Shown: in pieces, positions 1 to 64,000 of the stretch
Layout of the letters: each line of letters starts with the position of its first letter
Position numbering within the stretch: the stretch's first letter is position 1
Assembly (NCBI GenBank): GCA_905221125.1
Contig: CAJNBY010000007.1
Location: 1-64,000, forward strand
Reading direction: 5' to 3'
DNA length: 64,000 bases
DNA from: a bacterium
GTDB lineage: Bacteria > Bacillota > Bacilli > Lactobacillales > Streptococcaceae
Position numbers and translations under genes: made by a program
The notes under the pieces: generated by a model
Told to the model about the DNA's origin: nothing
The model's input: only the letters and a program-made list of their open reading frames with translations
Databases searched by the model: none

Positions 1-28
1 ATCATCATAAGTTAATTTCATAATAAAA

Positions 29-71
29 GCACCCCAAAAGTTAGATTTTTTCTGTCTAACTTTTGGGGTGC
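29..71 (-). terminator. Rho-independent terminator of the ABC exporter gene
   Basis: A perfect 17-bp inverted repeat (29-45 with 55-71) closes a 9-base loop. Read on the minus strand it is followed by a T-rich stretch, so it ends the transcript of the exporter gene at 119-1666. Confidence 0.85.
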
Positions 72-118
72 AGTTCAATTCGGGTTCCTTGCTTTTTAAC
101 ATCGTATGTTATAGAGTA

Positions 119-1666
119 TTATTTTTCTTTGCTTAAGTGAATGACTTGGTCGTAGTGTTTTAAGTCTTCTTCTGTGTAGTGGTGAATGACTTCTATGACT
201 GTCTGTGGTAGGGACAAGAGTAAGTCACTGATCTTTCTGCTATTTTCCAAGTCAAGATTGGCCTTAATTTCATCTGCTAAGATGAGTTGGCTATCGTGGT
301 AGAGGGCGCGGGAGATTTCAAGGCGTTGTTTCTCGCCACCAGACAGACTATCATTGCTGAGCGTTCGATTTTTCAAATGTTCTAACCCCGTTTTTTTGAG
401 GATGTGAGTTAAAATTTCTTCTTTTTTATCCAGTCCTAGAAGGATATTGTCTTCCAGAGATAGCGTGTCAAAGTAATGGCTATCTTGGAGGATATAGGAA
501 CTAAAGCTTGTGATTTCTTGACGTGACAGGTTTTGACCAGCAAAGCTAATCTGTCCACTTGTCGGTGTCTCTTCTCCATGAATGATATTGAGTAGGGTTG
601 TTTTACCAGAGCCACTTTCCCCGATAATGGCGATTTTTTCTCCTTGCTTAATGTGCATGGAAATCGGAGACAGGAGGCTATTCCCATCTTTTTCTAGGGA
701 GATGGTGTTAAGCTGGATAGGGAAAATATTTTCTATGCTTCTAGGCGAGATGAAGTTAGACTGGCCCAAAAGTTTTTGGTATTTGTTGAGAAGAGTTCTA
801 TTCGCTTTTCGGGTGTTGGTAAAGTAAGCCAACTCTTGGAATTGATAACCGATATTATGGGAAACCAGATAGATGGCCACAAAACTCGCTGCATCTAAAT
901 AATTATAGTAGGTCATAAAGCCACCGATGACGATAGGTGTGACAGAACAAAAGGCATCGATGCTATTGATCAAGAGACTGTTTAAAGTTCGTTGCTTTTC
1001 ATAGTTGATTTCGGCATCTAGACTGGTTTGTAATTGCTTTTGATAGCGAGCAAAAAAGAAATCTTGTCCCTGATAATGGCGAATTTGTTGGCTGCCACCA
1101 ATAAAATTTGTCAAGCTTGATAAGTAGCTCTGGTTAACAGTTGACCGCTTTTCAGAAAGTGAATCCAAGCGCTTTGATCCGATAGCACTGCAGAGTACAG
1201 GAAAGGAGTAGAAGAGGATGAAAATCAAGCCTAAGTAAAAATTGGTCCACAAGGCATAGAGAATGGACACAGTGGTGAAACCAAGAGAAGAAATGATGAT
1301 GACGGTTGGCTCGATATAGCTTTCTTCTAGTTGCTTGACGTCGTTTTCTAGGTCAGACAAAATATCCTTTTCATCAATCTCATAACTGCTTAAAAATCGC
1401 TTGAAAATAGCACTCTTGATTCCATATTTAAAGTCAGTAATCAAACGGGCGTAGTAATAGCGTTTCCCAGCTAAGCCTAGTAATAGAATGAGGTTTCCAA
1501 GGATTCCCAAAATCAAAACTTTCCAAAGAAGGCCTAGTTCTTGATTGGTAAAACTAGCAACAATATTCTGAACAAGGGCTGGCGTGATAATTGCTTCCAG
1601 CCAAGTAATGCCAATAGAAAAGAAGTAAAGTAAGAGGTGGTTCTTAGTAACAAATCTTCTCAGCAT
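119..1666 (-). CDS. ABC exporter half-transporter, membrane domain fused to ATPase
   Basis: 515 residues. The N-terminal ~300 residues contain about five or six hydrophobic segments, as in ABC exporter membrane domains. The ATPase follows: Walker A GESGSGKTT at 349-357, signature LSGGEK at 441-446, and Walker B LILADE at 461-466. A half-transporter works as a dimer, and no second half is adjacent, so a homodimer or a distant partner is inferred. The substrate is unknown; a peptide or small hydrophobic compound is only a guess from the family. It is a single-gene unit with its own downstream hairpin (29-71) and a 274-bp upstream gap. The start ATG at 1666 follows a GGAGG-like site (cctcc on the plus strand, 1677-1681). 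Confidence 0.85.
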   Translation of the reverse strand: MLRRFVTKNHLLLYFFSIGITWLEAIITPALVQNIVASFTNQELGLLWKVLILGILGNLILLLGLAGKRYYYARLITDFKYGIKSAIFKRFLSSYEIDEKDILSDLENDVKQLEESYIEPTVIIISSLGFTTVSILYALWTNFYLGLIFILFYSFPVLCSAIGSKRLDSLSEKRSTVNQSYLSSLTNFIGGSQQIRHYQGQDFFFARYQKQLQTSLDAEINYEKQRTLNSLLINSIDAFCSVTPIVIGGFMTYYNYLDAASFVAIYLVSHNIGYQFQELAYFTNTRKANRTLLNKYQKLLGQSNFISPRSIENIFPIQLNTISLEKDGNSLLSPISMHIKQGEKIAIIGESGSGKTTLLNIIHGEETPTSGQISFAGQNLSRQEITSFSSYILQDSHYFDTLSLEDNILLGLDKKEEILTHILKKTGLEHLKNRTLSNDSLSGGEKQRLEISRALYHDSQLILADEIKANLDLENSRKISDLLLSLPQTVIEVIHHYTEEDLKHYDQVIHLSKEK

Positions 1667-1806
1667 AAAGACTTGACCTCCTTATCGATATACATGTAAT
1701 CAGTTTTAAAGTTATTATACTCCTTTATCTCAAATACTTCATATAAAAATATAAATTTTGTGGATATACAATTAAATGACAATGTCGTAATGTAACAGAT
1801 TAAAAC

Positions 1807-1849
1807 AAAAAGCGAACAAAACAGAATTCATTGTTTCGATTCGCTTTTT
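1807..1849 (-). terminator. Hairpin terminator in the 1667-1940 gap
   Basis: AAAAAGCGAA (1807-1816) pairs with TTCGCTTTTT (1840-1849), with T-runs on both strands. It lies just past the end of the choline-binding protein gene (1941) and should stop its minus-strand transcript before the exporter gene. The rest of 1667-1940 is AT-rich, with no gene seen; it presumably holds the exporter promoter. Confidence 0.75.
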
Positions 1850-1940
1850 GTATTATTATCTAGATTTTTCTTGTAGCTCTGATAACATTTAGTCTGAGCA
1901 GGTACACTAATAACCGATGGAAAAAAATATGTACTTTAGA

Positions 1941-3023
1941 TTATTTCCAAGCGCCACTGGCATCTACATAGTAACCATCAGGTGTGTAGGTATTGTGAAG
2001 CATCTTACCTGATGAAGCAAGGTAATACCAAGAGCCGCTATCTTTCACCCAGCCTGTTGCCATAGAGCCTGAGTTGTTTAGATAATACCAAGATCCACTA
2101 TCTTTGATCCAACCTGTCGCCATAGAACCTGAGTCTTTTAGGTAATACCAAGAGTGATTATCATATAGCCAATCACTAGCAATCATAGCTCCTGATGATT
2201 TAAAGGCATACCAGTTGCCACCCTGATAGAGCCAAGTTTGATTGAACATGACTCCTTTATCATTCATAAAGTACCAAGTTCCCTTATCCTTAACCCAAGC
2301 ATTTTTAACTAATTGCCCTTGTTTTTGATAGTACCACTTTTCACTGTAATCCTTTTTTAGCCAGCTTTCTGCTTTTACAATCGGATAAAGTATTTTGAAG
2401 GCTCCTGCCCCCCTGTAGGAATGACTGATAACTCCTGGTTTTTGAAGTTTCAATTCTTCATAGTCGTCTGCCCAAGCAAAGACTTTTTGACCATTGAGAG
2501 TCTCTGGTAAGGTAGCAGTGTAGGTCTTGGTTTGATAGTCCCATTTTGCATCAAGGTAGGTGTGTTGATCATTTGATTCGTCAATACGGAAGTAACCACT
2601 CTTTCCACCGTCATTATATACATCATCTACTACTTTAGTGGACCAGGTCTTTACTTCATTTCCGCTCTTGGCTTCTACCTTGATATCTCCTCTATAGCCA
2701 TAAGGTACATAGAAATTCAGGTAACGCCCCTCTGTACCGACCATAGACTTGTCCTTTTCTTGACCTAGGAAATTGATAGTCTGATCTTGACCATTGAGAC
2801 TGACTGTCCACTCGATTTTCTCAGTTTTTGGCAAATCCAAGACTTTGATATCTACTTCATGGCCATTGTTAAATCGAAGAATTTTGCCATCTTGATACTT
2901 AACGCCACCCTTAATAACCCACTCTTCTTCAAGATCGAAGGCCTTTCCCGAATGAGGGAAAGCTAGTAAAGCTAAACCTGCTATAGACAAACCGAATAGT
3001 GTGATTTTTTTTGATACTTTCAT
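1941..3023 (-). CDS. Choline-binding surface protein with unrecognised N-terminal domain
   Basis: 360 residues. A signal peptide covers about residues 1-29 (KVSKK, hydrophobic core, cleavage near GKA). Residues ~30-220 form a domain I do not recognise, rich in beta-type sequence (many K/D/Y/W/G, no cysteine). From ~225 to the end run about six 20-residue choline-binding repeats with the GW/WYYL/SGSM pattern, which hold the protein to choline on teichoic acids. The gene starts 12 bp after the end of the caspase-like gene (3036), so the two are probably one transcript. A function cannot be assigned. A physical link to the caspase-like neighbour (as substrate, inhibitor or partner) is speculation from the pairing. 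Confidence 0.85.
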   Translation of the reverse strand: MKVSKKITLFGLSIAGLALLAFPHSGKAFDLEEEWVIKGGVKYQDGKILRFNNGHEVDIKVLDLPKTEKIEWTVSLNGQDQTINFLGQEKDKSMVGTEGRYLNFYVPYGYRGDIKVEAKSGNEVKTWSTKVVDDVYNDGGKSGYFRIDESNDQHTYLDAKWDYQTKTYTATLPETLNGQKVFAWADDYEELKLQKPGVISHSYRGAGAFKILYPIVKAESWLKKDYSEKWYYQKQGQLVKNAWVKDKGTWYFMNDKGVMFNQTWLYQGGNWYAFKSSGAMIASDWLYDNHSWYYLKDSGSMATGWIKDSGSWYYLNNSGSMATGWVKDSGSWYYLASSGKMLHNTYTPDGYYVDASGAWK

Positions 3024-3035
3024 TTTCTTAACTCC

Positions 3036-4237
3036 TTATTTTTGAAATAAAACAAATTGACTGTTTTCTGGATAAACTGATACATGTTGCTCTTCGTGAA
3101 TTTTTGATGCAGCTTCAAGGACTAGAGGATAAGAGTATTGATACAGTTCCTCTAAAGTGATTTTTCCGTCAGTATTGGAAATGATTTTATTTTGAAGTGA
3201 ATCCCAACCTGTACCCATTGCCCAGTATCTGGTGGCAAGACTACCTACTCCGACTGCACTATACGATTTTTCACCTTTCCAAGAGGCACATAGTACGAGG
3301 AACTTAGAATCAAGCATTTCACCATTCTTGCTTGCTAGATCTCCTGTTGAAAATCCTGCCAAAAATGCTTGTTCATCAAATCTTTCTTCAGACTTGGAGA
3401 CGGCCTTTTCATCTGATTTACCTACATCTATAATTGTTCCTGAATAGCAACAATCCAGCATAACCACAAACTTACCTTTGTATTGTTTCAGTAGAGATGT
3501 CAATTCCCAGCCTGAAAATGTCTGACCATCGCTACCAAGATAGATTCTTCCGTCTCTTCCTCCATGACAAGTAAGGTAAAGATAGTTCACATCGCTTTCG
3601 CTAGAAGATTTGAAAAGCTCTTGCATTTTTGCAATAATCTCGGACTTAGTTTTATCTGGGAAACGAACAACTTTACTAAAGTTTTGGTTACTAAAAACCT
3701 TTTCCATAGCATTAACGTCTTCGATAGGTACTTCTATCGTTGATGTTTCACCAAGAACTAAAGCACGGCGATTAATCGTTTGTCTTGCTCCACTACTAGC
3801 AAAGAAATAAGTATCATCTCCAATATTGTGCCAACCTGTCTGCATAGCACCGCTATCAGCTAAATAATATTGTTTTCCTTCGATAGTCTGTAGGCCAGTT
3901 TGCATGACACCGCTAGTATTTAAATAGTACCAACTACCAGAAATCAAACACCAGCCTGTTTTCATAGCACCACTATCATCTAGATAATACCAATTTCCAT
4001 ATTCATTAAACCAACCTGTTTTCATCCAACCTTCACTATCAAAATAGTACAGGTTTCATTAATCTTTTCCCACCCGTTTCTAGTGTAAGAACCGTTAGAA
4101 TGTTTATACCACCAACTGCCATTGGAGTGACTATAAGCCTAGGGAGAGATAGATTCTTGAGCAGAAACTGGTTTATTTACTGCTAGTGTTGTCGCTAGGC
4201 TCGGTAAAGCAACTGATGACAATAAAATTTTTTTCAT
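3036..4237 (-). pseudogene. Broken secreted caspase-like (C14) choline-binding protein gene
   Basis: The full frame would be 401 codons from ATG at 4237. The first 32 codons encode a signal peptide (MKKILLSSVALPSLATTLAV, then a VSA cleavage-like site) and end in an in-frame TAG at 4139-4141. One base is also missing near 4050, where the repeat motif WYYFD loses a G of its TGG codon. Downstream of the lesions, 3036-4025 stays open for 329 codons: four 20-residue choline-binding repeats (1-80), then a caspase-like domain. Its dyad is visible as CHGG (His154) and DCCYSG (Cys193, the D-x-C-x-S-G pattern of family C14). Homology to caspases/metacaspases is clear from these motifs; the substrate is unknown. 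As read, no secreted protein can be made without suppression plus frameshifting. Sequencing error could explain either lesion alone, less easily both. Confidence 0.85.
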
Positions 4238-4244
4238 AATGATA

Positions 4245-4273
4245 TTGTCCTTTCTGTTTTATTTTTGTATAAT
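4245..4273 (+). promoter_or_regulatory. Promoter of the Rgg-type regulator gene
   Basis: TTGTCC (4245-4250), a 17-base spacer and a perfect TATAAT (4268-4273) lie in the 98-bp divergent region between the broken caspase-like gene and the regulator. Any operator for the minus-strand surface-protein genes must overlap this promoter. Confidence 0.65.
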
Positions 4274-4335
4274 CATAATCATATCACAAATAAAAAAACA
4301 GGTTTTATTTTTTGCAGAAATGGAAGAGGAATGCT

Positions 4336-5199
4336 ATGGAAAATTTTGGAGCAGTTTTAAAGGATATCCGTATTTCAAAAAATTTTCGTCTTAAAGATTT
4401 GGCTTGTGATAAGATTAGTGAGTCAACTATTTCTCGTTTCGAAAATGGGATTACAAAATTATCTATTGATCATTTTTATATTTTGTTAAATCGCCTGGGG
4501 ATCTCATTTTCGGAATTTGAAGAATTAGTCCATTGCTATTATTCCAAAAAAGAATGTTTTTTTGAAGAACTAGAGCATGCTGTGAACTCTTCAGATATCG
4601 TTTTGTTACAAGAACTAATAAAGAAAATAGAACTAAAACAAAAGCAGGAAAAAAGTTTATGCAATTGTCACATAAAGTTGATTGCTGAACAACAGATTAA
4701 TCGCCTTGCAACCCTTCCTTACAATGCATCTAAATGTAATGAGCTAATCAAGTATTTGCTTTCTGTAGATAATTGGATGGAGTATGAACTGAAAATTTTC
4801 TATAATTCGGTGTTTTTTATGAACACTAAGACCATAAGCTTATTATATAGAGTGGTAATCAAGAAAACACGACATTTTTTAAAAACAGATATGGGAACAC
4901 ATAGAGTAATTCCTTTATATTTATTTAATTTAGAATTATTATTAAAAAATAATTTGTTAGATAGCGCTCAATTTTTTATAGATGATTTAGAAAATTTACT
5001 GACTAGACAAGGATATTATTTTGAAAAGACTTATTTACTTTTTTTAAAAGGTATTTATCTCATAAAAACGAATCAAGTAGAGTTAGGTAAAAAAGAATGT
5101 TCCAAAGCTATGAAAATATGTAAGGAATATAATGATAGTGTCACAATAGAGAAATTAAATAAGACCTTTAAATCAGATTTAAAAGGATTTGTTTTTTAA
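4336..5199 (+). CDS. Rgg/MutR-family transcriptional regulator
   Basis: 287 residues. An N-terminal XRE-type helix-turn-helix (about residues 5-65, with the segment SESTISRFENG as recognition region) is followed by an all-helical C-terminal domain of the length typical of Rgg/MutR/PlcR regulators. ATG 4336 is chosen because GGAAGAGGA sits 5 bases before it; an upstream TTG at 4312 has no such site. It is divergent from the caspase-like/choline-binding genes, and Rgg proteins often control the neighbouring gene, so it probably regulates that pair. Many Rggs respond to short exported peptides, but I saw no SHP-like peptide gene beside it. The coding sequence is more AT-rich than the housekeeping genes to its right, consistent with accessory DNA. 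Confidence 0.85.
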   Translation: MENFGAVLKDIRISKNFRLKDLACDKISESTISRFENGITKLSIDHFYILLNRLGISFSEFEELVHCYYSKKECFFEELEHAVNSSDIVLLQELIKKIELKQKQEKSLCNCHIKLIAEQQINRLATLPYNASKCNELIKYLLSVDNWMEYELKIFYNSVFFMNTKTISLLYRVVIKKTRHFLKTDMGTHRVIPLYLFNLELLLKNNLLDSAQFFIDDLENLLTRQGYYFEKTYLLFLKGIYLIKTNQVELGKKECSKAMKICKEYNDSVTIEKLNKTFKSDLKGFVF

Positions 5200-5228
5200 A
5201 TAAAGTTAGACAGAAAATGAGATAAAAG

Positions 5229-5268
5229 AAAAAGGATAGCCTCTCTGCGATGAGATGTTATCCTTTTT
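5229..5268. terminator. Bidirectional terminator between convergent genes
   Basis: AAAAAGGATA (5229-5238) pairs with TATCCTTTTT (5259-5268). It serves both the regulator (ends 5199, plus) and the ABC permease (ends 5279, minus). Confidence 0.85.
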
Positions 5269-5278
5269 GATTTTAAAA

Positions 5279-6046
5279 TTATTGCAAATTAACCTTGTTT
5301 TTCAAGATATAGTAGGTTCCGAGATAAAAGATAGCTATGAAAATGAGTTCTTCAAAAATGCCTGTACTTGCTCCCATATAGAAATTATCATTAAATCCTG
5401 CAAGTGAATTGACATAGAAGTTAGTACTGGTATTGAAGAAGACTTCAATAAATCCAATGACGATTTGGATACCAATGTAGGCTGCAACAGCGAGTGCTGT
5501 ACGGTATTCATTGAAAAGCTGTCCAATGGAAATAGCCAGGTAGATGCAGAGGATTCCTGAAATGGTATTTAGTAGGAAGGATATACCTGTAAGAAAGATC
5601 TGAGGGAGATGAGTTTCTACAAATGTAATCACATAAGAAAGAGGAATCCATTCTGAAACCGTTATAGTCACAATAAGAAAAGCACTTAGAGCCAGTACAG
5701 CCGAGCTAAGTATAGACCAGATGAAGGCTCCGACTAATTTAGCAGTGATGATATGGTGTTCAGAAACTGGCAAGGTCAAAGTCAGATAGCCTTGGCGGTC
5801 ATAGACACTTCCTTTGAAGCGTTTGATAATCAAGAAAAGAGTTGAAATCCCCAGTGTAATCATCAAACCACCAAAGACGAGAGCCAGAAAGATAAATAGG
5901 AAAGGTTGGCTATCTTTGAAAGATATATAATTATAGTAGTGGCCTTGCATTCCTATGGGGATAGAAAGGGCTAGAACAGCAGCGTAGAGGGCTAAATACC
6001 ACTTGTTAACATTTTTAAATTCGTAGCGAACTAAATTCCAAAACAT
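5279..6046 (-). CDS. ABC-2 type permease of a GntR-linked transporter
   Basis: 255 residues with about six strongly hydrophobic segments and no ATPase motif, matching ABC-2 family permeases. It is the last gene of a three-gene minus-strand operon (GntR regulator, ATPase, permease), starting 15 bp after the ATPase stop. The substrate is unknown. In related YtrA-type systems of Firmicutes, such transporters respond to cell-envelope antibiotics; that role here is inferred from architecture only. Confidence 0.85.
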   Translation of the reverse strand: MFWNLVRYEFKNVNKWYLALYAAVLALSIPIGMQGHYYNYISFKDSQPFLFIFLALVFGGLMITLGISTLFLIIKRFKGSVYDRQGYLTLTLPVSEHHIITAKLVGAFIWSILSSAVLALSAFLIVTITVSEWIPLSYVITFVETHLPQIFLTGISFLLNTISGILCIYLAISIGQLFNEYRTALAVAAYIGIQIVIGFIEVFFNTSTNFYVNSLAGFNDNFYMGASTGIFEELIFIAIFYLGTYYILKNKVNLQ

Positions 6047-6061
6047 AATAATCTCCTTTGC

Positions 6062-6757
6062 TTAGGCCTTAAATTCCTGACGGAAGAGCTGGTCAATGGA
6101 TTCACCTGACTCGTAGCGAATATCATCTACATTACCTTGACGGACGACTTTTCCGTCTTTGAGAAAGACAATTTCATCTAAGATTGGCTCGATATCAGAA
6201 ATCAAGTGGGTAGAAATCAAAACGGTAGAAGTTGGGGAGTAGTTGTTGATAATGGTATTGAGGATATACTCACGGGCTGCTGGGTCCACTCCACCAATAG
6301 GTTCGTCCAGAACGTAGAGACGAGCATCACGGCTCATAACCAAAATCAGTTGGACCTTTTCCTTGTTCCCTTTTGATAGTTTCTTGAGACGACTATTTTC
6401 ATCAATGCCAAGGTCCGCAAGCAGATGATGGGCACGTTCCAGATTGAAATCTTTATAGAAGGTCTTAAAGTAGGTTAGGGCTTCTTTGACCTTCATTTGT
6501 TCATTGAGATAGGTTGTATCCGGCAAATAAGCTACGATAGCCTTGGTTGCTGGGCTTGGGTCCATGTCGTTGATGAGGACACGTCCTTGGTCTGGTTGTA
6601 AGAGGCCATTGATTAGTTTAATCAAGGTTGTTTTCCCTGAGCCGTTTGGTCCAAGGAGACCAACAATTTTTCCAGCTGGAATGTCAAGAGAAACATTTTC
6701 AAGGGCTGGGGTTGCTCCATAAGATTTGGATACATTTTCAAATGCTAGTAATGACAT
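6062..6757 (-). CDS. ABC transporter ATPase of the GntR-linked operon
   Basis: 231 residues. Walker A GPNGSGKT (36-43), a signature segment LSKGNKEKV, and Walker B LYVLDEP followed by the D-loop GGVD are all present. The LSKGNK variant instead of LSGGQ is common in drug or lipid exporters of this subfamily. It pairs with the permease downstream and lies 4 bp after the GntR gene. Confidence 0.9.
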   Translation of the reverse strand: MSLLAFENVSKSYGATPALENVSLDIPAGKIVGLLGPNGSGKTTLIKLINGLLQPDQGRVLINDMDPSPATKAIVAYLPDTTYLNEQMKVKEALTYFKTFYKDFNLERAHHLLADLGIDENSRLKKLSKGNKEKVQLILVMSRDARLYVLDEPIGGVDPAAREYILNTIINNYSPTSTVLISTHLISDIEPILDEIVFLKDGKVVRQGNVDDIRYESGESIDQLFRQEFKA

Positions 6758-6761
6758 AGGC

Positions 6762-7127
6762 TTAAACTCCTTTAATATAATCGCCGACTACGCCTGGTAG
6801 TTCTTCTTTTTCATAGCCAAAATGGGTCATGGAGGAAACGAAGTGTTCCAATTCTTCTTCCGATAATTGTTTGCGTGATTGGGCGATCAGTTCCTTATCT
6901 TCAGTCACAAATCGTCCAGTTGTTCGCTTGCTGTAGACAAATCCTTCTCGTTCAAGGTCTGACAAGGCTCTTTGGATGGTGTTTGGATTGACACCGGCCT
7001 CGCTAGCCAGCTCTCGCACGGTTGGAAGTTGTTGATTGGGTTCCAGCGTATGGGAAACAATCTGAAGCTTGATTTTCTCCATAATCTGTAAATAGATGGG
7101 TTTTTTGTTGTCAAATGTCCAGGACAT
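6762..7127 (-). CDS. GntR-family (YtrA subfamily) transcriptional regulator
   Basis: 121 residues. A winged helix-turn-helix covers about residues 10-75 (with QLPTVRELASEAGVNPNTIQRA as its core), followed by a short ~45-residue tail. This is the short layout of the YtrA subgroup, which lacks a large ligand domain. It is first in the operon and probably autoregulates it from the strong promoter at 7165-7193. Confidence 0.9.
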   Translation of the reverse strand: MSWTFDNKKPIYLQIMEKIKLQIVSHTLEPNQQLPTVRELASEAGVNPNTIQRALSDLEREGFVYSKRTTGRFVTEDKELIAQSRKQLSEEELEHFVSSMTHFGYEKEELPGVVGDYIKGV

Positions 7128-7164
7128 CTTGGTCTCCTTTCTCTTATCTCTTTGTCTTAATTAA

Positions 7165-7193
7165 ATAATACAACAAAACAAAAAACTTGTCAA
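7165..7193 (-). promoter_or_regulatory. Promoter of the gntR-ABC operon
   Basis: On the minus strand, TTGACA (7193-7188), a 17-base spacer and TATTAT (7170-7165). The -35 lies in the short palindrome CTTGTCAAG (7186-7194), a possible operator half-site. Confidence 0.75.
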
Positions 7194-7211
7194 GCAAAAA
7201 GAAGAATTGTT

Positions 7212-7239
7212 TTGGGAATCGCTTAAAAAATGGTATAAT
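7212..7239 (+). promoter_or_regulatory. Promoter of nrdR-dnaB-dnaI
   Basis: TTGGGA (7212-7217), a 16-base spacer and an extended -10, TGG-TATAAT (7231-7239). Transcription would start near 7246, downstream of the alternative TTG codon at 7207. This supports the NrdR start at 7267. Confidence 0.7.
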
Positions 7240-7266
7240 GAAAAGAAAACGATAAGGAGGGAAAGG

Positions 7267-7740
7267 ATGCGTTGTCCAAAATGTGGGGCTACCAAGTCAA
7301 GTGTTATCGATAGTCGCCAAGCAGAAGAAGGGAACACCATTCGTAGAAGACGTGAGTGCGACGAATGCCAGCACCGTTTTACGACCTACGAACGGGTAGA
7401 AGAAAGAACCTTAGTGGTCGTTAAAAAAGATGGCACACGGGAACAATTCTCCAGAGATAAAATCTTTAATGGAATTATCCGCTCAGCCCAGAAACGTCCT
7501 GTGTCAAGTGATGAAATCAACATGGTAGTCAATCGTATCGAACAGAAACTCCGTGGTCGAAATGAAAACGAAATTCAAAGTGAGGACATTGGTTCACTCG
7601 TCATGGAGGAGTTGGCTGAGTTAGATGAGATTACCTATGTACGTTTTGCCAGTGTCTATCGTAGTTTTAAGGATGTGAGTGAGCTAGAGAGCTTGCTCCA
7701 ACAAATCACTCAGTCCTCTAAAAAGAAAAAGGAAAGATAA
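7267..7740 (+). CDS. nrdR: Transcriptional repressor NrdR
   Basis: 157 residues. An N-terminal zinc ribbon (Cys3, Cys6, Cys31, Cys34) is followed by an ATP-cone domain (about 48-140). NrdR is a nucleotide-sensing repressor of ribonucleotide reductase genes. ATG 7267 follows AAGGAGGGAAAGG closely and starts with MRCPKC as in the family; the longer frame from 7207 would put 20 non-homologous residues in front. dnaB begins on the base after its stop codon. Confidence 0.95.
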
Positions 7741-8910
7741 ATGAAGCCAATTGACCGTTTTTCTTATCTAAAGAATAATCGGGTGTCGCAAGATACCTCA
7801 TCTCTGGTACAGTGCTACCTCCCGATTATCGGTCAGGAGGCACTGAGCCTTTATCTTTATACAATCAGTTTTTGGGACAATGGCAGAAAGGAATACCTCT
7901 TTTCAAGCATTCTCAACCATCTCAACTTTGGGATGGATAGACTGATAAAATCCCTGAAAATCCTATCTGCTTTCAATCTCTTGACCCTCTATCAAAAGGG
8001 TGATGCTTATCAGCTAGCCCTCCATGCTCCTCTCTCGAGTCAAGATTTCTTAGAACATCCTGTTTATCGCAGACTCTTGGAGAAAAAGATTGGCGATGCA
8101 GCTGTGGAGGATTTGAAAGTTGAAAGTGCTGATGGTGAAGAAATCTCTGTCTCACTCAATCAAGTCTTTCCAGATTTGGCAGAGCTGGGAAGTCAAGAAG
8201 ACCTTGGTCTCAAGAAGAAAGTGGCCAATGATTTTGACTTGGACCATTTTCGTCAGCTGATGGCTCGAGATGGGCTTCGTTTTGCGGATGAGCAGTCAGA
8301 TGTCTTGAATCTGTTTGCTATTGCCGAGGAGAAAAAATGGACTTGGTTTGAGACCTATCAATTGGCCAAGTCAACAGCTGTTTCCCAGGTTATTTCAACC
8401 AAACGCATGCGGGAAAAAATTGCTCAAAAACCAGTTTCCTCTGACTTTAATCCTAAGGAAGCAACCATTATTAAAGAAGCCAAAAGTAAGACTGCTCTGC
8501 AGTTCTTGGCAGAAATCAAGCAGACACGCAAGGGAACCATTACCCAAACAGAAAGAGAACTCTTGCAACAGATGGCTGGCTTGGGCTTGCTGGACGAAGT
8601 CATCAATATCATTCTCTTATTGACCTTTAATAAAGTGGATTCGGCAAATATCAATGAGAAATATGCCATGAAGGTAGCAAATGACTATGCCTATCAAAAG
8701 ATACATTCGGCAGAAGAAGCAGTCTTGCGCATTCGTGAACGTGGGCAAAAGAGTCAGGCTCAAAAGGCTAGTAAACCCGGTCCTGCCAAGTCCAATGTAC
8801 CCAAGTGGAGCAATCCAGATTATAAGAATGAAACCAGCGAGGAAACTCGTCTGGAACTAGAGCGTAAGAAACAAGAACTATTAGCTCGATTAGAAAAAGG
8901 AGGAGATTAG
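7741..8910 (+). CDS. dnaB: Replication initiation / membrane attachment protein DnaB (helicase co-loader)
   Basis: 389 residues. This is the Firmicutes DnaB of the DnaD/DnaB family, not the replicative helicase. It acts with DnaD and DnaI to load the helicase at oriC and at restart sites. A DnaB-type N-terminal winged-helix region is followed by a DnaB_2/DDBH domain around residues 200-335 and a charged, lysine-rich tail. It is coupled tightly to nrdR (0 bp) and dnaI (0 bp). Confidence 0.92.
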   Translation: MKPIDRFSYLKNNRVSQDTSSLVQCYLPIIGQEALSLYLYTISFWDNGRKEYLFSSILNHLNFGMDRLIKSLKILSAFNLLTLYQKGDAYQLALHAPLSSQDFLEHPVYRRLLEKKIGDAAVEDLKVESADGEEISVSLNQVFPDLAELGSQEDLGLKKKVANDFDLDHFRQLMARDGLRFADEQSDVLNLFAIAEEKKWTWFETYQLAKSTAVSQVISTKRMREKIAQKPVSSDFNPKEATIIKEAKSKTALQFLAEIKQTRKGTITQTERELLQQMAGLGLLDEVINIILLLTFNKVDSANINEKYAMKVANDYAYQKIHSAEEAVLRIRERGQKSQAQKASKPGPAKSNVPKWSNPDYKNETSEETRLELERKKQELLARLEKGGD

Positions 8911-9807
8911 ATGGAAAGTGTCGGAGACGTACTCAAGCGTCAACCTAGCCGTTTTCATTATCAAGATTTGGTCCAGAAAATCATGAAGGACCCTGATGTT
9001 GCGGCCTTTATCCAGCAAGAAAACCTCAGCCCAGAGGAATTGAATCGCAGTATCTCCAAATTTAATCAGTACATCACCGAGCGCGATAAGTTTCTCCGTG
9101 GAGATACAGATTATATTGCCAAAGGCTACAAGCCGATTTTGGTTATGAATCATGGCTATGCGGATGTTTCTTATGAAGAAACTCCTGAGCTAATCGCAGC
9201 GGAAAAAGAAGCGGCTATTAAAAACCGTCTCAAGTTAATCAATCTGCCAGCCAGTCTCAAGAAAGCTAGTTTGGCTCAAGTTGACTTGGATGATTTGGGA
9301 CGCTTATCAGTTTTTGAAAAGCTACTAGCCTTTGTTGAGCAATATCCAGCTATTCGAAAAGGTCTTTACTTATATGGAGACTTTGGTGTGGGTAAAAGTT
9401 TCATGGTGGCTGCCTTGGCCCATGATTTATCAGAAAAACGTGGTGTTTCATCAACCCTTCTCCACTATCCTAGTTTTGTCATCGATGTCAAAAATGCTAT
9501 CGGTGATGGCAATGTTAAGACCTTGGTGGATGAGCTTAAGCTTTCTGAAGTCCTGATTTTAGATGATATTGGTGCCGAGCAATCAACAGCTTGGGTGCGG
9601 GATGAAATCCTACAAGTCATTCTCCAATATCGGATGCAGGAAAATTTACCGACCTTTTTCACTTCCAACTTCAACTTTGAAGAATTGGAACTGCATTTCG
9701 CTAAAGGGAAACATGGAAATGACGAAACCTGGGAAGCCAGACGGGTCATGGAACGCATCCGTTATTTGGCCGAGGAGACTCGTTTAGAAGGAGTAAACCG
9801 CCGATGA
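8911..9807 (+). CDS. dnaI: Primosomal helicase loader DnaI
   Basis: 298 residues. The N-terminal helicase-binding domain (~1-130) is followed by an AAA+ ATPase with Walker A GDFGVGKS and Walker B LILDDIG. DnaI opens and loads the replicative helicase ring. Its stop overlaps the start of the nitroreductase gene by 4 bases (ATGA). Confidence 0.95.
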   Translation: MESVGDVLKRQPSRFHYQDLVQKIMKDPDVAAFIQQENLSPEELNRSISKFNQYITERDKFLRGDTDYIAKGYKPILVMNHGYADVSYEETPELIAAEKEAAIKNRLKLINLPASLKKASLAQVDLDDLGRLSVFEKLLAFVEQYPAIRKGLYLYGDFGVGKSFMVAALAHDLSEKRGVSSTLLHYPSFVIDVKNAIGDGNVKTLVDELKLSEVLILDDIGAEQSTAWVRDEILQVILQYRMQENLPTFFTSNFNFEELELHFAKGKHGNDETWEARRVMERIRYLAEETRLEGVNRR

Positions 9808-10517
9808 CAGAAACGATTGAACTGATGAAAGCTCATAAGTCTGTTCGAAGATTTAAGGAACAGGCCCTTCCTCAGGAAGACTTGACTGAAATCTTGACAG
9901 CAGCCCAAATGGCCTCGTCTTGGAAGAATTTCCAATCCTACTCTGTGATTGTAGTACGAAGTAAAGAGAAGAAAGATGCTTTGTATGAATTGGTGCCTCA
10001 AGAAGCCATTCGCCAATCAGCTGTTTTCCTTCTCTTTGTCGGAGATTTGAACCGAGCGGAAAAGGGAGCCCGACTTCATACTGACTCATTCCAACCTCAA
10101 GGTGTGGAAGGCCTCTTGATTAGTTCAGTCGATGCAGCTCTTGCTGGTCAAAATGCCCTGCTGGCGGCTGAAAGTTTGGGCTATGGTGGTGTTATCATTG
10201 GCCTGGTTCGTTACAAGTCAGAAGAAGTGGCAGAACTCTTTAACCTGCCTGACTACACTTATCCAGTTTTTGGGATGGCACTAGGTCTTCCAAATGAAGA
10301 ACATGAAGTCAAACCTCGCTTGCCATTGAATCAAGTGGTTTTTGAGGAAGAATATCAGGAACAGACAGTTGATGTGATTGAGGCTTACGACCGTGTACAG
10401 GCTGACTATGCTGGAGCGCGTGCGACCACAAGCTGGAGTCAGCGTCTAGCAGAACAGTTTGGTCAAGCAGAACCAAGCTCAACTAGAAAAAATCTTGAAC
10501 AGAAGAAGTTATTGTAG
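9804..10517 (+). CDS. Nitroreductase-family NAD(P)H-dependent FMN oxidoreductase
   Basis: 237 residues. The N-terminal SVRRFKEQ motif and the AAESLGYGGVIIG segment are typical of NfrA/Frp-type nitroreductases, which bind FMN as dimers. The physiological substrate is unknown. It overlaps dnaI by 4 bp and lies just before der, so it is probably translated from the replication operon. Confidence 0.9.
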   Translation: MTETIELMKAHKSVRRFKEQALPQEDLTEILTAAQMASSWKNFQSYSVIVVRSKEKKDALYELVPQEAIRQSAVFLLFVGDLNRAEKGARLHTDSFQPQGVEGLLISSVDAALAGQNALLAAESLGYGGVIIGLVRYKSEEVAELFNLPDYTYPVFGMALGLPNEEHEVKPRLPLNQVVFEEEYQEQTVDVIEAYDRVQADYAGARATTSWSQRLAEQFGQAEPSSTRKNLEQKKLL

Positions 10518-10530
10518 AAAGTGAGAAATT

Positions 10531-11841
10531 ATGGCCCTACCAACTATTGCCATTGTAGGACGTCCCAATGTTGGGAAATCAACCCTATTTAATCGGATCG
10601 CTGGTGAGCGAATCTCCATTGTAGAAGATGTCGAAGGAGTGACACGTGACCGTATCTATGCGACGGGTGAGTGGCTCAATCGCTCTTTTAGCATGATTGA
10701 TACAGGAGGAATCGATGATGTCGATGCTCCTTTCATGGAACAAATCAAGCACCAGGCAGAAATTGCTATGGAAGAAGCTGATGTTATCGTTTTTGTCGTG
10801 TCTGGTAAGGAAGGGATTACCGATGCAGACGAATACGTAGCCCGTAAGCTTTATAAGACCCATAAACCAGTTATCCTCGCAGTTAACAAGGTGGACAACC
10901 CTGAGATGCGAAATGATATCTATGATTTTTATGCCCTCGGTTTGGGTGAACCACTGCCTATCTCATCTGTCCACGGTATCGGTACAGGGGATGTGCTAGA
11001 TGCCATCGTAGAAAATCTTCCAAATGAATATGAAGAAGAAAATCCAGATGTCATTAAGTTTAGCTTGATTGGTCGTCCAAACGTTGGAAAATCAAGCTTG
11101 ATCAATGCTATCTTGGGAGAAGACCGTGTCATTGCTAGTCCTGTTGCTGGAACTACGCGTGACGCCATTGATACCCACTTTACAGATACAGATGGTCAAG
11201 AGTTTACCATGATTGATACAGCTGGTATGCGTAAGTCTGGTAAGGTTTATGAAAATACCGAGAAATACTCTGTCATGCGTGCCATGCGTGCTATTGACCG
11301 CTCGGATGTGGTCTTGATGGTCATCAATGCGGAAGAAGGTATCCGTGAATACGACAAGCGTATCGCAGGATTTGCCCATGAAGCTGGTAAAGGGATGATT
11401 ATCGTGGTCAACAAGTGGGATACGCTTGAAAAAGACAACCACACCATGAAAAACTGGGAAGAAGATATCCGTGAGCAGTTCCAATACCTGCCTTACGCAC
11501 CGATTATCTTTGTATCAGCTTTGACCAAGCAACGTCTTCACAAACTTCCTGAGATGATCAAACAAATCAGCGAAAGTCAAAACACGCGTATTCCATCAGC
11601 TGTCTTGAACGATGTCATCATGGATGCCATTGCCATCAACCCAACACCGACAGACAAAGGAAAACGTCTCAAGATTTTCTACGCGACCCAAGTGGCAACC
11701 AAACCACCAACCTTTGTTATCTTTGTCAACGAAGAAGAACTCATGCACTTTTCTTACCTGCGTTTCTTGGAAAATCAAATCCGCAAGGCCTTTGTCTTTG
11801 AAGGAACACCAATCCATCTAATCGCAAGAAAACGTAAATAA
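10531..11841 (+). CDS. der: Ribosome-assembly GTPase Der (EngA)
   Basis: 436 residues. Two tandem GTPase domains, each with a P-loop (GRPNVGKST near residue 9; GRPNVGKSS near 182) and G3/G4 motifs (DTGG and NKVD; DTAG and NKWD), are followed by a KH-like C-terminal domain. Der helps mature the 50S subunit and is essential. Its codon use is like that of highly expressed genes. Confidence 0.97.
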
Positions 11842-11849
11842 AAAAGTAG

Positions 11850-11878
11850 AATCTGGAATGACATTTCCAGATTTTTTT
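11850..11878 (+). terminator. Terminator after der
   Basis: AATCTGGAA (11850-11858) pairs with TTCCAGATT (11865-11873) and is followed by a T-run. It closes the nrdR-der unit. Confidence 0.85.
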
Positions 11879-11926
11879 GATAGAATGAAGGTAAAGAAAA
11901 CGCTATCAAGTAGAGGGAGGCTGGTG

Positions 11927-12262
11927 ATGAAACATCTGTTTAAATTGATAATCTTGTTTCCCTGGTTTTACTTTTTCAGCTGGATTGAAAAGGACAATAG
12001 AGATAGTAAATTTTTCCCAATTTTTTACTATTTTTACTGGTTTTACATCCCCCTCTATGCTCTTTTTAGCCTTGCTTGGACAGTTATTTCAGTTCTGTTT
12101 TTCAATATTGTCTTGAGAAATTTGACAGATATCAAGTTATGGGGCATTTGGTTTCTTTTTATTCTACTAGCTATTGGTATGAATAGGTTAACTTATTTCT
12201 GTTTCAAAAAAATGCTTCGCTTGAGACGAGAACTAGGAAAGTCTAAGGGTGGAAGGCATTGA
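11927..12262 (+). CDS. Small membrane protein, function unknown
   Basis: 111 residues, with about three hydrophobic stretches rich in F/W/Y and a basic tail (LRLRRELGKSKGGR). ATG 11927 is preferred over the earlier in-frame codon at 11858 because GAGGGAGG lies just upstream and the earlier start falls inside the der terminator. I do not recognise the family. It lies 29 bp before a membrane-protein/ABC cluster and may belong to that unit. Confidence 0.7.
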   Translation: MKHLFKLIILFPWFYFFSWIEKDNRDSKFFPIFYYFYWFYIPLYALFSLAWTVISVLFFNIVLRNLTDIKLWGIWFLFILLAIGMNRLTYFCFKKMLRLRRELGKSKGGRH

Positions 12263-12291
12263 TTTATATGTTTTTTAATAGGAGGTAGCTT

Positions 12292-13083
12292 ATGAAGATT
12301 CCTCTCTTAACTTTGGCAAGGCATAAATTTGTTTATGTCTTGCTTACTTTGATTTTTCTTGCTTTGGTTTATCGTGATTTTTTGATGACTTATTTCTTTT
12401 TTGATATTCATGCACCTGACCTAGTCAAATTCGATGGACAAGCAATTAAAAATGACTTATTAAAATCAGCTTTAGATTTTCGTATTCTCCAGTTCAATTT
12501 AGGTTTTTATCAATCATTTATTATTCCAATTATCATTTCTTTGCTAGGTTTTCAATATATTCAGCTGAAAAATAAAGTTTTACGATTGAGTATTGGAAGA
12601 GAAGTGAGTTATCAACGGTTAAAAAGAAAGTTGACTTTTCAACTTGCAAGTATCCCTTGTGTGATATATTTAGTGACTGTGCTGATAATTGCAATCATAA
12701 CCTATTTCTTTGGGACTTTTTCGCCTCTGGAATGGAATTCTCTATTTTCTGATGGAAGTAGTTTACAAAGGCTCTTGGATGGAGAGATAAAAAGTTATCT
12801 GTTTTTTATATGTGTCCTTTTAATCGGTATCTTCATCAATACGGTCTATTTTTTAAAAATAGTTGATTATTTAGGGAATGTGACTCGTTCGGCAATCGCC
12901 TATTTGATGTTTCTTTGGCTTGGTTCTATGTTGCTCTATAGTGCCTTGCCTTACTATATGGTTCCTATGACGAGTTTGATGCAAGCTAGCTATGGGGATG
13001 TAAGTTTGATGAAACTCTTTACTCCTTACATCCTTTACATCGTCTCTTATATGGTGCTTGAAAAATATGAAGATAATGTTTAA
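12292..13083 (+). CDS. Membrane protein of a small ABC transporter, function unknown
   Basis: 263 residues with about six transmembrane segments and no known motif. A very strong ribosome site (AGGAGGTAGCTT) precedes the ATG; the same 12-base block precedes the gene at 14382. It is followed by another membrane protein and an ABC ATPase, so it is probably one of two permease subunits. Confidence 0.75.
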   Translation: MKIPLLTLARHKFVYVLLTLIFLALVYRDFLMTYFFFDIHAPDLVKFDGQAIKNDLLKSALDFRILQFNLGFYQSFIIPIIISLLGFQYIQLKNKVLRLSIGREVSYQRLKRKLTFQLASIPCVIYLVTVLIIAIITYFFGTFSPLEWNSLFSDGSSLQRLLDGEIKSYLFFICVLLIGIFINTVYFLKIVDYLGNVTRSAIAYLMFLWLGSMLLYSALPYYMVPMTSLMQASYGDVSLMKLFTPYILYIVSYMVLEKYEDNV

Positions 13084-13717
13084 GAATTTTAACAATATTT
13101 GGCTAAAGAGAAAGATCGTTTTACTACTTCGTATAGTTTTGATGATGGTTTTGATCAACTATCTATTGTCAATAGCGGTTCAAAAGCAGGATGTTTTTCT
13201 CTTTTTCAAGAGGGAATTGATTTCAATCTTTTCCTATAATGACTATTCTGAAGCGAATTTAGAAATCCCCAAACTCTTGTTAAACCTTTCGCTTTTCATG
13301 GTAGGATGGCTCTCAGTCATTTTACTTGAAAGTGATTTGGCAGACCATTACCATCACTTGATTCGCTATCAATCAACCTCCTTTTTCGATTATACAAGGA
13401 AACGATTGGTTGTCATTTCTAAATTTTTTACTCAAGATTTATTTGTCTGGTTTCTTGGTTTACTTCCTCTAGGATTTCATTTCAAAACAGTTGCTCTCTT
13501 CTTTTTACTTGCTCAGTTAATGATGTTGTATTTGTTACTGTCTTATCTGATAGCACTTATTAGTGTAGGCGCTGGCTTTTCGTTTTTTCTATATTTTTTA
13601 GCATTTGTGGGCCAAGAATGGATGATGGATCATATTGTAATAGTATATTTAGGACTCTTAACTCTATTAGTTAGTTTGATTGTTAGTCGGTTAGAAGAGT
13701 CGTTTAAGAAAGGATAA
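13067..13717 (+). CDS. Second membrane protein of the small ABC transporter
   Basis: 216 residues with about six hydrophobic segments. It overlaps the preceding gene. Possible starts are TTG 13058, ATG 13067 and ATG 13076, none with a good ribosome site, so translation is probably coupled to the upstream gene. ATG 13067 is a compromise. It ends 3 bp before the ATPase gene. Confidence 0.7.
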   Translation: MKIMFKNFNNIWLKRKIVLLLRIVLMMVLINYLLSIAVQKQDVFLFFKRELISIFSYNDYSEANLEIPKLLLNLSLFMVGWLSVILLESDLADHYHHLIRYQSTSFFDYTRKRLVVISKFFTQDLFVWFLGLLPLGFHFKTVALFFLLAQLMMLYLLLSYLIALISVGAGFSFFLYFLAFVGQEWMMDHIVIVYLGLLTLLVSLIVSRLEESFKKG

Positions 13718-13720
13718 ACG

Positions 13721-14371
13721 ATGAGACTTGAAATTATAAACGGACAGAAAAATTACGGGGAAAGACCTATTTTAAATGAGTTAAATCTGGTCTTTCAATC
13801 AGGAAATATTTACGGTCTTAAAGGGGATAATGGATCTGGTAAGACAGTTCTTTTAAAGATACTTGCTGGTTATATTAAGCTTGATAAAGGAAAAGTTCTT
13901 CAAGACGGGAAAGTCTACGGGATAAAAAATCATTATATTCAGGATGCAGGGATTTTAATTGAAAAAGTCGAGTTTTTATCTCATTTATCTCTGAGAGAAA
14001 ATTTGCGATTGTTAAGGTATTTTTCATCTGAAATTACTGAAAAAAGAATTGCCGATTGGATCCAATATTATAATTTACAGGAATTTGAAGACATTGAATA
14101 CCGTCATTTATCCTTAGGAACGAAGCAAAAAATGGCCTTGATTCAAGCCTTTATTGCCGAACCATCTATACTCTTTCTCGATGAACCTATGAATGCTTTA
14201 GATGAGAAGAGTGTGAGGTTGACAAAACAGGTCATTTTATCTTATCTGAAAAAAGAAAATGGTTTGGTTATCCTGACATCGCACATATCGGAAGATATTT
14301 CAGATCTTTGTACAGAGGTATTATTTGTCGAAAATGGGCATATACAGTATTCAAAAGATATACAAGCTTAG
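13721..14371 (+). CDS. ABC transporter ATPase, small exporter type
   Basis: 216 residues. Walker A GDNGSGKT, signature-like LSLGTKQKM and Walker B LFLDEPMNALDE are visible. The LSLGTKQ signature is typical of small ABC-2 or bacteriocin-immunity type ATPases. It pairs with the two membrane proteins upstream; the substrate is not known. Confidence 0.88.
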   Translation: MRLEIINGQKNYGERPILNELNLVFQSGNIYGLKGDNGSGKTVLLKILAGYIKLDKGKVLQDGKVYGIKNHYIQDAGILIEKVEFLSHLSLRENLRLLRYFSSEITEKRIADWIQYYNLQEFEDIEYRHLSLGTKQKMALIQAFIAEPSILFLDEPMNALDEKSVRLTKQVILSYLKKENGLVILTSHISEDISDLCTEVLFVENGHIQYSKDIQA

Positions 14372-14381
14372 GAGGTAGCTT

Positions 14382-14669
14382 ATGGCACATCTAAAATCAT
14401 TTATTACACGCTATTCTAAGGTCTATATTGGTTTAGTTCTGTTGATCTGGATTACTTTCTTCTTTCTTCCTTGGGGCAGTCCGATTCTGGGGGGAAAGAT
14501 TGACCTCTTCAGCATACAGAAAGTCTTGCTAGTTTTTGGTATTCTGTCTATTTTGATGGCCTTTCTGTCCAAGAAAGTCAGTCTCTTTGTTTTTGGACTC
14601 ATCTGCTGTTTTTCTCTTTGGATTAATCTATTTATCCTATTTGCGATTTTGCCGATTTTTGGCAATTAA
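14382..14669 (+). CDS. Small membrane protein after the ABC ATPase, function unknown
   Basis: 95 residues with three hydrophobic segments. It is preceded by AGGAGGTAGCTT, the same ribosome-site block as the gene at 12292, and followed by a terminator at 14687. It is probably the last gene of the ABC unit. Confidence 0.7.
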   Translation: MAHLKSFITRYSKVYIGLVLLIWITFFFLPWGSPILGGKIDLFSIQKVLLVFGILSILMAFLSKKVSLFVFGLICCFSLWINLFILFAILPIFGN

Positions 14670-14686
14670 AGTATCATAAAAGTCAG

Positions 14687-14717
14687 AGAGGTTAGCTTGG
14701 AAACTAGCCTCTTTTTC
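14687..14717 (+). terminator. Terminator before secA
   Basis: AGAGGTTAG (14687-14695) pairs with CTAGCCTCT (14704-14712, one G-U pair) and runs into TTTTT. Confidence 0.8.
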
Positions 14718-14740
14718 CTTTTCAAAATGGGGATTCTTCC

Positions 14741-14769
14741 TTGAAAATAATCAGTAATTGTGCTAAAAT
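14741..14769 (+). promoter_or_regulatory. secA promoter
   Basis: TTGAAA (14741-14746), a 17-base spacer and an extended -10, TGC-TAAAAT (14761-14769), lie 45 bp before the secA ATG. Confidence 0.75.
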
Positions 14770-14814
14770 TAAAAGAACATTCTAAAATATTCGGAATTTA
14801 AAGTAAGGAAAAAC

Positions 14815-17328
14815 ATGGCTAATATTTTAAAAACAATTATCGAAAATGATAAAGGAGAAATCCGTCGTCTAGAAAAGATGGCTGACAAGGTTTTCAAATA
14901 TGAAGACCAAATGGCTGCTTTGACTGACGACCAACTAAAAGCAAAAACAGTTGAATTTAAAGAACGTTATCAAAATGGAGAATCACTGGATTCACTGCTT
15001 TATGAAGCATTTGCGGTTGTCCGTGAGGGTGCCAAACGTGTCCTAGGTCTCTTCCCATATAAGGTTCAGGTCATGGGGGGAATCGTTCTTCACCATGGTG
15101 ACGTGCCAGAAATGCGTACAGGGGAAGGGAAAACCTTGACTGCGACTATGCCAGTATACCTCAACGCCCTTTCAGGTAAAGGGGTTCACGTAGTTACGGT
15201 CAATGAATACCTGTCAGAACGTGACGCGACTGAGATGGGTGAATTGTACTCATGGCTTGGTTTGTCAGTAGGAATTAACTTGGCTGCCAAATCTCCAATG
15301 GAGAAAAAAGAAGCCTATGAGTGTGATATTACATACTCAACCAACTCAGAAATCGGATTTGACTACCTTCGTGATAACATGGTCGTCCGTGCTGAAAACA
15401 TGGTACAACGTCCGCTTAACTATGCCCTGGTCGATGAGGTTGACTCTATCTTGATTGACGAAGCCCGTACACCATTGATTGTATCAGGTGCCAACGCGGT
15501 TGAAACCAGTCAGCTCTACCATATGGCAGACCACTATGTAAAATCCTTGGACAAAGACGACTACATCATCGATGTGCAGTCTAAGACTATCGGTTTGTCT
15601 GATTCAGGGATTGACAAGGCTGAAAGCTACTTCAAGCTTGAAAATCTCTATGATATCGAAAACGTGGCTTTGACTCACTTTATCGATAACGCCCTTCGTG
15701 CCAACTACATCATGCTTCTTGATATTGACTATGTGGTGAGCGAAGAGCAAGAAATCTTGATTGTCGACCAATTTACAGGTCGTACCATGGAAGGTCGTCG
15801 TTATTCTGATGGATTGCACCAAGCCATTGAAGCAAAAGAAGGTGTGCCAATCCAGGATGAAACCAAGACCTCTGCCTCAATCACTTACCAAAACCTTTTC
15901 CGTATGTACAAGAAATTGTCTGGTATGACGGGTACAGGTAAGACTGAGGAAGAAGAATTCCGTGAAATCTACAACATTCGTGTTATTCCAATCCCAACAA
16001 ACCGTCCTGTTCAACGTATTGACCACTCAGACCTTCTTTATGCTAGCATTGAGGCTAAGTTTAAGGCGGTTGTTGAAGACGTTAAGGCTCGTTACCAAAA
16101 AGGTCAGCCTGTCTTGGTTGGTACAGTAGCGGTTGAAACTAGTGATTACATTTCTAAGAAATTGGTCGCAGCTGGCGTTCCTCACGAAGTCTTGAATGCC
16201 AAAAACCACTATAAAGAAGCCCAAATCATCATGAATGCTGGTCAACGTGGTGCCGTTACTATCGCAACCAACATGGCCGGTCGTGGTACTGACATCAAGC
16301 TTGGTGAAGGGGTTCGCGAATTGGGTGGACTTTGTGTGATTGGTACAGAACGCCATGAAAGTCGTCGTATCGATAACCAGCTTCGTGGACGTTCAGGTCG
16401 TCAAGGAGATCCAGGTGAGTCACAATTCTACCTATCTCTTGAAGATGATTTGATGAAACGTTTTGGTTCTGAACGCTTGAAGGGAATCTTTGAACGCTTG
16501 AACATGTCTGAAGAGGCCATTGAGTCTCGTATGTTGACACGTCAAGTTGAAGCGGCGCAAAAACGTGTCGAAGGAAATAACTATGATACCCGTAAACAAG
16601 TCCTTCAATACGATGATGTCATGCGTGAACAACGTGAGATTATCTACGCTCAACGTTACGACGTCATCACTGCAGACCGTGACTTGGCACCTGAAATTCA
16701 GGCTATGATCAAACGTACGATTGGTCGTGTCGTTGATGGTCATGCGCGTGCGAAACAAGATGAAAAACTAGAAGCAATTTTGAACTTTGCTAAGTACAAC
16801 TTGCTTCCAGAAGATTCTATTACGATGGAAGACTTGTCAGGCTTGTCTGATAAGGCCATTAAGGAAGAACTCTTCCAACGTGCCTTGCAAGTTTACGATA
16901 GTCAGGTTTCAAAACTACGTGATGAAGAAGCAGTTAAAGAATTCCAAAAAGTTTTGATTCTACGAGTGGTAGATAACAAGTGGACAGATCATATCGATGC
17001 CCTCGATCAATTGCGTAATGCAGTTGGACTTCGTGGCTATGCTCAGAACAACCCAGTTGTTGAGTATCAGGCAGAAGGTTTCCGTATGTTTAATGATATG
17101 ATTGGTTCGATTGAGTTTGATGTGACACGTTTGATGATGAAAGCACAAATTCATGAACAAGAAAGACCACAAGCAGAACACCATATCAGTACAACAGCGA
17201 CTCGCAATATCGCTGCCCACCAAGCAAATATGCCTGAAGATTTGGATTTGAGCCAGATTGGACGGAATGACCTTTGCCCATGTGGTTCTGGTAAGAAGTT
17301 TAAAAACTGTCACGGTAAAAGACAATAA
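14815..17328 (+). CDS. secA: Preprotein translocase ATPase SecA
   Basis: 837 residues, the usual length. The DEAD-type motor has Walker A (TGEGKT near residue 105) and the [13 protein letters not shown] motif. A C-terminal zinc site ([14 protein letters not shown]) binds SecB-like partners or lipids. SecA drives protein export through SecYEG at the membrane. The zinc tail and length fit the essential SecA rather than the accessory SecA2. Confidence 0.98.
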
Positions 17329-17346
17329 AATGAGATAGTTTAGAGG

Positions 17347-17385
17347 CGGATACCTTGTGAAAAGTAAATTTTTACTTGGTATCCG
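17347..17385 (+). terminator. Hairpin between secA and the first DAHP synthase gene
   Basis: CGGATACC (17347-17354) pairs with GGTATCCG (17378-17385), with an inner AAGTAAA/TTTACTT stem. The T-tract (TTTGATTT) is weak, so it may be a partial terminator or an mRNA 3' end. Confidence 0.5.
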
Positions 17386-17408
17386 TTTGATTTATAAGGA
17401 GATGAGTT

Positions 17409-18440
17409 ATGGTATTTACAGCAAAAAGTCCTAAAATTAATATTGAAGAAGTTCGTGCCTTATCAAAATTAGAAGGCCAAGCTTTGGAGAGAAAATCACA
17501 GCGCGATCAAGAGCTAGAAGCCATTATACGTGGAGAAAACCAACGGATTCTCTTGGTAATCGGGCCATGCTCATCTGACAATGAAGAAGCTGTCCTGGAG
17601 TACGCTAAGCGTTTGGCAGCTTTGCAAGAAGAAGTAGCAGACCGTATTTTTATGGTTATGCGCGTTTATACAGCCAAACCTCGTACCAACGGAGATGGAT
17701 ACAAGGGCTTGATTCACCAGCCTAATGCGACAGAAGCGCCAAGCCTCATCAACGGAATCAAAGCTGTTCGCCATCTTCACTATCGTGTCATCACGGAAAC
17801 TGGTATGACAACAGCTGATGAAATGCTTTATCCTGAAAATCTACCGCTTGTAGATGATTTGATTTCTTATATGGCTGTTGGTGCCCGTTCAGTTGAAGAC
17901 CAACAACACCGTTTTGTGGCAAGTGGGGCAGATTTCGCGACTGGTTTTAAAAATCCAACCTCAGGAAATCTCAATGTTATGTTTAATGGGATTTATGCTG
18001 CTCAAAACAAACAAAGCTTCCTTTTCCTAGGAAAAGAAGTGGAAACAACTGGTAATCCTCTTTCGCACGCCATTCTTCGTGGAGCGATTAATGAGTATGG
18101 TAAGAATATTCCTAACTACTACTATGATAATTTGATGGATACCATTGCCCAGTATGAGAAGATGGGCTTGGAAAATCCATTTATCATTGTGGACACCAAT
18201 CATGACAATTCTGGTAAGCAACATATGGACCAAATTAGAATTGTCCGCCAGACCTTGATTAACCGTGATTGGAATGAAAAAATCAAGCAGTACGTTCGTG
18301 GCTTTATGATTGAGTCTTATCTAGAAGACGGCCGTCAAAACGAACCGGAAGTATTTGGCAAGTCTATCACAGACCCTTGCCTGGGCTGGGAAAATACGGA
18401 AGCCCTTGTCAGAGAAATCTACCAAACGTTAGGAGAATAA
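17409..18440 (+). CDS. 3-deoxy-7-phosphoheptulonate (DAHP) synthase, first copy
   Basis: 343 residues. This is a class I (AroF/G/H-type) enzyme that joins erythrose-4-phosphate and phosphoenolpyruvate in the first step of the shikimate pathway. The IGPCSS motif, the [16 protein letters not shown] segment, and the CLGWE and HDNSGK segments hold substrate- and metal-binding residues. A paralog of equal length starts 2 bp later. The two may differ in feedback inhibition by aromatic amino acids, as E. coli isozymes do; that is inferred. Confidence 0.95.
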   Translation: MVFTAKSPKINIEEVRALSKLEGQALERKSQRDQELEAIIRGENQRILLVIGPCSSDNEEAVLEYAKRLAALQEEVADRIFMVMRVYTAKPRTNGDGYKGLIHQPNATEAPSLINGIKAVRHLHYRVITETGMTTADEMLYPENLPLVDDLISYMAVGARSVEDQQHRFVASGADFATGFKNPTSGNLNVMFNGIYAAQNKQSFLFLGKEVETTGNPLSHAILRGAINEYGKNIPNYYYDNLMDTIAQYEKMGLENPFIIVDTNHDNSGKQHMDQIRIVRQTLINRDWNEKIKQYVRGFMIESYLEDGRQNEPEVFGKSITDPCLGWENTEALVREIYQTLGE

Positions 18441-18441
18441 G

Positions 18442-19473
18442 ATGGCATTTATTGAAAAAGGTCAAGAAATCGATATTGAATCAATCAAGGCAGAAACCCA
18501 ATTGTCTGCGGAAACCTTGCGACTAAAGGAGCGTCGTGACAGAGAATTGGCAGACATCATTTCAGGAGAAGACGACCGTATCCTTTTGGTGATTGGTCCT
18601 TGTTCTTCTGATAATGAAGAAGCTGTCTTGGAATATGCTCGCCGTTTATCAGCCTTGCAAAAGAAGGTGGCGGACAAGATTTTCATGGTTATGCGTGTTT
18701 ATACTGCTAAACCTCGCACAAACGGAGACGGTTATAAAGGTTTGGTTCACCAACCAGATACCTCTAAGGCTCCAAGTTTAATTAACGGCTTGCAGGCTGT
18801 GCGCCAGTTGCACTACCGCGTGATTACAGAGACTGGTTTGACAACGGCAGATGAGATGCTTTATCCGTCAAATCTGGTCTTGGTAGATGATTTGGTCAGC
18901 TACCATGCTGTGGGGGCTCGTTCTGTGGAAGACCAAGAGCACCGCTTTGTGGCTTCAGGGATTGATGCACCAGTCGGGATGAAAAATCCAACCTCTGGAA
19001 ATTTGGGCGTTATGTTTAACGGTATCTATGCTGCTCAAAACAAACAGACCTTCCTCTTCCATGGCCAAGAAGTTGAGACTTCAGGTAATCCTTTGGCCCA
19101 CGTCATCCTTCGTGGCGCAGTCAATGAATATGGGAAAAATGAGCCTAACTTTTACTATGAAACCTTGCTAAATGCCATTGAACGTTATGAGACAATGGGA
19201 CTTGAAAATCCTTTTATCCTCATCGACACCAACCATGATAACTCAGGCAAGCAATATATGGAGCAGATTCGAATTGTTCGCCAGACCTTGCAAAATCGTG
19301 ATTGGAATGAGAAAATCAAAAAGACGGTTCGAGGTTTTATGATTGAATCTTACTTGGCAGATGGTCGTCAAAACCAACCAGAGGTCTTTGGATGTTCTAT
19401 TACCGACCCTTGCCTAGGTTGGGAAAATACAGAGGCTTTGGTAGAAGAGATTTATGCTACCTTGACAAAATAA
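18442..19473 (+). CDS. 3-deoxy-7-phosphoheptulonate (DAHP) synthase, second copy
   Basis: 343 residues, closely related to the gene just upstream, with identical [19 protein letters not shown] and [10 protein letters not shown] segments and scattered differences elsewhere. The ribosome site AGGAGAATAAG overlaps the stop of the first copy, so the two are translated from one message. The equal length and intact motifs in both suggest both are active. Confidence 0.95.
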
Positions 19474-19484
19474 GTGAAAAGGAT

Positions 19485-19510
19485 GGAGTTGGGGAATCTC
19501 AACTCCTTTT
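19485..19510 (+). terminator. Terminator-like hairpin just before acpS
   Basis: GGAGTTG (19485-19491) pairs with CAACTCC (19500-19506) and is followed by TTTT. It ends only 7 bases before the acpS ATG, so read-through from the DAHP synthase genes would be reduced, or the stem may limit acpS translation. Confidence 0.55.
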
Positions 19511-19517
19511 GATGAGA

Positions 19518-19880
19518 ATGATAGTTGGACACGGAATTGATATCGAAGAATTGGCTTCGATAGAAAGAGCAGTTACACGACATGAAGGATTTGCCAAGCG
19601 CGTGCTGACAGCTAAGGAAATGGAACGCTTCACCAGTCTCAAAGGGCGCAGGCAGATTGAATATTTGGCTGGTCGCTGGTCAGCTAAGGAGGCCTTTTCC
19701 AAAGCTATGGGAACGGGTATTGGCAAGCTCGGTTTTCAGGATTTGGAAGTCTTGAACAATGAACGCGGGGCACCTTATTTTAGTCAGTCACCGTTTTCGG
19801 GAAAGATTTGGCTGTCTATCAGCCATACAGATCAGTTTGTGACAGCCAGTGTCATTTTGGAGGAAAATCATGAAAGCTAG
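19518..19880 (+). CDS. acpS: Holo-[acyl-carrier-protein] synthase AcpS
   Basis: 120 residues. It transfers 4'-phosphopantetheine from CoA to acyl carrier protein. MIVGHGIDI with the metal-binding Asp8 starts the protein, and [10 protein letters not shown] carries the metal-binding Glu. ATG 19518 gives the family start; the frame is open further upstream inside the aroG gene but without homology. It overlaps alr by 11 bp. Confidence 0.95.
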
Positions 19881-20973
19881 TCCACATAGACCAACCAAGG
19901 CTCTGATTCATCTGGGAGCTATTCGACAAAACATTCAACAAATGGGGGCTCATATCCCTGAAAGAACGCTCAAATTTGCAGTGGTCAAAGCCAATGCTTA
20001 TGGGCATGGGGCTGTTGCCGTTGCCAAGGCGATTCAAGATGATGTTGATGGTTTTTGCGTTTCGAATATCGATGAGGCCATTGAACTCAGACAGGCTGGA
20101 CTTAGCAAGAGAATCCTCATTTTAGGAGTTTCTGAAATCGAAGTTGTTTCTCTAGCTAAAGAATATGACATCACCTTGACAGTGGCTGGGCTAGAGTGGA
20201 CACAAGCTCTTTTAGATAGGGAAGCAGACCTATCAGGTTTGACAGTCCACCTCAAGATTGATTCAGGGATGGGACGGATTGGTTTTAGAGATGCCAGTGA
20301 GGCTGATCAGGCTCAAGCTTTGCTCCAACAACATGGTGCGCATGTTGAGGGGATTTTTACCCACTTTGCGACTGCGGATGAGGAATCAGATGACTACTTT
20401 AATGCCCAGCTAGAACGGTTTAAAGCTATTTTGGCCAGTATGAAAGATCTTCCAGAACTGGTTCATGCCAGCAACTCGGCAACGACTCTTTGGCATGCAG
20501 AGACCATTTTCAATGCCGTCCGTATGGGAGATGCCATGTATGGTCTCAATCCGAGCGGAGAGGTTTTGGACTTTCCCTATGACTTGAAACCAGCCTTGAC
20601 CTTGGAATCTGCTTTAGTCCATGTCAAGACAGTTCCAGCTGGAGCTTGCATGGGCTATGGAGCGACCTATCAGGCAGATAGCGAGCAAGTCATTGCGACT
20701 GTGCCCATCGGCTATGCGGATGGTTGGACACGAGACATGCAGAATTTCTCTGTCTTGGTAGATGGCCAAGCATGCACAATCGTCGGGCGGGTTTCTATGG
20801 ATCAAATTACCATTCGTCTGCCTAAGCTTTATCCGCTAGGAACAAAAGTAACCTTGATCGGCAGTAACGGTGACAAGGAAATCACAGCAACTCAGGTAGC
20901 GACCTACCGTGGCACTATTAACTATGAGGTGGTTTGTCTCCTCAGTGACCGCATTCCGAGAGAATATTATTAG
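19870..20973 (+). CDS. alr: Alanine racemase
   Basis: 367 residues. The PLP-binding lysine lies in [10 protein letters not shown], in the N-terminal TIM barrel, and the C-terminal beta domain carries the second catalytic tyrosine in CMGYGATY. It makes D-alanine for peptidoglycan and teichoic acids, working upstream of Ddl, also encoded in this window (43719). ATG 19870 follows GGAGGA and overlaps the acpS end. Confidence 0.96.
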
Positions 20974-20992
20974 AAAAGAAAGGAGGGTGAGC

Positions 20993-23008
20993 ATGAATCT
21001 ACATCAACCCTTGCATGTCTTACCTGGTGTGGGACCAAAGTCAGCAGAGAAATACGCCAAACTAGGAATTGAAAACTTGCAAGACCTCTTGCTCTACTTT
21101 CCTTTCCGTTACGAAGACTTCAAGACCAAGCAGGTGCTAGAGCTGGAAGACGGCGAAAAGGCGGTTCTGTCTGGTCAAGTCGTGACTCCTGCCAGTGTTC
21201 AGTATTATGGTTTCAAGCGTAATCGTCTGCGCTTTAGTCTCAAGCAGGGAGAAGTCGTTTTTGCGGTGAATTTCTTTAACCAGCCCTATCTAGCAGACAA
21301 GATAGAGTTGGGAGCAACCCTTGCTGTATTTGGAAAATGGGACCGCGCCAAGGCTAGTCTGACAGGGATGAAGGTTCTGGCTCAGGTGGAAGATGACCTC
21401 CAGCCTGTCTATCGTCTGGCTCAGGGAATCAGTCAGGCCGGTCTGGTCAAGGTTATTAAGACGGCCTTTGATCAGAGGTTGGACCTCTTGATTGAGGAAA
21501 ATCTGCCCCAGTCTTTGCTGGACAAATACAAACTCATGTCTCGTTGTCAGGCTGTTCGCGCCATGCATTTCCCCAAGGATTTGGCAGAATACAAGCAGGC
21601 CCTTCGCCGTATCAAGTTTGAGGAACTCTTTTATTTCCAAATGCAATTGCAGACGCTCAAGTCTGAAAACAGAGTTCAGGGAAGCGGTCTGGTTTTGGAG
21701 TGGTCTCAGAAAAAAGTGACAGCTGTTAAAGAAAATCTGCCATTTGCCCTGACCCAAGCTCAGGAAAAGAGTTTGCAGGAAATTTTGACAGACATGAAGT
21801 CCGACCACCACATGAATCGTCTCCTACAAGGGGACGTGGGGAGTGGAAAAACAGTGGTCGCTGGCTTGGCCATGTTTGCGGCGGTGACGGCTGGCTATCA
21901 GGCAGCCCTCATGGTGCCGACAGAGATTCTAGCAGAGCAGCATTTTGAGAGTTTGAAGGGTCTTTTTCCGGACTTGAAACTGGCTCTCTTGACAGGTTCC
22001 TTAAAAGCTGCAGAAAAAAGAGAAGTCTTGGAGACCATTTCCAAGGGTGAGGCTGATTTGATTATTGGAACCCACGCTCTGATACAAGATGGGGTGGATT
22101 ATGCTCGTCTTGGTTTGATTATCATCGATGAGCAGCACCGTTTTGGTGTGGGGCAAAGGCGTATTTTACGGGAAAAAGGCGACAATCCTGATGTTCTCAT
22201 GATGACGGCGACTCCTATTCCACGGACGCTGGCTATCACAGCCTTTGGTGATATGGATGTTTCCATTATCGACCAGATGCCAGCAGGGCGGAAGCCTATT
22301 GTGACGCGCTGGATCAAACATGAGCAACTGCCTCAGGTCTTGACTTGGTTAGAGGGGGAAATCCAAAAAGGTTCTCAAGCCTATGTTATCTCTCCCTTGA
22401 TTGAAGAATCAGAAGCTCTGGATTTGAAAAATGCCATTGCATTGTCTGAGGAGCTGACAGCTCATTTTGCTGGCAAGGCTGAGGTTGCTCTGCTACACGG
22501 TAAGATGAAGAGTGACGAAAAAGACCAGATTATGCAGGAGTTCAAAGAGAGAAAGACGGATATTCTGGTTTCGACAACGGTTATCGAGGTCGGGGTCAAT
22601 GTTCCCAATGCGACCGTTATGATTATTATGGATGCCGATCGCTTCGGTCTCAGCCAGCTTCACCAGCTCAGAGGTCGTGTTGGTCGGGGAGATAAGCAGT
22701 CCTATGCTGTTCTCGTTGCCAATCCCAAGACGGATTCTGGGAAAGACCGCATGCGCATCATGACAGAAACGACTAATGGATTTGTCCTTGCGGAGGAAGA
22801 TTGGAAAATGCGGGGTTCTGGTGAGATTTTTGGAACCAGACAGTCAGGTATTCCAGAGTTCCAAGTGGCTGATATTATCGAAGATTTTCCGATTTTAGAA
22901 GAAGCCAGAAAGGTTGCTAGCTACATTAGTTCTATCGAAGGTTGGCAAGAGGATCCGGAGTGGCGCATGATTGCTCTTCATTTGGAAAAGAAAGAACATC
23001 TAGATTAA
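20993..23008 (+). CDS. recG: ATP-dependent DNA helicase RecG
   Basis: 671 residues. A wedge/OB domain (~1-240) is followed by a helicase core with Walker A GDVGSGKT, the DEQHRFG box, TATPIPRTL, and the C-terminal motif QLRGRVGR. RecG remodels stalled forks and branched DNA. ATG 20993 follows AGGAGG at 20981. The last 24 codons are repeated, out of context, at 23211-23283. Confidence 0.96.
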   Translation: MNLHQPLHVLPGVGPKSAEKYAKLGIENLQDLLLYFPFRYEDFKTKQVLELEDGEKAVLSGQVVTPASVQYYGFKRNRLRFSLKQGEVVFAVNFFNQPYLADKIELGATLAVFGKWDRAKASLTGMKVLAQVEDDLQPVYRLAQGISQAGLVKVIKTAFDQRLDLLIEENLPQSLLDKYKLMSRCQAVRAMHFPKDLAEYKQALRRIKFEELFYFQMQLQTLKSENRVQGSGLVLEWSQKKVTAVKENLPFALTQAQEKSLQEILTDMKSDHHMNRLLQGDVGSGKTVVAGLAMFAAVTAGYQAALMVPTEILAEQHFESLKGLFPDLKLALLTGSLKAAEKREVLETISKGEADLIIGTHALIQDGVDYARLGLIIIDEQHRFGVGQRRILREKGDNPDVLMMTATPIPRTLAITAFGDMDVSIIDQMPAGRKPIVTRWIKHEQLPQVLTWLEGEIQKGSQAYVISPLIEESEALDLKNAIALSEELTAHFAGKAEVALLHGKMKSDEKDQIMQEFKERKTDILVSTTVIEVGVNVPNATVMIIMDADRFGLSQLHQLRGRVGRGDKQSYAVLVANPKTDSGKDRMRIMTETTNGFVLAEEDWKMRGSGEIFGTRQSGIPEFQVADIIEDFPILEEARKVASYISSIEGWQEDPEWRMIALHLEKKEHLD

Positions 23009-23014
23009 GCTTTC

Positions 23015-23058
23015 TCTAAGGAAAACTTAAGCTAGCTTTCAGGTTTGGCCCTTATACT
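23015..23058 (+). promoter_or_regulatory. Promoter with CiaR-like box before micro-ORF copy 1
   Basis: TCTAAG (23015-23020), five bases, then CTTAAG (23026-23031), resembling the CiaR direct repeat TTTAAG-N5-TTTAAG with one mismatch in each half. A TATACT -10 follows at 23053-23058, with no good -35, as expected for an activator-dependent promoter. CiaR control is inference. Confidence 0.45.
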
Positions 23059-23089
23059 AGAGTCATCAAAAAGAAACGAGGACTCTCAG

Positions 23090-23152
23090 ATGACAGTAAC
23101 GATTAAAGTAAATTACCAAACCACTTTCCAAAAGAAAGAAGCAACAAAATAA
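23090..23152 (+). CDS. Micro-ORF copy 1, 20-residue basic peptide
   Basis: MTVTIKVNYQTTFQKKEATK, net positive charge, with no signal peptide or hydrophobic stretch. A GAGGA ribosome site lies 8 bases before the ATG, a -10 element 32 bases upstream and a terminator 14 bases after the stop, so it has all parts of a free-standing gene. The function is unknown. The transcript (~120 nt) could also act as a small RNA. Confidence 0.5.
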   Translation: MTVTIKVNYQTTFQKKEATK

Positions 23153-23165
23153 GATTGAACAGGAG

Positions 23166-23189
23166 AAAAGGGCGGAACTGCTCTTTTTT
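23166..23189 (+). terminator. Terminator of micro-ORF copy 1
   Basis: AAAAGGGC (23166-23173) pairs with GCTCTTTT (23180-23187, one G-U pair), followed by TT. Confidence 0.8.
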
Positions 23190-23289
23190 CGTTAGCAATA
23201 CTATGTAGACCGAAGGTTGGCAAGAGGATCCAGAATGGCGCATGATTGCCCTTCATCTGGAAAAGAAAGAATATCTAGCTTAAGCTTTC

Positions 23290-23333
23290 TCTAAGGAAAA
23301 CTTAAGCTAGCTTTCAGGTTTGGCCCTTATACT
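23290..23333 (+). promoter_or_regulatory. Promoter with CiaR-like box before micro-ORF copy 2
   Basis: The same TCTAAG-N5-CTTAAG and TATACT layout as copy 1, shifted by 275 bases with identical spacing. Confidence 0.45.
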
Positions 23334-23364
23334 AGAGTTATCAAAAAGAAACGAGGACTCTCAT

Positions 23365-23427
23365 ATGACAGTAACGATTAAAGTAAATTACCAAACCACT
23401 TTTCAAAAGAAAGAAGCAAAAAATTAA
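23365..23427 (+). CDS. Micro-ORF copy 2, 20-residue basic peptide
   Basis: The same first 18 residues as copy 1; the last two are KN instead of TK. The Phe codon differs silently (TTT for TTC). The ribosome site and spacing are the same. The preserved reading frame suggests, but does not prove, that the peptide itself matters. Confidence 0.5.
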   Translation: MTVTIKVNYQTTFQKKEAKN

Positions 23428-23440
23428 GATTGAATAGAAG

Positions 23441-23467
23441 AAGAGCGAAATGCTCTTTTTTTGTTTT
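23441..23467 (+). terminator. Terminator of micro-ORF copy 2
   Basis: AAGAGC (23441-23446) pairs with GCTCTT (23452-23457) and is followed by a long T-run. Its stem and loop differ from the copy 1 terminator although the function is kept. Confidence 0.75.
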
Positions 23468-23599
23468 TAAAACTACTTTCAGTCCACAATCCTAAAAATA
23501 AAGAATCTAAAATCACTTTCTATTTGCTCTTCTTTCTTGCATTGCTTTCTTAGATATGCTACAGTTGTGATAGCGATTACAAAATAAAAGGAGTATGCT

Positions 23600-24580
23600 A
23601 TGAAAAATCCAGCTTTGCTAGAAGAAATTAAGACCTATAAAGGCAGGGATGAGGTGCCAGAAGACTTTGATATTTTCTGGGATGAGGAAGTGAAAAAAGT
23701 TTCAACTCTTCCAGCCTACCAGTTGGAGGAGAGGGATTTCCACATTCCTCAAGTCAGGTGCTATGAGTTAACATTTGAAGGAACGAATGAGGGAAAGGTT
23801 TATGCGCGCGTCGTTCTTCCAAAAAGTGAGGGGAAAGTTCCTATAATCTTCCATTTCCATGGTTATATGGGACGTGGCTGGGACTGGGCTGACATGCTGG
23901 CCTATACTGTGGCTGGTTACGGTGTTGTCTCCATGGATGTGCGGGGCCAGTCAGGTTACTCGCAAGACGGCTTGCGTTCTCCTCTTGGAAATACCGTTAA
24001 GGGGCATATCATCCGTGGTGCTGTGGAAGGTCGGGACCATCTCTTTTATAAGGATGTTTATCTGGATATTTACCAGTTGGTTGAAATTATTGCTAGTCTA
24101 CCTCAGGTAGATGAGAATCGACTTTCAAGTTATGGTGCCTCGCAAGGAGGGGCTCTAGCCTTGGTTGCGGCGGCGCTCAATCCACGAATTCAGAAAACAG
24201 TTGCTATCTATCCTTTCTTGTCAGACTTCAGACGGGTGCTTGAGATTGGTAATACCAGCGAAGCCTATGACGAACTTTTCCGATATTTCAAGTTTCACGA
24301 TCCATTCCATGAAACAGAGGAGGAAATCATGGCGACCCTTGCCTATATCGATGTGAAAAATCTTGCCCATCGTATCAAGAGTGAGGTCAAGATGATTACG
24401 GGCTTGGACGATGATGTTTGTTATCCTATAACCCAGTTTGCGATTTATAATCGTCTGACTTGCGACAAGGCCTATCGTATCATGCCCGAGTATGCCCACG
24501 AAGCCATGAATGTTTTTGTCAATGATCAAGTCTACAACTGGCTCTGTGGCAGTGAGATTCCTTTTAAATATGTGAAGTGA
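23600..24580 (+). CDS. axe1: Acetyl xylan esterase / cephalosporin-C deacetylase (carbohydrate esterase family 7)
   Basis: 326 residues, without a signal peptide, so intracellular. The CE7 marks are present: RGQ (115-117), nucleophile Ser181 in GASQGG, an Asp in the GLDDDV segment (~270) and His300 in HEAMN. It removes acetyl groups from small acetylated sugars. Its position next to the sialic-acid genes suggests a role in host or dietary glycan use; the in vivo substrate is not known. Confidence 0.92.
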   Translation: MKNPALLEEIKTYKGRDEVPEDFDIFWDEEVKKVSTLPAYQLEERDFHIPQVRCYELTFEGTNEGKVYARVVLPKSEGKVPIIFHFHGYMGRGWDWADMLAYTVAGYGVVSMDVRGQSGYSQDGLRSPLGNTVKGHIIRGAVEGRDHLFYKDVYLDIYQLVEIIASLPQVDENRLSSYGASQGGALALVAAALNPRIQKTVAIYPFLSDFRRVLEIGNTSEAYDELFRYFKFHDPFHETEEEIMATLAYIDVKNLAHRIKSEVKMITGLDDDVCYPITQFAIYNRLTCDKAYRIMPEYAHEAMNVFVNDQVYNWLCGSEIPFKYVK

Positions 24581-24585
24581 TGAAT

Positions 24586-24719
24586 GAGAGGCTGAGAAAA
24601 AAGTCTTTGAAATCAGGGAAACGTATAGTATCAGGTGTTGAACAACCTTGATATTATGCGTTTTATTGTGGGTATTACTTCATTTTTTCCTGAAATTGAG
24701 TTTTTGCCCAGCCTCTTTA
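24586..24719. repeat. Palindromic repeat and terminator after axe1 (SPRITE-like)
   Basis: GAGAGGCTGAG... at the left end pairs with ...CAGCCTCTTTA at the right end. Between them is a second hairpin, AAACGTATAGTATCAGG with CCTTGATATTATGCGTTTTA. The inner hairpin closely resembles the one after ileS (56747-56793), so it is a dispersed element. The layout suggests the pneumococcal SPRITE family of terminator-like repeats, but I could not compare it with a consensus. Confidence 0.55.
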
Positions 24720-24802
24720 CATTAATAATCAATGTGACTAGAACGTGCCATATATTTTCTGAATGAACTATAACAAAGAGGAGTATATCTTAATTTTAAA
24801 TA

Positions 24803-24851
24803 AACCAGTCTAGAGCCTAAGAAGATAGTGAGGGTTCTAGATTGGTTTTTA
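24803..24851. terminator. Second terminator in the axe1-nan gap
   Basis: AACCAGTCTAGAGCC (24803-24817) pairs with GGTTCTAGATTGGTT (24833-24847), followed by TTT. No gene lies between it and the previous terminator, only ~80 bp with a ribosome-site-like AAGAGGAG at 24776-24783. It may have ended a gene that is now gone. The rest of 24852-25045 is AT-rich, and I see nothing in it. Confidence 0.75.
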
Positions 24852-25045
24852 ATAATTGATAAAATTAGATTTATATTTAAAGTGGTTTTAGACAATAAAA
24901 ATTTTTAAGCCATTTTATAATGGTTGTTTTATAATTGTATTACCTAAGTATAAAAAAAGATTAATATATTTGGCATAGAAAGTAGTTTCTTAATAATGTG
25001 TTATATAAAATATTTATAAAAGTATATTCTATCGCACAACAAATA

Positions 25046-25074
25046 TTGAAAGCGCTTTTAAAAAGGTATATAAT
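25046..25074 (+). promoter_or_regulatory. Promoter with overlapping cre site, first nan operon
   Basis: TTGAAA (25046-25051), a 17-base spacer and TATAAT (25069-25074). The 14-mer TGAAAGCGCTTTTA (25047-25060) overlaps the -35 and fits the CcpA cre consensus with one mismatch, so CcpA would block RNA polymerase when preferred sugars are present. Confidence 0.8.
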
Positions 25075-25282
25075 GGGTTCATAAAACAAGGAAAATGAAG
25101 CATAGACAAGACATGTTATAAGAAATGTAATAAATAATTTTCTTGGAGTTTATCGTATGTAAGAAATAGAAATAAATTCTTGATAGAATTGAGAATTAAC
25201 ATATCGTAAACTATATATTTTTAAAATAGGGAGTGTGGTGCTACTATATATAAATAAAAATTTGTAGAAAGGAGGATACGGT

Positions 25283-25735
25283 ATGATTATTACAAAAATT
25301 AGTCGTTTAGGAACTTATGTGGGAGTAAATCCACATTTTGCAACATTAATAGATTTTCTAGAAAAAACAGGACTAGAAAATTTAACAGAAGGTCCGATTG
25401 ATATTGATGGAGATCGATTGTTTGGGAATTGTTTTACTTATCTAGCAGACGGTCAAGCAGGAGCATTCTTTGAAACTCACCAAAAATATTTAGATATTCA
25501 TTTAGTTTTGGAAAACGAAGAAGCCATGGCTGTTACTTCGCCAGAAAATGTAAGCGTTACCCAAAAATACGATGATGAGAAAGATATTGAATTATACACA
25601 GGTGAGGTGGAACAGTTAGTGCATTTGAGATCAGGAGAATGCCTCATCACTTTTCCAGAAGATTTACATCAACCAAAGGTTCGTATAAATGATGAACCTG
25701 TGAAAAAAGTTGTCTTTAAAGTTGCGATTTCTTAA
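25283..25735 (+). CDS. YhcH/NanQ-like protein (DUF386), first copy
   Basis: 150 residues. A cupin-like fold protein of the YhcH/YiaL family, found in sialic-acid loci. The His/Glu-rich centre (ETHQKYLDIHLV) and C-terminal FPEDLHQP hold likely metal ligands. E. coli NanQ of this family speeds interconversion of sialic-acid anomers; the same role is inferred here. It is first in the operon with the transporter and nanB. A second copy lies at 36598. Confidence 0.85.
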   Translation: MIITKISRLGTYVGVNPHFATLIDFLEKTGLENLTEGPIDIDGDRLFGNCFTYLADGQAGAFFETHQKYLDIHLVLENEEAMAVTSPENVSVTQKYDDEKDIELYTGEVEQLVHLRSGECLITFPEDLHQPKVRINDEPVKKVVFKVAIS

Positions 25736-25753
25736 TGTAGAAAGGGAAGAACC

Positions 25754-27091
25754 ATGAAAAAAATGAGAAAGTTTTTATGTCTAGCCGGAATTGCGCTAGC
25801 AGCCGTTGCCTTGGTAGCTTGTTCAGGAAAGAAAGAAAATACAGCTGACACTGAACCACCGACAGAATTATCTGGTGAGATTACAATGTGGCACTCCTTT
25901 ACTCAAGGACCACGTTTAGAAAGTATTCAAAAATCAGCAGATGCTTTCATGCAAAAGCATCCAAAAACAAAAATCAAGATTGAAACATTCTCTTGGAATG
26001 ACTTCTATACTAAATGGACTACAGGTTTAGCAAATGGAAATGTGCCAGATATCAGTACAGCTCTTCCTAACCAAGTAATGGAAATGGTAAACTCAGATGC
26101 TTTGGTTCCGCTAAACGATTCTATCAAGCGTATTGGACAGGATAAATTTAACGAAACTGCCTTAAATGAAGCAAAAATTAAAGATGATTACTACTCTGTT
26201 CCTCTTTATTCACATGCACAAGTTATGTGGGTTAGAACTGATTTATTAAAAGAACATAATATTGAGGTTCCTAAAACTTGGGATCAACTCTATGAAGCTT
26301 CTAAAAAATTGAAAGAAGCTGGAGTTTATGGATTGTCTGTTCCGTTTGGAACAAATGACTTAATGGCAACACGTTTCTTGAACTTCTACGTACGTAGTGG
26401 TGGTGGAAGTCTCTTGACAAAAGATCTTAAAGCTGATTTGACAAGTCAACTTGCTCAAGATGGTATTAAATACTGGGTTAAATTGTATAAAGAAATTTCA
26501 CCTCAAGATTCTTTGAACTTTAATGTCCTTCAACAAGCTACCTTGTTCTATCAAGGAAAAACAGCATTTGACTTTAACTCTGGCTTCCATATTGGAGGAA
26601 TTAATGCCAACAGTCCTCAATTGATTGATTCGATTGATGCTTATCCTATTCCAAAAATCAAAGAATCTGATAAAGACCAAGGAATTGAAACCTCAAACAT
26701 TCCAATGGTTGTTTGGAAAAATTCAAAACACCCAGAAGTTGCTAAAGCATTCTTAGAATCACTTTATAATGAAGAAGACTATGTTAAATTCCTTGATTCA
26801 ACTCCAGTAGGTATGTTGCCAACTATTAAGGGGATTAGCGATTCTGCAGCCTATAAAGAAAATGAAACTCGTAAGAAATTTAAACATGCTGAAGAAGTAA
26901 TTACTGAGGCTGTTAAAAAAGGTACTGCTATTGGTTATGAAAATGGACCAAGTGTACAAGCTGGTATGTTGACTAACCAACACATTATTGAACAAATGTT
27001 CCAAGATATCATTTCAAATGGAACAGATCCTATGAAAGCAGCAAAAGAAGCAGAAAAACAACTAAACGATTTATTTGAGGCTGCTCAGTAG
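25754..27091 (+). CDS. Sugar ABC transporter substrate-binding lipoprotein
   Basis: 445 residues. A lipoprotein signal with lipobox LVAC (Cys ~23) is followed by a family 1 extracellular solute-binding fold (SGEITMWHSF start). With the two permeases downstream it forms an importer lacking its own ATPase; such streptococcal importers share MsmK. Its place upstream of nanB and the Gfo/Idh oxidoreductase suggests 2,7-anhydro-Neu5Ac, or a related sialic-acid form, as ligand. Confidence 0.9.
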   Translation: MKKMRKFLCLAGIALAAVALVACSGKKENTADTEPPTELSGEITMWHSFTQGPRLESIQKSADAFMQKHPKTKIKIETFSWNDFYTKWTTGLANGNVPDISTALPNQVMEMVNSDALVPLNDSIKRIGQDKFNETALNEAKIKDDYYSVPLYSHAQVMWVRTDLLKEHNIEVPKTWDQLYEASKKLKEAGVYGLSVPFGTNDLMATRFLNFYVRSGGGSLLTKDLKADLTSQLAQDGIKYWVKLYKEISPQDSLNFNVLQQATLFYQGKTAFDFNSGFHIGGINANSPQLIDSIDAYPIPKIKESDKDQGIETSNIPMVVWKNSKHPEVAKAFLESLYNEEDYVKFLDSTPVGMLPTIKGISDSAAYKENETRKKFKHAEEVITEAVKKGTAIGYENGPSVQAGMLTNQHIIEQMFQDIISNGTDPMKAAKEAEKQLNDLFEAAQ

Positions 27092-27114
27092 ATGTAAAAG
27101 ACTAGAAAATAGGT

Positions 27115-27142
27115 GGGCTAGTGAGCTGAAAAGCCCTAGCCC
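27115..27142 (+). other. Intercistronic stem-loop after the binding-protein gene
   Basis: GGGCTAG (27115-27121) pairs with CTAGCCC (27136-27142) without a T-tract. Stem-loops here often protect the binding-protein part of the mRNA, giving more binding protein than permease; that is inferred. Confidence 0.5.
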
Positions 27143-27169
27143 AATATTGTAAAAGAAGGGAGAAGGAGA

Positions 27170-28054
27170 ATGGTTAAAGAACGAAATTTAACTCGCTGGA
27201 TATTTGTTTTGCCAGCTCTGATTATCGTAGGATTACTCTTTGTTTATCCGTTTTTCTCGAGTATTTTTTATAGCTTTACCAATAAGCATTTGATTATGCC
27301 TAATTATAAATTTGTTGGTTTAGCTAACTATAAAGCTGTGCTATCAGATCCCAACTTCTTTAATGCGTTCTTTAATTCAATTAAGTGGACCGTTTTCTCA
27401 TTAGTTGGTCAAGTTTTAGTAGGGTTTGTATTGGCTTTAGCTCTTCACAGAGTACGCCACTTCAAGAAATTATATAGGACCTTATTGATTGTTCCTTGGG
27501 CATTTCCTACCATCGTTATTGCCTTTTCTTGGCAGTGGATTCTAAACGGGGTTTATGGCTACTTACCTAATCTAATCGTAAAATTAGGTTTAATGGAACA
27601 TACGCCTGCATTTTTGACAGATAGTACATGGGCATTCCTATGTTTGGTGTTTATCAACATTTGGTTTGGAGCGCCGATGATTATGGTTAATGTACTTTCA
27701 GCTTTGCAAACAGTACCCGAAGAACAATTTGAGGCTGCTAAGATAGATGGTGCTTCAAGTTGGCAGGTGTTCAAATTTATCGTCTTTCCACATATTAAAG
27801 TGGTTGTAGGGCTTCTAGTTGTTTTGAGAACTGTATGGATCTTTAATAACTTTGACATTATCTACCTAATTACTGGTGGTGGACCAGCCAATGCTACAAC
27901 GACGCTTCCAATTTTTGCTTACAACCTAGGTTGGGGAACTAAATTGTTGGGTCGTGCTTCAGCAGTGACAGTATTGCTCTTTATCTTCTTGGTGGCAATT
28001 TGCTTTATCTACTTTGCTATCATCAGTAAGTGGGAAAAGGAGGGTAGAAAATAA
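27170..28054 (+). CDS. Sugar ABC transporter permease, first subunit (sialic-acid locus)
   Basis: 294 residues, six transmembrane segments, and the ATPase-contact EAA loop (EEQFEAAKIDGASSWQVF). It belongs to the MalF-like carbohydrate permeases. Its last base overlaps the start of the second permease. Confidence 0.92.
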   Translation: MVKERNLTRWIFVLPALIIVGLLFVYPFFSSIFYSFTNKHLIMPNYKFVGLANYKAVLSDPNFFNAFFNSIKWTVFSLVGQVLVGFVLALALHRVRHFKKLYRTLLIVPWAFPTIVIAFSWQWILNGVYGYLPNLIVKLGLMEHTPAFLTDSTWAFLCLVFINIWFGAPMIMVNVLSALQTVPEEQFEAAKIDGASSWQVFKFIVFPHIKVVVGLLVVLRTVWIFNNFDIIYLITGGGPANATTTLPIFAYNLGWGTKLLGRASAVTVLLFIFLVAICFIYFAIISKWEKEGRK

Positions 28055-28887
28055 TGAAGAAGAAATCCAGTATTTATTTAGATATTCTCTCACATGTACT
28101 CTTGATTGGTGCGACAATCGTTGCAATTTTCCCATTGGTATGGATTATCATATCTTCTGTCAAGGGTAAAGGGGAATTAACTCAGTATCCAACACGATTT
28201 TGGCCTGAACAATTTACATTAGATTATTTTACACATGTTATCAACGATTTGCACTTTATTGATAATATTCGAAACAGTTTAATCATTGCCTTAGCCACAA
28301 CCGTTATTGCGATTATTATATCTGCTATGGCAGCCTATGGTATTGTTCGATTCTTTCCTAAATTGGGAGCAATCATGTCGAGACTACTCGTCATTACCTA
28401 CATTTTCCCACCAATTTTGTTAGCAATTCCCTATTCAATTGCCATTGCTAAAGTTGGATTAACCAATAGTTTATTTGGCTTGATGATGGTTTATCTATCT
28501 TTTAGTGTTCCATATGCGGTTTGGCTTTTAGTTGGATTTTTCCAAACAGTTCCAATTGGAATTGAGGAAGCAGCTCGAATTGATGGTGCAAATAAATTTG
28601 TTACTTTTTATAAAGTTGTGCTACCGATTGTAGCACCAGGTATTGTAGCAACAGCTATTTATACATTTATCAATGCTTGGAATGAATTCTTGTATGCTTT
28701 GATTTTGATTAACAATACAGGAAAGATGACAGTAGCAGTAGCCCTTCGTTCGCTTAATGGTTCAGAAATCCTAGACTGGGGAGATATGATGGCAGCATCT
28801 GTTATTGTAGTTCTTCCATCAATCATTTTCTTCTCTATCATCCAAAACAAAATTGCAAGTGGATTGTCAGAAGGATCTGTGAAGTAG
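28054..28887 (+). CDS. Sugar ABC transporter permease, second subunit (sialic-acid locus)
   Basis: 277 residues, a MalG-like permease with six transmembrane segments and the EAA loop (GIEEAARIDGANKFVTF). It is coupled by one-base overlap with the first permease and lies 16 bp before nanB. Confidence 0.92.
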   Translation: MKKKSSIYLDILSHVLLIGATIVAIFPLVWIIISSVKGKGELTQYPTRFWPEQFTLDYFTHVINDLHFIDNIRNSLIIALATTVIAIIISAMAAYGIVRFFPKLGAIMSRLLVITYIFPPILLAIPYSIAIAKVGLTNSLFGLMMVYLSFSVPYAVWLLVGFFQTVPIGIEEAARIDGANKFVTFYKVVLPIVAPGIVATAIYTFINAWNEFLYALILINNTGKMTVAVALRSLNGSEILDWGDMMAASVIVVLPSIIFFSIIQNKIASGLSEGSVK

Positions 28888-28903
28888 ACGAAAGAAGGAA
28901 AAA

Positions 28904-30997
28904 ATGAATAAGAGAGGTCTTTATTCAAAACTAGGAATTTCTGTTGTAGGCATTAGTCTTTTAATGGGAGTCCCCACTTTGATTCATGCGAATGAATTAA
29001 ACTATGGTCAACTGTCCATATCTCCTATTTTTCAAGGAGGTTCATATCAACTGAACAATAAGAGTATAGATATCAGCCCTTTGTTACTAGATAAATTGTC
29101 TGGAGAGAGTCAGACAGTAGTCATGAAATTTAAAGCAGATAAACCAAACTCGCTTCAAGCTTTGTTTGGCCTATCTAATAGTAAAGCAGGCTTTAAAAAT
29201 AATTACTTTTCAATTTTCATGAGAGATTCTGGTGAGATAGGTGTAGAAATAAGAGACGCCCAAAAGGGAATAAATTATTTATTTTCTAGACCAGCTTCAT
29301 TATGGGGAAAGCATAAAGGACAGGCAGTTGAAAATACACTAGTATTTGTATCTGATTCCAAAGACAAGACATACACAATGTATGTTAATGGAATAGAAGT
29401 GTTCTCTGAAACAGTTGATACATTTTTGCCAATTTCAAATATAAATGGTATAGATAAGGCAACACTAGGAGCTGTTAATCGTGAAGGTAAGGAACATTAC
29501 CTCGCAAAAGGAAGTATTGATGAAATCAGTCTATTTAACAAAGCAATTAGTGATCAGGAAGTCTCAAATATTCCCTTGTCAAATCCATTTCAGTTAATTT
29601 TCCAATCAGGAGATTCTACTCAAGCTAACTATTTTAGAATACCGACACTATATACATTAAGTAGTGGAAGAGTTCTATCAAGTATTGATGCACGTTATGG
29701 TGGGACTCATGATTCTAAAAGTAAGATTAATATCGCCACTTCTTATAGTGATGATAATGGGAAAACGTGGAGTGAGCCAACTTTTGCTATGAAGTTTAAT
29801 GACTATGAGGAGCAGTTAGTTTACTGGCCACGAGATAATAAATTAAAGAATAGCCAAATTAGTGGAAGTGCTTCATTCATAGATTCATCCATTGTTGAAG
29901 ATAAAAAATCTGGGAAAACGATATTACTAGCTGATGTTATGCCTGCTGGTATTGGAAACAACAATGCAAATAAAGCTGACTCAGGTTTTAAAGAAATAAA
30001 TGGTCATTATTATTTAAAACTAAAGAAGAATGGAGATAACGATTTCCGTTATACAGTTAGAGAAAATGGTGTCGTTTACGACGAAACCACAAATAAACCT
30101 ACAAATTATACTGTAAATGATAAGTATGAAGTTTTGGAGGGAGGAAAGTCTTTAACAGTCGAACAATATTCGGTTGATTTTGATAGTGGCTCTTTAAGAG
30201 AAAGGCATAATGGGAAACAGGTTCCTATGAATGTTTTCTACAAAGATTCATTATTTAAAGTGACTCCTACTAATTATATAGCAATGACAACTAGTCAGAA
30301 TAGAGGAGAGAGTTGGGAACAATTTAAGTTGTTGCCTCCGTTCTTAGGAGAAAAACATAATGGAACTTACTTATGTCCCGGACAAGGTTTAGCATTAAAA
30401 TCAAGTAACAGATTGATTTTTGCAACATATACGAGTGGAGAACTAACCTATCTCATTTCTGATGATAGTGGCCAAACATGGAAGAAATCCTCGGCTTCAA
30501 TTCCGTTTAAGAATGCAACAGCAGAAGCACAAATGGTTGAACTGGGAGATGGTGTGATTAGAACATTCTTTAGAACCACTACAGGTAAGATAGCTTATAT
30601 GACTAGTAGAGATTCTGGAGAAACATGGTCGGAAGTTTCGTATATTGATGGAATCCAACAAACTTCATATGGCACACAAGTATCTGCAATTAAATACTCT
30701 CAATTAATTGATGGAAAAGAAGCGGTTATTTTGAGTACACCAAATTCTAGAAGTGGCCGTAAGGGAGGTCAATTAGTTGTCGGTTTAGTCAATAAAGAAG
30801 ATGATAGTATTGATTGGAAATACCACTATGATATTGATTTGCCTTCGTATGGTTATGCCTATTCTGCGATTACAGAATTGCCAAATCATCACATAGGTGT
30901 GCTGTTTGAAAAATATGATTCGTGGTCGAGAAATGAATTGCATTTAAGCAATGTAGTTCAGTATATAGATTTGGAAATTAATGATTTAACAAAATAA
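28904..30997 (+). CDS. nanB: Sialidase NanB (intramolecular trans-sialidase)
   Basis: 697 residues. A signal peptide (~1-29) is followed by a lectin-like (CBM40/LamG-type) domain to ~225, then a six-bladed sialidase propeller. Visible marks are FRIP with catalytic-triad Arg245 and four Asp boxes (SDDNGKTW, SQNRGESW, SDDSGQTW, SRDSGETW). NanB cleaves terminal sialic acid and releases 2,7-anhydro-Neu5Ac. No LPxTG anchor is present, so it is secreted. It shares an operon with a transporter and an oxidoreductase suited to that product. Confidence 0.96.
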   Translation: MNKRGLYSKLGISVVGISLLMGVPTLIHANELNYGQLSISPIFQGGSYQLNNKSIDISPLLLDKLSGESQTVVMKFKADKPNSLQALFGLSNSKAGFKNNYFSIFMRDSGEIGVEIRDAQKGINYLFSRPASLWGKHKGQAVENTLVFVSDSKDKTYTMYVNGIEVFSETVDTFLPISNINGIDKATLGAVNREGKEHYLAKGSIDEISLFNKAISDQEVSNIPLSNPFQLIFQSGDSTQANYFRIPTLYTLSSGRVLSSIDARYGGTHDSKSKINIATSYSDDNGKTWSEPTFAMKFNDYEEQLVYWPRDNKLKNSQISGSASFIDSSIVEDKKSGKTILLADVMPAGIGNNNANKADSGFKEINGHYYLKLKKNGDNDFRYTVRENGVVYDETTNKPTNYTVNDKYEVLEGGKSLTVEQYSVDFDSGSLRERHNGKQVPMNVFYKDSLFKVTPTNYIAMTTSQNRGESWEQFKLLPPFLGEKHNGTYLCPGQGLALKSSNRLIFATYTSGELTYLISDDSGQTWKKSSASIPFKNATAEAQMVELGDGVIRTFFRTTTGKIAYMTSRDSGETWSEVSYIDGIQQTSYGTQVSAIKYSQLIDGKEAVILSTPNSRSGRKGGQLVVGLVNKEDDSIDWKYHYDIDLPSYGYAYSAITELPNHHIGVLFEKYDSWSRNELHLSNVVQYIDLEINDLTK

Positions 30998-31009
30998 AGG
31001 AGAAAAAAC

Positions 31010-32113
31010 ATGGTTAAATACGGTGTTGTTGGAACAGGATATTTTGGAGCTGAGTTAGCTCGTTATATGAAAAAGAATGATGGAGCAGAAATTACTCTTC
31101 TTTATGATCCAGATAATGCAGAGGCAATTGCAGAAGAATTGGGAGCAAAAGTAGCAAGTTCCTTAGATGAGTTGGTTTCCAGCGATGAAGTAGATTGTGT
31201 CATTGTCGCAACTCCAAATAATCTTCATAAAGAGCCAGTTATTAAGGCTGCACAACATGGCAAAAATGTTTTCTGTGAAAAACCAATTGCGCTCTCTTAT
31301 CAAGATTGTCGCGAGATGGTTGATGCATGTAAAGAAAACAATGTAACCTTTATGGCAGGACATATTATGAACTTCTTTAATGGTGTCCATCATGCAAAAG
31401 AACTAATTAATCAAGGAGTGATTGGAGACGTTCTATATTGTCACACTGCTCGTAATGGTTGGGAAGAACAACAACCGTCAGTATCATGGAAAAAAATTCG
31501 TGAAAAATCAGGTGGTCACTTGTATCATCACATCCATGAATTGGATTGCGTGCAATTCCTTATGGGTGGCATGCCTGAAACTGTAACCATGACAGGTGGA
31601 AATGTAGCCCATGAAGGTGAGAATTTCGGTGATGAAGATGATATGATTTTTGTCAATATGGAATTTTCTAATAAGCGTTTTGCCTTGTTAGAATGGGGTT
31701 CAGCTTATCGTTGGGGTGAACATTATGTCTTGATTCAAGGAACAAAAGGTGCTATTCGCTTAGACTTATTCAACTGTAAAGGAACTCTTAAGCTAGATGG
31801 GCAAGAAAGTTATTTCTTGATTCATGAATCGCAAGAAGAAGATGATGATCGTACTCGTATTTATCATAGTACAGAAATGGATGGAGCGATTGCTTATGGA
31901 AAACCAGGTAAACGTACTCCATTATGGTTGTCATCTGTTATTGATAAAGAAATGCGCTATCTGCATGAGATTATGCAAGGAGCTCCAGTATCAGAAGAAT
32001 TTGCCAAACTATTGACAGGTGAAGCTGCTCTAGAAGCAATTGCTACTGCAGATGCTTGTACCCAATCTATGTTTGAAGATCGCAAAGTTAAATTGTCAGA
32101 AATTGTAAAATAA
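31010..32113 (+). CDS. Gfo/Idh/MocA oxidoreductase, probable 2,7-anhydro-Neu5Ac oxidoreductase (NanOx type)
   Basis: 367 residues. An N-terminal Rossmann fold (VVGTGYFGAELARY) and the CEKPIAL motif mark the Gfo/Idh/MocA family. Enzymes at this position in NanB-type loci interconvert 2,7-anhydro-Neu5Ac and Neu5Ac using a regenerated NAD cofactor, which makes the NanB product usable. The assignment rests on family and context. It is the last gene of the first nan operon, followed by a terminator at 32142. Confidence 0.88.
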   Translation: MVKYGVVGTGYFGAELARYMKKNDGAEITLLYDPDNAEAIAEELGAKVASSLDELVSSDEVDCVIVATPNNLHKEPVIKAAQHGKNVFCEKPIALSYQDCREMVDACKENNVTFMAGHIMNFFNGVHHAKELINQGVIGDVLYCHTARNGWEEQQPSVSWKKIREKSGGHLYHHIHELDCVQFLMGGMPETVTMTGGNVAHEGENFGDEDDMIFVNMEFSNKRFALLEWGSAYRWGEHYVLIQGTKGAIRLDLFNCKGTLKLDGQESYFLIHESQEEDDDRTRIYHSTEMDGAIAYGKPGKRTPLWLSSVIDKEMRYLHEIMQGAPVSEEFAKLLTGEAALEAIATADACTQSMFEDRKVKLSEIVK

Positions 32114-32141
32114 ATTTTGGTATTCTCCTATTATAGGTCGA

Positions 32142-32180
32142 ATAGCTCCTCTGAAAGTGCTTTTAGAGGAGCTGTTTGAC
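32142..32180 (+). terminator. Terminator of the nanB operon
   Basis: AGCTCCTCT (32144-32152) pairs with AGAGGAGCT (32165-32173), followed by a short T-rich tail. Confidence 0.8.
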
Positions 32181-32222
32181 TTGTCTAGTTTTTGAAACTG
32201 GAATCTATCCTACTACAAAGTA

Positions 32223-32251
32223 TTGAAAACGCTTCATAAATAATATATAAT
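32223..32251 (+). promoter_or_regulatory. Promoter with overlapping cre site, nanE-sat operon
   Basis: TTGAAA (32223-32228), a 17-base spacer and TATAAT (32246-32251). The cre-like TGAAAACGCTTCAT (32224-32237) covers the -35, the same design as at 25046. Confidence 0.8.
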
Positions 32252-32285
32252 AAACTCATAAGAACAAAGAAAAGGAGGAAAGAGG

Positions 32286-32984
32286 ATGCCACAGATTACT
32301 AAAGAAGCCTTGATTGCACAAATCAAAGATGGAATCATCGTTTCTTGTCAGGCCCTTCCTCACGAACCGCTTTATACAGAAGCGGGAGGAGTCATTCCCT
32401 TGCTGGTCAAAGCGGCTGAGCAAGGTGGAGCAGTCGGTATCCGAGCCAATAGTGTTCGCGATATCAAGGAAATCAAGGAGGTCACCAACCTTCCAATCAT
32501 TGGGATAATTAAACGAGATTATCCACCGCAAGAGCCCTTCATCACGGCTACGATGAAAGAAGTTGATGAATTGGCAGAACTCGACATCGAGGTGATTGCT
32601 CTGGATTGTACCAAGCGTGAACGCTATGATGGTTTGGAGATTCAAGAGTTCATTCGTCAGGTCAAGGAGAAATATCCTAACCAGCTCTTGATGGCTGATA
32701 CAAGTACTTTTGAAGAAGGACTAGCAGCTGTTGAAGCAGGAATTGACTTTGTCGGAACAACCTTATCAGGATATACATCTTACAGTCCAAAAGTGGATGG
32801 TCCCGATTTTGAATTAATCAAAAAACTTTGTGATGCTGGTGTGGATGTCATTGCAGAAGGAAAAATTCATACACCAGAACAAGCCAAACAAATCCTGGGA
32901 TATGGAGTGAGAGGCATCGTTGTTGGTGGCGCTATTACTAGACCAAAAGAGATTACAGAACGTTTCGTTGCTGGTCTTAAATAA
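32286..32984 (+). CDS. nanE: N-acetylmannosamine-6-phosphate 2-epimerase
   Basis: 232 residues, a TIM-barrel NanE. It turns ManNAc-6-P (made by the sialate lyase and kinase at 37886-39705) into GlcNAc-6-P. Segments [27 protein letters not shown] and [13 protein letters not shown] are typical. In reference pneumococci, as I recall, a PTS gene follows nanE; here the next gene is satA after 113 bp. Confidence 0.94.
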
Positions 32985-33028
32985 CACAATCTTAAAACAG
33001 AGGAGAGTGGTGGATGCGTAGAACAAAA

Positions 33029-34426
<1,398 letters not shown>

Positions 34427-34445
34427 GCACTAAATCAGATTGATC

Positions 34446-34497
34446 CCTCCCTTTTCCCTGTGCATAGTCTATGTAAGAAAAGGGAGGATTTTGTTTG
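34446..34497 (+). terminator. Partial terminator between satA and satB
   Basis: CCTCCCTTTTC (34446-34456) pairs with GAAAAGGGAGG (34477-34487), followed by ATTTTGTTT. It probably lowers transcription into the permease genes relative to satA. A second, imperfect hairpin (TGTAAGGAACT with AGTTCTTACA) follows at about 34501-34540. Confidence 0.75.
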
Positions 34498-34626
34498 AAA
34501 TGTAAGGAACTGTCACGAAATTAAAATGAAGTTCTTACATAAGCGAATCTTAAAAAATTTCATTTTGATTTTAAAACAGTTCAAGAAAGTCAAAAAATTA
34601 TTCTATTTGAAAGAGAGGTGCCGACT

Positions 34627-35514
34627 GTGAAAGTCAATAAAATTCGTATGCGGGAAACAGTGATTTCCTACGCTTTCCTAGCACCAGTGTTGTTCTTCTT
34701 TGTCATCTTTGTCTTGGCTCCTATGGTGATGGGATTCATTACAAGTTTCTTTAATTATTCTATGACAAACTTTGAGTTTGTAGGCTTAAACAACTATATC
34801 CGTATGTTTAAAGACCCTGTCTTTATGAAGTCTTTGATCAATACCGTGATTCTGGTTATTGGATCTGTACCAGTTGTTGTTCTATTCTCACTCTTTGTAG
34901 CATCTCAGACCTATCATCAAAATGCCATTGCCAGATCCTTCTATCGTTTCGTCTTCTTCCTTCCTGTTGTTACAGGTAGTGTTGCCGTAACAGTTGTATG
35001 GAAATGGATCTATGACCCACTATCAGGGATTTTAAACTTTGTCCTCAAGTCAAGTCATATCATCAGCCAGAACATCTCTTGGCTGGGAGACAAACACTGG
35101 GCTTTGATGGCGATTATGATTATTCTTTTGACAACTTCAGTTGGTCAGCCGATTATCCTTTATATCGCTGCTATGGGGAATATTGACAATTCATTGGTTG
35201 AAGCGGCGCGTGTCGACGGTGCAACTGAATTTCAAGTTTTCTGGAAGATTAAATGGCCAAGCCTTCTTCCAACAACTCTTTACATCGCAATCATCACAAC
35301 AATCAACTCATTCCAATGTTTCGCCTTGATTCAGCTTTTGACATCAGGTGGTCCAAACTACTCTACAAGTACCTTGATGTACTACCTTTACGAAAAAGCA
35401 TTCCAATTGACAGAATACGGTTATGCAAACACAATTGGTGTCTTCTTGGCAGTCATGATTGCAATCGTAAGCTTTGTTCAATTTAAAGTACTTGGAAACG
35501 ACGTAGAATACTAA
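34627..35514 (+). CDS. satB: Sialic-acid ABC transporter permease SatB
   Basis: 295 residues, six transmembrane segments, and the EAA loop (NSLVEAARVDGATEFQVF). GTG 34627 is chosen because GAGAGG lies 8 bases before it; the in-frame GTG at 34618 falls within that ribosome site. It pairs with SatC; the ATPase is presumably the shared MsmK, not encoded here. Confidence 0.9.
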   Translation: MKVNKIRMRETVISYAFLAPVLFFFVIFVLAPMVMGFITSFFNYSMTNFEFVGLNNYIRMFKDPVFMKSLINTVILVIGSVPVVVLFSLFVASQTYHQNAIARSFYRFVFFLPVVTGSVAVTVVWKWIYDPLSGILNFVLKSSHIISQNISWLGDKHWALMAIMIILLTTSVGQPIILYIAAMGNIDNSLVEAARVDGATEFQVFWKIKWPSLLPTTLYIAIITTINSFQCFALIQLLTSGGPNYSTSTLMYYLYEKAFQLTEYGYANTIGVFLAVMIAIVSFVQFKVLGNDVEY

Positions 35515-35529
35515 AGAAAGGAGACAGCT

Positions 35530-36369
35530 ATGCAATCTACAGAAAAAAAACCATTAACAGCCTTTACTGTTATTTCAACAATCATTTTGCTCTTGTTGAC
35601 TGTGCTGTTCATCTTTCCATTCTACTGGATTTTGACAGGGGCCTTCAAATCACAACCTGATACAATCGTTATTCCTCCTCAGTGGTTCCCTAAAATGCCA
35701 ACCATGGAAAACTTCCAACAACTCATGGTGCAAAACCCTGCTATGCAATGGATGTGGAATTCAGTGTTTATCTCATTGGTAACCATGTTCTTAGTTTGTG
35801 CAACCTCTTCATTAGCAGGTTATGTATTGGCTAAAAAACGTTTCTACGGTCAACGCATTCTATTTGCCATCTTCATAGCTGCCATGGCGCTTCCAAAACA
35901 AGTTGTCCTTGTGCCATTGGTACGTATCGTCAACTTCATGGGAATCCATGATACACTTTGGGCAGTTATCTTGCCTTTGATTGGATGGCCATTCGGTGTC
36001 TTCCTTATGAAACAATTCAGCGAAAACATCCCTACAGAATTGCTTGAATCAGCTAAAATCGACGGTTGTGGTGAGATTCGTACCTTCTGGAGCGTAGCCT
36101 TCCCAATTGTGAAACCAGGATTTGCAGCCCTTGCAATCTTCACTTTCATCAATACTTGGAACGACTACTTCATGCAGTTAGTTATGTTGACTTCACGTCA
36201 AAACTTGACTATCTCACTCGGGGTTGCGACCATGCAAGCTGAAATGGCAACCAACTATGGTTTGATTATGGCAGGTGCAGCTCTTGCAGCCGTGCCAATC
36301 GTAACAGTCTTCCTAGTCTTCCAAAAATCCTTCACACAAGGTATTACTATGGGAGCTGTCAAAGGATAA
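35530..36369 (+). CDS. satC: Sialic-acid ABC transporter permease SatC
   Basis: 279 residues, a MalG-like permease with six transmembrane segments and the EAA loop (LLESAKIDGCGEIRTF). It is 15 bp after satB and is followed directly by a BOX element. Confidence 0.92.
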   Translation: MQSTEKKPLTAFTVISTIILLLLTVLFIFPFYWILTGAFKSQPDTIVIPPQWFPKMPTMENFQQLMVQNPAMQWMWNSVFISLVTMFLVCATSSLAGYVLAKKRFYGQRILFAIFIAAMALPKQVVLVPLVRIVNFMGIHDTLWAVILPLIGWPFGVFLMKQFSENIPTELLESAKIDGCGEIRTFWSVAFPIVKPGFAALAIFTFINTWNDYFMQLVMLTSRQNLTISLGVATMQAEMATNYGLIMAGAALAAVPIVTVFLVFQKSFTQGITMGAVKG

Positions 36370-36474
36370 TACTCTGCGAAAATCGAATTCAAACTACGTC
36401 AGCGTCACCTTGCCATACTTAAGTATGGCCTGCGGTTAGCTTCCTAGTTTGCTCTTCAATTTTCATTGAGTATA
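36369..36474 (+). repeat. BOX element (boxA-boxC)
   Basis: It starts ATACTCTGCGAAAATC, continues with the CAAACTACGTCAGCGTC segment of boxA and ends with the boxC block TTAGCTTCCTAGTTTGCTCTTC...TTTCATTGAGTAT. It touches the satC stop codon. Such elements form a stem-loop in RNA. Confidence 0.9.
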
Positions 36475-36490
36475 AGAGAATATAGAGGTT

Positions 36491-36550
36491 ATAAGTGTCT
36501 ACAAAATGGAGGGTATGCAGTTACTTTATGAAGTTTTGTTAGACACTTAT
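36491..36550. repeat. Inverted repeat between the BOX element and the second YhcH gene
   Basis: ATAAGTGTCT (36491-36500) pairs with AGACACTTAT (36541-36550), with a further imperfect ACAAAA/TTTTGTT inner stem. There is no T-tract. It may be an operator, a remnant of a small mobile element, or an mRNA structure. Confidence 0.5.
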
Positions 36551-36597
36551 CAACTTAAGAATGATTTTAGTTAACTATCAGAAACGAAGGAAAGAGT

Positions 36598-37050
36598 ATG
36601 ATTTTTGACGATTTGAAAAATATTACCTTTTACAAGGGAATTCATCCTAATCTAGACAAGGCTATCGACTATCTCTATCAACATCGTAAAGATTCTTTCG
36701 AGTTAGGAAAGTATGAGATTGACGGGGACAAGGTCTTTCTAGTTGTTCAGGAAAATGTCCTCAATCAAGCTGAAAATGATCAATTTGAGCATCATAAGAA
36801 CTATGCAGACTTGCATTTGCTGGTAGAAGGACATGAATATTCGAGCTACGGTTCACGTATCAAAGATGAAGCAGTAGCATTCGACGAAGCGAGTGACATT
36901 GGCTTTGTTCATTGTCACGAAAACTACCCACTCTTGTTGGGGTATCACAATTTTGCAATTTTCTTCCCAGGAGAACCACACCAGCCGAATGGCTATGCAG
37001 GTATGGAAGAGAAGGTTCGCAAATATCTTTTTAAAATTTTGATTGATTAA
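36598..37050 (+). CDS. YhcH/NanQ-like protein (DUF386), second copy
   Basis: 150 residues, the same family and length as the protein at 25283 but clearly diverged. HHKNYADLHLLVEGHE and FFPGEPHQPNGY hold the likely metal ligands. It probably acts on sialic-acid anomers for the sat system. It is 19 bp before the YesL-like gene. Confidence 0.85.
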   Translation: MIFDDLKNITFYKGIHPNLDKAIDYLYQHRKDSFELGKYEIDGDKVFLVVQENVLNQAENDQFEHHKNYADLHLLVEGHEYSSYGSRIKDEAVAFDEASDIGFVHCHENYPLLLGYHNFAIFFPGEPHQPNGYAGMEEKVRKYLFKILID

Positions 37051-37069
37051 AAAATCAGGAGGAGCAAAC

Positions 37070-37714
37070 ATGGCACAAAAAGGAGTAAGCCTTATTAAGG
37101 CAGCATTTGATACAGACAACTTTCTCATGCGTTTTAGTGAAAAGGTCTTGGATATCGTCACAGCCAATCTTCTTTTTGTCGTTTCTTGTTTGCCCATCGT
37201 GACGATTGGAGTGGCTAAAATTAGCCTCTACGAGACCATGTTTGAGATTAAGAAGAGCAGACGAGTGCCTGTCTTTAAAATCTATCTAAGAGCTTTCAAG
37301 CAAAATCTGAAACTAGGTCTTCAGTTAGGGCTGCTTGAGTTAGGCATTGTTTTGTTGAGTCTTCTAGACCTCTATCTCTTCTGGGGGCAGACAGCTATGC
37401 CTTTCCAAATGGTGAAAGCTATTTGTCTAGGCATTCTTATCTTCCTAACTATCGTGATGCTGGCTAGCTATCCGATTGCTGCGCGCTATGATTTAACTTG
37501 GAAAGAAGTGTTACAAAAAGGGCTGATCTTGGCAAGTTTTAACTTTCCTTGGTTCTTCCTCATGTTAGCCATTCTTGTCCTCATTGTAATGGTTCTTTAT
37601 CTGTCCGCCTTCAGTCTACTTTTAGGTGGCTCAGCCTTCCTACTTTTTGGGTTTGGACTATTGGTCTTTATCCAGACTGGATTGATGGAGAAAATTTTCG
37701 CAAAATATCAATAG
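37070..37714 (+). CDS. YesL-like membrane protein (DUF624)
   Basis: 214 residues with four or five transmembrane segments. The family often sits beside carbohydrate ABC transporters; its function is unknown. ATG 37070 follows AGGAGGAGC; an earlier in-frame ATG at 37043 overlaps the previous gene and lacks a ribosome site. Confidence 0.8.
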   Translation: MAQKGVSLIKAAFDTDNFLMRFSEKVLDIVTANLLFVVSCLPIVTIGVAKISLYETMFEIKKSRRVPVFKIYLRAFKQNLKLGLQLGLLELGIVLLSLLDLYLFWGQTAMPFQMVKAICLGILIFLTIVMLASYPIAARYDLTWKEVLQKGLILASFNFPWFFLMLAILVLIVMVLYLSAFSLLLGGSAFLLFGFGLLVFIQTGLMEKIFAKYQ

Positions 37715-37797
37715 GATGGCTTATTTCTGAAACTACTTTCAAGCCATAAACATTTCAAAATACATATCGAAACTAAAATCTAAATGCACACAAGATA

Positions 37798-37826
37798 TTG
37801 AAAGCGTTTTTCACAAGGTGTATACT
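37798..37826 (+). promoter_or_regulatory. Promoter with overlapping cre site, sialate lyase-kinase operon
   Basis: TTGAAA (37798-37803), a 17-base spacer and TATACT (37821-37826). The cre-like TGAAAGCGTTTTTCA starts at 37799. This is the third case of the same design in the locus. Confidence 0.8.
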
Positions 37827-37885
37827 AAACACATAAAGAATAAATCCTGCTTCAAGCAGAAAAAAGAAATCTTAGGAGAAAATCT

Positions 37886-38803
37886 ATGTCAGATTTAAAA
37901 AAATATGAAGGTGTCATTCCAGCCTTCTACGCATGTTACGATGATCAAGGAGAAGTAAGTCCAGAACGTACTCGTGCCTTGGTTCAATACTTTATCGATA
38001 AAGGTGTTCAAGGTCTTTATGTCAATGGTTCTTCTGGTGAATGTATCTACCAAAGCGTTGAAGACCGCAAATTGATTTTGGAAGAAGTCATGGCAGTTGC
38101 CAAAGGTAAATTGACTATCATTGCTCACGTTGCTTGCAACAATACCAAAGACAGTATGGAACTTGCTCGCCACGCAGAAAGCTTGGGTGTAGATGCCATT
38201 GCAACGATTCCACCGATTTACTTCCGTTTGCCAGAATACTCAGTTGCCAAATACTGGAACGATATCAGTTCTGCAGCTCCAAACACAGACTACGTGATTT
38301 ACAACATTCCTCAATTGGCAGGAGTTGCTTTGACTCCAAGCCTTTACACAGAAATGTTGAAAAATCCACGTGTTATCGGTGTTAAGAACTCTTCAATGCC
38401 AGTTCAAGATATCCAAACCTTTGTCAGCCTTGGTGGAGAAGACCACATTGTCTTTAACGGTCCAGACGAGCAGTTCTTAGGTGGTCGTCTAATGGGAGCT
38501 AAAGCTGGTATCGGTGGTACTTATGGTGCTATGCCAGAACTCTTCTTGAAACTCAATCAGTTGATTGCGGATAAAGATTTAGAAACAGCGCGTGAATTGC
38601 AGTATGCTATCAACGCAATCATTGGCAAACTCACTTCTGCACATGGAAATATGTACGGTGTGATCAAAGAAGTCTTGAAGATTAATGAAGGCTTGAATAT
38701 TGGTTCTGTTCGTTCACCATTGACACCAGTTACTGAAGAAGATCGCCCAGTTGTAGAAGCAGCTGCTCAATTGATTCGTGAAACCAAGGAGCGCTTCCTC
38801 TAA
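37886..38803 (+). CDS. N-acetylneuraminate lyase
   Basis: 305 residues of the DHDPS/NAL family. GSSGE (48-52) binds the carboxylate, Tyr139 is the catalytic tyrosine, and Lys167 in GVKNSS forms the Schiff base. It splits Neu5Ac into ManNAc and pyruvate. It is followed by the kinase gene after 17 bp. I leave the symbol blank because nanA in this genus usually means the sialidase. Confidence 0.94.
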   Translation: MSDLKKYEGVIPAFYACYDDQGEVSPERTRALVQYFIDKGVQGLYVNGSSGECIYQSVEDRKLILEEVMAVAKGKLTIIAHVACNNTKDSMELARHAESLGVDAIATIPPIYFRLPEYSVAKYWNDISSAAPNTDYVIYNIPQLAGVALTPSLYTEMLKNPRVIGVKNSSMPVQDIQTFVSLGGEDHIVFNGPDEQFLGGRLMGAKAGIGGTYGAMPELFLKLNQLIADKDLETARELQYAINAIIGKLTSAHGNMYGVIKEVLKINEGLNIGSVRSPLTPVTEEDRPVVEAAAQLIRETKERFL

Positions 38804-38820
38804 TCCATAAGGAGGTATTT

Positions 38821-39705
38821 ATGACACACTACGTTGCAATTGATATCGGTGGAACCAACATCAAATATGGTTTGATCGACCAAGAAGGCCAACTTGTTGA
38901 ATCCCATGAAATGCCAACTGAGGCGCATAAGGGTGGTCCTCATATCTTACAAAAAACCAAAGATATCGTTGCCAGCTATCTAGAAAAAGGCCCAGTAGCA
39001 GGTGTTGCTATTTCTTCTGCGGGGATGGTGGATCCTGATAAGGGTGAGATTTTCTATGCTGGTCCTCAGATTCCCAACTATGCTGGAACTCAGTTTAAAA
39101 AAGAAATTGAGAGTACCTTTGAAATCCCTTGCGAGATTGAAAATGATGTCAATTGTGCAGGTCTTGCTGAGGCAGTATCTGGTTCAGGTAAGGGGGCGAG
39201 TGTCACTCTTTGCTTGACCATTGGAACCGGTATCGGTGGTTGCTTGATTATGGATGGGAAAGTCTTCCATGGATTTAGCAATTCAGCCTGTGAAGTCGGT
39301 TATATGCATATGCAGGATGGAGCTTTCCAAGACTTAGCCTCTACGACAGCCTTGGTGGAGTATGTAGCAGCAGCTCATGGCGATCCAGTTGATCAGTGGA
39401 ATGGCCGACGCATCTTTAAGGAAGCTACCGAAGGAAACAAAATCTGTATGGCTGGCATTGACCGTATGGTAGACTATCTTGGAAAAGGTCTGGCAAATAT
39501 TTGCTATGTGGCTAATCCAGAAGTGGTCATTCTCGGTGGCGGTATCATGGGGCAAGAGGCGATTCTCAAACCCAAGATCCGCACAGCCTTAAAAGATGCC
39601 TTGGTACCAAGCCTAGCTGAAAAAACACGATTAGAATTTGCCCATCACCAAAATACAGCAGGAATGTTGGGTGCCTACTATCATTTCAAAACAAAACAAT
39701 CCTAG
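38821..39705 (+). CDS. nanK: ROK-family N-acetylmannosamine kinase
   Basis: 294 residues. The ATP site DIGGTNIKYG (8-17) and the central GTGIGG segment mark the ROK family. The usual zinc-binding CxCG motif is not obvious. It phosphorylates ManNAc for NanE; the assignment is from context. Its stop codon lies in the stem of the terminator shared with the RpiR regulator gene. Confidence 0.88.
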   Translation: MTHYVAIDIGGTNIKYGLIDQEGQLVESHEMPTEAHKGGPHILQKTKDIVASYLEKGPVAGVAISSAGMVDPDKGEIFYAGPQIPNYAGTQFKKEIESTFEIPCEIENDVNCAGLAEAVSGSGKGASVTLCLTIGTGIGGCLIMDGKVFHGFSNSACEVGYMHMQDGAFQDLASTTALVEYVAAAHGDPVDQWNGRRIFKEATEGNKICMAGIDRMVDYLGKGLANICYVANPEVVILGGGIMGQEAILKPKIRTALKDALVPSLAEKTRLEFAHHQNTAGMLGAYYHFKTKQS

Positions 39706-39730
39706 TTTGGCTCAGCCAAGCTAGGATTTT
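39698..39730. terminator. Compact bidirectional terminator holding both stop codons
   Basis: ATCCTAG (39699-39705) pairs with CTAGGAT (39721-39727), extended inward by TTGGC/GCCAA pairing with a three-base loop. The left arm contains the nanK stop TAG and the right arm the stop of the convergent RpiR regulator. Confidence 0.8.
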
Positions 39731-40572
39731 CTGATACGTTTTTGTCTACGATAGCCGTTTAGTTTCTTATTTTCCCAATAGCTATTAAAGATTTTTTCCT
39801 TGTTTTCACGATTGATTTCTAAAAAGTAGGCATAAATCAAATCGATAAAGAAGAGCATAGGGAGTTGAGCGGATATTCGTTGAATGTAGGAAGGCTGGCT
39901 GTGGGTGGCTACAAGAACGGTCTCTGTGTAGACCTGGCTATCTTTATTGGGAACACTTGAAAAGAGTACAGTCTTTGCCCCCATCTCCTTGGCATCTAAT
40001 AAACTGTCTAAAATAGAAGGAGTTGTGCCAGAAAGGGAGAAACCGAGTACGAGACAATTCTCATCCATAATGCTGGTTGTCCAAGCAAAGCCGTCTTGAT
40101 CGGTCAAAGCCTCGCAGACCACACCCAGACGCATGAAGCGCAATTTCATTTCACGAGCGACAAGGCCAGAACTCCCTGTTCCGAAGAAGTAGACACGCTC
40201 AGCATCTTCGATTAGCTGGGCAATTCGCTCTAGTTGGACTTCGTCAATCAAGTCTTGTGTTTGTTCTCTCATATTGCTATAGCTTCTGAGGACTCGTTTG
40301 GTCAGTGGACTGTGCTTGGCGACTTGGTTGGCTTGATTTTCTGCCTGATGTTGGTATTGGAAAATAAATTCTCGATAGCCAGTAAAGCCACACTTTTTAG
40401 CAAAACGGGTCAAAGCAGCTTGAGAAATATGTAATTTTTGGGTGACTTGTTGAGAAGATAAATCATCTGTAATTGTTTCAGCTTGCAAAAAATAGCGAGC
40501 GATTTCTTGCTCAAGGTCTGTCATTTCTTCAAAATGTGAATCAATGACAGTTGCGATATCTGGTTTGTCCAT
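39721..40572 (-). CDS. nanR: RpiR-family transcriptional regulator of sialic-acid genes
   Basis: 283 residues. An N-terminal RpiR helix-turn-helix (~1-77, KLHISQAALTRFAKKCGF) is followed by a SIS sugar-phosphate-binding domain (~125-260, FFGTGSSGLVAREM). It is convergent with the lyase-kinase operon. By family and place it should sense a sugar phosphate of the sialic-acid path and control the nan promoters. Confidence 0.88.
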   Translation of the reverse strand: MDKPDIATVIDSHFEEMTDLEQEIARYFLQAETITDDLSSQQVTQKLHISQAALTRFAKKCGFTGYREFIFQYQHQAENQANQVAKHSPLTKRVLRSYSNMREQTQDLIDEVQLERIAQLIEDAERVYFFGTGSSGLVAREMKLRFMRLGVVCEALTDQDGFAWTTSIMDENCLVLGFSLSGTTPSILDSLLDAKEMGAKTVLFSSVPNKDSQVYTETVLVATHSQPSYIQRISAQLPMLFFIDLIYAYFLEINRENKEKIFNSYWENKKLNGYRRQKRIRKS

Positions 40573-40634
40573 AGAGAAGGCTCCTTTAAATGAGTCGTAT
40601 TGGAAAAAGACTAGATTATTGAACTTTTACATTC

Positions 40635-40663
40635 ATTATAACATATAATATAGGGATGAATAA
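40635..40663 (-). promoter_or_regulatory. Probable promoter of the RpiR regulator gene
   Basis: On the minus strand, TGT-TATAAT extended -10 (40643-40635), a 17-base spacer and a weak -35 TTATTC (40663-40658). Confidence 0.5.
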
Positions 40664-40758
40664 ATAAAAACGTATCTTACCTTAAAAACGAAAAAAGCTT
40701 CTTTCTTTTCCATAATTTTCTGCTCAAATTGTGGTACAATTAAGAGTAAGATTTTAAT

Positions 40759-40874
40759 TATACTCTTCGAAAATCCAATTCAAACTACGTCAGCTTTATC
40801 GGCAACCTCAAAGCTGTACTTTGAGCAACCTGTGGCTAACTTCCTAGTTTGATCTTTGATTTTCATTGAGTATT
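40759..40874 (+). repeat. BOX element (boxA-boxB-boxC) before pbp2B
   Basis: BoxA (TATACTCTTCGAAAATCC, CAAACTACGTCAGC), a boxB-like block (GGCAACCTCAAAGCTGTACTTTGAGCAA) and boxC (GGCTAACTTCCTAGTTTGATCTTTGATTTTCATTGAGTAT) in order. It ends 20 bp before the pbp2B start, so it is probably transcribed in the leader. Confidence 0.92.
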
Positions 40875-40893
40875 AGAAATGAGACTGATTTGT

Positions 40894-42936
40894 ATGAGAA
40901 AATTTAACAGCCATTCGATTCCGATTCGGCTTAATTTATTGTTTTCAATTGTCATTTTACTCTTTATGACCATTATTGGTCGTTTGTTGTATATGCAGGT
41001 TTTGAACAAGGATTTTTACGAAAAAAAGCTAGCCTCAGCTAGTCAGACCAAGGTCACAACCAGTTCTGCCCGTGGGGAAATCTATGATGCTAGTGGAAAA
41101 CCTTTGGTAGAAAATACGTTAAAGCAGGTTGTTTCCTTTACGCGTAGTAATAAAATGACGGCTAAAGATCTGAAAGAAATCGCTAGTCAGTTACTGGGAT
41201 ATGTGAGCATCACTTCGCCAAATTTGACAGAACGCCAGCTGGCAGATTACTATTTGGCTGATCCTGAAATCTATAAAAAAACAGTAGAGGCTCTCCCAAG
41301 TGAGAAACGCTTGGATTCAGATGGCAATCGCCTATCCGAATCAGAACTGTATAACAATGCGGTCGATAGCGTTCAAGCGAGTCAACTAAACTATACAGAG
41401 GATGAAAAGAAAGAAATCTATCTTTTTAGTCAGTTAAATGCCGTTGGAAACTTTGCGACAGGAACCATTGTGACAGATGCCTTGACAGATACCCAGATTG
41501 CTCTGATTGCATCTGCTTCGAAACAATTACCCGGTGTCAGCATCTCAACTTCATGGGATCGAAAAGTTCTAGAAACTTCCCTTTCTTCTATAGTAGGTAG
41601 TGTATCCAGTGAAAAAGCTGGTCTCCCAGCGGAAGAAGCAGATGCCTATCTTAAAAAAGGTTATTCTCTAAATGATCGTGTGGGGACCTCTTATCTAGAA
41701 AAGCAATACGAGGAAACTTTGCAAGGTAAACGCTCAGTGAAGGAAATTCATCTAGATAAGTACGGTAATATGGAAAGTGTCGAAAATATCGAAGATGGTA
41801 CCAAAGGGAATAATATTAAACTGACCATTGATTTGGCCTTCCAAGATAGCGTGGATGCTCTGCTGAAAAGTTACTTCAATTCAGAGTTGGGAAATGGTGG
41901 AGCTAAGTATTCTGAAGGTGTGTATGCAGTCGCCCTTAATCCAAAAACAGGTGCTGTATTATCCATGTCAGGGATCAAACATGACCTGAAAACGGGAGAG
42001 TTGACGCCTGATTCCTTGGGAACGGTAACCAATGTCTTTGTCCCAGGTTCAGTTGTCAAAGCAGCGACCATCAGTTCTGGTTGGGAAAATGGAGTCTTGT
42101 CAGGAAACCAGACCTTGACAGACCAGTCCATTGTCTTTCAAGGTTCAGCCCCAATTAATTCTTGGTATACTGCCTTTTCTGGGCCAATGCCGATTACGGC
42201 AGTTCAGGCTCTAGAGTATTCATCCAATACTTATATGGTCCAAACAGCCTTAGGTCTTATGGGGCAGACCTACCAACCTAATATGTTTGTCGGCACCAGC
42301 AATCTAGAGTCTGCTATGGGGAAACTGCGTTCAACCTTTGGCGAATATGGCTTGGGGTCTGCGACCGGAATTGACCTACCAGATGAATCTACTGGATTTA
42401 TTCCTAAAGACTATGATTTTGCCAATTACATCACCAATGCTTTTGGGCAGTTTGATAACTATACGCCGATGCAGTTGGCTCAGTATGTGGCAACGATTGC
42501 AAATGATGGTGTTCGTGTAGCTCCTCGTATTGTTGAAGGCATTTATGGCAATAATGATAAGGGAGGACTAGGTGACTTGATTCAGCAACTGCAACCGACA
42601 GAAATGAATAAGGTCAACATATCCGACTCCGATATGAGTATCTTGCACCAAGGTTTTTATCAGGTTGCCCATGGAACTAGTGGGTTGACAACTGGCCGTG
42701 CCTTTTCAAAGGGTGCCTTGGTATCTATTAGCGGAAAAACGGGTACAGCCGAAAGTTATGTGGCAGATGGTCAGCAAGCAACCAATACCAATGCGGTGGC
42801 CTATGCCCCATCTGATAATCCCCAAATCGCTGTGGCAGTGGTCTTTCCTCATAATACCAATTTAACAAATGGTGTAGGACCTTCCATTGCGCGTGACATT
42901 ATCAATCTGTATCAAAAATACCATCCAATGAACTAG
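40894..42936 (+). CDS. pbp2B: Penicillin-binding protein 2B (class B transpeptidase)
   Basis: 680 residues. A short cytoplasmic tail and one membrane anchor (~14-35) are followed by a dimerisation domain and a transpeptidase domain with Ser386-x-x-Lys (SVVK), SSN (443-445) and KTG (615-617 region, GKTGTAES). It cross-links side-wall peptidoglycan during elongation. ATG 40894 (MRKFNSHS) is used; an in-frame ATG five codons earlier is possible, and neither has a strong ribosome site. From memory of the R6 sequence, this allele differs in blocks, including Gly476 in place of Glu and AFSGPM at 427-432. Confidence 0.96.
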
Positions 42937-42946
42937 AAAGGAATTT

Positions 42947-43543
42947 ATGCTTTATCCAACACCCATTGCCAAGCTGATTGACAGTTATTCTAAGTTACCA
43001 GGTATCGGGATTAAGACGGCTACGCGTCTGGCCTTTTATACGATTGGGATGTCTGATGATGATGTCAATGAATTTGCGAAAAATCTCCTTTCTGCTAAGA
43101 GAGAATTGACCTATTGTTCCATCTGCGGTCGTTTGACAGACGACGATCCTTGTTCTATCTGTACCGATCCGACTCGTGACCAGACAACGATTTTGGTTCT
43201 TGAGGATAGTCGTGATGTGGCGGCTATGGAAAATATCCAAGAATACCACGGACTCTATCATGTCTTGCATGGACTCATTTCTCCCATGAATGGCATCAGT
43301 CCAGACGATATCAATCTCAAGAGCCTCATGACTCGTCTTATGGATAGTGAGGTTTCAGAAGTGATTGTGGCGACCAATGCCACAGCAGATGGGGAAGCGA
43401 CTTCGATGTATCTTTCGCGTCTGCTCAAGCCAGCTGGGATAAAGGTTACTCGTCTGGCACGAGGGCTCGCTGTGGGAGCAGATATCGAGTATGCGGACGA
43501 AGTCACACTCTTACGAGCCATTGAAAATCGGACAGAGTTGTAA
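42947..43543 (+). CDS. recR: Recombination mediator RecR
   Basis: 198 residues. A helix-hairpin-helix (~10-40, [15 protein letters not shown]), a C4 zinc finger (CSIC and CSIC, residues ~57-72) and a Toprim domain follow one another as in the family. With RecF/RecO it helps load RecA on gapped DNA. It is 10 bp after pbp2B. Confidence 0.97.
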
Positions 43544-43585
43544 GTGTAGACAAATTTACGAACTTCATCCATTTATAAAAAATCA

Positions 43586-43621
43586 AGGAGGCTGAAAATC
43601 GTTGATATCGGCCTCTTTTTG
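43586..43621 (+). terminator. Terminator after recR
   Basis: GAGGC (43588-43592) pairs with GCCTC (43611-43615), followed by TTTTT. The stem is short. Confidence 0.6.
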
Positions 43622-43652
43622 TATAGTGTGATGAATAGTGTCAGGTTCAAGT

Positions 43653-43681
43653 TTTAAAAAACCAAGCAAATATGATATACT
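43653..43681 (+). promoter_or_regulatory. ddl promoter
   Basis: A weak -35 TTTAAA (43653-43658), a 17-base spacer and an extended -10, TGA-TATACT (43673-43681). Confidence 0.6.
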
Positions 43682-43718
43682 AAAGAGCGAGTATTCTAGT
43701 AGAATTAGGACAAATAAT

Positions 43719-44762
43719 ATGAAACAAACGATTATTCTTTTATATGGTGGACGGAGTGCGGAACGCGAAGTCTCTGTCCTTTCAGCTGAAAGTGTTATGC
43801 GTGCGGTCAATTATGACCGTTTCACAGTCAAGGCTTTCTTCATCAGCCAGTCAGGTGACTTTATCAAAACGCAGGAATTTAGTCAGACTCCGGGGCAAGA
43901 AGACCGTCTCATGACCAATGCAACCATTGACTGGGATAAGAAAGTTGCACCAAGTGCCATCTACGAAGAAGGCGCAGTGGTCTTTCCAGTCCTTCACGGC
44001 CCGATGGGAGAAGATGGCTCTGTTCAAGGATTCTTGGAAGTTTTGAAAATGCCTTATGTCGGCTGTAATATCTTGTCATCCAGTCTTGCCATGGATAAAA
44101 TCACGACTAAACGTGTTTTGGAATCTGCTGGTATTGCCCAAGTTCCTTATGTGGCCATCGTTGAAGGTGATGATGTGACTGCTAAAATCTCTGAAGTGGA
44201 AGAAAGATTGACTTATCCAGTCTTCACCAAACCATCAAACATGGGTTCAAGTGTCGGTATTTCTAAGTCTGAAAATCAAGAAGAACTCCGTCAAGCCTTG
44301 AAACTTGCCTTCCAATATGATAGCCGTGTTTTGGTTGAACAAGGGGTGAATGCCCGTGAAATCGAGGTTGGTCTCTTGGGCAACTACGATGTCAAGAGTA
44401 CGCTGCCAGGAGAAGTTGTCAAGGATGTTGCCTTCTACGACTATGACGCCAAGTATATTGATAACAAGATTACTATGGATATTCCAGCCAAGATCAGTGA
44501 TGATGTAGTAGCTGTCATGCGTCAAAATGCAGAAACGGCCTTTCGTGCGATTGGTGGACTAGGTCTCTCTCGTTGTGATTTCTTCTATACAGATAAGGGA
44601 GAGATTTTCCTAAACGAGCTTAATACCATGCCAGGTTTCACCCAGTGGTCTATGTATCCACTACTTTGGGACAATATGGGAATCAGCTACCCAGAACTAA
44701 TCGAGCATTTGGTTGACCTTGCCAAGGAAAGTTTTGACAAGCGCGAAGCGCATTTGCTATAA
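43719..44762 (+). CDS. ddl: D-alanine--D-alanine ligase
   Basis: 347 residues, an ATP-grasp ligase. The N-terminal [14 protein letters not shown], the HGPMGEDG loop, the ATP-binding [12 protein letters not shown] and the C-terminal LNTMPGFT are typical. It joins two D-alanines for the peptidoglycan stem, feeding MurF encoded next. ATG 43719 follows AGGA; the longer frame from 43638 overlaps the promoter. Confidence 0.97.
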
Positions 44763-44773
44763 AAATGAAAGAG

Positions 44774-44839
44774 AGGGTAGAAGCCAGAACTATCACTGCA
44801 TGGTGGTCAGAGTTCTCGGACTTCAACCCTTTTTAAAGG
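44774..44839 (+). terminator. Long hairpin between ddl and murF
   Basis: AGGGTAGAAG pairs with CTTCAACCCT at the base, with an AGAACT/AGTTCT and CAC/GTG upper stem, followed by TTTTTAAA. It is a likely partial terminator, so murF may have separate or reduced transcription. Confidence 0.65.
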
Positions 44840-44846
44840 AGTAGAA

Positions 44847-46217
44847 ATGAAATTAACAATCCATGAAGTTGCCCAAGCTGTTGGAGCTAAAAATGATGTT
44901 AGTCTTTTTGCGGACGTTCAGTTAGAAAAAGCTGAGTTTGACAGTCGTTTGATTGGGCCAGGTGATTTGTTTGTGCCACTCAAAGGTGCTCGTGATGGGC
45001 ATGACTTTATCGAAACATCTTTTGAAAATGGTGCAGCAGTAACCTTGTCTGAGAAAGAGGTCGCAAATCATCCTTACATTCTAGTAGACGATGTGTTGAC
45101 TGCCTTTCAACAATTAGCTGCCTACTATCTTGAAAAAACGGGAGTTGATGTCTTTGCAGTTACAGGTTCAAATGGCAAGACAACCACTAAGGATATGTTG
45201 GCACACTTGCTTTCAACAACCTACAAGACCTACAAAACACAAGGAAACTACAATAACGAGATTGGCCTTCCTTACACAGTTCTTCATATGCCTGAAGGGA
45301 CAGAAAAGTTGGTCTTGGAGATGGGGCAGGATCACTTGGGAGATATTCATCTCTTGTCAGAATTGGCTCATCCAAAAACAGCCATCGTGACCTTGGTTGG
45401 AGAAGCTCATTTAGCCTTTTTCAAAGACCGTTCGGAAATCGCTAAAGGAAAAATGCAAATTGCAGATGGTATGGCTTCAGGTTCTTTGCTTTTGGCACCG
45501 GCTGATTCGATTGTAGAGGACTATTTGCCAGCTGATAAAAAGGTGGTTCGATTTGGTCAAGGAGCAGAGCTGGAAATCATAGACTTGATTGAGCGCAAGG
45601 ATAGTCTGACCTTTAAGGCTAATTTCTTGGAACAAGCCCTCGATTTGCCAGTGACTGGCAAGTACAATGCCACTAATGCCATGATTGCGTCCTATGTTGC
45701 CCTACAAGAAGGAGTGTCAGAGGAACAGATTCGTCAGGCCTTCAAAAATCTTGAATTGACGCGTAACCGTACCGAGTGGAAGAAAGCGGCCAATGGAGCA
45801 GATATTCTGTCAGATGTTTACAATGCCAATCCCACAGCTATGAAGCTGATATTGGAGACATTCTCTGCTATTCCAGCCAACGAAGGGGGCAAGAAAATCG
45901 CTGTTTTGGCTGACATGAAGGAACTCGGTGACCAGTCTGTTCAGCTCCATAACCAGATGATTTTGAGCCTCTCGCCAGATGTGCTTGATACCGTGATTTT
46001 CTATGGAGAAGATATCGCAGAATTGGCCCAACTTGCCAGTCAAATGTTCCCAATTGGGCACGTTTACTACTTCAAAAAAACAGCCGACGAGGATCAATTT
46101 GAAGACCTAGTCAAGCAGGTTAAGGAAAGACTCAGTGCCAATGATCAAATCTTGCTCAAGGGCTCTAACTCCATGAATCTAGCTAAGCTGGTAGAAAGTT
46201 TAGAAAATGAATGCTAG
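44847..46217 (+). CDS. murF: UDP-MurNAc-tripeptide--D-alanyl-D-alanine ligase MurF
   Basis: 456 residues. The Mur-ligase ATP site is TGSNGKTTTKD (~110-120), with central NNEIGLPYTVL and NPTAMK segments. It adds the D-Ala-D-Ala made by Ddl to the cytoplasmic wall precursor. Its end overlaps the Nudix gene by 11 bp. Confidence 0.96.
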   Translation: MKLTIHEVAQAVGAKNDVSLFADVQLEKAEFDSRLIGPGDLFVPLKGARDGHDFIETSFENGAAVTLSEKEVANHPYILVDDVLTAFQQLAAYYLEKTGVDVFAVTGSNGKTTTKDMLAHLLSTTYKTYKTQGNYNNEIGLPYTVLHMPEGTEKLVLEMGQDHLGDIHLLSELAHPKTAIVTLVGEAHLAFFKDRSEIAKGKMQIADGMASGSLLLAPADSIVEDYLPADKKVVRFGQGAELEIIDLIERKDSLTFKANFLEQALDLPVTGKYNATNAMIASYVALQEGVSEEQIRQAFKNLELTRNRTEWKKAANGADILSDVYNANPTAMKLILETFSAIPANEGGKKIAVLADMKELGDQSVQLHNQMILSLSPDVLDTVIFYGEDIAELAQLASQMFPIGHVYYFKKTADEDQFEDLVKQVKERLSANDQILLKGSNSMNLAKLVESLENEC

Positions 46218-46818
46218 TGATTTTGTCAAGTATTTGCAAAGAATGATTGCCATTACAGATACTGGGTTAACCTTTACAAAAGATTCTTTTGACCGTGAGC
46301 GCTATGAAGACTTGCGAGGTCTTTTATCTGAAATGTTGAATCAGGTATCAGACCTTGATGCAGAAGAAGTGGCAGAAGTCTTGAAGCCAACTTCTGCTTA
46401 TGCGACTCCGTTAATGGACGTCCGTGCTTGGATTGTTGAGGACGAAAAGATTTGTCTGGTTCGGGGACAAGGGGAGGATAGTTGGGCTTTGCCAGGTGGC
46501 TTTGGTGAAGTCGGCTATTCTCCAACCGAAAATATTCTCAAGGAAATTGAAGAAGAAACAGGTTTTGAAGCCAAAGTTGAAAGACTGCTAGCTGTTTTTG
46601 ATACCAATCGTTTCCAACTACAGAGCAAACAGTATGCAAAATTTGTCTTTGAATGTAAGCTTCTCGATGGACAATTCCAAGAAAATCAAGAAATTGCAGA
46701 CCTTCAATTTTTTGCTATTGACCAACTGCCGACCTTATCTGAAAAACGTATTACCAAGGAGCAAATAGAGATTCTTTGGCAGGTTTATCAAGGTCAGAGG
46801 GAGCAATATCTGGACTAA
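46207..46818 (+). CDS. Nudix hydrolase with N-terminal helical domain
   Basis: 203 residues. A helical N-terminal extension (~1-60) precedes a Nudix domain. The Nudix box runs GGFGEVGYSPTENILKEIEE and on to ETGF. Tyr replaces the usual first Glu and Lys the usual Arg; both changes are known in YjhB-type ADP-ribose or nucleotide-diphosphate pyrophosphatases, so it is probably active. The substrate is not certain. It is translationally coupled to murF. Confidence 0.87.
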   Translation: MNASDFVKYLQRMIAITDTGLTFTKDSFDRERYEDLRGLLSEMLNQVSDLDAEEVAEVLKPTSAYATPLMDVRAWIVEDEKICLVRGQGEDSWALPGGFGEVGYSPTENILKEIEEETGFEAKVERLLAVFDTNRFQLQSKQYAKFVFECKLLDGQFQENQEIADLQFFAIDQLPTLSEKRITKEQIEILWQVYQGQREQYLD

Positions 46819-46908
46819 GAAGATGATTATCGTATTTCTAAATCCATTTTTGACAAATAGCATGGTATAATAAAATGCAGGAAAATTTTGAATCATGAGG
46901 AAGACTAG

Positions 46909-47613
46909 ATGAATTTATGGGATATTTTCTTTACGACCCAAGCAACAGAGCCACCCAAGTTTGATCTTTTTTGGTATGTTAGCCTATTTACGCTTTTAGC
47001 CTTAACCTTTTATACAGCCTATCGCTATCGTGAAAAGAAGGTTTACCAACGATTTTTCCAGATTTTACAGGCAGTTCAGTTAATCCTTCTCTATGGTTGG
47101 TACTGGGTCAATCATATGCCACTGTCAGAAAGCTTACCCTTTTACCATTGTCGTATGGCCATGTTTGTGGTACTCTTGCTTCCTGGTCAGTCCAAATATC
47201 GGCAGTATTTTGCATTACTAGGAACATTTGGGACATTAGCAGCCTTTGTTTATCCAGTGCCAGATGCCTATCCTTTCCCACATATTGCCATTTTGTCCTT
47301 TATCTTTGGGCACTTAGCTCTCTTGGGGAACTCACTGGTTTATCTATTGAGACAGTATGATGCACGATTGCTAGATGTGAAGAGAATTTTTCTTATGACC
47401 TTTGGACTAAATGCCTTAATTTTTGTGGTCAATTTAGTAACAGGTGGTGATTACGGATTCTTGACAAAACCGCCATTGGTTGGAGATCACGGCTTAGTAG
47501 CTAATTATTTGATTGTTTCTCTGGCCTTGTCAGCAGCGATTACTTTGACAAAGAAAATCTTGGAACTATTTTTAGAACAAGAAGCAGAAAAAATGATTGC
47601 AAAGAAAGCTTAG
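46909..47613 (+). CDS. YwaF-family integral membrane protein
   Basis: 234 residues with about six or seven transmembrane segments and a conserved-looking PFYHCRM motif in the second loop. It resembles the YwaF/TIGR02206 family of unknown function. An extended -10 (TGG-TATAAT, 46863-46871) gives it its own promoter. Its stop codon is in the loop of the terminator at 47601. Confidence 0.8.
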   Translation: MNLWDIFFTTQATEPPKFDLFWYVSLFTLLALTFYTAYRYREKKVYQRFFQILQAVQLILLYGWYWVNHMPLSESLPFYHCRMAMFVVLLLPGQSKYRQYFALLGTFGTLAAFVYPVPDAYPFPHIAILSFIFGHLALLGNSLVYLLRQYDARLLDVKRIFLMTFGLNALIFVVNLVTGGDYGFLTKPPLVGDHGLVANYLIVSLALSAAITLTKKILELFLEQEAEKMIAKKA

Positions 47614-47630
47614 AAATGAGCTTTCTTTTT
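47601..47630 (+). terminator. Terminator overlapping the end of the YwaF-like gene
   Basis: AAAGAAAGCT (47601-47610) pairs with AGCTTTCTTT (47619-47628), followed by TT. The gene stop lies in the loop. Confidence 0.8.
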
Positions 47631-47740
47631 GGCAATAGACAGATTATTGTTGGCTACATAGAGTAGAAAAATTCTTGTAAAGGAAAAGTGAAAAATTGGC
47701 TAGTAAATTTAGGAAAAACTAAGCACAATCAGATTTTTTG

Positions 47741-47749
47741 TGTTATAAT
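47741..47749 (+). promoter_or_regulatory. Extended -10 promoter before ftsA
   Basis: TGT-TATAAT at 47741-47749, about 80 bp before the ftsA ATG. No good -35 is visible, which is common for extended -10 promoters. Confidence 0.55.
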
Positions 47750-47830
47750 ATTCTGTGAATAGCTATGCCTATGTTTAGCTATGGAATAATACGAAGTGCG
47801 AAACTTGGAAGATAGAGAGGATGCGATGTA

Positions 47831-49204
47831 ATGGCTAGAGAAGGCTTTTTTACAGGTCTAGATATTGGAACAAGCTCTGTTAAGGTGCTTGTAGCCGAGC
47901 AGAGAAATGGTGAATTAAATGTAATTGGCGTGAGTAATGCCAAAAGTAAAGGTGTAAAGGATGGAATTATTGTTGATATTGATGCAGCAGCAACTGCTAT
48001 CAAATCAGCCATTTCCCAAGCAGAAGAAAAGGCAGGCATTTCGATTAAATCAGTGAATGTCGGCTTACCTGGTAATCTTCTGCAGGTAGAACCAACTCAA
48101 GGGATGATTCCAGTAACATCTGATACCAAGGAAATTACGGATCAAGATGTTGAAAATGTTGTCAAATCAGCTTTGACAAAGAGTATGACACCTGACCGTG
48201 AAGTCATTACCTTTATTCCTGAAGAATTTATTGTGGATGGTTTCCAAGGAATTCGTGACCCACGTGGCATGATGGGGGTTCGCCTTGAAATGCGTGGCTT
48301 GCTTTATACAGGACCTCGTACTATCTTGCACAATTTGCGTAAGACAGTTGAACGTGCAGGTGTTCAGGTTGAAAATGTTATCATTTCACCACTAGCAATG
48401 GTTCAATCAGTTTTGAACGAAGGTGAACGTGAATTTGGTGCTACAGTGATTGATATGGGGGCAGGGCAAACGACTGTCGCTACAATCCGTAACCAAGAAC
48501 TCCAGTTCACCAATATTCTTCAAGAAGGCGGAGATTATGTAACTAAGGATATCTCTAAAGTCTTGAAAACTTCTCAGAAGTTGGCTGAAGGTTTGAAATT
48601 GAACTATGGAGAGGCTTATCCTCCTCTTGCAAGTAAAGAAACCTTCCAAGTAGAGGTTATTGGGGAAGTAGAACCTGTTGAAGTGACAGAAGATTACTTG
48701 TCAGAGATTATTTCCGCACGAATCAAGCATATCTTTGAACAAATCAAACAAGACCTAGAAAGAAGACATTTATTGGATCTTCCTGGTGGAATTGTTTTGA
48801 TCGGTGGAAATGCTATTTTACCAGGTATGGTAGAATTGGCTCAAGAAGTCTTTGGTGTCCGTGTGAAACTCTATGTTCCAAACCAAGTTGGTATTCGCAA
48901 TCCGGCCTTTGCGCATGTGATTAGTTTATCAGAATTCGCTGGACAATTGACAGAAGTCAATCTTTTAGCTCAAAGAGCAGTCAAGGGTGAGGTTGCTCTG
49001 ACTCATCAACCAATTAGTTTTGGGGGAATGATTCAGAAAACAGCTCAGTTTGTACAATCAACGCCTGTTCAACCAGCCCCTGCTCCAGAAGTAGAGCCTG
49101 TGGCGCCTACAGAACCAATGGCGGATTTCCAACAAGCTTCACAAAATAAACCGAAATTAGCAGATCGTTTCCGTGGCTTGATCGGAAGCATGTTTGACGA
49201 ATAA
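47831..49204 (+). CDS. ftsA: Cell-division protein FtsA
   Basis: 457 residues, an actin-like ATPase (GLDIGTSSVKVL near the N-terminus, DMGAGQTT and GGNAILPG later). A proline-rich linker (~405-440) leads to a C-terminal amphipathic membrane helix (RFRGLIGSMF). FtsA ties FtsZ filaments to the membrane and recruits division proteins. It is 16 bp before ftsZ. Confidence 0.98.
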   Translation: MAREGFFTGLDIGTSSVKVLVAEQRNGELNVIGVSNAKSKGVKDGIIVDIDAAATAIKSAISQAEEKAGISIKSVNVGLPGNLLQVEPTQGMIPVTSDTKEITDQDVENVVKSALTKSMTPDREVITFIPEEFIVDGFQGIRDPRGMMGVRLEMRGLLYTGPRTILHNLRKTVERAGVQVENVIISPLAMVQSVLNEGEREFGATVIDMGAGQTTVATIRNQELQFTNILQEGGDYVTKDISKVLKTSQKLAEGLKLNYGEAYPPLASKETFQVEVIGEVEPVEVTEDYLSEIISARIKHIFEQIKQDLERRHLLDLPGGIVLIGGNAILPGMVELAQEVFGVRVKLYVPNQVGIRNPAFAHVISLSEFAGQLTEVNLLAQRAVKGEVALTHQPISFGGMIQKTAQFVQSTPVQPAPAPEVEPVAPTEPMADFQQASQNKPKLADRFRGLIGSMFDE

Positions 49205-49217
49205 AGAGGAAAAATAA

Positions 49218-50480
<1,263 letters not shown>

Positions 50481-50484
50481 GTAA

Positions 50485-51156
50485 ATGAATGTAAAAGAAA
50501 ATACAGAACTTGTTTTTCGAGAAGTCGCAGAGGCGAGTCTGAGTGCTCATCGAGAGAGTGATTCAGTCTCTGTCATTGCAGTTACCAAGTATGTGGATGT
50601 ACCGACAGCGGAAGCCTTGCTTCCGCTAGGTGTTCATCATATCGGTGAAAATCGTGTCGATAAGTTTCTGGAGAAATATGAAGCTTTAAAAGATCGAGAT
50701 GTGACTTGGCATTTGATTGGTACCTTGCAAAGACGTAAGGTGAAAGATGTCATTCAATACGTTGATTATTTCCATGCCTTGGATTCAGTTAAGCTAGCAG
50801 AGGAAATTCAAAAAAGAAGTGACCGAGTCATCAAGTGTTTCATTCAGGTAAATATTTCTAAAGAAGAAAGTAAACACGGTTTTTCGAGAGAGGAACTGCT
50901 GGAAATCTTGCCAGAGTTAGCCAGACTAGATAAGATTGAATATGTTGGTTTAATGACGATGGCACCTTTTGAGGCTAGCAGTGAGCAGTTGAAAGAAATT
51001 TTCAAGGCGACCCAAGATTTACAAAGAGAAATCCAAGAAAAACAAATTTCAAATATGCCTATGACCGAGTTAAGTATGGGAATGAGCCGTGATTATAAAG
51101 AAGCGATTCAATTCGGTTCCACCTTTGTTCGTATAGGTACAGCATTTTTTAAGTAG
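50485..51156 (+). CDS. ylmE: YggS/YlmE-family PLP-binding protein
   Basis: 223 residues, a single-domain PLP-binding TIM barrel. The PLP lysine is in AVTKYVD (~34). The family keeps pyridoxal phosphate balance and has no clear enzyme activity. It lies 4 bp after ftsZ in the division cluster. Confidence 0.93.
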   Translation: MNVKENTELVFREVAEASLSAHRESDSVSVIAVTKYVDVPTAEALLPLGVHHIGENRVDKFLEKYEALKDRDVTWHLIGTLQRRKVKDVIQYVDYFHALDSVKLAEEIQKRSDRVIKCFIQVNISKEESKHGFSREELLEILPELARLDKIEYVGLMTMAPFEASSEQLKEIFKATQDLQREIQEKQISNMPMTELSMGMSRDYKEAIQFGSTFVRIGTAFFK

Positions 51157-51704
<548 letters not shown>

Positions 51705-51705
<1 letters not shown>

Positions 51706-51968
51706 TGATTTTTTTAATTCGTATGATTTATAATGCAGTGGATATTTACTCCCTGATTTTGGTAGCCTTTGCTGTCATGTCTTGGTTCCCAGGCGCCTAC
51801 GAATCCAGTTTAGGTCGTTGGATTGTAGCGTTGGTAAAACCAGTGCTTGCTCCCTTGCAACGCCTGCCTTTACAGATAGCGGGTCTTGATTTATCTGTTT
51901 GGGTTGCGATTGTTTTGGTTCGATTTTTAGGAGAAAACCTAGTCCGTTTTCTGGCGATGATAGGATGA
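51705..51968 (+). CDS. ylmG: YggT-family membrane protein YlmG
   Basis: 87 residues with two transmembrane segments and the SWFPGAYESSLGRW motif. The family has an unclear role near division genes. It is coupled by overlap to sepF upstream and ylmH downstream. Confidence 0.9.
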
Positions 51969-52750
51969 ATAAAGGGATTTACCAGCATTTCTCCATAGAA
52001 GATCGTCCATTTCTTGACAAGGGAATGGAATGGATAAAGAAGGTAGAAGATAGCTATGCTCCTTTTTTAACTCCTTTTATCAATCCTCATCAGGAGAAGC
52101 TATTAAAAATTTTGGCCAAAACCTATGGTCTTGCTTGTAGCAGTAGTGGGGAATTCGTCTCGAGTGAGTATGTTCGAGTTTTATTATATCCAGATTATTT
52201 CCAACCAGAGTTTTCAGATTTTGAAATATCTCTCCAAGAAATTGTGTATTCCAATAAATTTGAACACTTAACGCATGCTAAGATTTTAGGGACAGTCATC
52301 AATCAATTAGGGATTGAACGGAAACTTTTTGGAGATATCCTAGTAGATGAAGAACGGGCGCAGATTATGATTAATCAGCAGTTTCTTCTTCTCTTTCAAG
52401 ATGGATTAAAGAAAATTGGCCGTATACCCGTTTCGCTGGAGGAACGTCCTTTCACCGAGAAAATAGATAAGCTAGAACAGTATCGAGAGCTGGATTTATG
52501 TGTGTCTAGTTTTAGATTAGATGTTCTTTTATCAAATGTTTTGAAACTATCTAGGAATCAATCAAACCAGTTGATTGAAAAGAAACTTGTCCAAGTAAAT
52601 TACCATGTGGTAGACAAATCAGATTATATTGTTCAAGTTGGAGACTTGATTAGTGTGAGAAAATTTGGGCGCTTGAGATTGCTTCAAGATAAGGGACAAA
52701 CAAAAAAAGAGAAGAAAAAAATAACCGTCCAGTTATTATTAAGTAAGTGA
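51965..52750 (+). CDS. ylmH: S4-domain RNA-binding protein YlmH
   Basis: 261 residues. The C-terminal S4 domain (~180-240, RLDVLLSNVLKLSRNQSNQLIEKKLVQVN) binds RNA; work on B. subtilis YlmH links it to ribosome rescue. ATG 51965 overlaps the ylmG end by 4 bases. The open frame extends upstream inside ylmG but without homology. Confidence 0.92.
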   Translation: MNKGIYQHFSIEDRPFLDKGMEWIKKVEDSYAPFLTPFINPHQEKLLKILAKTYGLACSSSGEFVSSEYVRVLLYPDYFQPEFSDFEISLQEIVYSNKFEHLTHAKILGTVINQLGIERKLFGDILVDEERAQIMINQQFLLLFQDGLKKIGRIPVSLEERPFTEKIDKLEQYRELDLCVSSFRLDVLLSNVLKLSRNQSNQLIEKKLVQVNYHVVDKSDYIVQVGDLISVRKFGRLRLLQDKGQTKKEKKKITVQLLLSK

Positions 52751-52758
52751 GGAATAGA

Positions 52759-53640
52759 ATGCCAATTACATCATTAGAAATAAAGGACAAGACCTTTGGA
52801 ACTCGATTCAGAGGTTTTGATCCAGAAGAAGTCGATGAATTTTTAGATATTGTAGTTCGTGATTACGAAGATTTGGTTCGCTCAAATCATGATAAGGAAT
52901 TACATATTAAGAGCTTGGAAGAACGTTTGTCTTACTTTGATGAGATGAAAGATTCATTGAGCCAGTCTGTATTGATTGCCCAAGATACGGCTGAGCGAGT
53001 GAAACAAGCGGCACATGAACGTTCAAACAATATCATTCACCAAGCAGAGCAAGATGCGCAACGCTTGTTGGAAGAAGCTAAATATAAAGCAAACGAGATT
53101 CTTCGTCAAGCAACAGACAATGCTAAGAAAGTTGCTGTTGAAACAGAAGAATTGAAGAACAAGAGCCGTGTCTTCCACCAACGTCTTAAATCTACAATTG
53201 AGAGTCAGTTGGCTATTGTTGAATCTTCAGATTGGGAAGATATTCTCCGTCCAACAGCTACTTATCTTCAAACAAGTGATGAAGCCTTTAAAGAAGTGGT
53301 TAGTGAAGTACTTGGAGAACCGATTCCAGCTCCAATTGAGGAAGAACCAATTGATATGACACGTCAGTTCTCTCAAGCAGAAATGGCAGAGTTACAAGCT
53401 CGTATTGAGGCAGCCAATAAAGAATTGGCTGAATTTGAAGATCAGACTAAACAGGAAGTGGAAGATCCAACTCCTGTAGTGAGTCCTCAAATTGAAGAAG
53501 AGCCTGCTCATCCAGTTGGTCCAATGTATGAAGAACCAGAAGTAGCTCCAGTGCATCCGACAGGTCCAACACCAGCTACAGAAACTGTTGATTCAGCACC
53601 GGGATTTGAAGCACCGCAAGAATCCGTTACAATTTTATAA
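52759..53640 (+). CDS. divIVA: Cell-division/pole protein DivIVA
   Basis: 293 residues. The N-terminal membrane-binding segment (MPITSLEIKDKTFGTRFRGF) is followed by coiled coils (~30-170) and a C-terminal domain. The last ~60 residues are acidic and proline-rich with PVGPMYEEPE and HPTGP blocks. DivIVA marks septa and poles. ATG 52759 is used; GTG four codons earlier is less likely. As I recall, the published pneumococcal protein is 262 residues with a different last ~13 residues that match another frame of this DNA. Confidence 0.95.
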   Translation: MPITSLEIKDKTFGTRFRGFDPEEVDEFLDIVVRDYEDLVRSNHDKELHIKSLEERLSYFDEMKDSLSQSVLIAQDTAERVKQAAHERSNNIIHQAEQDAQRLLEEAKYKANEILRQATDNAKKVAVETEELKNKSRVFHQRLKSTIESQLAIVESSDWEDILRPTATYLQTSDEAFKEVVSEVLGEPIPAPIEEEPIDMTRQFSQAEMAELQARIEAANKELAEFEDQTKQEVEDPTPVVSPQIEEEPAHPVGPMYEEPEVAPVHPTGPTPATETVDSAPGFEAPQESVTIL

Positions 53641-53870
53641 GAAACGATGTGAGAACAATATCTTATCTTTATATTTCCAGCGAGCAGGAGATGGTGTGAG
53701 TCCTGCATTCCCTAATGATAAGATTATCCTCTCAAAAACTCAAGTCTGAATGGAGTAAGATTTGACGTTCCCCACGTTACGGGATAAGAGGGAGAAAGAT
53801 TAGGTCTTTTTCCGAATAAAGGTGGTACCACGATTTTCGTCCTTTTTGGAAGTCGTGGTTTTTAATTTGT
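53641..53870 (+). promoter_or_regulatory. Ile T-box riboswitch leader of ileS
   Basis: The T-box sequence AAAGGTGGTACCACG is at 53818-53832. Stem I elements lie upstream (ATCTTATC paired with GATAAGAT; GCAGG/CCTGC distal arm). An ATC at 53726-53728 in the expected internal loop fits an isoleucine specifier. Uncharged tRNA-Ile would stabilise the antiterminator and allow ileS transcription. No tRNA gene is present. Confidence 0.9.
53827..53863 (+). terminator. T-box regulated terminator
   Basis: ACCACGA (53827-53833) pairs with TCGTGGT (53853-53859), followed by TTTT. Its left arm is part of the T-box, as in the standard switch. Confidence 0.88.
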
Positions 53871-53892
53871 TATTATTTATAAAGGAGATACC

Positions 53893-56685
53893 ATGAAACT
53901 CAAAGATACCCTTAATCTTGGGAAAACAGCTTTCCCAATGCGTGCAGGCCTTCCTACCAAAGAGCCAGTTTGGCAAAAGGAATGGGAAGATGCAAAACTT
54001 TATCAACGTCGTCAAGAATTGAACCAAGGAAAACCTCATTTCACCTTGCATGATGGCCCTCCATACGCAAACGGGAATATTCACGTTGGACACGCTATGA
54101 ACAAGATTTCAAAAGATATCATTGTTCGTTCAAAATCTATGTCTGGTTTTTACGCACCATATATCCCAGGTTGGGACACTCATGGTCTGCCAATCGAGCA
54201 AGTTTTGGCAAAACAAGGTGTCAAACGTAAAGAAATGGACTTGGTTGAGTACTTGAAACTTTGCCGTGAATACGCTCTTTCACAAGTAGATAAACAACGC
54301 GAAGACTTTAAACGTTTGGGTGTTTCTGGTGATTGGGAAAATCCATATGTGACTTTGACTCCGGACTATGAAGCAGCCCAAATCCGTGTCTTTGGTGAGA
54401 TGGCTAATAAAGGTTATATCTACCGTGGAGCTAAGCCAGTTTACTGGTCATGGTCATCTGAGTCAGCCCTTGCGGAAGCAGAGATTGAATACCATGACTT
54501 GGTTTCAACTTCCCTTTACTATGCCAACAAGGTAAAAGATGGCAAAGGTATTCTTGATACAGATACTTACATTGTTGTCTGGACAACTACTCCATTTACT
54601 ATCACAGCTTCGCGTGGTTTGACTGTTGGTGCAGATATTGATTATGTTTTGGTTCAACCTGCTGGTGAAGCTCGTAAGTTTGTGGTTGCTGCAGAATTGT
54701 TGACTAGTTTGTCTGAGAAATTTGGTTGGGCTGACATTCAAGTTTTGGCAACTTACCGTGGTCAAGAATTGAACCACATCGTAACAGAACACCCATGGGA
54801 TACAGCTGTAGATGAACTCGTTATCCTTGGTGACCACGTTACAACTGACTCTGGTACAGGTATTGTCCATACAGCCCCTGGTTTTGGTGAGGACGACTAC
54901 AATGTCGGTATTGCTAATGGTCTTGAAGTCGCAGTCACTGTTGACGAGCGTGGTATCATGATGGCTAATGCTGGTGCTGAGTTTGAAGGTCAGTTCTACG
55001 AAAAGGTTGTACCAACTGTTATTGAAAAACTTGGTAACCTCCTTCTTGCCCAAGAAGAAATCTCTCACTCATACCCATTTGACTGGCGTACGAAGAAACC
55101 AATCATCTGGCGTGCTGTTCCACAGTGGTTTGCCTCAGTATCTAAATTCCGTCAAGAAATCTTGGATGAAATTGAAAAAGTGAAATTCCACTCAGAATGG
55201 GGTAAAGTACGTCTTTACAATATGATCCGTGACCGTGGTGACTGGGTTATCTCTCGTCAACGTGCTTGGGGTGTTCCGCTTCCAATCTTCTACGCTGAAG
55301 ATGGTACAGCGATCATGACAGCTGAAACGATTGAGCACGTGGCTCAACTATTTGAGGAACATGGTTCTATCATCTGGTGGGAACGTGATGCTAAGGACCT
55401 CTTACCAGAAGGATTCACTCATCCAGGTTCACCAAATGGCGAGTTCAAGAAAGAAACAGACATCATGGACGTTTGGTTTGACTCAGGTTCATCATGGAAT
55501 GGGGTTGTTGTAAATCGTCCAGAGTTGACTTACCCAGCAGACCTTTACCTAGAAGGTTCTGACCAATACCGTGGTTGGTTTAACTCATCACTTATTACAT
55601 CTGTTGCCAACCATGGCGTAGCACCTTACAAGCAAATCTTGTCACAAGGTTTTGCCCTTGATGGTAAAGGTGAGAAGATGTCTAAATCTCTTGGAAATAC
55701 CATTGCCCCAAGCGATGTTGAAAAACAATTTGGTGCGGAAATCTTGCGTCTCTGGGTAACAAGTGTTGACTCAAGTAACGACGTACGTATCTCTATGGAT
55801 ATCTTGAGCCAAGTTTCTGAAACTTACCGTAAGATTCGTAACACTCTTCGTTTCTTGATTGCTAACACATCTGACTTTAACCCAGTTCAAGATACAGTAG
55901 CTTACGATGAGCTTCGTTCAGTTGATAAGTACATGACTATTCGCTTTAACCAGCTTGTTAAGACCATTTGTGATGCTTATGCCAACTTTGAATTCTTGAC
56001 AATCTATAAGGCCTTGGTAAACTTTATTAATGTTGATTTGTCAGCCTTCTACCTTGATTTTGCCAAAGATGTTGTCTACATCGAAGGTGCCAAATCATTG
56101 GAACGCCGTCAAATGCAGACTGTCTTCTATGACATTCTTGTGAAAATTACGAAACTCTTGACACCAATCCTTCCTCACACTGCAGAAGAAATCTGGTCAT
56201 ATCTTGAGTTTGAAGCAGAAGACTTTGTTCAATTGTCAGAATTACCAGAAGCAGAGACGTTTGCTAGCCAAGAAGAAATCTTGGATACATGGGCTTCCTT
56301 CATGGACTTCCGTGGACAAGCTCAAAAAGCCTTGGAAGAAGCGCGTAATGCCAAAGTTATCGGGAAATCACTTGAAGCACACTTGACAGTTTATCCAAAC
56401 GAAGTTGTGAAAACTCTACTCGAAGCAGTAAACAGCAATGTAGCTCAACTTTTGATTGTGTCTGAATTGACCATCGCAGAAGGACCAGCTCCAGAAGCTG
56501 CCGTTAGCTTCGAAGATGTAGCCTTCACTGTTGAACGAGCTGCAGGTGAAGTATGTGACCGTTGCCGTCGAATCGACCCAACAACAGCAGAACGCAGCTA
56601 CCACGCAGTCATCTGTGACCACTGTGCAAGCATTGTAGAAGAAAACTTTGCGGAAGCAGTCGCAGAAGGGTTTGAAGCGAAATAA
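53893..56685 (+). CDS. ileS: Isoleucine--tRNA ligase
   Basis: 930 residues, class I synthetase. The HIGH-type motif is GNIHVGH (~58-64) and KMSKS lies near 597 ([10 protein letters not shown]). An editing domain sits between (~200-400), and a C-terminal zinc site has CDRC and CDHC. It charges tRNA-Ile and is controlled by the T-box upstream. Confidence 0.98.
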
Positions 56686-56746
56686 GGTTGAAAAGTCTAG
56701 GGAAAACTCAATTTGAGAAGAATAGATAACTAATCTTATAGATTAT

Positions 56747-56793
56747 AAAACGCATTGTATCAAGTTTTTGAATACCTGATATGATGCGTTTTT
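56747..56793 (+). terminator. Terminator after ileS, part of a dispersed hairpin family
   Basis: AAAACGCATTGTATCAAG pairs imperfectly with CCTGATATGATGCGTTTTT. The sequence closely resembles the inner hairpin at 24586-24719. Confidence 0.8.
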
Positions 56794-56923
56794 ATTTATT
56801 TTGAAAATTTGCGAGGTGTGACTTTTTATACTCAACAAGAATCAATGAGAAAGTTAGCAAGCCAACAGCAGTAAGATAAAATACGTATTTGATATTACGA
56901 ATAAGATTAGTAAATTGTGTCAT
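56792..56923 (-). CDS. Possible 43-residue single-span membrane protein
   Basis: A short frame on the minus strand (MTQFTNLIRNIKYVFYLTAV...) with one hydrophobic segment (~14-30) flanked by basic residues on both sides. It lies in the otherwise gene-free 56686-57087 region. No ribosome site is clear, and its stop touches the ileS terminator, so it is tentative. The rest of this gap, 56930-57070, is AT-rich and probably holds the promoter of the next gene. Confidence 0.35.
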   Translation of the reverse strand: MTQFTNLIRNIKYVFYLTAVGLLTFSLILVEYKKSHLANFQNK

Positions 56924-57087
56924 ATTTTTAAAACAATAAATTTGTATAGTGCTTATTTATTTCTGAAAAGTATTATATTTTATTTCATATTATACAAATT
57001 TTTATTTTATAATATCAGAAAATACTTTTTTTTTTAAGCAAATATGATACAATTTTATTTGAAAAAAAATAAAAAGGAGATTTTATT

Positions 57088-57468
57088 ATGAAATCAAAAA
57101 CACTTGCTTTAATTAGTGGTATCGTCGGTCTTGTGGGAGGAATTTTACTTCTTATTGGTCCTTTTGTCTTGTTGGGAACAGCGGTAAATACGGCTGCTAC
57201 AACTCTTAATGGAGGAGCTACTGCAGGGGCTGTTTCAGGTGTTGCCTTACTCTTGAATGCCTTGAAGATTGCAAATCTTGTTCTTGGTATCATTGCTATT
57301 GTTTACTATAAAGGAGATAATCGTGTAGGTGCAGCTCCGTCTGTACTAATGATTGTTTCTGGTGGAGTTAGTCTCATTCCATTCTTAGGATGGGTTGGGG
57401 GCATCCTTGCTATTATCGGAGGATCTCTATTCCTTGCAACATTGAAAAAATTCAAATCAGAAGAATAA
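57088..57468 (+). CDS. DUF4064-like four-helix membrane protein
   Basis: 126 residues with four hydrophobic, glycine-rich segments (GIVGLVGGILLLIGPFV, GWVGGILAIIGGSLF). It resembles small DUF4064-type membrane proteins of unknown function. AAAAAGGAG precedes the ATG. The lipoprotein gene follows after 13 bp, suggesting a pair. Confidence 0.75.
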   Translation: MKSKTLALISGIVGLVGGILLLIGPFVLLGTAVNTAATTLNGGATAGAVSGVALLLNALKIANLVLGIIAIVYYKGDNRVGAAPSVLMIVSGGVSLIPFLGWVGGILAIIGGSLFLATLKKFKSEE

Positions 57469-57481
57469 AAGGTGTTTTAGC

Positions 57482-57958
57482 ATGAAAAGAACAAAAAAGT
57501 TTATCGGTCTAGGAGTAGTTCTATCATCTGTTTCTCTTCTCGTTGCATGTGGAGCACAAAGTTCAAAGACTACTTCAACAAGTAATGATGAGAAGACAGT
57601 AGCAACATCTAATACCTCAAAAGAAACAATCACTTTTGATACACCGGTTGTAACAGACGATGCAATTGAATCAATGCGTACTTATGCAGATTATATAGAT
57701 CTTTATAAAAAGATTTTTGATGATTATTTTACTAAAGCTGAGGAAAGTTTCAAAGGAACAGCTATGGAAAATAATGAGTCGTTTACCAAACTAAAAGAGT
57801 CAACTCAAAAATTATTCGATGCGCAGAAAAAAATATATGATTTGCTAGGGTCAACTGAGCTCAAGGAAGATGATAAATCAAAATTGTCTCAACAATTGAA
57901 AGATTTTAGAGACAATTTGCAAAAACAGTTGAAAACTTTGACATCGCAACTACAATAA
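57482..57958 (+). CDS. Putative lipoprotein, function unknown
   Basis: 158 residues. A lipoprotein signal with lipobox LVAC (Cys ~23) is followed by a Ser/Thr-rich linker and a mostly helical domain (Lys/Glu/Asp-rich, ~60-155). I do not recognise the family beyond that. It is followed by the terminator at 58004, so it forms a two-gene unit with the membrane protein upstream. Confidence 0.8.
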   Translation: MKRTKKFIGLGVVLSSVSLLVACGAQSSKTTSTSNDEKTVATSNTSKETITFDTPVVTDDAIESMRTYADYIDLYKKIFDDYFTKAEESFKGTAMENNESFTKLKESTQKLFDAQKKIYDLLGSTELKEDDKSKLSQQLKDFRDNLQKQLKTLTSQLQ

Positions 57959-58003
57959 GATAGAAATTATTTTTTGTAGTAACTGAGAATGATTGGTAAA
58001 ATT

Positions 58004-58036
58004 ACACCCCAAATATTAGAAATTGGGGTGTTTTTT
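58004..58036 (+). terminator. Terminator after the lipoprotein gene
   Basis: ACACCCCAA (58004-58012) pairs with TTGGGGTGT (58023-58031), followed by a T-run. Confidence 0.88.
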
Positions 58037-58198
58037 AAAGATTAAATAATGAAGATAGAATAGAAACAACCAAAAACAATGTGATTGCCAAACAGTCCTT
58101 TCCTTTTTGGTTTTGACTAGCTTTTTTGTGAAAAATTGTGTAAAATAGAATAGATAAACGAGGGGAAACCTCGGAAAATTTAAAGGAGAATCCATCTA

Positions 58199-58891
58199 AT
58201 GGTAAAATTGGTTTTTGCTCGCCACGGTGAGTCTGAATGGAACAAAGCTAACCTTTTCACAGGTTGGGCTGATGTTGATTTGTCTGAAAAAGGTACACAA
58301 CAAGCGATTGACGCTGGTAAATTGATCAAAGAAGCTGGTATCGAATTTGACCAAGCTTACACTTCAGTATTGAAACGTGCTATCAAAACAACTAACTTGG
58401 CTCTTGAAGCTTCTGACCAATTGTGGGTTCCAGTTGAAAAATCATGGCGCTTGAACGAACGTCACTACGGTGGTTTGACTGGTAAAAACAAAGCTGAAGC
58501 TGCTGAACAATTTGGTGATGAGCAAGTTCACATCTGGCGTCGTTCATACGATGTATTGCCTCCAAACATGGACCGTGATGATGAGCACTCAGCTCACACA
58601 GACCGTCGTTATGCTTCACTTGACGACTCAGTTATCCCAGATGCTGAAAACTTGAAAGTGACTTTGGAACGTGCCCTTCCTTTCTGGGAAGATAAAATCG
58701 CTCCAGCTCTTAAAGATGGTAAAAACGTATTCGTAGGAGCTCACGGTAACTCAATCCGTGCCCTTGTAAAACACATCAAAGGTTTGTCAGATGACGAAAT
58801 CATGGACGTGGAAATCCCTAACTTCCCACCATTGGTATTCGAATTCGACGAAAAATTGAACGTAGTTTCTGAATACTACCTCGGAAAATAA
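58199..58891 (+). CDS. gpmA: 2,3-bisphosphoglycerate-dependent phosphoglycerate mutase
   Basis: 230 residues. The RHGESEWN motif (8-15) holds the phosphorylated histidine, and ERHYGG and GAHGNSIR add the other active-site residues. It swaps 3- and 2-phosphoglycerate in glycolysis. Codon bias is very strong, as for glycolytic genes. It stands alone between two terminators. Confidence 0.98.
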
Positions 58892-58900
58892 TTTGTAAAA

Positions 58901-58933
58901 AGAAAGCCTAGGAATACCTAGGTTTTTCTTTTT
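58901..58933. terminator. Terminator after gpmA
   Basis: AGAAAGCCTAGG (58901-58912) pairs with CCTAGGTTTTTCT (58917-58929), with a four-base loop and flanking T-runs. Confidence 0.85.
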
Positions 58934-59011
58934 ATTCTAGTATCCAACTCTTCGAAAAAGCGTTATAATGATAGTAAAGAGTGACTTAATTGTAAGAAAG
59001 AGAGAAGGACG

Positions 59012-59713
59012 ATGGCTTATATTGAGATGAAACACTGTTACAAGCGTTATCAGGTTGGGGACACGGAGATTGTGGCCAATCGTGATGTGAATTTTGAAAT
59101 TGAAAAAGGGGAGCTAGTGATTATCCTTGGTGCGTCAGGTGCTGGCAAGTCAACGGTTCTTAACCTTCTTGGGGGAATGGACACCAATGATGAAGGAGAA
59201 ATCTGGATCGATGGTGCCAATATTGCAGACTATAGTTCCCACCAGCGAACCAATTACCGTAGAAATGATGTCGGTTTTGTTTTTCAGTTTTACAATCTAG
59301 TGTCCAATCTGACAGCTAAGGAAAATGTGGAACTGGCTTCAGAAATCGTGACAGATGCCTTGGATCCTGAGCAGGTTTTGACAGATGTAGGTCTGGCTCA
59401 TCGTCTTAATAATTTTCCAGCCCAGCTTTCTGGAGGGGAGCAACAGCGAGTCTCCATTGCACGCGCGGTAGCAAAAAATCCTAAAATTCTCCTTTGTGAT
59501 GAACCAACAGGTGCCTTGGATTATCAGACGGGCAAGCAAGTCTTGAAGATTCTCCAAGACATGTCTCGTCAAAAAGGGGCAACAGTGATTATTGTGACCC
59601 ATAATAGCGCGCTAGCTCCTATTGCTGATCGCGTGATTCATATGCATGATGCTAGTGTCAAGGATGTGGTGATCAACCAGCATCCTCAGGATATTGACAG
59701 TTTGGAGTACTAG
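59012..59713 (+). CDS. MacB/LolD-type ABC transporter ATPase
   Basis: 233 residues. Walker [10 protein letters not shown], signature LSGGEQQRV and Walker [13 protein letters not shown] are complete. The TGALD box and family place it with ATPases of FtsX-fold permeases (MacB, LolD, BceA type). It precedes its permease by one base. A TATAAT at 58964-58969 is its likely -10. Confidence 0.93.
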
Positions 59714-59714
59714 C

Positions 59715-62423
59715 ATGATTAAACGAAAAACCTATTGGAAAGACTTAATTCAGTCCTTCACAGGCTCCAAGGGGCGTTTTTTATCCATCTTGACCCTGAT
59801 GATGTTGGGATCTCTAGCCCTCGTAGGTCTCAAAGTGACTAGCCCCAATATGGAGGCGACCGCCAATGCTTATTTCACAACTGCTAAAACCTTGGATTTG
59901 GCAGTCATGTCTAACTATGGCTTGGATCAAGCAGATCAAAAAGAACTAGAACAGATAGAGGGCGCAGAGGTCGAGTTTGGCTACTTGACAGATGTGACTA
60001 TGGATAATGGGCAAGATGCTATTCGACTATATTCCAAACCAGAGCGAATTTCAATCTTTCAGCTAAGAGAGGGACGACTTCCGCAGTCAGACCAGGAAAT
60101 TGCTTTGGCAAGTCATCTGCAGAGTCAATATAGCGTGGGACAGGAGATTAGTTTTAAAGAAAAAGAAGGCAGTCATTCCTCTTTAAAAGACCATACTTTT
60201 ACCATTACTGGTTTTGTGGATTCAGCTGAAATCCTCTCCCAGCGAGATATGGGCTACGCAGGAAGTGGAAGTGGGACTCTGACAGCCTATGGGGTGATTT
60301 TACCTAGTCAGTTTGATCAGAAAGTCTACAATATAGCTCGTTTAAAATATCAAGATTTAGCAGACTTAAATGCTTTTTCAGAAACTTATGAAGAAAAATC
60401 TAAGCAACATCAGGAAGACCTTGAACAAGCTTTGTCAGATAATGGCAAGGCACGTCTGCAACTTTTGAAAAAAGAAGGGCAAGAATCTCTCGATAAGGGG
60501 CAAGAGACCCTTGATCAGGCACAGGCTAATTTGCAGGAAGGCAAGCGTCGTTTAGCAGCTGCTCAAGCTCGTTTACAGGCTCAGGAAAGTCAACTAGGCT
60601 TTCTTCCTCAAGCTCAGAGAGAGCAGGCTAGTGCTCAACTTACCCAAGCCAAGAAGGAATTGGACAAGGAAGAAGATAAACTAAAGCAGGCTGAACAAAA
60701 TTTAGCCCAAGAAAAGGAAAAATTAGAAAAACATCAGCAAGTCTTGGACGATTTGGCTGAGCCCAAGTATCAGGTTTATAATCGTCAGACCATGCCTGGC
60801 GGTCAGGGCTACCTCATGTACAGCAATGCTACAGCCAGTATTCGGGCAGTGGGCAATATCTTTCCTGTAGTGCTTTATGCTGTTGCAGCTATGGTGACCT
60901 TTACAACCATGACTCGCTTTGTGGATGAAGAGCGAACACATGCAGGTATTTTTAAGGCCTTGGGCTATCGTAGTAAGGATATTATCGCCAAGTTTCTCCT
61001 CTACGGTCTAGTAGCTGGGACTGTCGGAACAGCTCTAGGTAGCATACTTGGTCATTATTTGCTAGCCAGTGTGATTTCAAGTGTTATTACAAAAGGTATG
61101 GTGGTGGGAGAAACTCAGATTCAGTTCTATTGGACTTATAGCTTACTAGCTCTTGGTCTGAGTTGGTTGGCGAGTGTGTTACCAGCCTATCTGGTAGCTC
61201 GGAGGGAACTACACGACGAAGCAGCCCAGCTTTTACTACCTAAACCACCTGTCAAAGGAGCTAAAATCTTACTGGAGCGCATCGGTTTTATCTGGCGTCG
61301 TCTCAGTTTTACTCATAAGGTAACAGCTCGCAATATCTTCCGTTATAAGCAGCGGATGTTGATGACGATCTTTGGTGTGGCTGGTTCTGTAGCCCTGCTC
61401 TTTGCAGGTTTGGGAATCCAATCCTCTGTAGCAGGAGTTCCGTCTAGACAGTTTCAACAAATCCAACAGTATCAGATGATTGTCTCTGAAAATCCTAGTG
61501 CGACCAATCAAGACATGGCAGAGTTGGAAGAAGTGTTGAAAGGGCAAGATATTCAAGCCTACCAGAAAATCTATTCTAAGACGCTAGACAAGGATTTCAA
61601 GGGCAAGGCTGGTCTTCAGACCATAACCCTTATGATGACAGAGAAGGAGGATTTGACACCCTTTATCCATCTGCAAAATCATCAGCAGGAACTGACATTA
61701 AAAGATGGAGTTGTCATCACAGCTAAACTAGCCCAGCTGGCAGGTATTAAGGTTGGGCAGAACTTAGAAATTGAAGGTAAGGAGCTAAAGGTAGCCGCTA
61801 TTACTGAGAACTACGTTGGTCATTTTATTTATATGAGTCAAGCTAGCTATGAGCAAATTTACGGGCAGCTGCCACAAGCCAACACTTATCTGGTTAGGCT
61901 AAAGGATTCTAGTGCGCCTAGTATCGAAAGGCAGGCAGGTTTACTCATGAATCAAGCTGCGGTGTCCAGCGTCGTCCAGAATGCTTCAGCCATTCGACTC
62001 TTTGACTCGGTCGCAAGCTCACTCAATCAGACCATGACCATCTTGGTCATCGTATCGGTTCTGTTGGCTATTGTTATTCTCTATAATTTGACCAATATCA
62101 ACGTGGCTGAAAGAATCCGTGAACTCTCCACTATCAAGGTTCTCGGCTTTCATAATAAAGAAGTCACACTCTATATTTATCGTGAGACGATTGTCTTGTC
62201 CCTTGTGGGAATCGTACTTGGTCTGGTATCTGGTTTCTATTTACACCAATTTTTGATTCAAATGATTTCGCCTGCGACTATTCTCTTTTACCCGCAGGTA
62301 GGTTGGGAAGTCTATGTGATCCCAGTGGCAGCAGTAAGCATTATTTTGACCCTACTTGGTTTCTTTGTCAATCATCATCTGAGAAAGGTTGATATGCTTG
62401 AAGCCTTGAAATCTGTAGAGTAA
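59715..62423 (+). CDS. Large FtsX-like ABC permease with extracellular coiled coil
   Basis: 902 residues. One N-terminal transmembrane helix precedes a large extracellular region, then three helices (~390-510), a second extracellular region, and three C-terminal helices (~770-900). The first outer region holds a long Gln/Lys/Glu coiled coil (~235-350, with QAQANLQEGKRRLAAAQARL). FtsX-fold proteins of this size act as mechanotransmission exporters or sensors. The substrate is unknown. ATG 59715 is chosen; the frame opens earlier inside the ATPase gene. Confidence 0.9.
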   Translation: MIKRKTYWKDLIQSFTGSKGRFLSILTLMMLGSLALVGLKVTSPNMEATANAYFTTAKTLDLAVMSNYGLDQADQKELEQIEGAEVEFGYLTDVTMDNGQDAIRLYSKPERISIFQLREGRLPQSDQEIALASHLQSQYSVGQEISFKEKEGSHSSLKDHTFTITGFVDSAEILSQRDMGYAGSGSGTLTAYGVILPSQFDQKVYNIARLKYQDLADLNAFSETYEEKSKQHQEDLEQALSDNGKARLQLLKKEGQESLDKGQETLDQAQANLQEGKRRLAAAQARLQAQESQLGFLPQAQREQASAQLTQAKKELDKEEDKLKQAEQNLAQEKEKLEKHQQVLDDLAEPKYQVYNRQTMPGGQGYLMYSNATASIRAVGNIFPVVLYAVAAMVTFTTMTRFVDEERTHAGIFKALGYRSKDIIAKFLLYGLVAGTVGTALGSILGHYLLASVISSVITKGMVVGETQIQFYWTYSLLALGLSWLASVLPAYLVARRELHDEAAQLLLPKPPVKGAKILLERIGFIWRRLSFTHKVTARNIFRYKQRMLMTIFGVAGSVALLFAGLGIQSSVAGVPSRQFQQIQQYQMIVSENPSATNQDMAELEEVLKGQDIQAYQKIYSKTLDKDFKGKAGLQTITLMMTEKEDLTPFIHLQNHQQELTLKDGVVITAKLAQLAGIKVGQNLEIEGKELKVAAITENYVGHFIYMSQASYEQIYGQLPQANTYLVRLKDSSAPSIERQAGLLMNQAAVSSVVQNASAIRLFDSVASSLNQTMTILVIVSVLLAIVILYNLTNINVAERIRELSTIKVLGFHNKEVTLYIYRETIVLSLVGIVLGLVSGFYLHQFLIQMISPATILFYPQVGWEVYVIPVAAVSIILTLLGFFVNHHLRKVDMLEALKSVE

Positions 62424-62526
62424 TACTCAATGAAAATCAAAGAGCAAACTAGGAAGCTAGCTGCAGGCTGTACTTAAGTACAGTAAAGCGACGATAACGT
62501 AGTTTGAAGAGATTTTCGAAGAGTAT
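62423..62526 (-). repeat. BOX element, inverted orientation (boxA-boxC)
   Basis: Read on the minus strand it begins TATACTCTTCGAAAATC and ends GCTAGCTTCCTAGTTTGCTCTTTGATTTTCATTGAGTAT. It begins at the permease stop codon, downstream of the tpx terminator. Confidence 0.9.
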
Positions 62527-62571
62527 AAGGTAGTTGTTTTTATCTGATTGACCTTATATTTACTCGTAAAC

Positions 62572-62625
62572 AAAAATCCTCCGTTTCAAAGAGCTGGGTG
62601 AACTCTTTGTGACAGAGGATTTTTT
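62572..62625. terminator. Terminator of tpx
   Basis: AAAAATCCTC pairs with GAGGATTTTTT at the base, with an inner CAAAGAG/CTCTTTG stem. T-runs occur on both strands, and it ends at the tpx stop. Confidence 0.85.
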
Positions 62626-63117
62626 CTATAGGGCTTTAGTAGCTGCAATTGCGGCTTCAAAGTTTGGTTCTGAGTTGATGTTGTCCACATATTCAACGTA
62701 ACGAATAGTATTGTCGGTATCGAGGACAAAGACTGCGCGTGCCAATAGGTGCCATTCATTGATTAAGAGGGCATAATCACGTCCAAAGGAATGGTCGAAA
62801 TAGTCTGAGAGCATGATGGCATTTTCAATGCCTTCAGCACCACACCAACGTTTTTGGGCAAATGGTAGGTCCATAGAAACAGTCAATACGACTGTGTTGT
62901 CCAGTCCAGCTAGTTCTTCATTAAAACGACGCGTTTGAGTTGAGCAGATGCCTGTATCGATAGAAGGCACGACACTCAAGACTTTTTTCTTGCCATCAAA
63001 ATCAGCCAGAGATTTTTTAGAAAGGTCTGTTGTAGTGAGAGAAAAATCAAGTGCCTTGTCGCCGACTTGTAGTTGTTTACCTGTAAAGCTCACAGGATTT
63101 CCGAGAAAAGTTACCAT
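62626..63117 (-). CDS. tpx: Thiol peroxidase (PsaD)
   Basis: 163 residues, an atypical 2-Cys peroxiredoxin. The peroxidatic Cys lies in [12 protein letters not shown] (~58) and the resolving Cys in RWCGAEG (~92). It reduces hydrogen peroxide and sits beside the psa manganese importer. ATG 63117 follows GGAG; the frame extends upstream without homology. Confidence 0.96.
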
Positions 63118-63241
63118 AAGATACTCCAATCTTTTTTCTTCCATTTTAGCTGAAACAGTCGGAATTTTCCAATGATTTGACCGGAAATATGAGCATAGAA
63201 AAAACGTCAATTCGGAAAAGAATGACGTTTTTCAGAGGTTT

Positions 63242-63346
63242 ATACTCAATGAAAATCAAAGAGCAAACTAGGAAGCTAGCCACAGGCTGTACTTGAGTAC
63301 GGCAAGGCGACGCTGACGTGGTTTGAATTTGATTTTCGAAGAGTAT
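63242..63346 (-). repeat. BOX element between tpx and psaA, inverted orientation
   Basis: On the minus strand it runs ATACTCTTCGAAAATC...CAAACCACGTCAGCGTCGCCTTGCC...boxC...CATTGAGTATA. Its first base is shared with the end of the psaA stop codon, so it forms the 3' end of the psaA message and the tpx leader. Confidence 0.9.
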
Positions 63347-64000
63347 TATTTTGCCAATCCTTCAGCAATCTTATCAAGGTTGTATTTCATCATGTTGTAG
63401 TAGCTGTCGCCTTCTTTACCTTGTTCTGCGATAGAGTCAGTAAAGATTTGTGCGTAGATTGGGATGTTTGTGTCTTGAGAAACAGTTTTCATTGGACGGT
63501 CATCCACGCTTGATTCTACAAAGAGTGAAGGAGTTTTTGTTTGGCGAAGTTTTTCAACCAAGGTCTTGATTTGATCAGGTGTTCCTTCTTCTTCAGTGTT
63601 GATTTCCCAGATGTAGGCACTTGGGACACCATAGGCTTTAGAGAAGTATTTGAAGCATCCTTCGCTGGTTACGATGAGTTTTTTCTCAGCAGGAATATTG
63701 TCGAATTTAGCTTTAGCTTCCTTATCAAGCTTATCTAGCTTTTCAGTATATTCTTTGAGATTTTTTTCGTAGAATTCCTTGTTGCTAGGATCTTTAGCGC
63801 TCAATTGTTTTGCGATATTTTTAGCAAAGATCATCCCATTTTCAAGGTTAAGCCAAGCGTGTGGGTCTTCTTTGCCTTTTTCGTTTTGACCTTCAAGGTA
63901 GATAACATCAACACCTTCGCTGACTGCAAAGTAGTCTTTGTTTTCAGTTTTCTTGGCATTTTCTACCAATTTTGTAAACCAAGCATTGCCACCTGTTTCA
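63346..64000 (-). CDS. psaA: Manganese-binding lipoprotein PsaA, C-terminal part
   Basis: About 218 codons of the 3' part; the start lies beyond the window edge. This is a cluster 9 solute-binding protein for Mn(II). Its metal residues include the His in EDPHAWLN, the Glu in TSEGCF, and the Asp in QIFTDSIAE. Ala is the usual residue after TSEG in the pneumococcal protein I remember; here it is Cys (codon 63655-63657), unusual for a secreted lipoprotein. The psaBC transporter genes should lie upstream, outside the window. Confidence 0.95.

What the first reader, a model, noticed from the sequence alone, without database searches (positions are those of the whole stretch)
3036..4237. Secreted caspase-like protease domain on choline-binding repeats
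A signal peptide, choline-binding repeats and a C14-type caspase domain (His in CHGG, Cys in DCCYSG) are joined in one frame. Bacterial caspase-like proteins are mostly cytoplasmic (metacaspases, defence or death effectors). A wall-bound one facing outward would have a different job, such as cleaving host or neighbour proteins or processing a surface protein. I do not know a described pneumococcal protein with this layout.
Basis: partly seen in the sequence, partly recalled or inferred. Interest (0 to 1): 0.7.

Follow-up and report, generated by a model that had tools for sequence, protein, structure and literature searches.

The report
Broken wall-bound caspase-like protease gene
This Mitis-group streptococcus carries a damaged copy of a surface gene that in its relatives joins a choline-binding anchor to a caspase-like protease; the gene is already described in pneumococcus as lytFN1, but its attached peptide-sensing regulator and swappable protease segment suggest how it may work.

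The parts
3036..4025 (-). open frame, 329 aa: choline-binding repeats + C14 caspase-like domain (lytFN1 ortholog, 5' part cut off)
3783..4019 (-). choline-binding repeats that are still in frame (residues 3-81)
   Evidence: Pfam PF01473/PF19127; model pLDDT blocks 74-95
3036..3776 (-). caspase-like domain (residues 84-329; Pfam PF00656 over residues 86-265)
3564..3566 (-). codon of catalytic His154 (TCHGG)
3447..3449 (-). codon of catalytic Cys193 (DCCYSG)
3090..3429 (-). segment that differs between the two classes (DCCYSG here, DCCHAG in others); both sides are conserved between classes
3144..3176 (-). remnant of the EF-hand-like loop (residues 284-294); relatives read DTNTNGKITLEE or near it, this copy has lost 5 residues
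4139..4237 (-). signal-peptide piece, 32 aa then TAG; another frame than the caspase ORF
4238..4335 (.). 98-bp divergent promoter region between the caspase operon and rgg, alignable in 14 sequences; A/T-rich inverted repeats
4336..5199 (+). rgg: Rgg-family regulator, divergent; found in the same genomes as the caspase gene
1941..3023 (-). downstream choline-binding protein (lytFN2 ortholog): N-terminal part of about 200 aa modelled as all-beta, C-terminal repeats, no amidase domain found

Best explanation
This is a decayed allele of the lytFN1 family. Intact members are probably exported by a Sec signal peptide, held on choline-decorated teichoic acids by N-terminal repeats, and carry outward a C14 cysteine protease of the metacaspase/orthocaspase type. 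The Asp two residues before the catalytic Cys predicts cleavage after Arg or Lys, not after Asp. An EF-hand-like loop in the C-terminal half suggests that calcium is needed, so the enzyme would be silent in the low-calcium cytoplasm and active outside. The divergent Rgg is the likely switch: peptides brought in by oligopeptide-binding proteins (AliC/AliD feeding the Ami permease) reach Rgg, which turns on the caspase gene and its partner choline-binding protein. This resembles RopB-SpeB in S. pyogenes, where an Rgg sits next to and drives a secreted cysteine protease. The probable targets are Arg/Lys-rich proteins or peptides at the cell surface in the nasopharynx. Shown here: domains, dyad, fold match, breakage, module linkage, selection, class exchange. 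From papers: lytFN1 transcripts need aliC/aliD, and the mutant colonises mice less. Inferred: export and anchoring, calcium need, P1 residue, Rgg as the link, targets.
Against: No activity, localisation, calcium or Rgg-binding data were found. The model of the caspase part is weak (overall pLDDT 63.9, blocks after residue 190 at 31-64), and some of the best-ranked VIA rows match the choline-binding repeats, not the caspase part. No coordinates were available, so the dyad distance was not measured. Pfam C13 (another clan CD family) also just passes its cut-off in this ORF (24.8 against 22.8), and the NCBIfam caspase model does not reach its cut-off (33.4 against 140). PMC5756287 says orthocaspases lack p10 and are calcium-independent, so the calcium claim may not hold. 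In PMC12187840 the aliC/aliD double mutant, which has no lytFN1 transcript, did not lose survival with phagocytes although the lytFN1 mutant did. The published lytFN1 probe fits neither the window nor L020. The lytFN1 region of strain 110.58 was not itself read, so an Rgg beside it there is inferred from L009 and L020. 8 of 14 genomes have a broken gene, so its benefit is not general.
Confidence: 0.55

Rival explanations
1. LytFN1 and LytFN2 are a death pair: a caspase and an amidase that degrade the bacterium's own wall (the view of Nasher et al. 2019).
For: Both genes rise with a peptide that kills a share of the cells (PMC6748166, passages).
Against: lytFN2 orthologues in the window, L020 and L009 show only choline-binding repeats in Pfam and no amidase domain; the partner model is all-beta (low confidence). 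A C14 domain is a protease, not a peptidoglycan hydrolase. The authors state that they made no knockout, and that expression of both genes differed between wild type and mutant even without peptide.
Confidence: 0.12
2. A host-directed caspase mimic that triggers apoptosis in neutrophils by caspase-type cleavage (suggested in PMC12187840).
For: The lytFN1 mutant is weaker in Galleria, in colonisation and in phagocyte survival (passages).
Against: The motif is D-C-C-Y/H-S/A-G, with the acidic residue of Arg/Lys-specific relatives rather than the animal caspase QAC.G (the latter motif recalled). Repeats predict wall anchoring, and no entry part was seen.
Confidence: 0.1
3. A surface protein whose protease site is a relic: anchor and antigen only, drifting to loss.
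For: 8 of 14 genomes broken, with lesions at several places; this copy also lost part of the EF-like loop.
Against: Dyad intact in the open copies examined; dN/dS 0.10-0.15 in the catalytic half; Rgg kept in step.
Confidence: 0.15
4. In this window the internal ATG at 4025 makes a cytoplasmic caspase without signal peptide that acts inside the cell.
For: The frame from 4025 is open, with a GAAGG stretch just upstream; 3 of 174 listed proteins start at the same Met.
Against: The same bases are coding in relatives; the EF-like loop is damaged here; no expression data.
Confidence: 0.05

Closest known systems
LytFN1 of S. pneumoniae 110.58 / MNZ41 (PMC6748166, PMC12187840)
   Same: The four published lytFN1 primers fit L020 with 0, 1, 2 and 0 mismatches and the window with 5, 2, 1 and 4 (three of four below the best of 20 shuffles: 4, 7, 5, 5); lytFN2 primers fall in the next gene of L020 and L009. 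Caspase + choline-binding surface protein.
   Different: The window copy is broken and of the DCCYSG class; L020 and L009, the best primer matches, are of the DCCHAG class. The published lytFN1 probe and, for the window, the lytFN2 primers do not fit.
Second PspA-domain protein of serotype 6C CC395 pneumococci (PMC3665553)
   Same: Glucan/choline-type repeats plus a peptidase/caspase domain.
   Different: One passage seen; sequence not compared here.
Metacaspases / orthocaspases (GSU0716, metacaspase-1, metacaspase-4)
   Same: C14 fold, SGHG-like His and D-x-C-x-S-G Cys motif.
   Different: No choline-binding anchor; intact relatives here have a signal peptide and wall anchor. In a 2012 survey 529 of 671 prokaryotic sequences had no localisation information and 30 were classed extracellular (PMC3501461, passages).
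RopB-SpeB of S. pyogenes
   Same: Rgg regulator beside a secreted cysteine protease (PMC13361665, passages).
   Different: SpeB is of another protease family (C10, recalled) and not choline-anchored (recalled); no peptide gene found here.
CbpG, pneumococcal choline-binding serine protease
   Same: A protease on choline-binding repeats (search listing only; layout recalled).
   Different: Serine protease, unrelated catalytic domain.
Cytoplasmic-type streptococcal caspase-like protein, 326 aa (L026-L031)
   Same: C14 domain, same His and Cys, 20-21% identity for L026 and L031.
   Different: No choline-binding repeats (L026), and no signal peptide by eye; L026 matches PADLOC caspase at 1.1e-23 against 3.7e-4 here.

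Membership tests
Peptidase family C14 (caspase fold) | sequence match above the curated Pfam cut-off | tested here: met
   PF00656 50.8 bits, cut-off 21.4; PF01650 (C13) also passes, 24.8 against 22.8
Peptidase family C14 (caspase fold) | His/Cys dyad at the conserved places | tested here: met
   12 of 12 aligned, 174 of 174 listed homologues, aligned to metacaspase dyads
Peptidase family C14 (caspase fold) | caspase fold | tested here: met
Peptidase family C14 (caspase fold) | proteolytic activity | not testable with these tools
   needs protein
NCBIfam caspase, EACC1-associated type | curated cut-off | tested here: not met
   33.4 bits, cut-off 140
Caspase proper (animal, Asp-specific) | QAC-type Cys motif with basic S1 pocket | tested here: not met
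   motif is DCCYSG, DCCYAG or DCCHAG; QAC motif recalled, basic pocket from PMC5756287
Metacaspase/orthocaspase | acidic residue two before the Cys (D-x-C) as in solved metacaspases | tested here: met
Metacaspase/orthocaspase | calcium dependence | tested here: inconclusive
   EF-hand-like loop in 174 of 174 homologues, partly lost in this copy; no binding data
Choline-binding surface protein | choline-binding repeats | tested here: met
   PF01473, PF19127; structure match to Pce, CbpF, CbpJ repeats
Choline-binding surface protein | signal peptide in the same frame | tested here: not met
   broken in the window; present by eye in L002, L003, L005, L006, L020
LytFN1/LytFN2 locus | published primer sites in adjacent genes | tested here: met
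   met in L020 and L009; in the window only lytFN1 primers, partly
N-acetylmuramoyl-L-alanine amidase (claimed for LytFN2) | amidase catalytic domain | tested here: not met
   only choline-binding repeats found in three orthologues
Rgg regulator | HTH plus Rgg C-terminal domain | tested here: met
   HTH_3 1.7e-7, Rgg_C 1.2e-25
Rgg regulator | cognate peptide | tested here: inconclusive
   no conserved small ORF seen by eye in the promoter region of 14 sequences; no search elsewhere

The most novel reading that the evidence does not exclude
The Rgg-caspase-CBP module is a surface protease system with exchangeable specificity. The catalytic part and the extreme C-terminus are shared, while a segment of about 340 bp after the catalytic Cys exists as two diverged classes that swap at sharp boundaries. 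Some strains (L003, L006) keep, in tandem, one open copy of one class and a broken copy of the other, which could serve as a silent store. Frequent breakage would then be part of an on/off or class-switch population strategy rather than simple decay.
Probability: 0.15. Interest if true: 0.75.

Novelty: new member of a known kind. Interest (0 to 1): 0.42.

Why it matters
LytFN1 has a published colonisation phenotype but its mechanism is open, and it has been discussed as a wall-degrading or apoptosis-inducing factor. The evidence here points elsewhere: a protease expected to face outward and to cut after basic residues, an amidase label on LytFN2 that its domains do not support, and an untested neighbouring Rgg that could explain why lytFN1 transcription depends on oligopeptide-binding proteins. 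Each of these can be tested directly. It would also be a case of a caspase-fold enzyme used as an exported surface protease.

Tried and rejected
Reading the window gene as one secreted protein: rejected, three frames show a stop and a frame change. A sequencing error for the stop: unlikely, the triplet is shared by three other loci. Defence caspase: the window protein matches the PADLOC caspase profile only at 3.7e-4; L009 has SIR2-like and TIR-like proteins nearby, but that is one locus, and neighbours were not screened for defence genes. Streptosactin link: the flanking ABC gene scores as GggC, but among ORFs of 70 codons or more none reads as a radical-SAM enzyme beside it in L002, and it is truncated in L008 and L010; a small precursor gene was looked for only by eye in window 1600-1960. 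I left it out of the module. Conserved SHP-like peptide in the intergenic region: a 7-codon frame in the window is not kept in other loci (by eye). Promoter and terminator scans: no more hits than in shuffles. Partner N-part: no solved relative by sequence at E<=1; top Foldseek hits are choline-binding or related repeat proteins, so its fold stays open. phmmer of the whole ORF against PDB lists mostly repeat matches, clostridial toxins among them. A paper search for choline-binding + caspase + mitis + pseudopneumoniae found 0 papers; one for choline-binding protein + caspase domain + pneumo found 1. The region search for distant caspases listed near relatives only.

Full report
What is in the window. 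On the minus strand, 3036-4025 is an open frame of 329 codons. Pfam finds choline-binding repeats (6.5e-21) and a C14 caspase domain (2.3e-13, 50.8 bits against a cut-off of 21.4); the related C13 family also just passes (24.8 against 22.8). No NCBIfam model reaches its cut-off; the caspase one scores 33.4 of 140. The three frames of 3036-4237 show that the signal peptide starting at 4237 ends after 32 residues in a TAG, and that the first repeats are in another frame. The same TAG triplet stands at the aligned place in the first copy of L006 and in L008 and L010. This copy also lacks five residues in a loop that relatives keep.

Intact relatives. A protein search gave 4705 hits, the best 120 listed; 97 of these are 412 or 414 aa long, and the few with names are called caspase family protein or peptidase C14, and in one case pneumococcal surface protein A, of S. 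mitis, S. pseudopneumoniae, S. pneumoniae or Streptococcus sp.. A second search on the caspase part gave 1116 hits, 120 listed. Of the 174 distinct proteins listed by the two, 173 have TCHGG with DCCYSG and 1 has TCHGG with DCCYAG. These are the closest hits, so diversity is limited. A more diverse set of 12, including two cytoplasmic-type caspase-like proteins at 20-21% identity, keeps the His and Cys in 12 of 12.

Specificity and calcium. In caspases a basic pocket gives Asp specificity; all other C14 members characterised prefer Arg or Lys through an acidic pocket (PMC5756287, passages). The Asp two residues before the Cys is kept here as in metacaspases, so Arg/Lys is the prediction. In the C-terminal half the relatives carry an EF-hand-like pattern, DTNTNGKITLEE in 165 of 174 and a near variant in 9, always 96 residues after DCC; the window's frame has no match to the pattern. 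The other class reads DQNYNNRITLNE (L006, L007, L008). Metacaspases need calcium, but the same review says orthocaspases do not. I infer calcium dependence with caution.

It is lytFN1. Nasher et al. 2019 named lytFN1 (caspase, SpnNT_01010) and the adjacent lytFN2 ("amidase") as the two genes most raised by a peptide ligand in strain 110.58 (PMC6748166, passages). The two papers give four lytFN1 primers. They fit L020 with 0, 1, 2 and 0 mismatches and the window with 5, 2, 1 and 4; the best of 20 shuffled primers in the window had 4, 7, 5 and 5. So three of four window matches beat the shuffles, and the fourth does not, though it lies in the right gene. The lytFN1 probe fits neither the window (4 mismatches, elsewhere) nor L020 (6). 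lytFN2 primers and probe fit L020 with 2, 1 and 0 mismatches and L009 with 2, 3 and 0, inside the next gene; in the window and in L001-L008 they do not fit, so the partner there is another variant. The 2013 serotype 6C paper also mentions a PspA-like protein with a peptidase/caspase domain (PMC3665553, one passage). So a described protein with this layout exists. A 2025 paper reports that the lytFN1 mutant gives 76.67% larval survival against 33.33%, fewer bacteria in the mouse nasopharynx, no difference in lung or ear, and that lytFN1 transcript is undetectable without aliC/aliD (PMC12187840, passages). The same paper notes that the aliC/aliD mutant itself did not lose survival with phagocytes.

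lytFN2 is not an amidase by domain. The window's downstream gene and its orthologues in L020 and L009 show only choline-binding repeats in Pfam; [quoted passage not shown] The partner model is all-beta (pLDDT 64.8, pTM 0.45).

A three-gene module. In 13 of 13 loci examined by tblastn (L001-L011, L016, L020), the caspase gene is followed by the partner gene and preceded by a divergent rgg. A genus search of 284 genomes gave 20 with a match to the caspase part: 14 carry this family and 6 only the 326-aa type (G034, G079, G135, G145, G149, G215). The Rgg at E<=1e-60, a cut I chose, is in 14 of 284, and they are the same 14. As the genes are linked this is one shared history, not independent gains. 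The partner N-part is in 54 of 284, including all 14. Nine of the eleven named loci (all but L005 and L009) lie next to the GntR/ABC/nrdR genes. L009 lies beside rplS with an integrase, SIR2-like and TIR-like genes, and L005, on a 7.3-kb contig, beside GNAT and ABC genes; in both, DNA similarity to the window ends 2 bp past the rgg stop codon. L039 (G122) is at the usual site. Names of these flanking genes are my reading of the translations.

Breakage. Among the 14 genomes, 5 have one open frame with signal peptide, repeats and caspase (L002, L003, L005, L006, L020), 1 (L001) is open but with an altered start, and 8 are broken (G123, G140, G159, G160, G167, G173, G228, G269), at several different places. 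L011, on a contig not among those 14, is broken too. The partner's N-part is open in 14 of 14 (L001's partner repeats run into an assembly gap) and Rgg is whole in 13 of 14. So the caspase gene is lost selectively.

Two exchangeable classes. Across 11 loci, the part up to the Cys motif has mean dS 0.37 and 0.51 within classes and 0.48 between, with dN/dS 0.15, 0.10 and 0.12. After it, dS is 0.22 and 0.31 within but 1.41 between, with dN/dS 0.41, 0.22 and 0.35 (pairs are not independent; 5 of the 11, window included, come from broken genes). At DNA level the window and L006 are 96.6% alike from 3430 upward and 90.7% over the last 54 bases (3036-3089), with no match at E<=1e-5 to that copy in between; L007 (95.5 and 88.9%) and L009 (86.1 and 90.7%) behave the same, and L008 too on a shorter stretch (88.3 and 90.7%). 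The exchanged segment is thus about 340 bp and begins 17 bp past the catalytic Cys codon. L003 and L006 each hold two copies in tandem: L003 an open DCCYSG copy and a broken DCCHAG one, L006 an open DCCHAG copy and a broken copy with the other class's C-terminal motif. Two cases do not make a rule.

How it most likely works. Export and wall anchoring follow from the intact relatives' layout. The protease reading rests on dyad, fold and selection. The switch is inferred: Rgg regulators answer peptides imported by oligopeptide permeases (PMC7595303, passages), RopB sits beside and drives the secreted cysteine protease SpeB (PMC13361665, passages), and lytFN1 depends on peptide-binding AliC/AliD. 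I found no paper linking these: in the held library one paper has AliB-like with Rgg, in a table of proteins and without caspase; two papers hold lytFN1, and neither showed Rgg in the passages I saw.

Verdict. A broken member of a known gene family, with several new testable points about the family. The flank 5279-9000 is 93-95% identical to that of 8 of 11 named loci (mostly titled S. mitis or S. pneumoniae), 80% to L004 (S. oralis), with none in L005 and L009, so the window is from the Mitis group; the assembly itself is not held.

Noticed in passing
window 119-1666: A gggC-like streptosactin exporter (NCBIfam equivalog 881 bits, cut-off 750); in L002 no radical-SAM gene reads out among the neighbouring ORFs of 70+ codons; truncated in L008 and L010.
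   Followed up: partly
L002 9803-10899, L007 9905-10983, L008 8510-9588, L039 4789-5884: Genes that read like lrgA/lrgB (holin-like; my reading of the translation) lie next to the module site, beyond gggC where that is present.
   Followed up: no
L009 8420-11482: Integrase, SIR2-like and TIR-like proteins beside the module in S. pseudopneumoniae 1172_SPSE, possibly a mobile or defence region (my reading of the translation).
   Followed up: no
L026-L031: A 326-aa caspase-like protein without choline-binding repeats in 6 of 284 Streptococcus genomes; L026 matches the PADLOC caspase profile at 1.1e-23; partners not examined.
   Followed up: no
L001 8440-11890: About 3.4 kb of extra DNA between the partner gene and gggC; the partner's repeats hold an assembly gap.
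   Followed up: no
L001 4593-5461: The rgg is split in the one genome of the 14 whose caspase start is altered.
   Followed up: no
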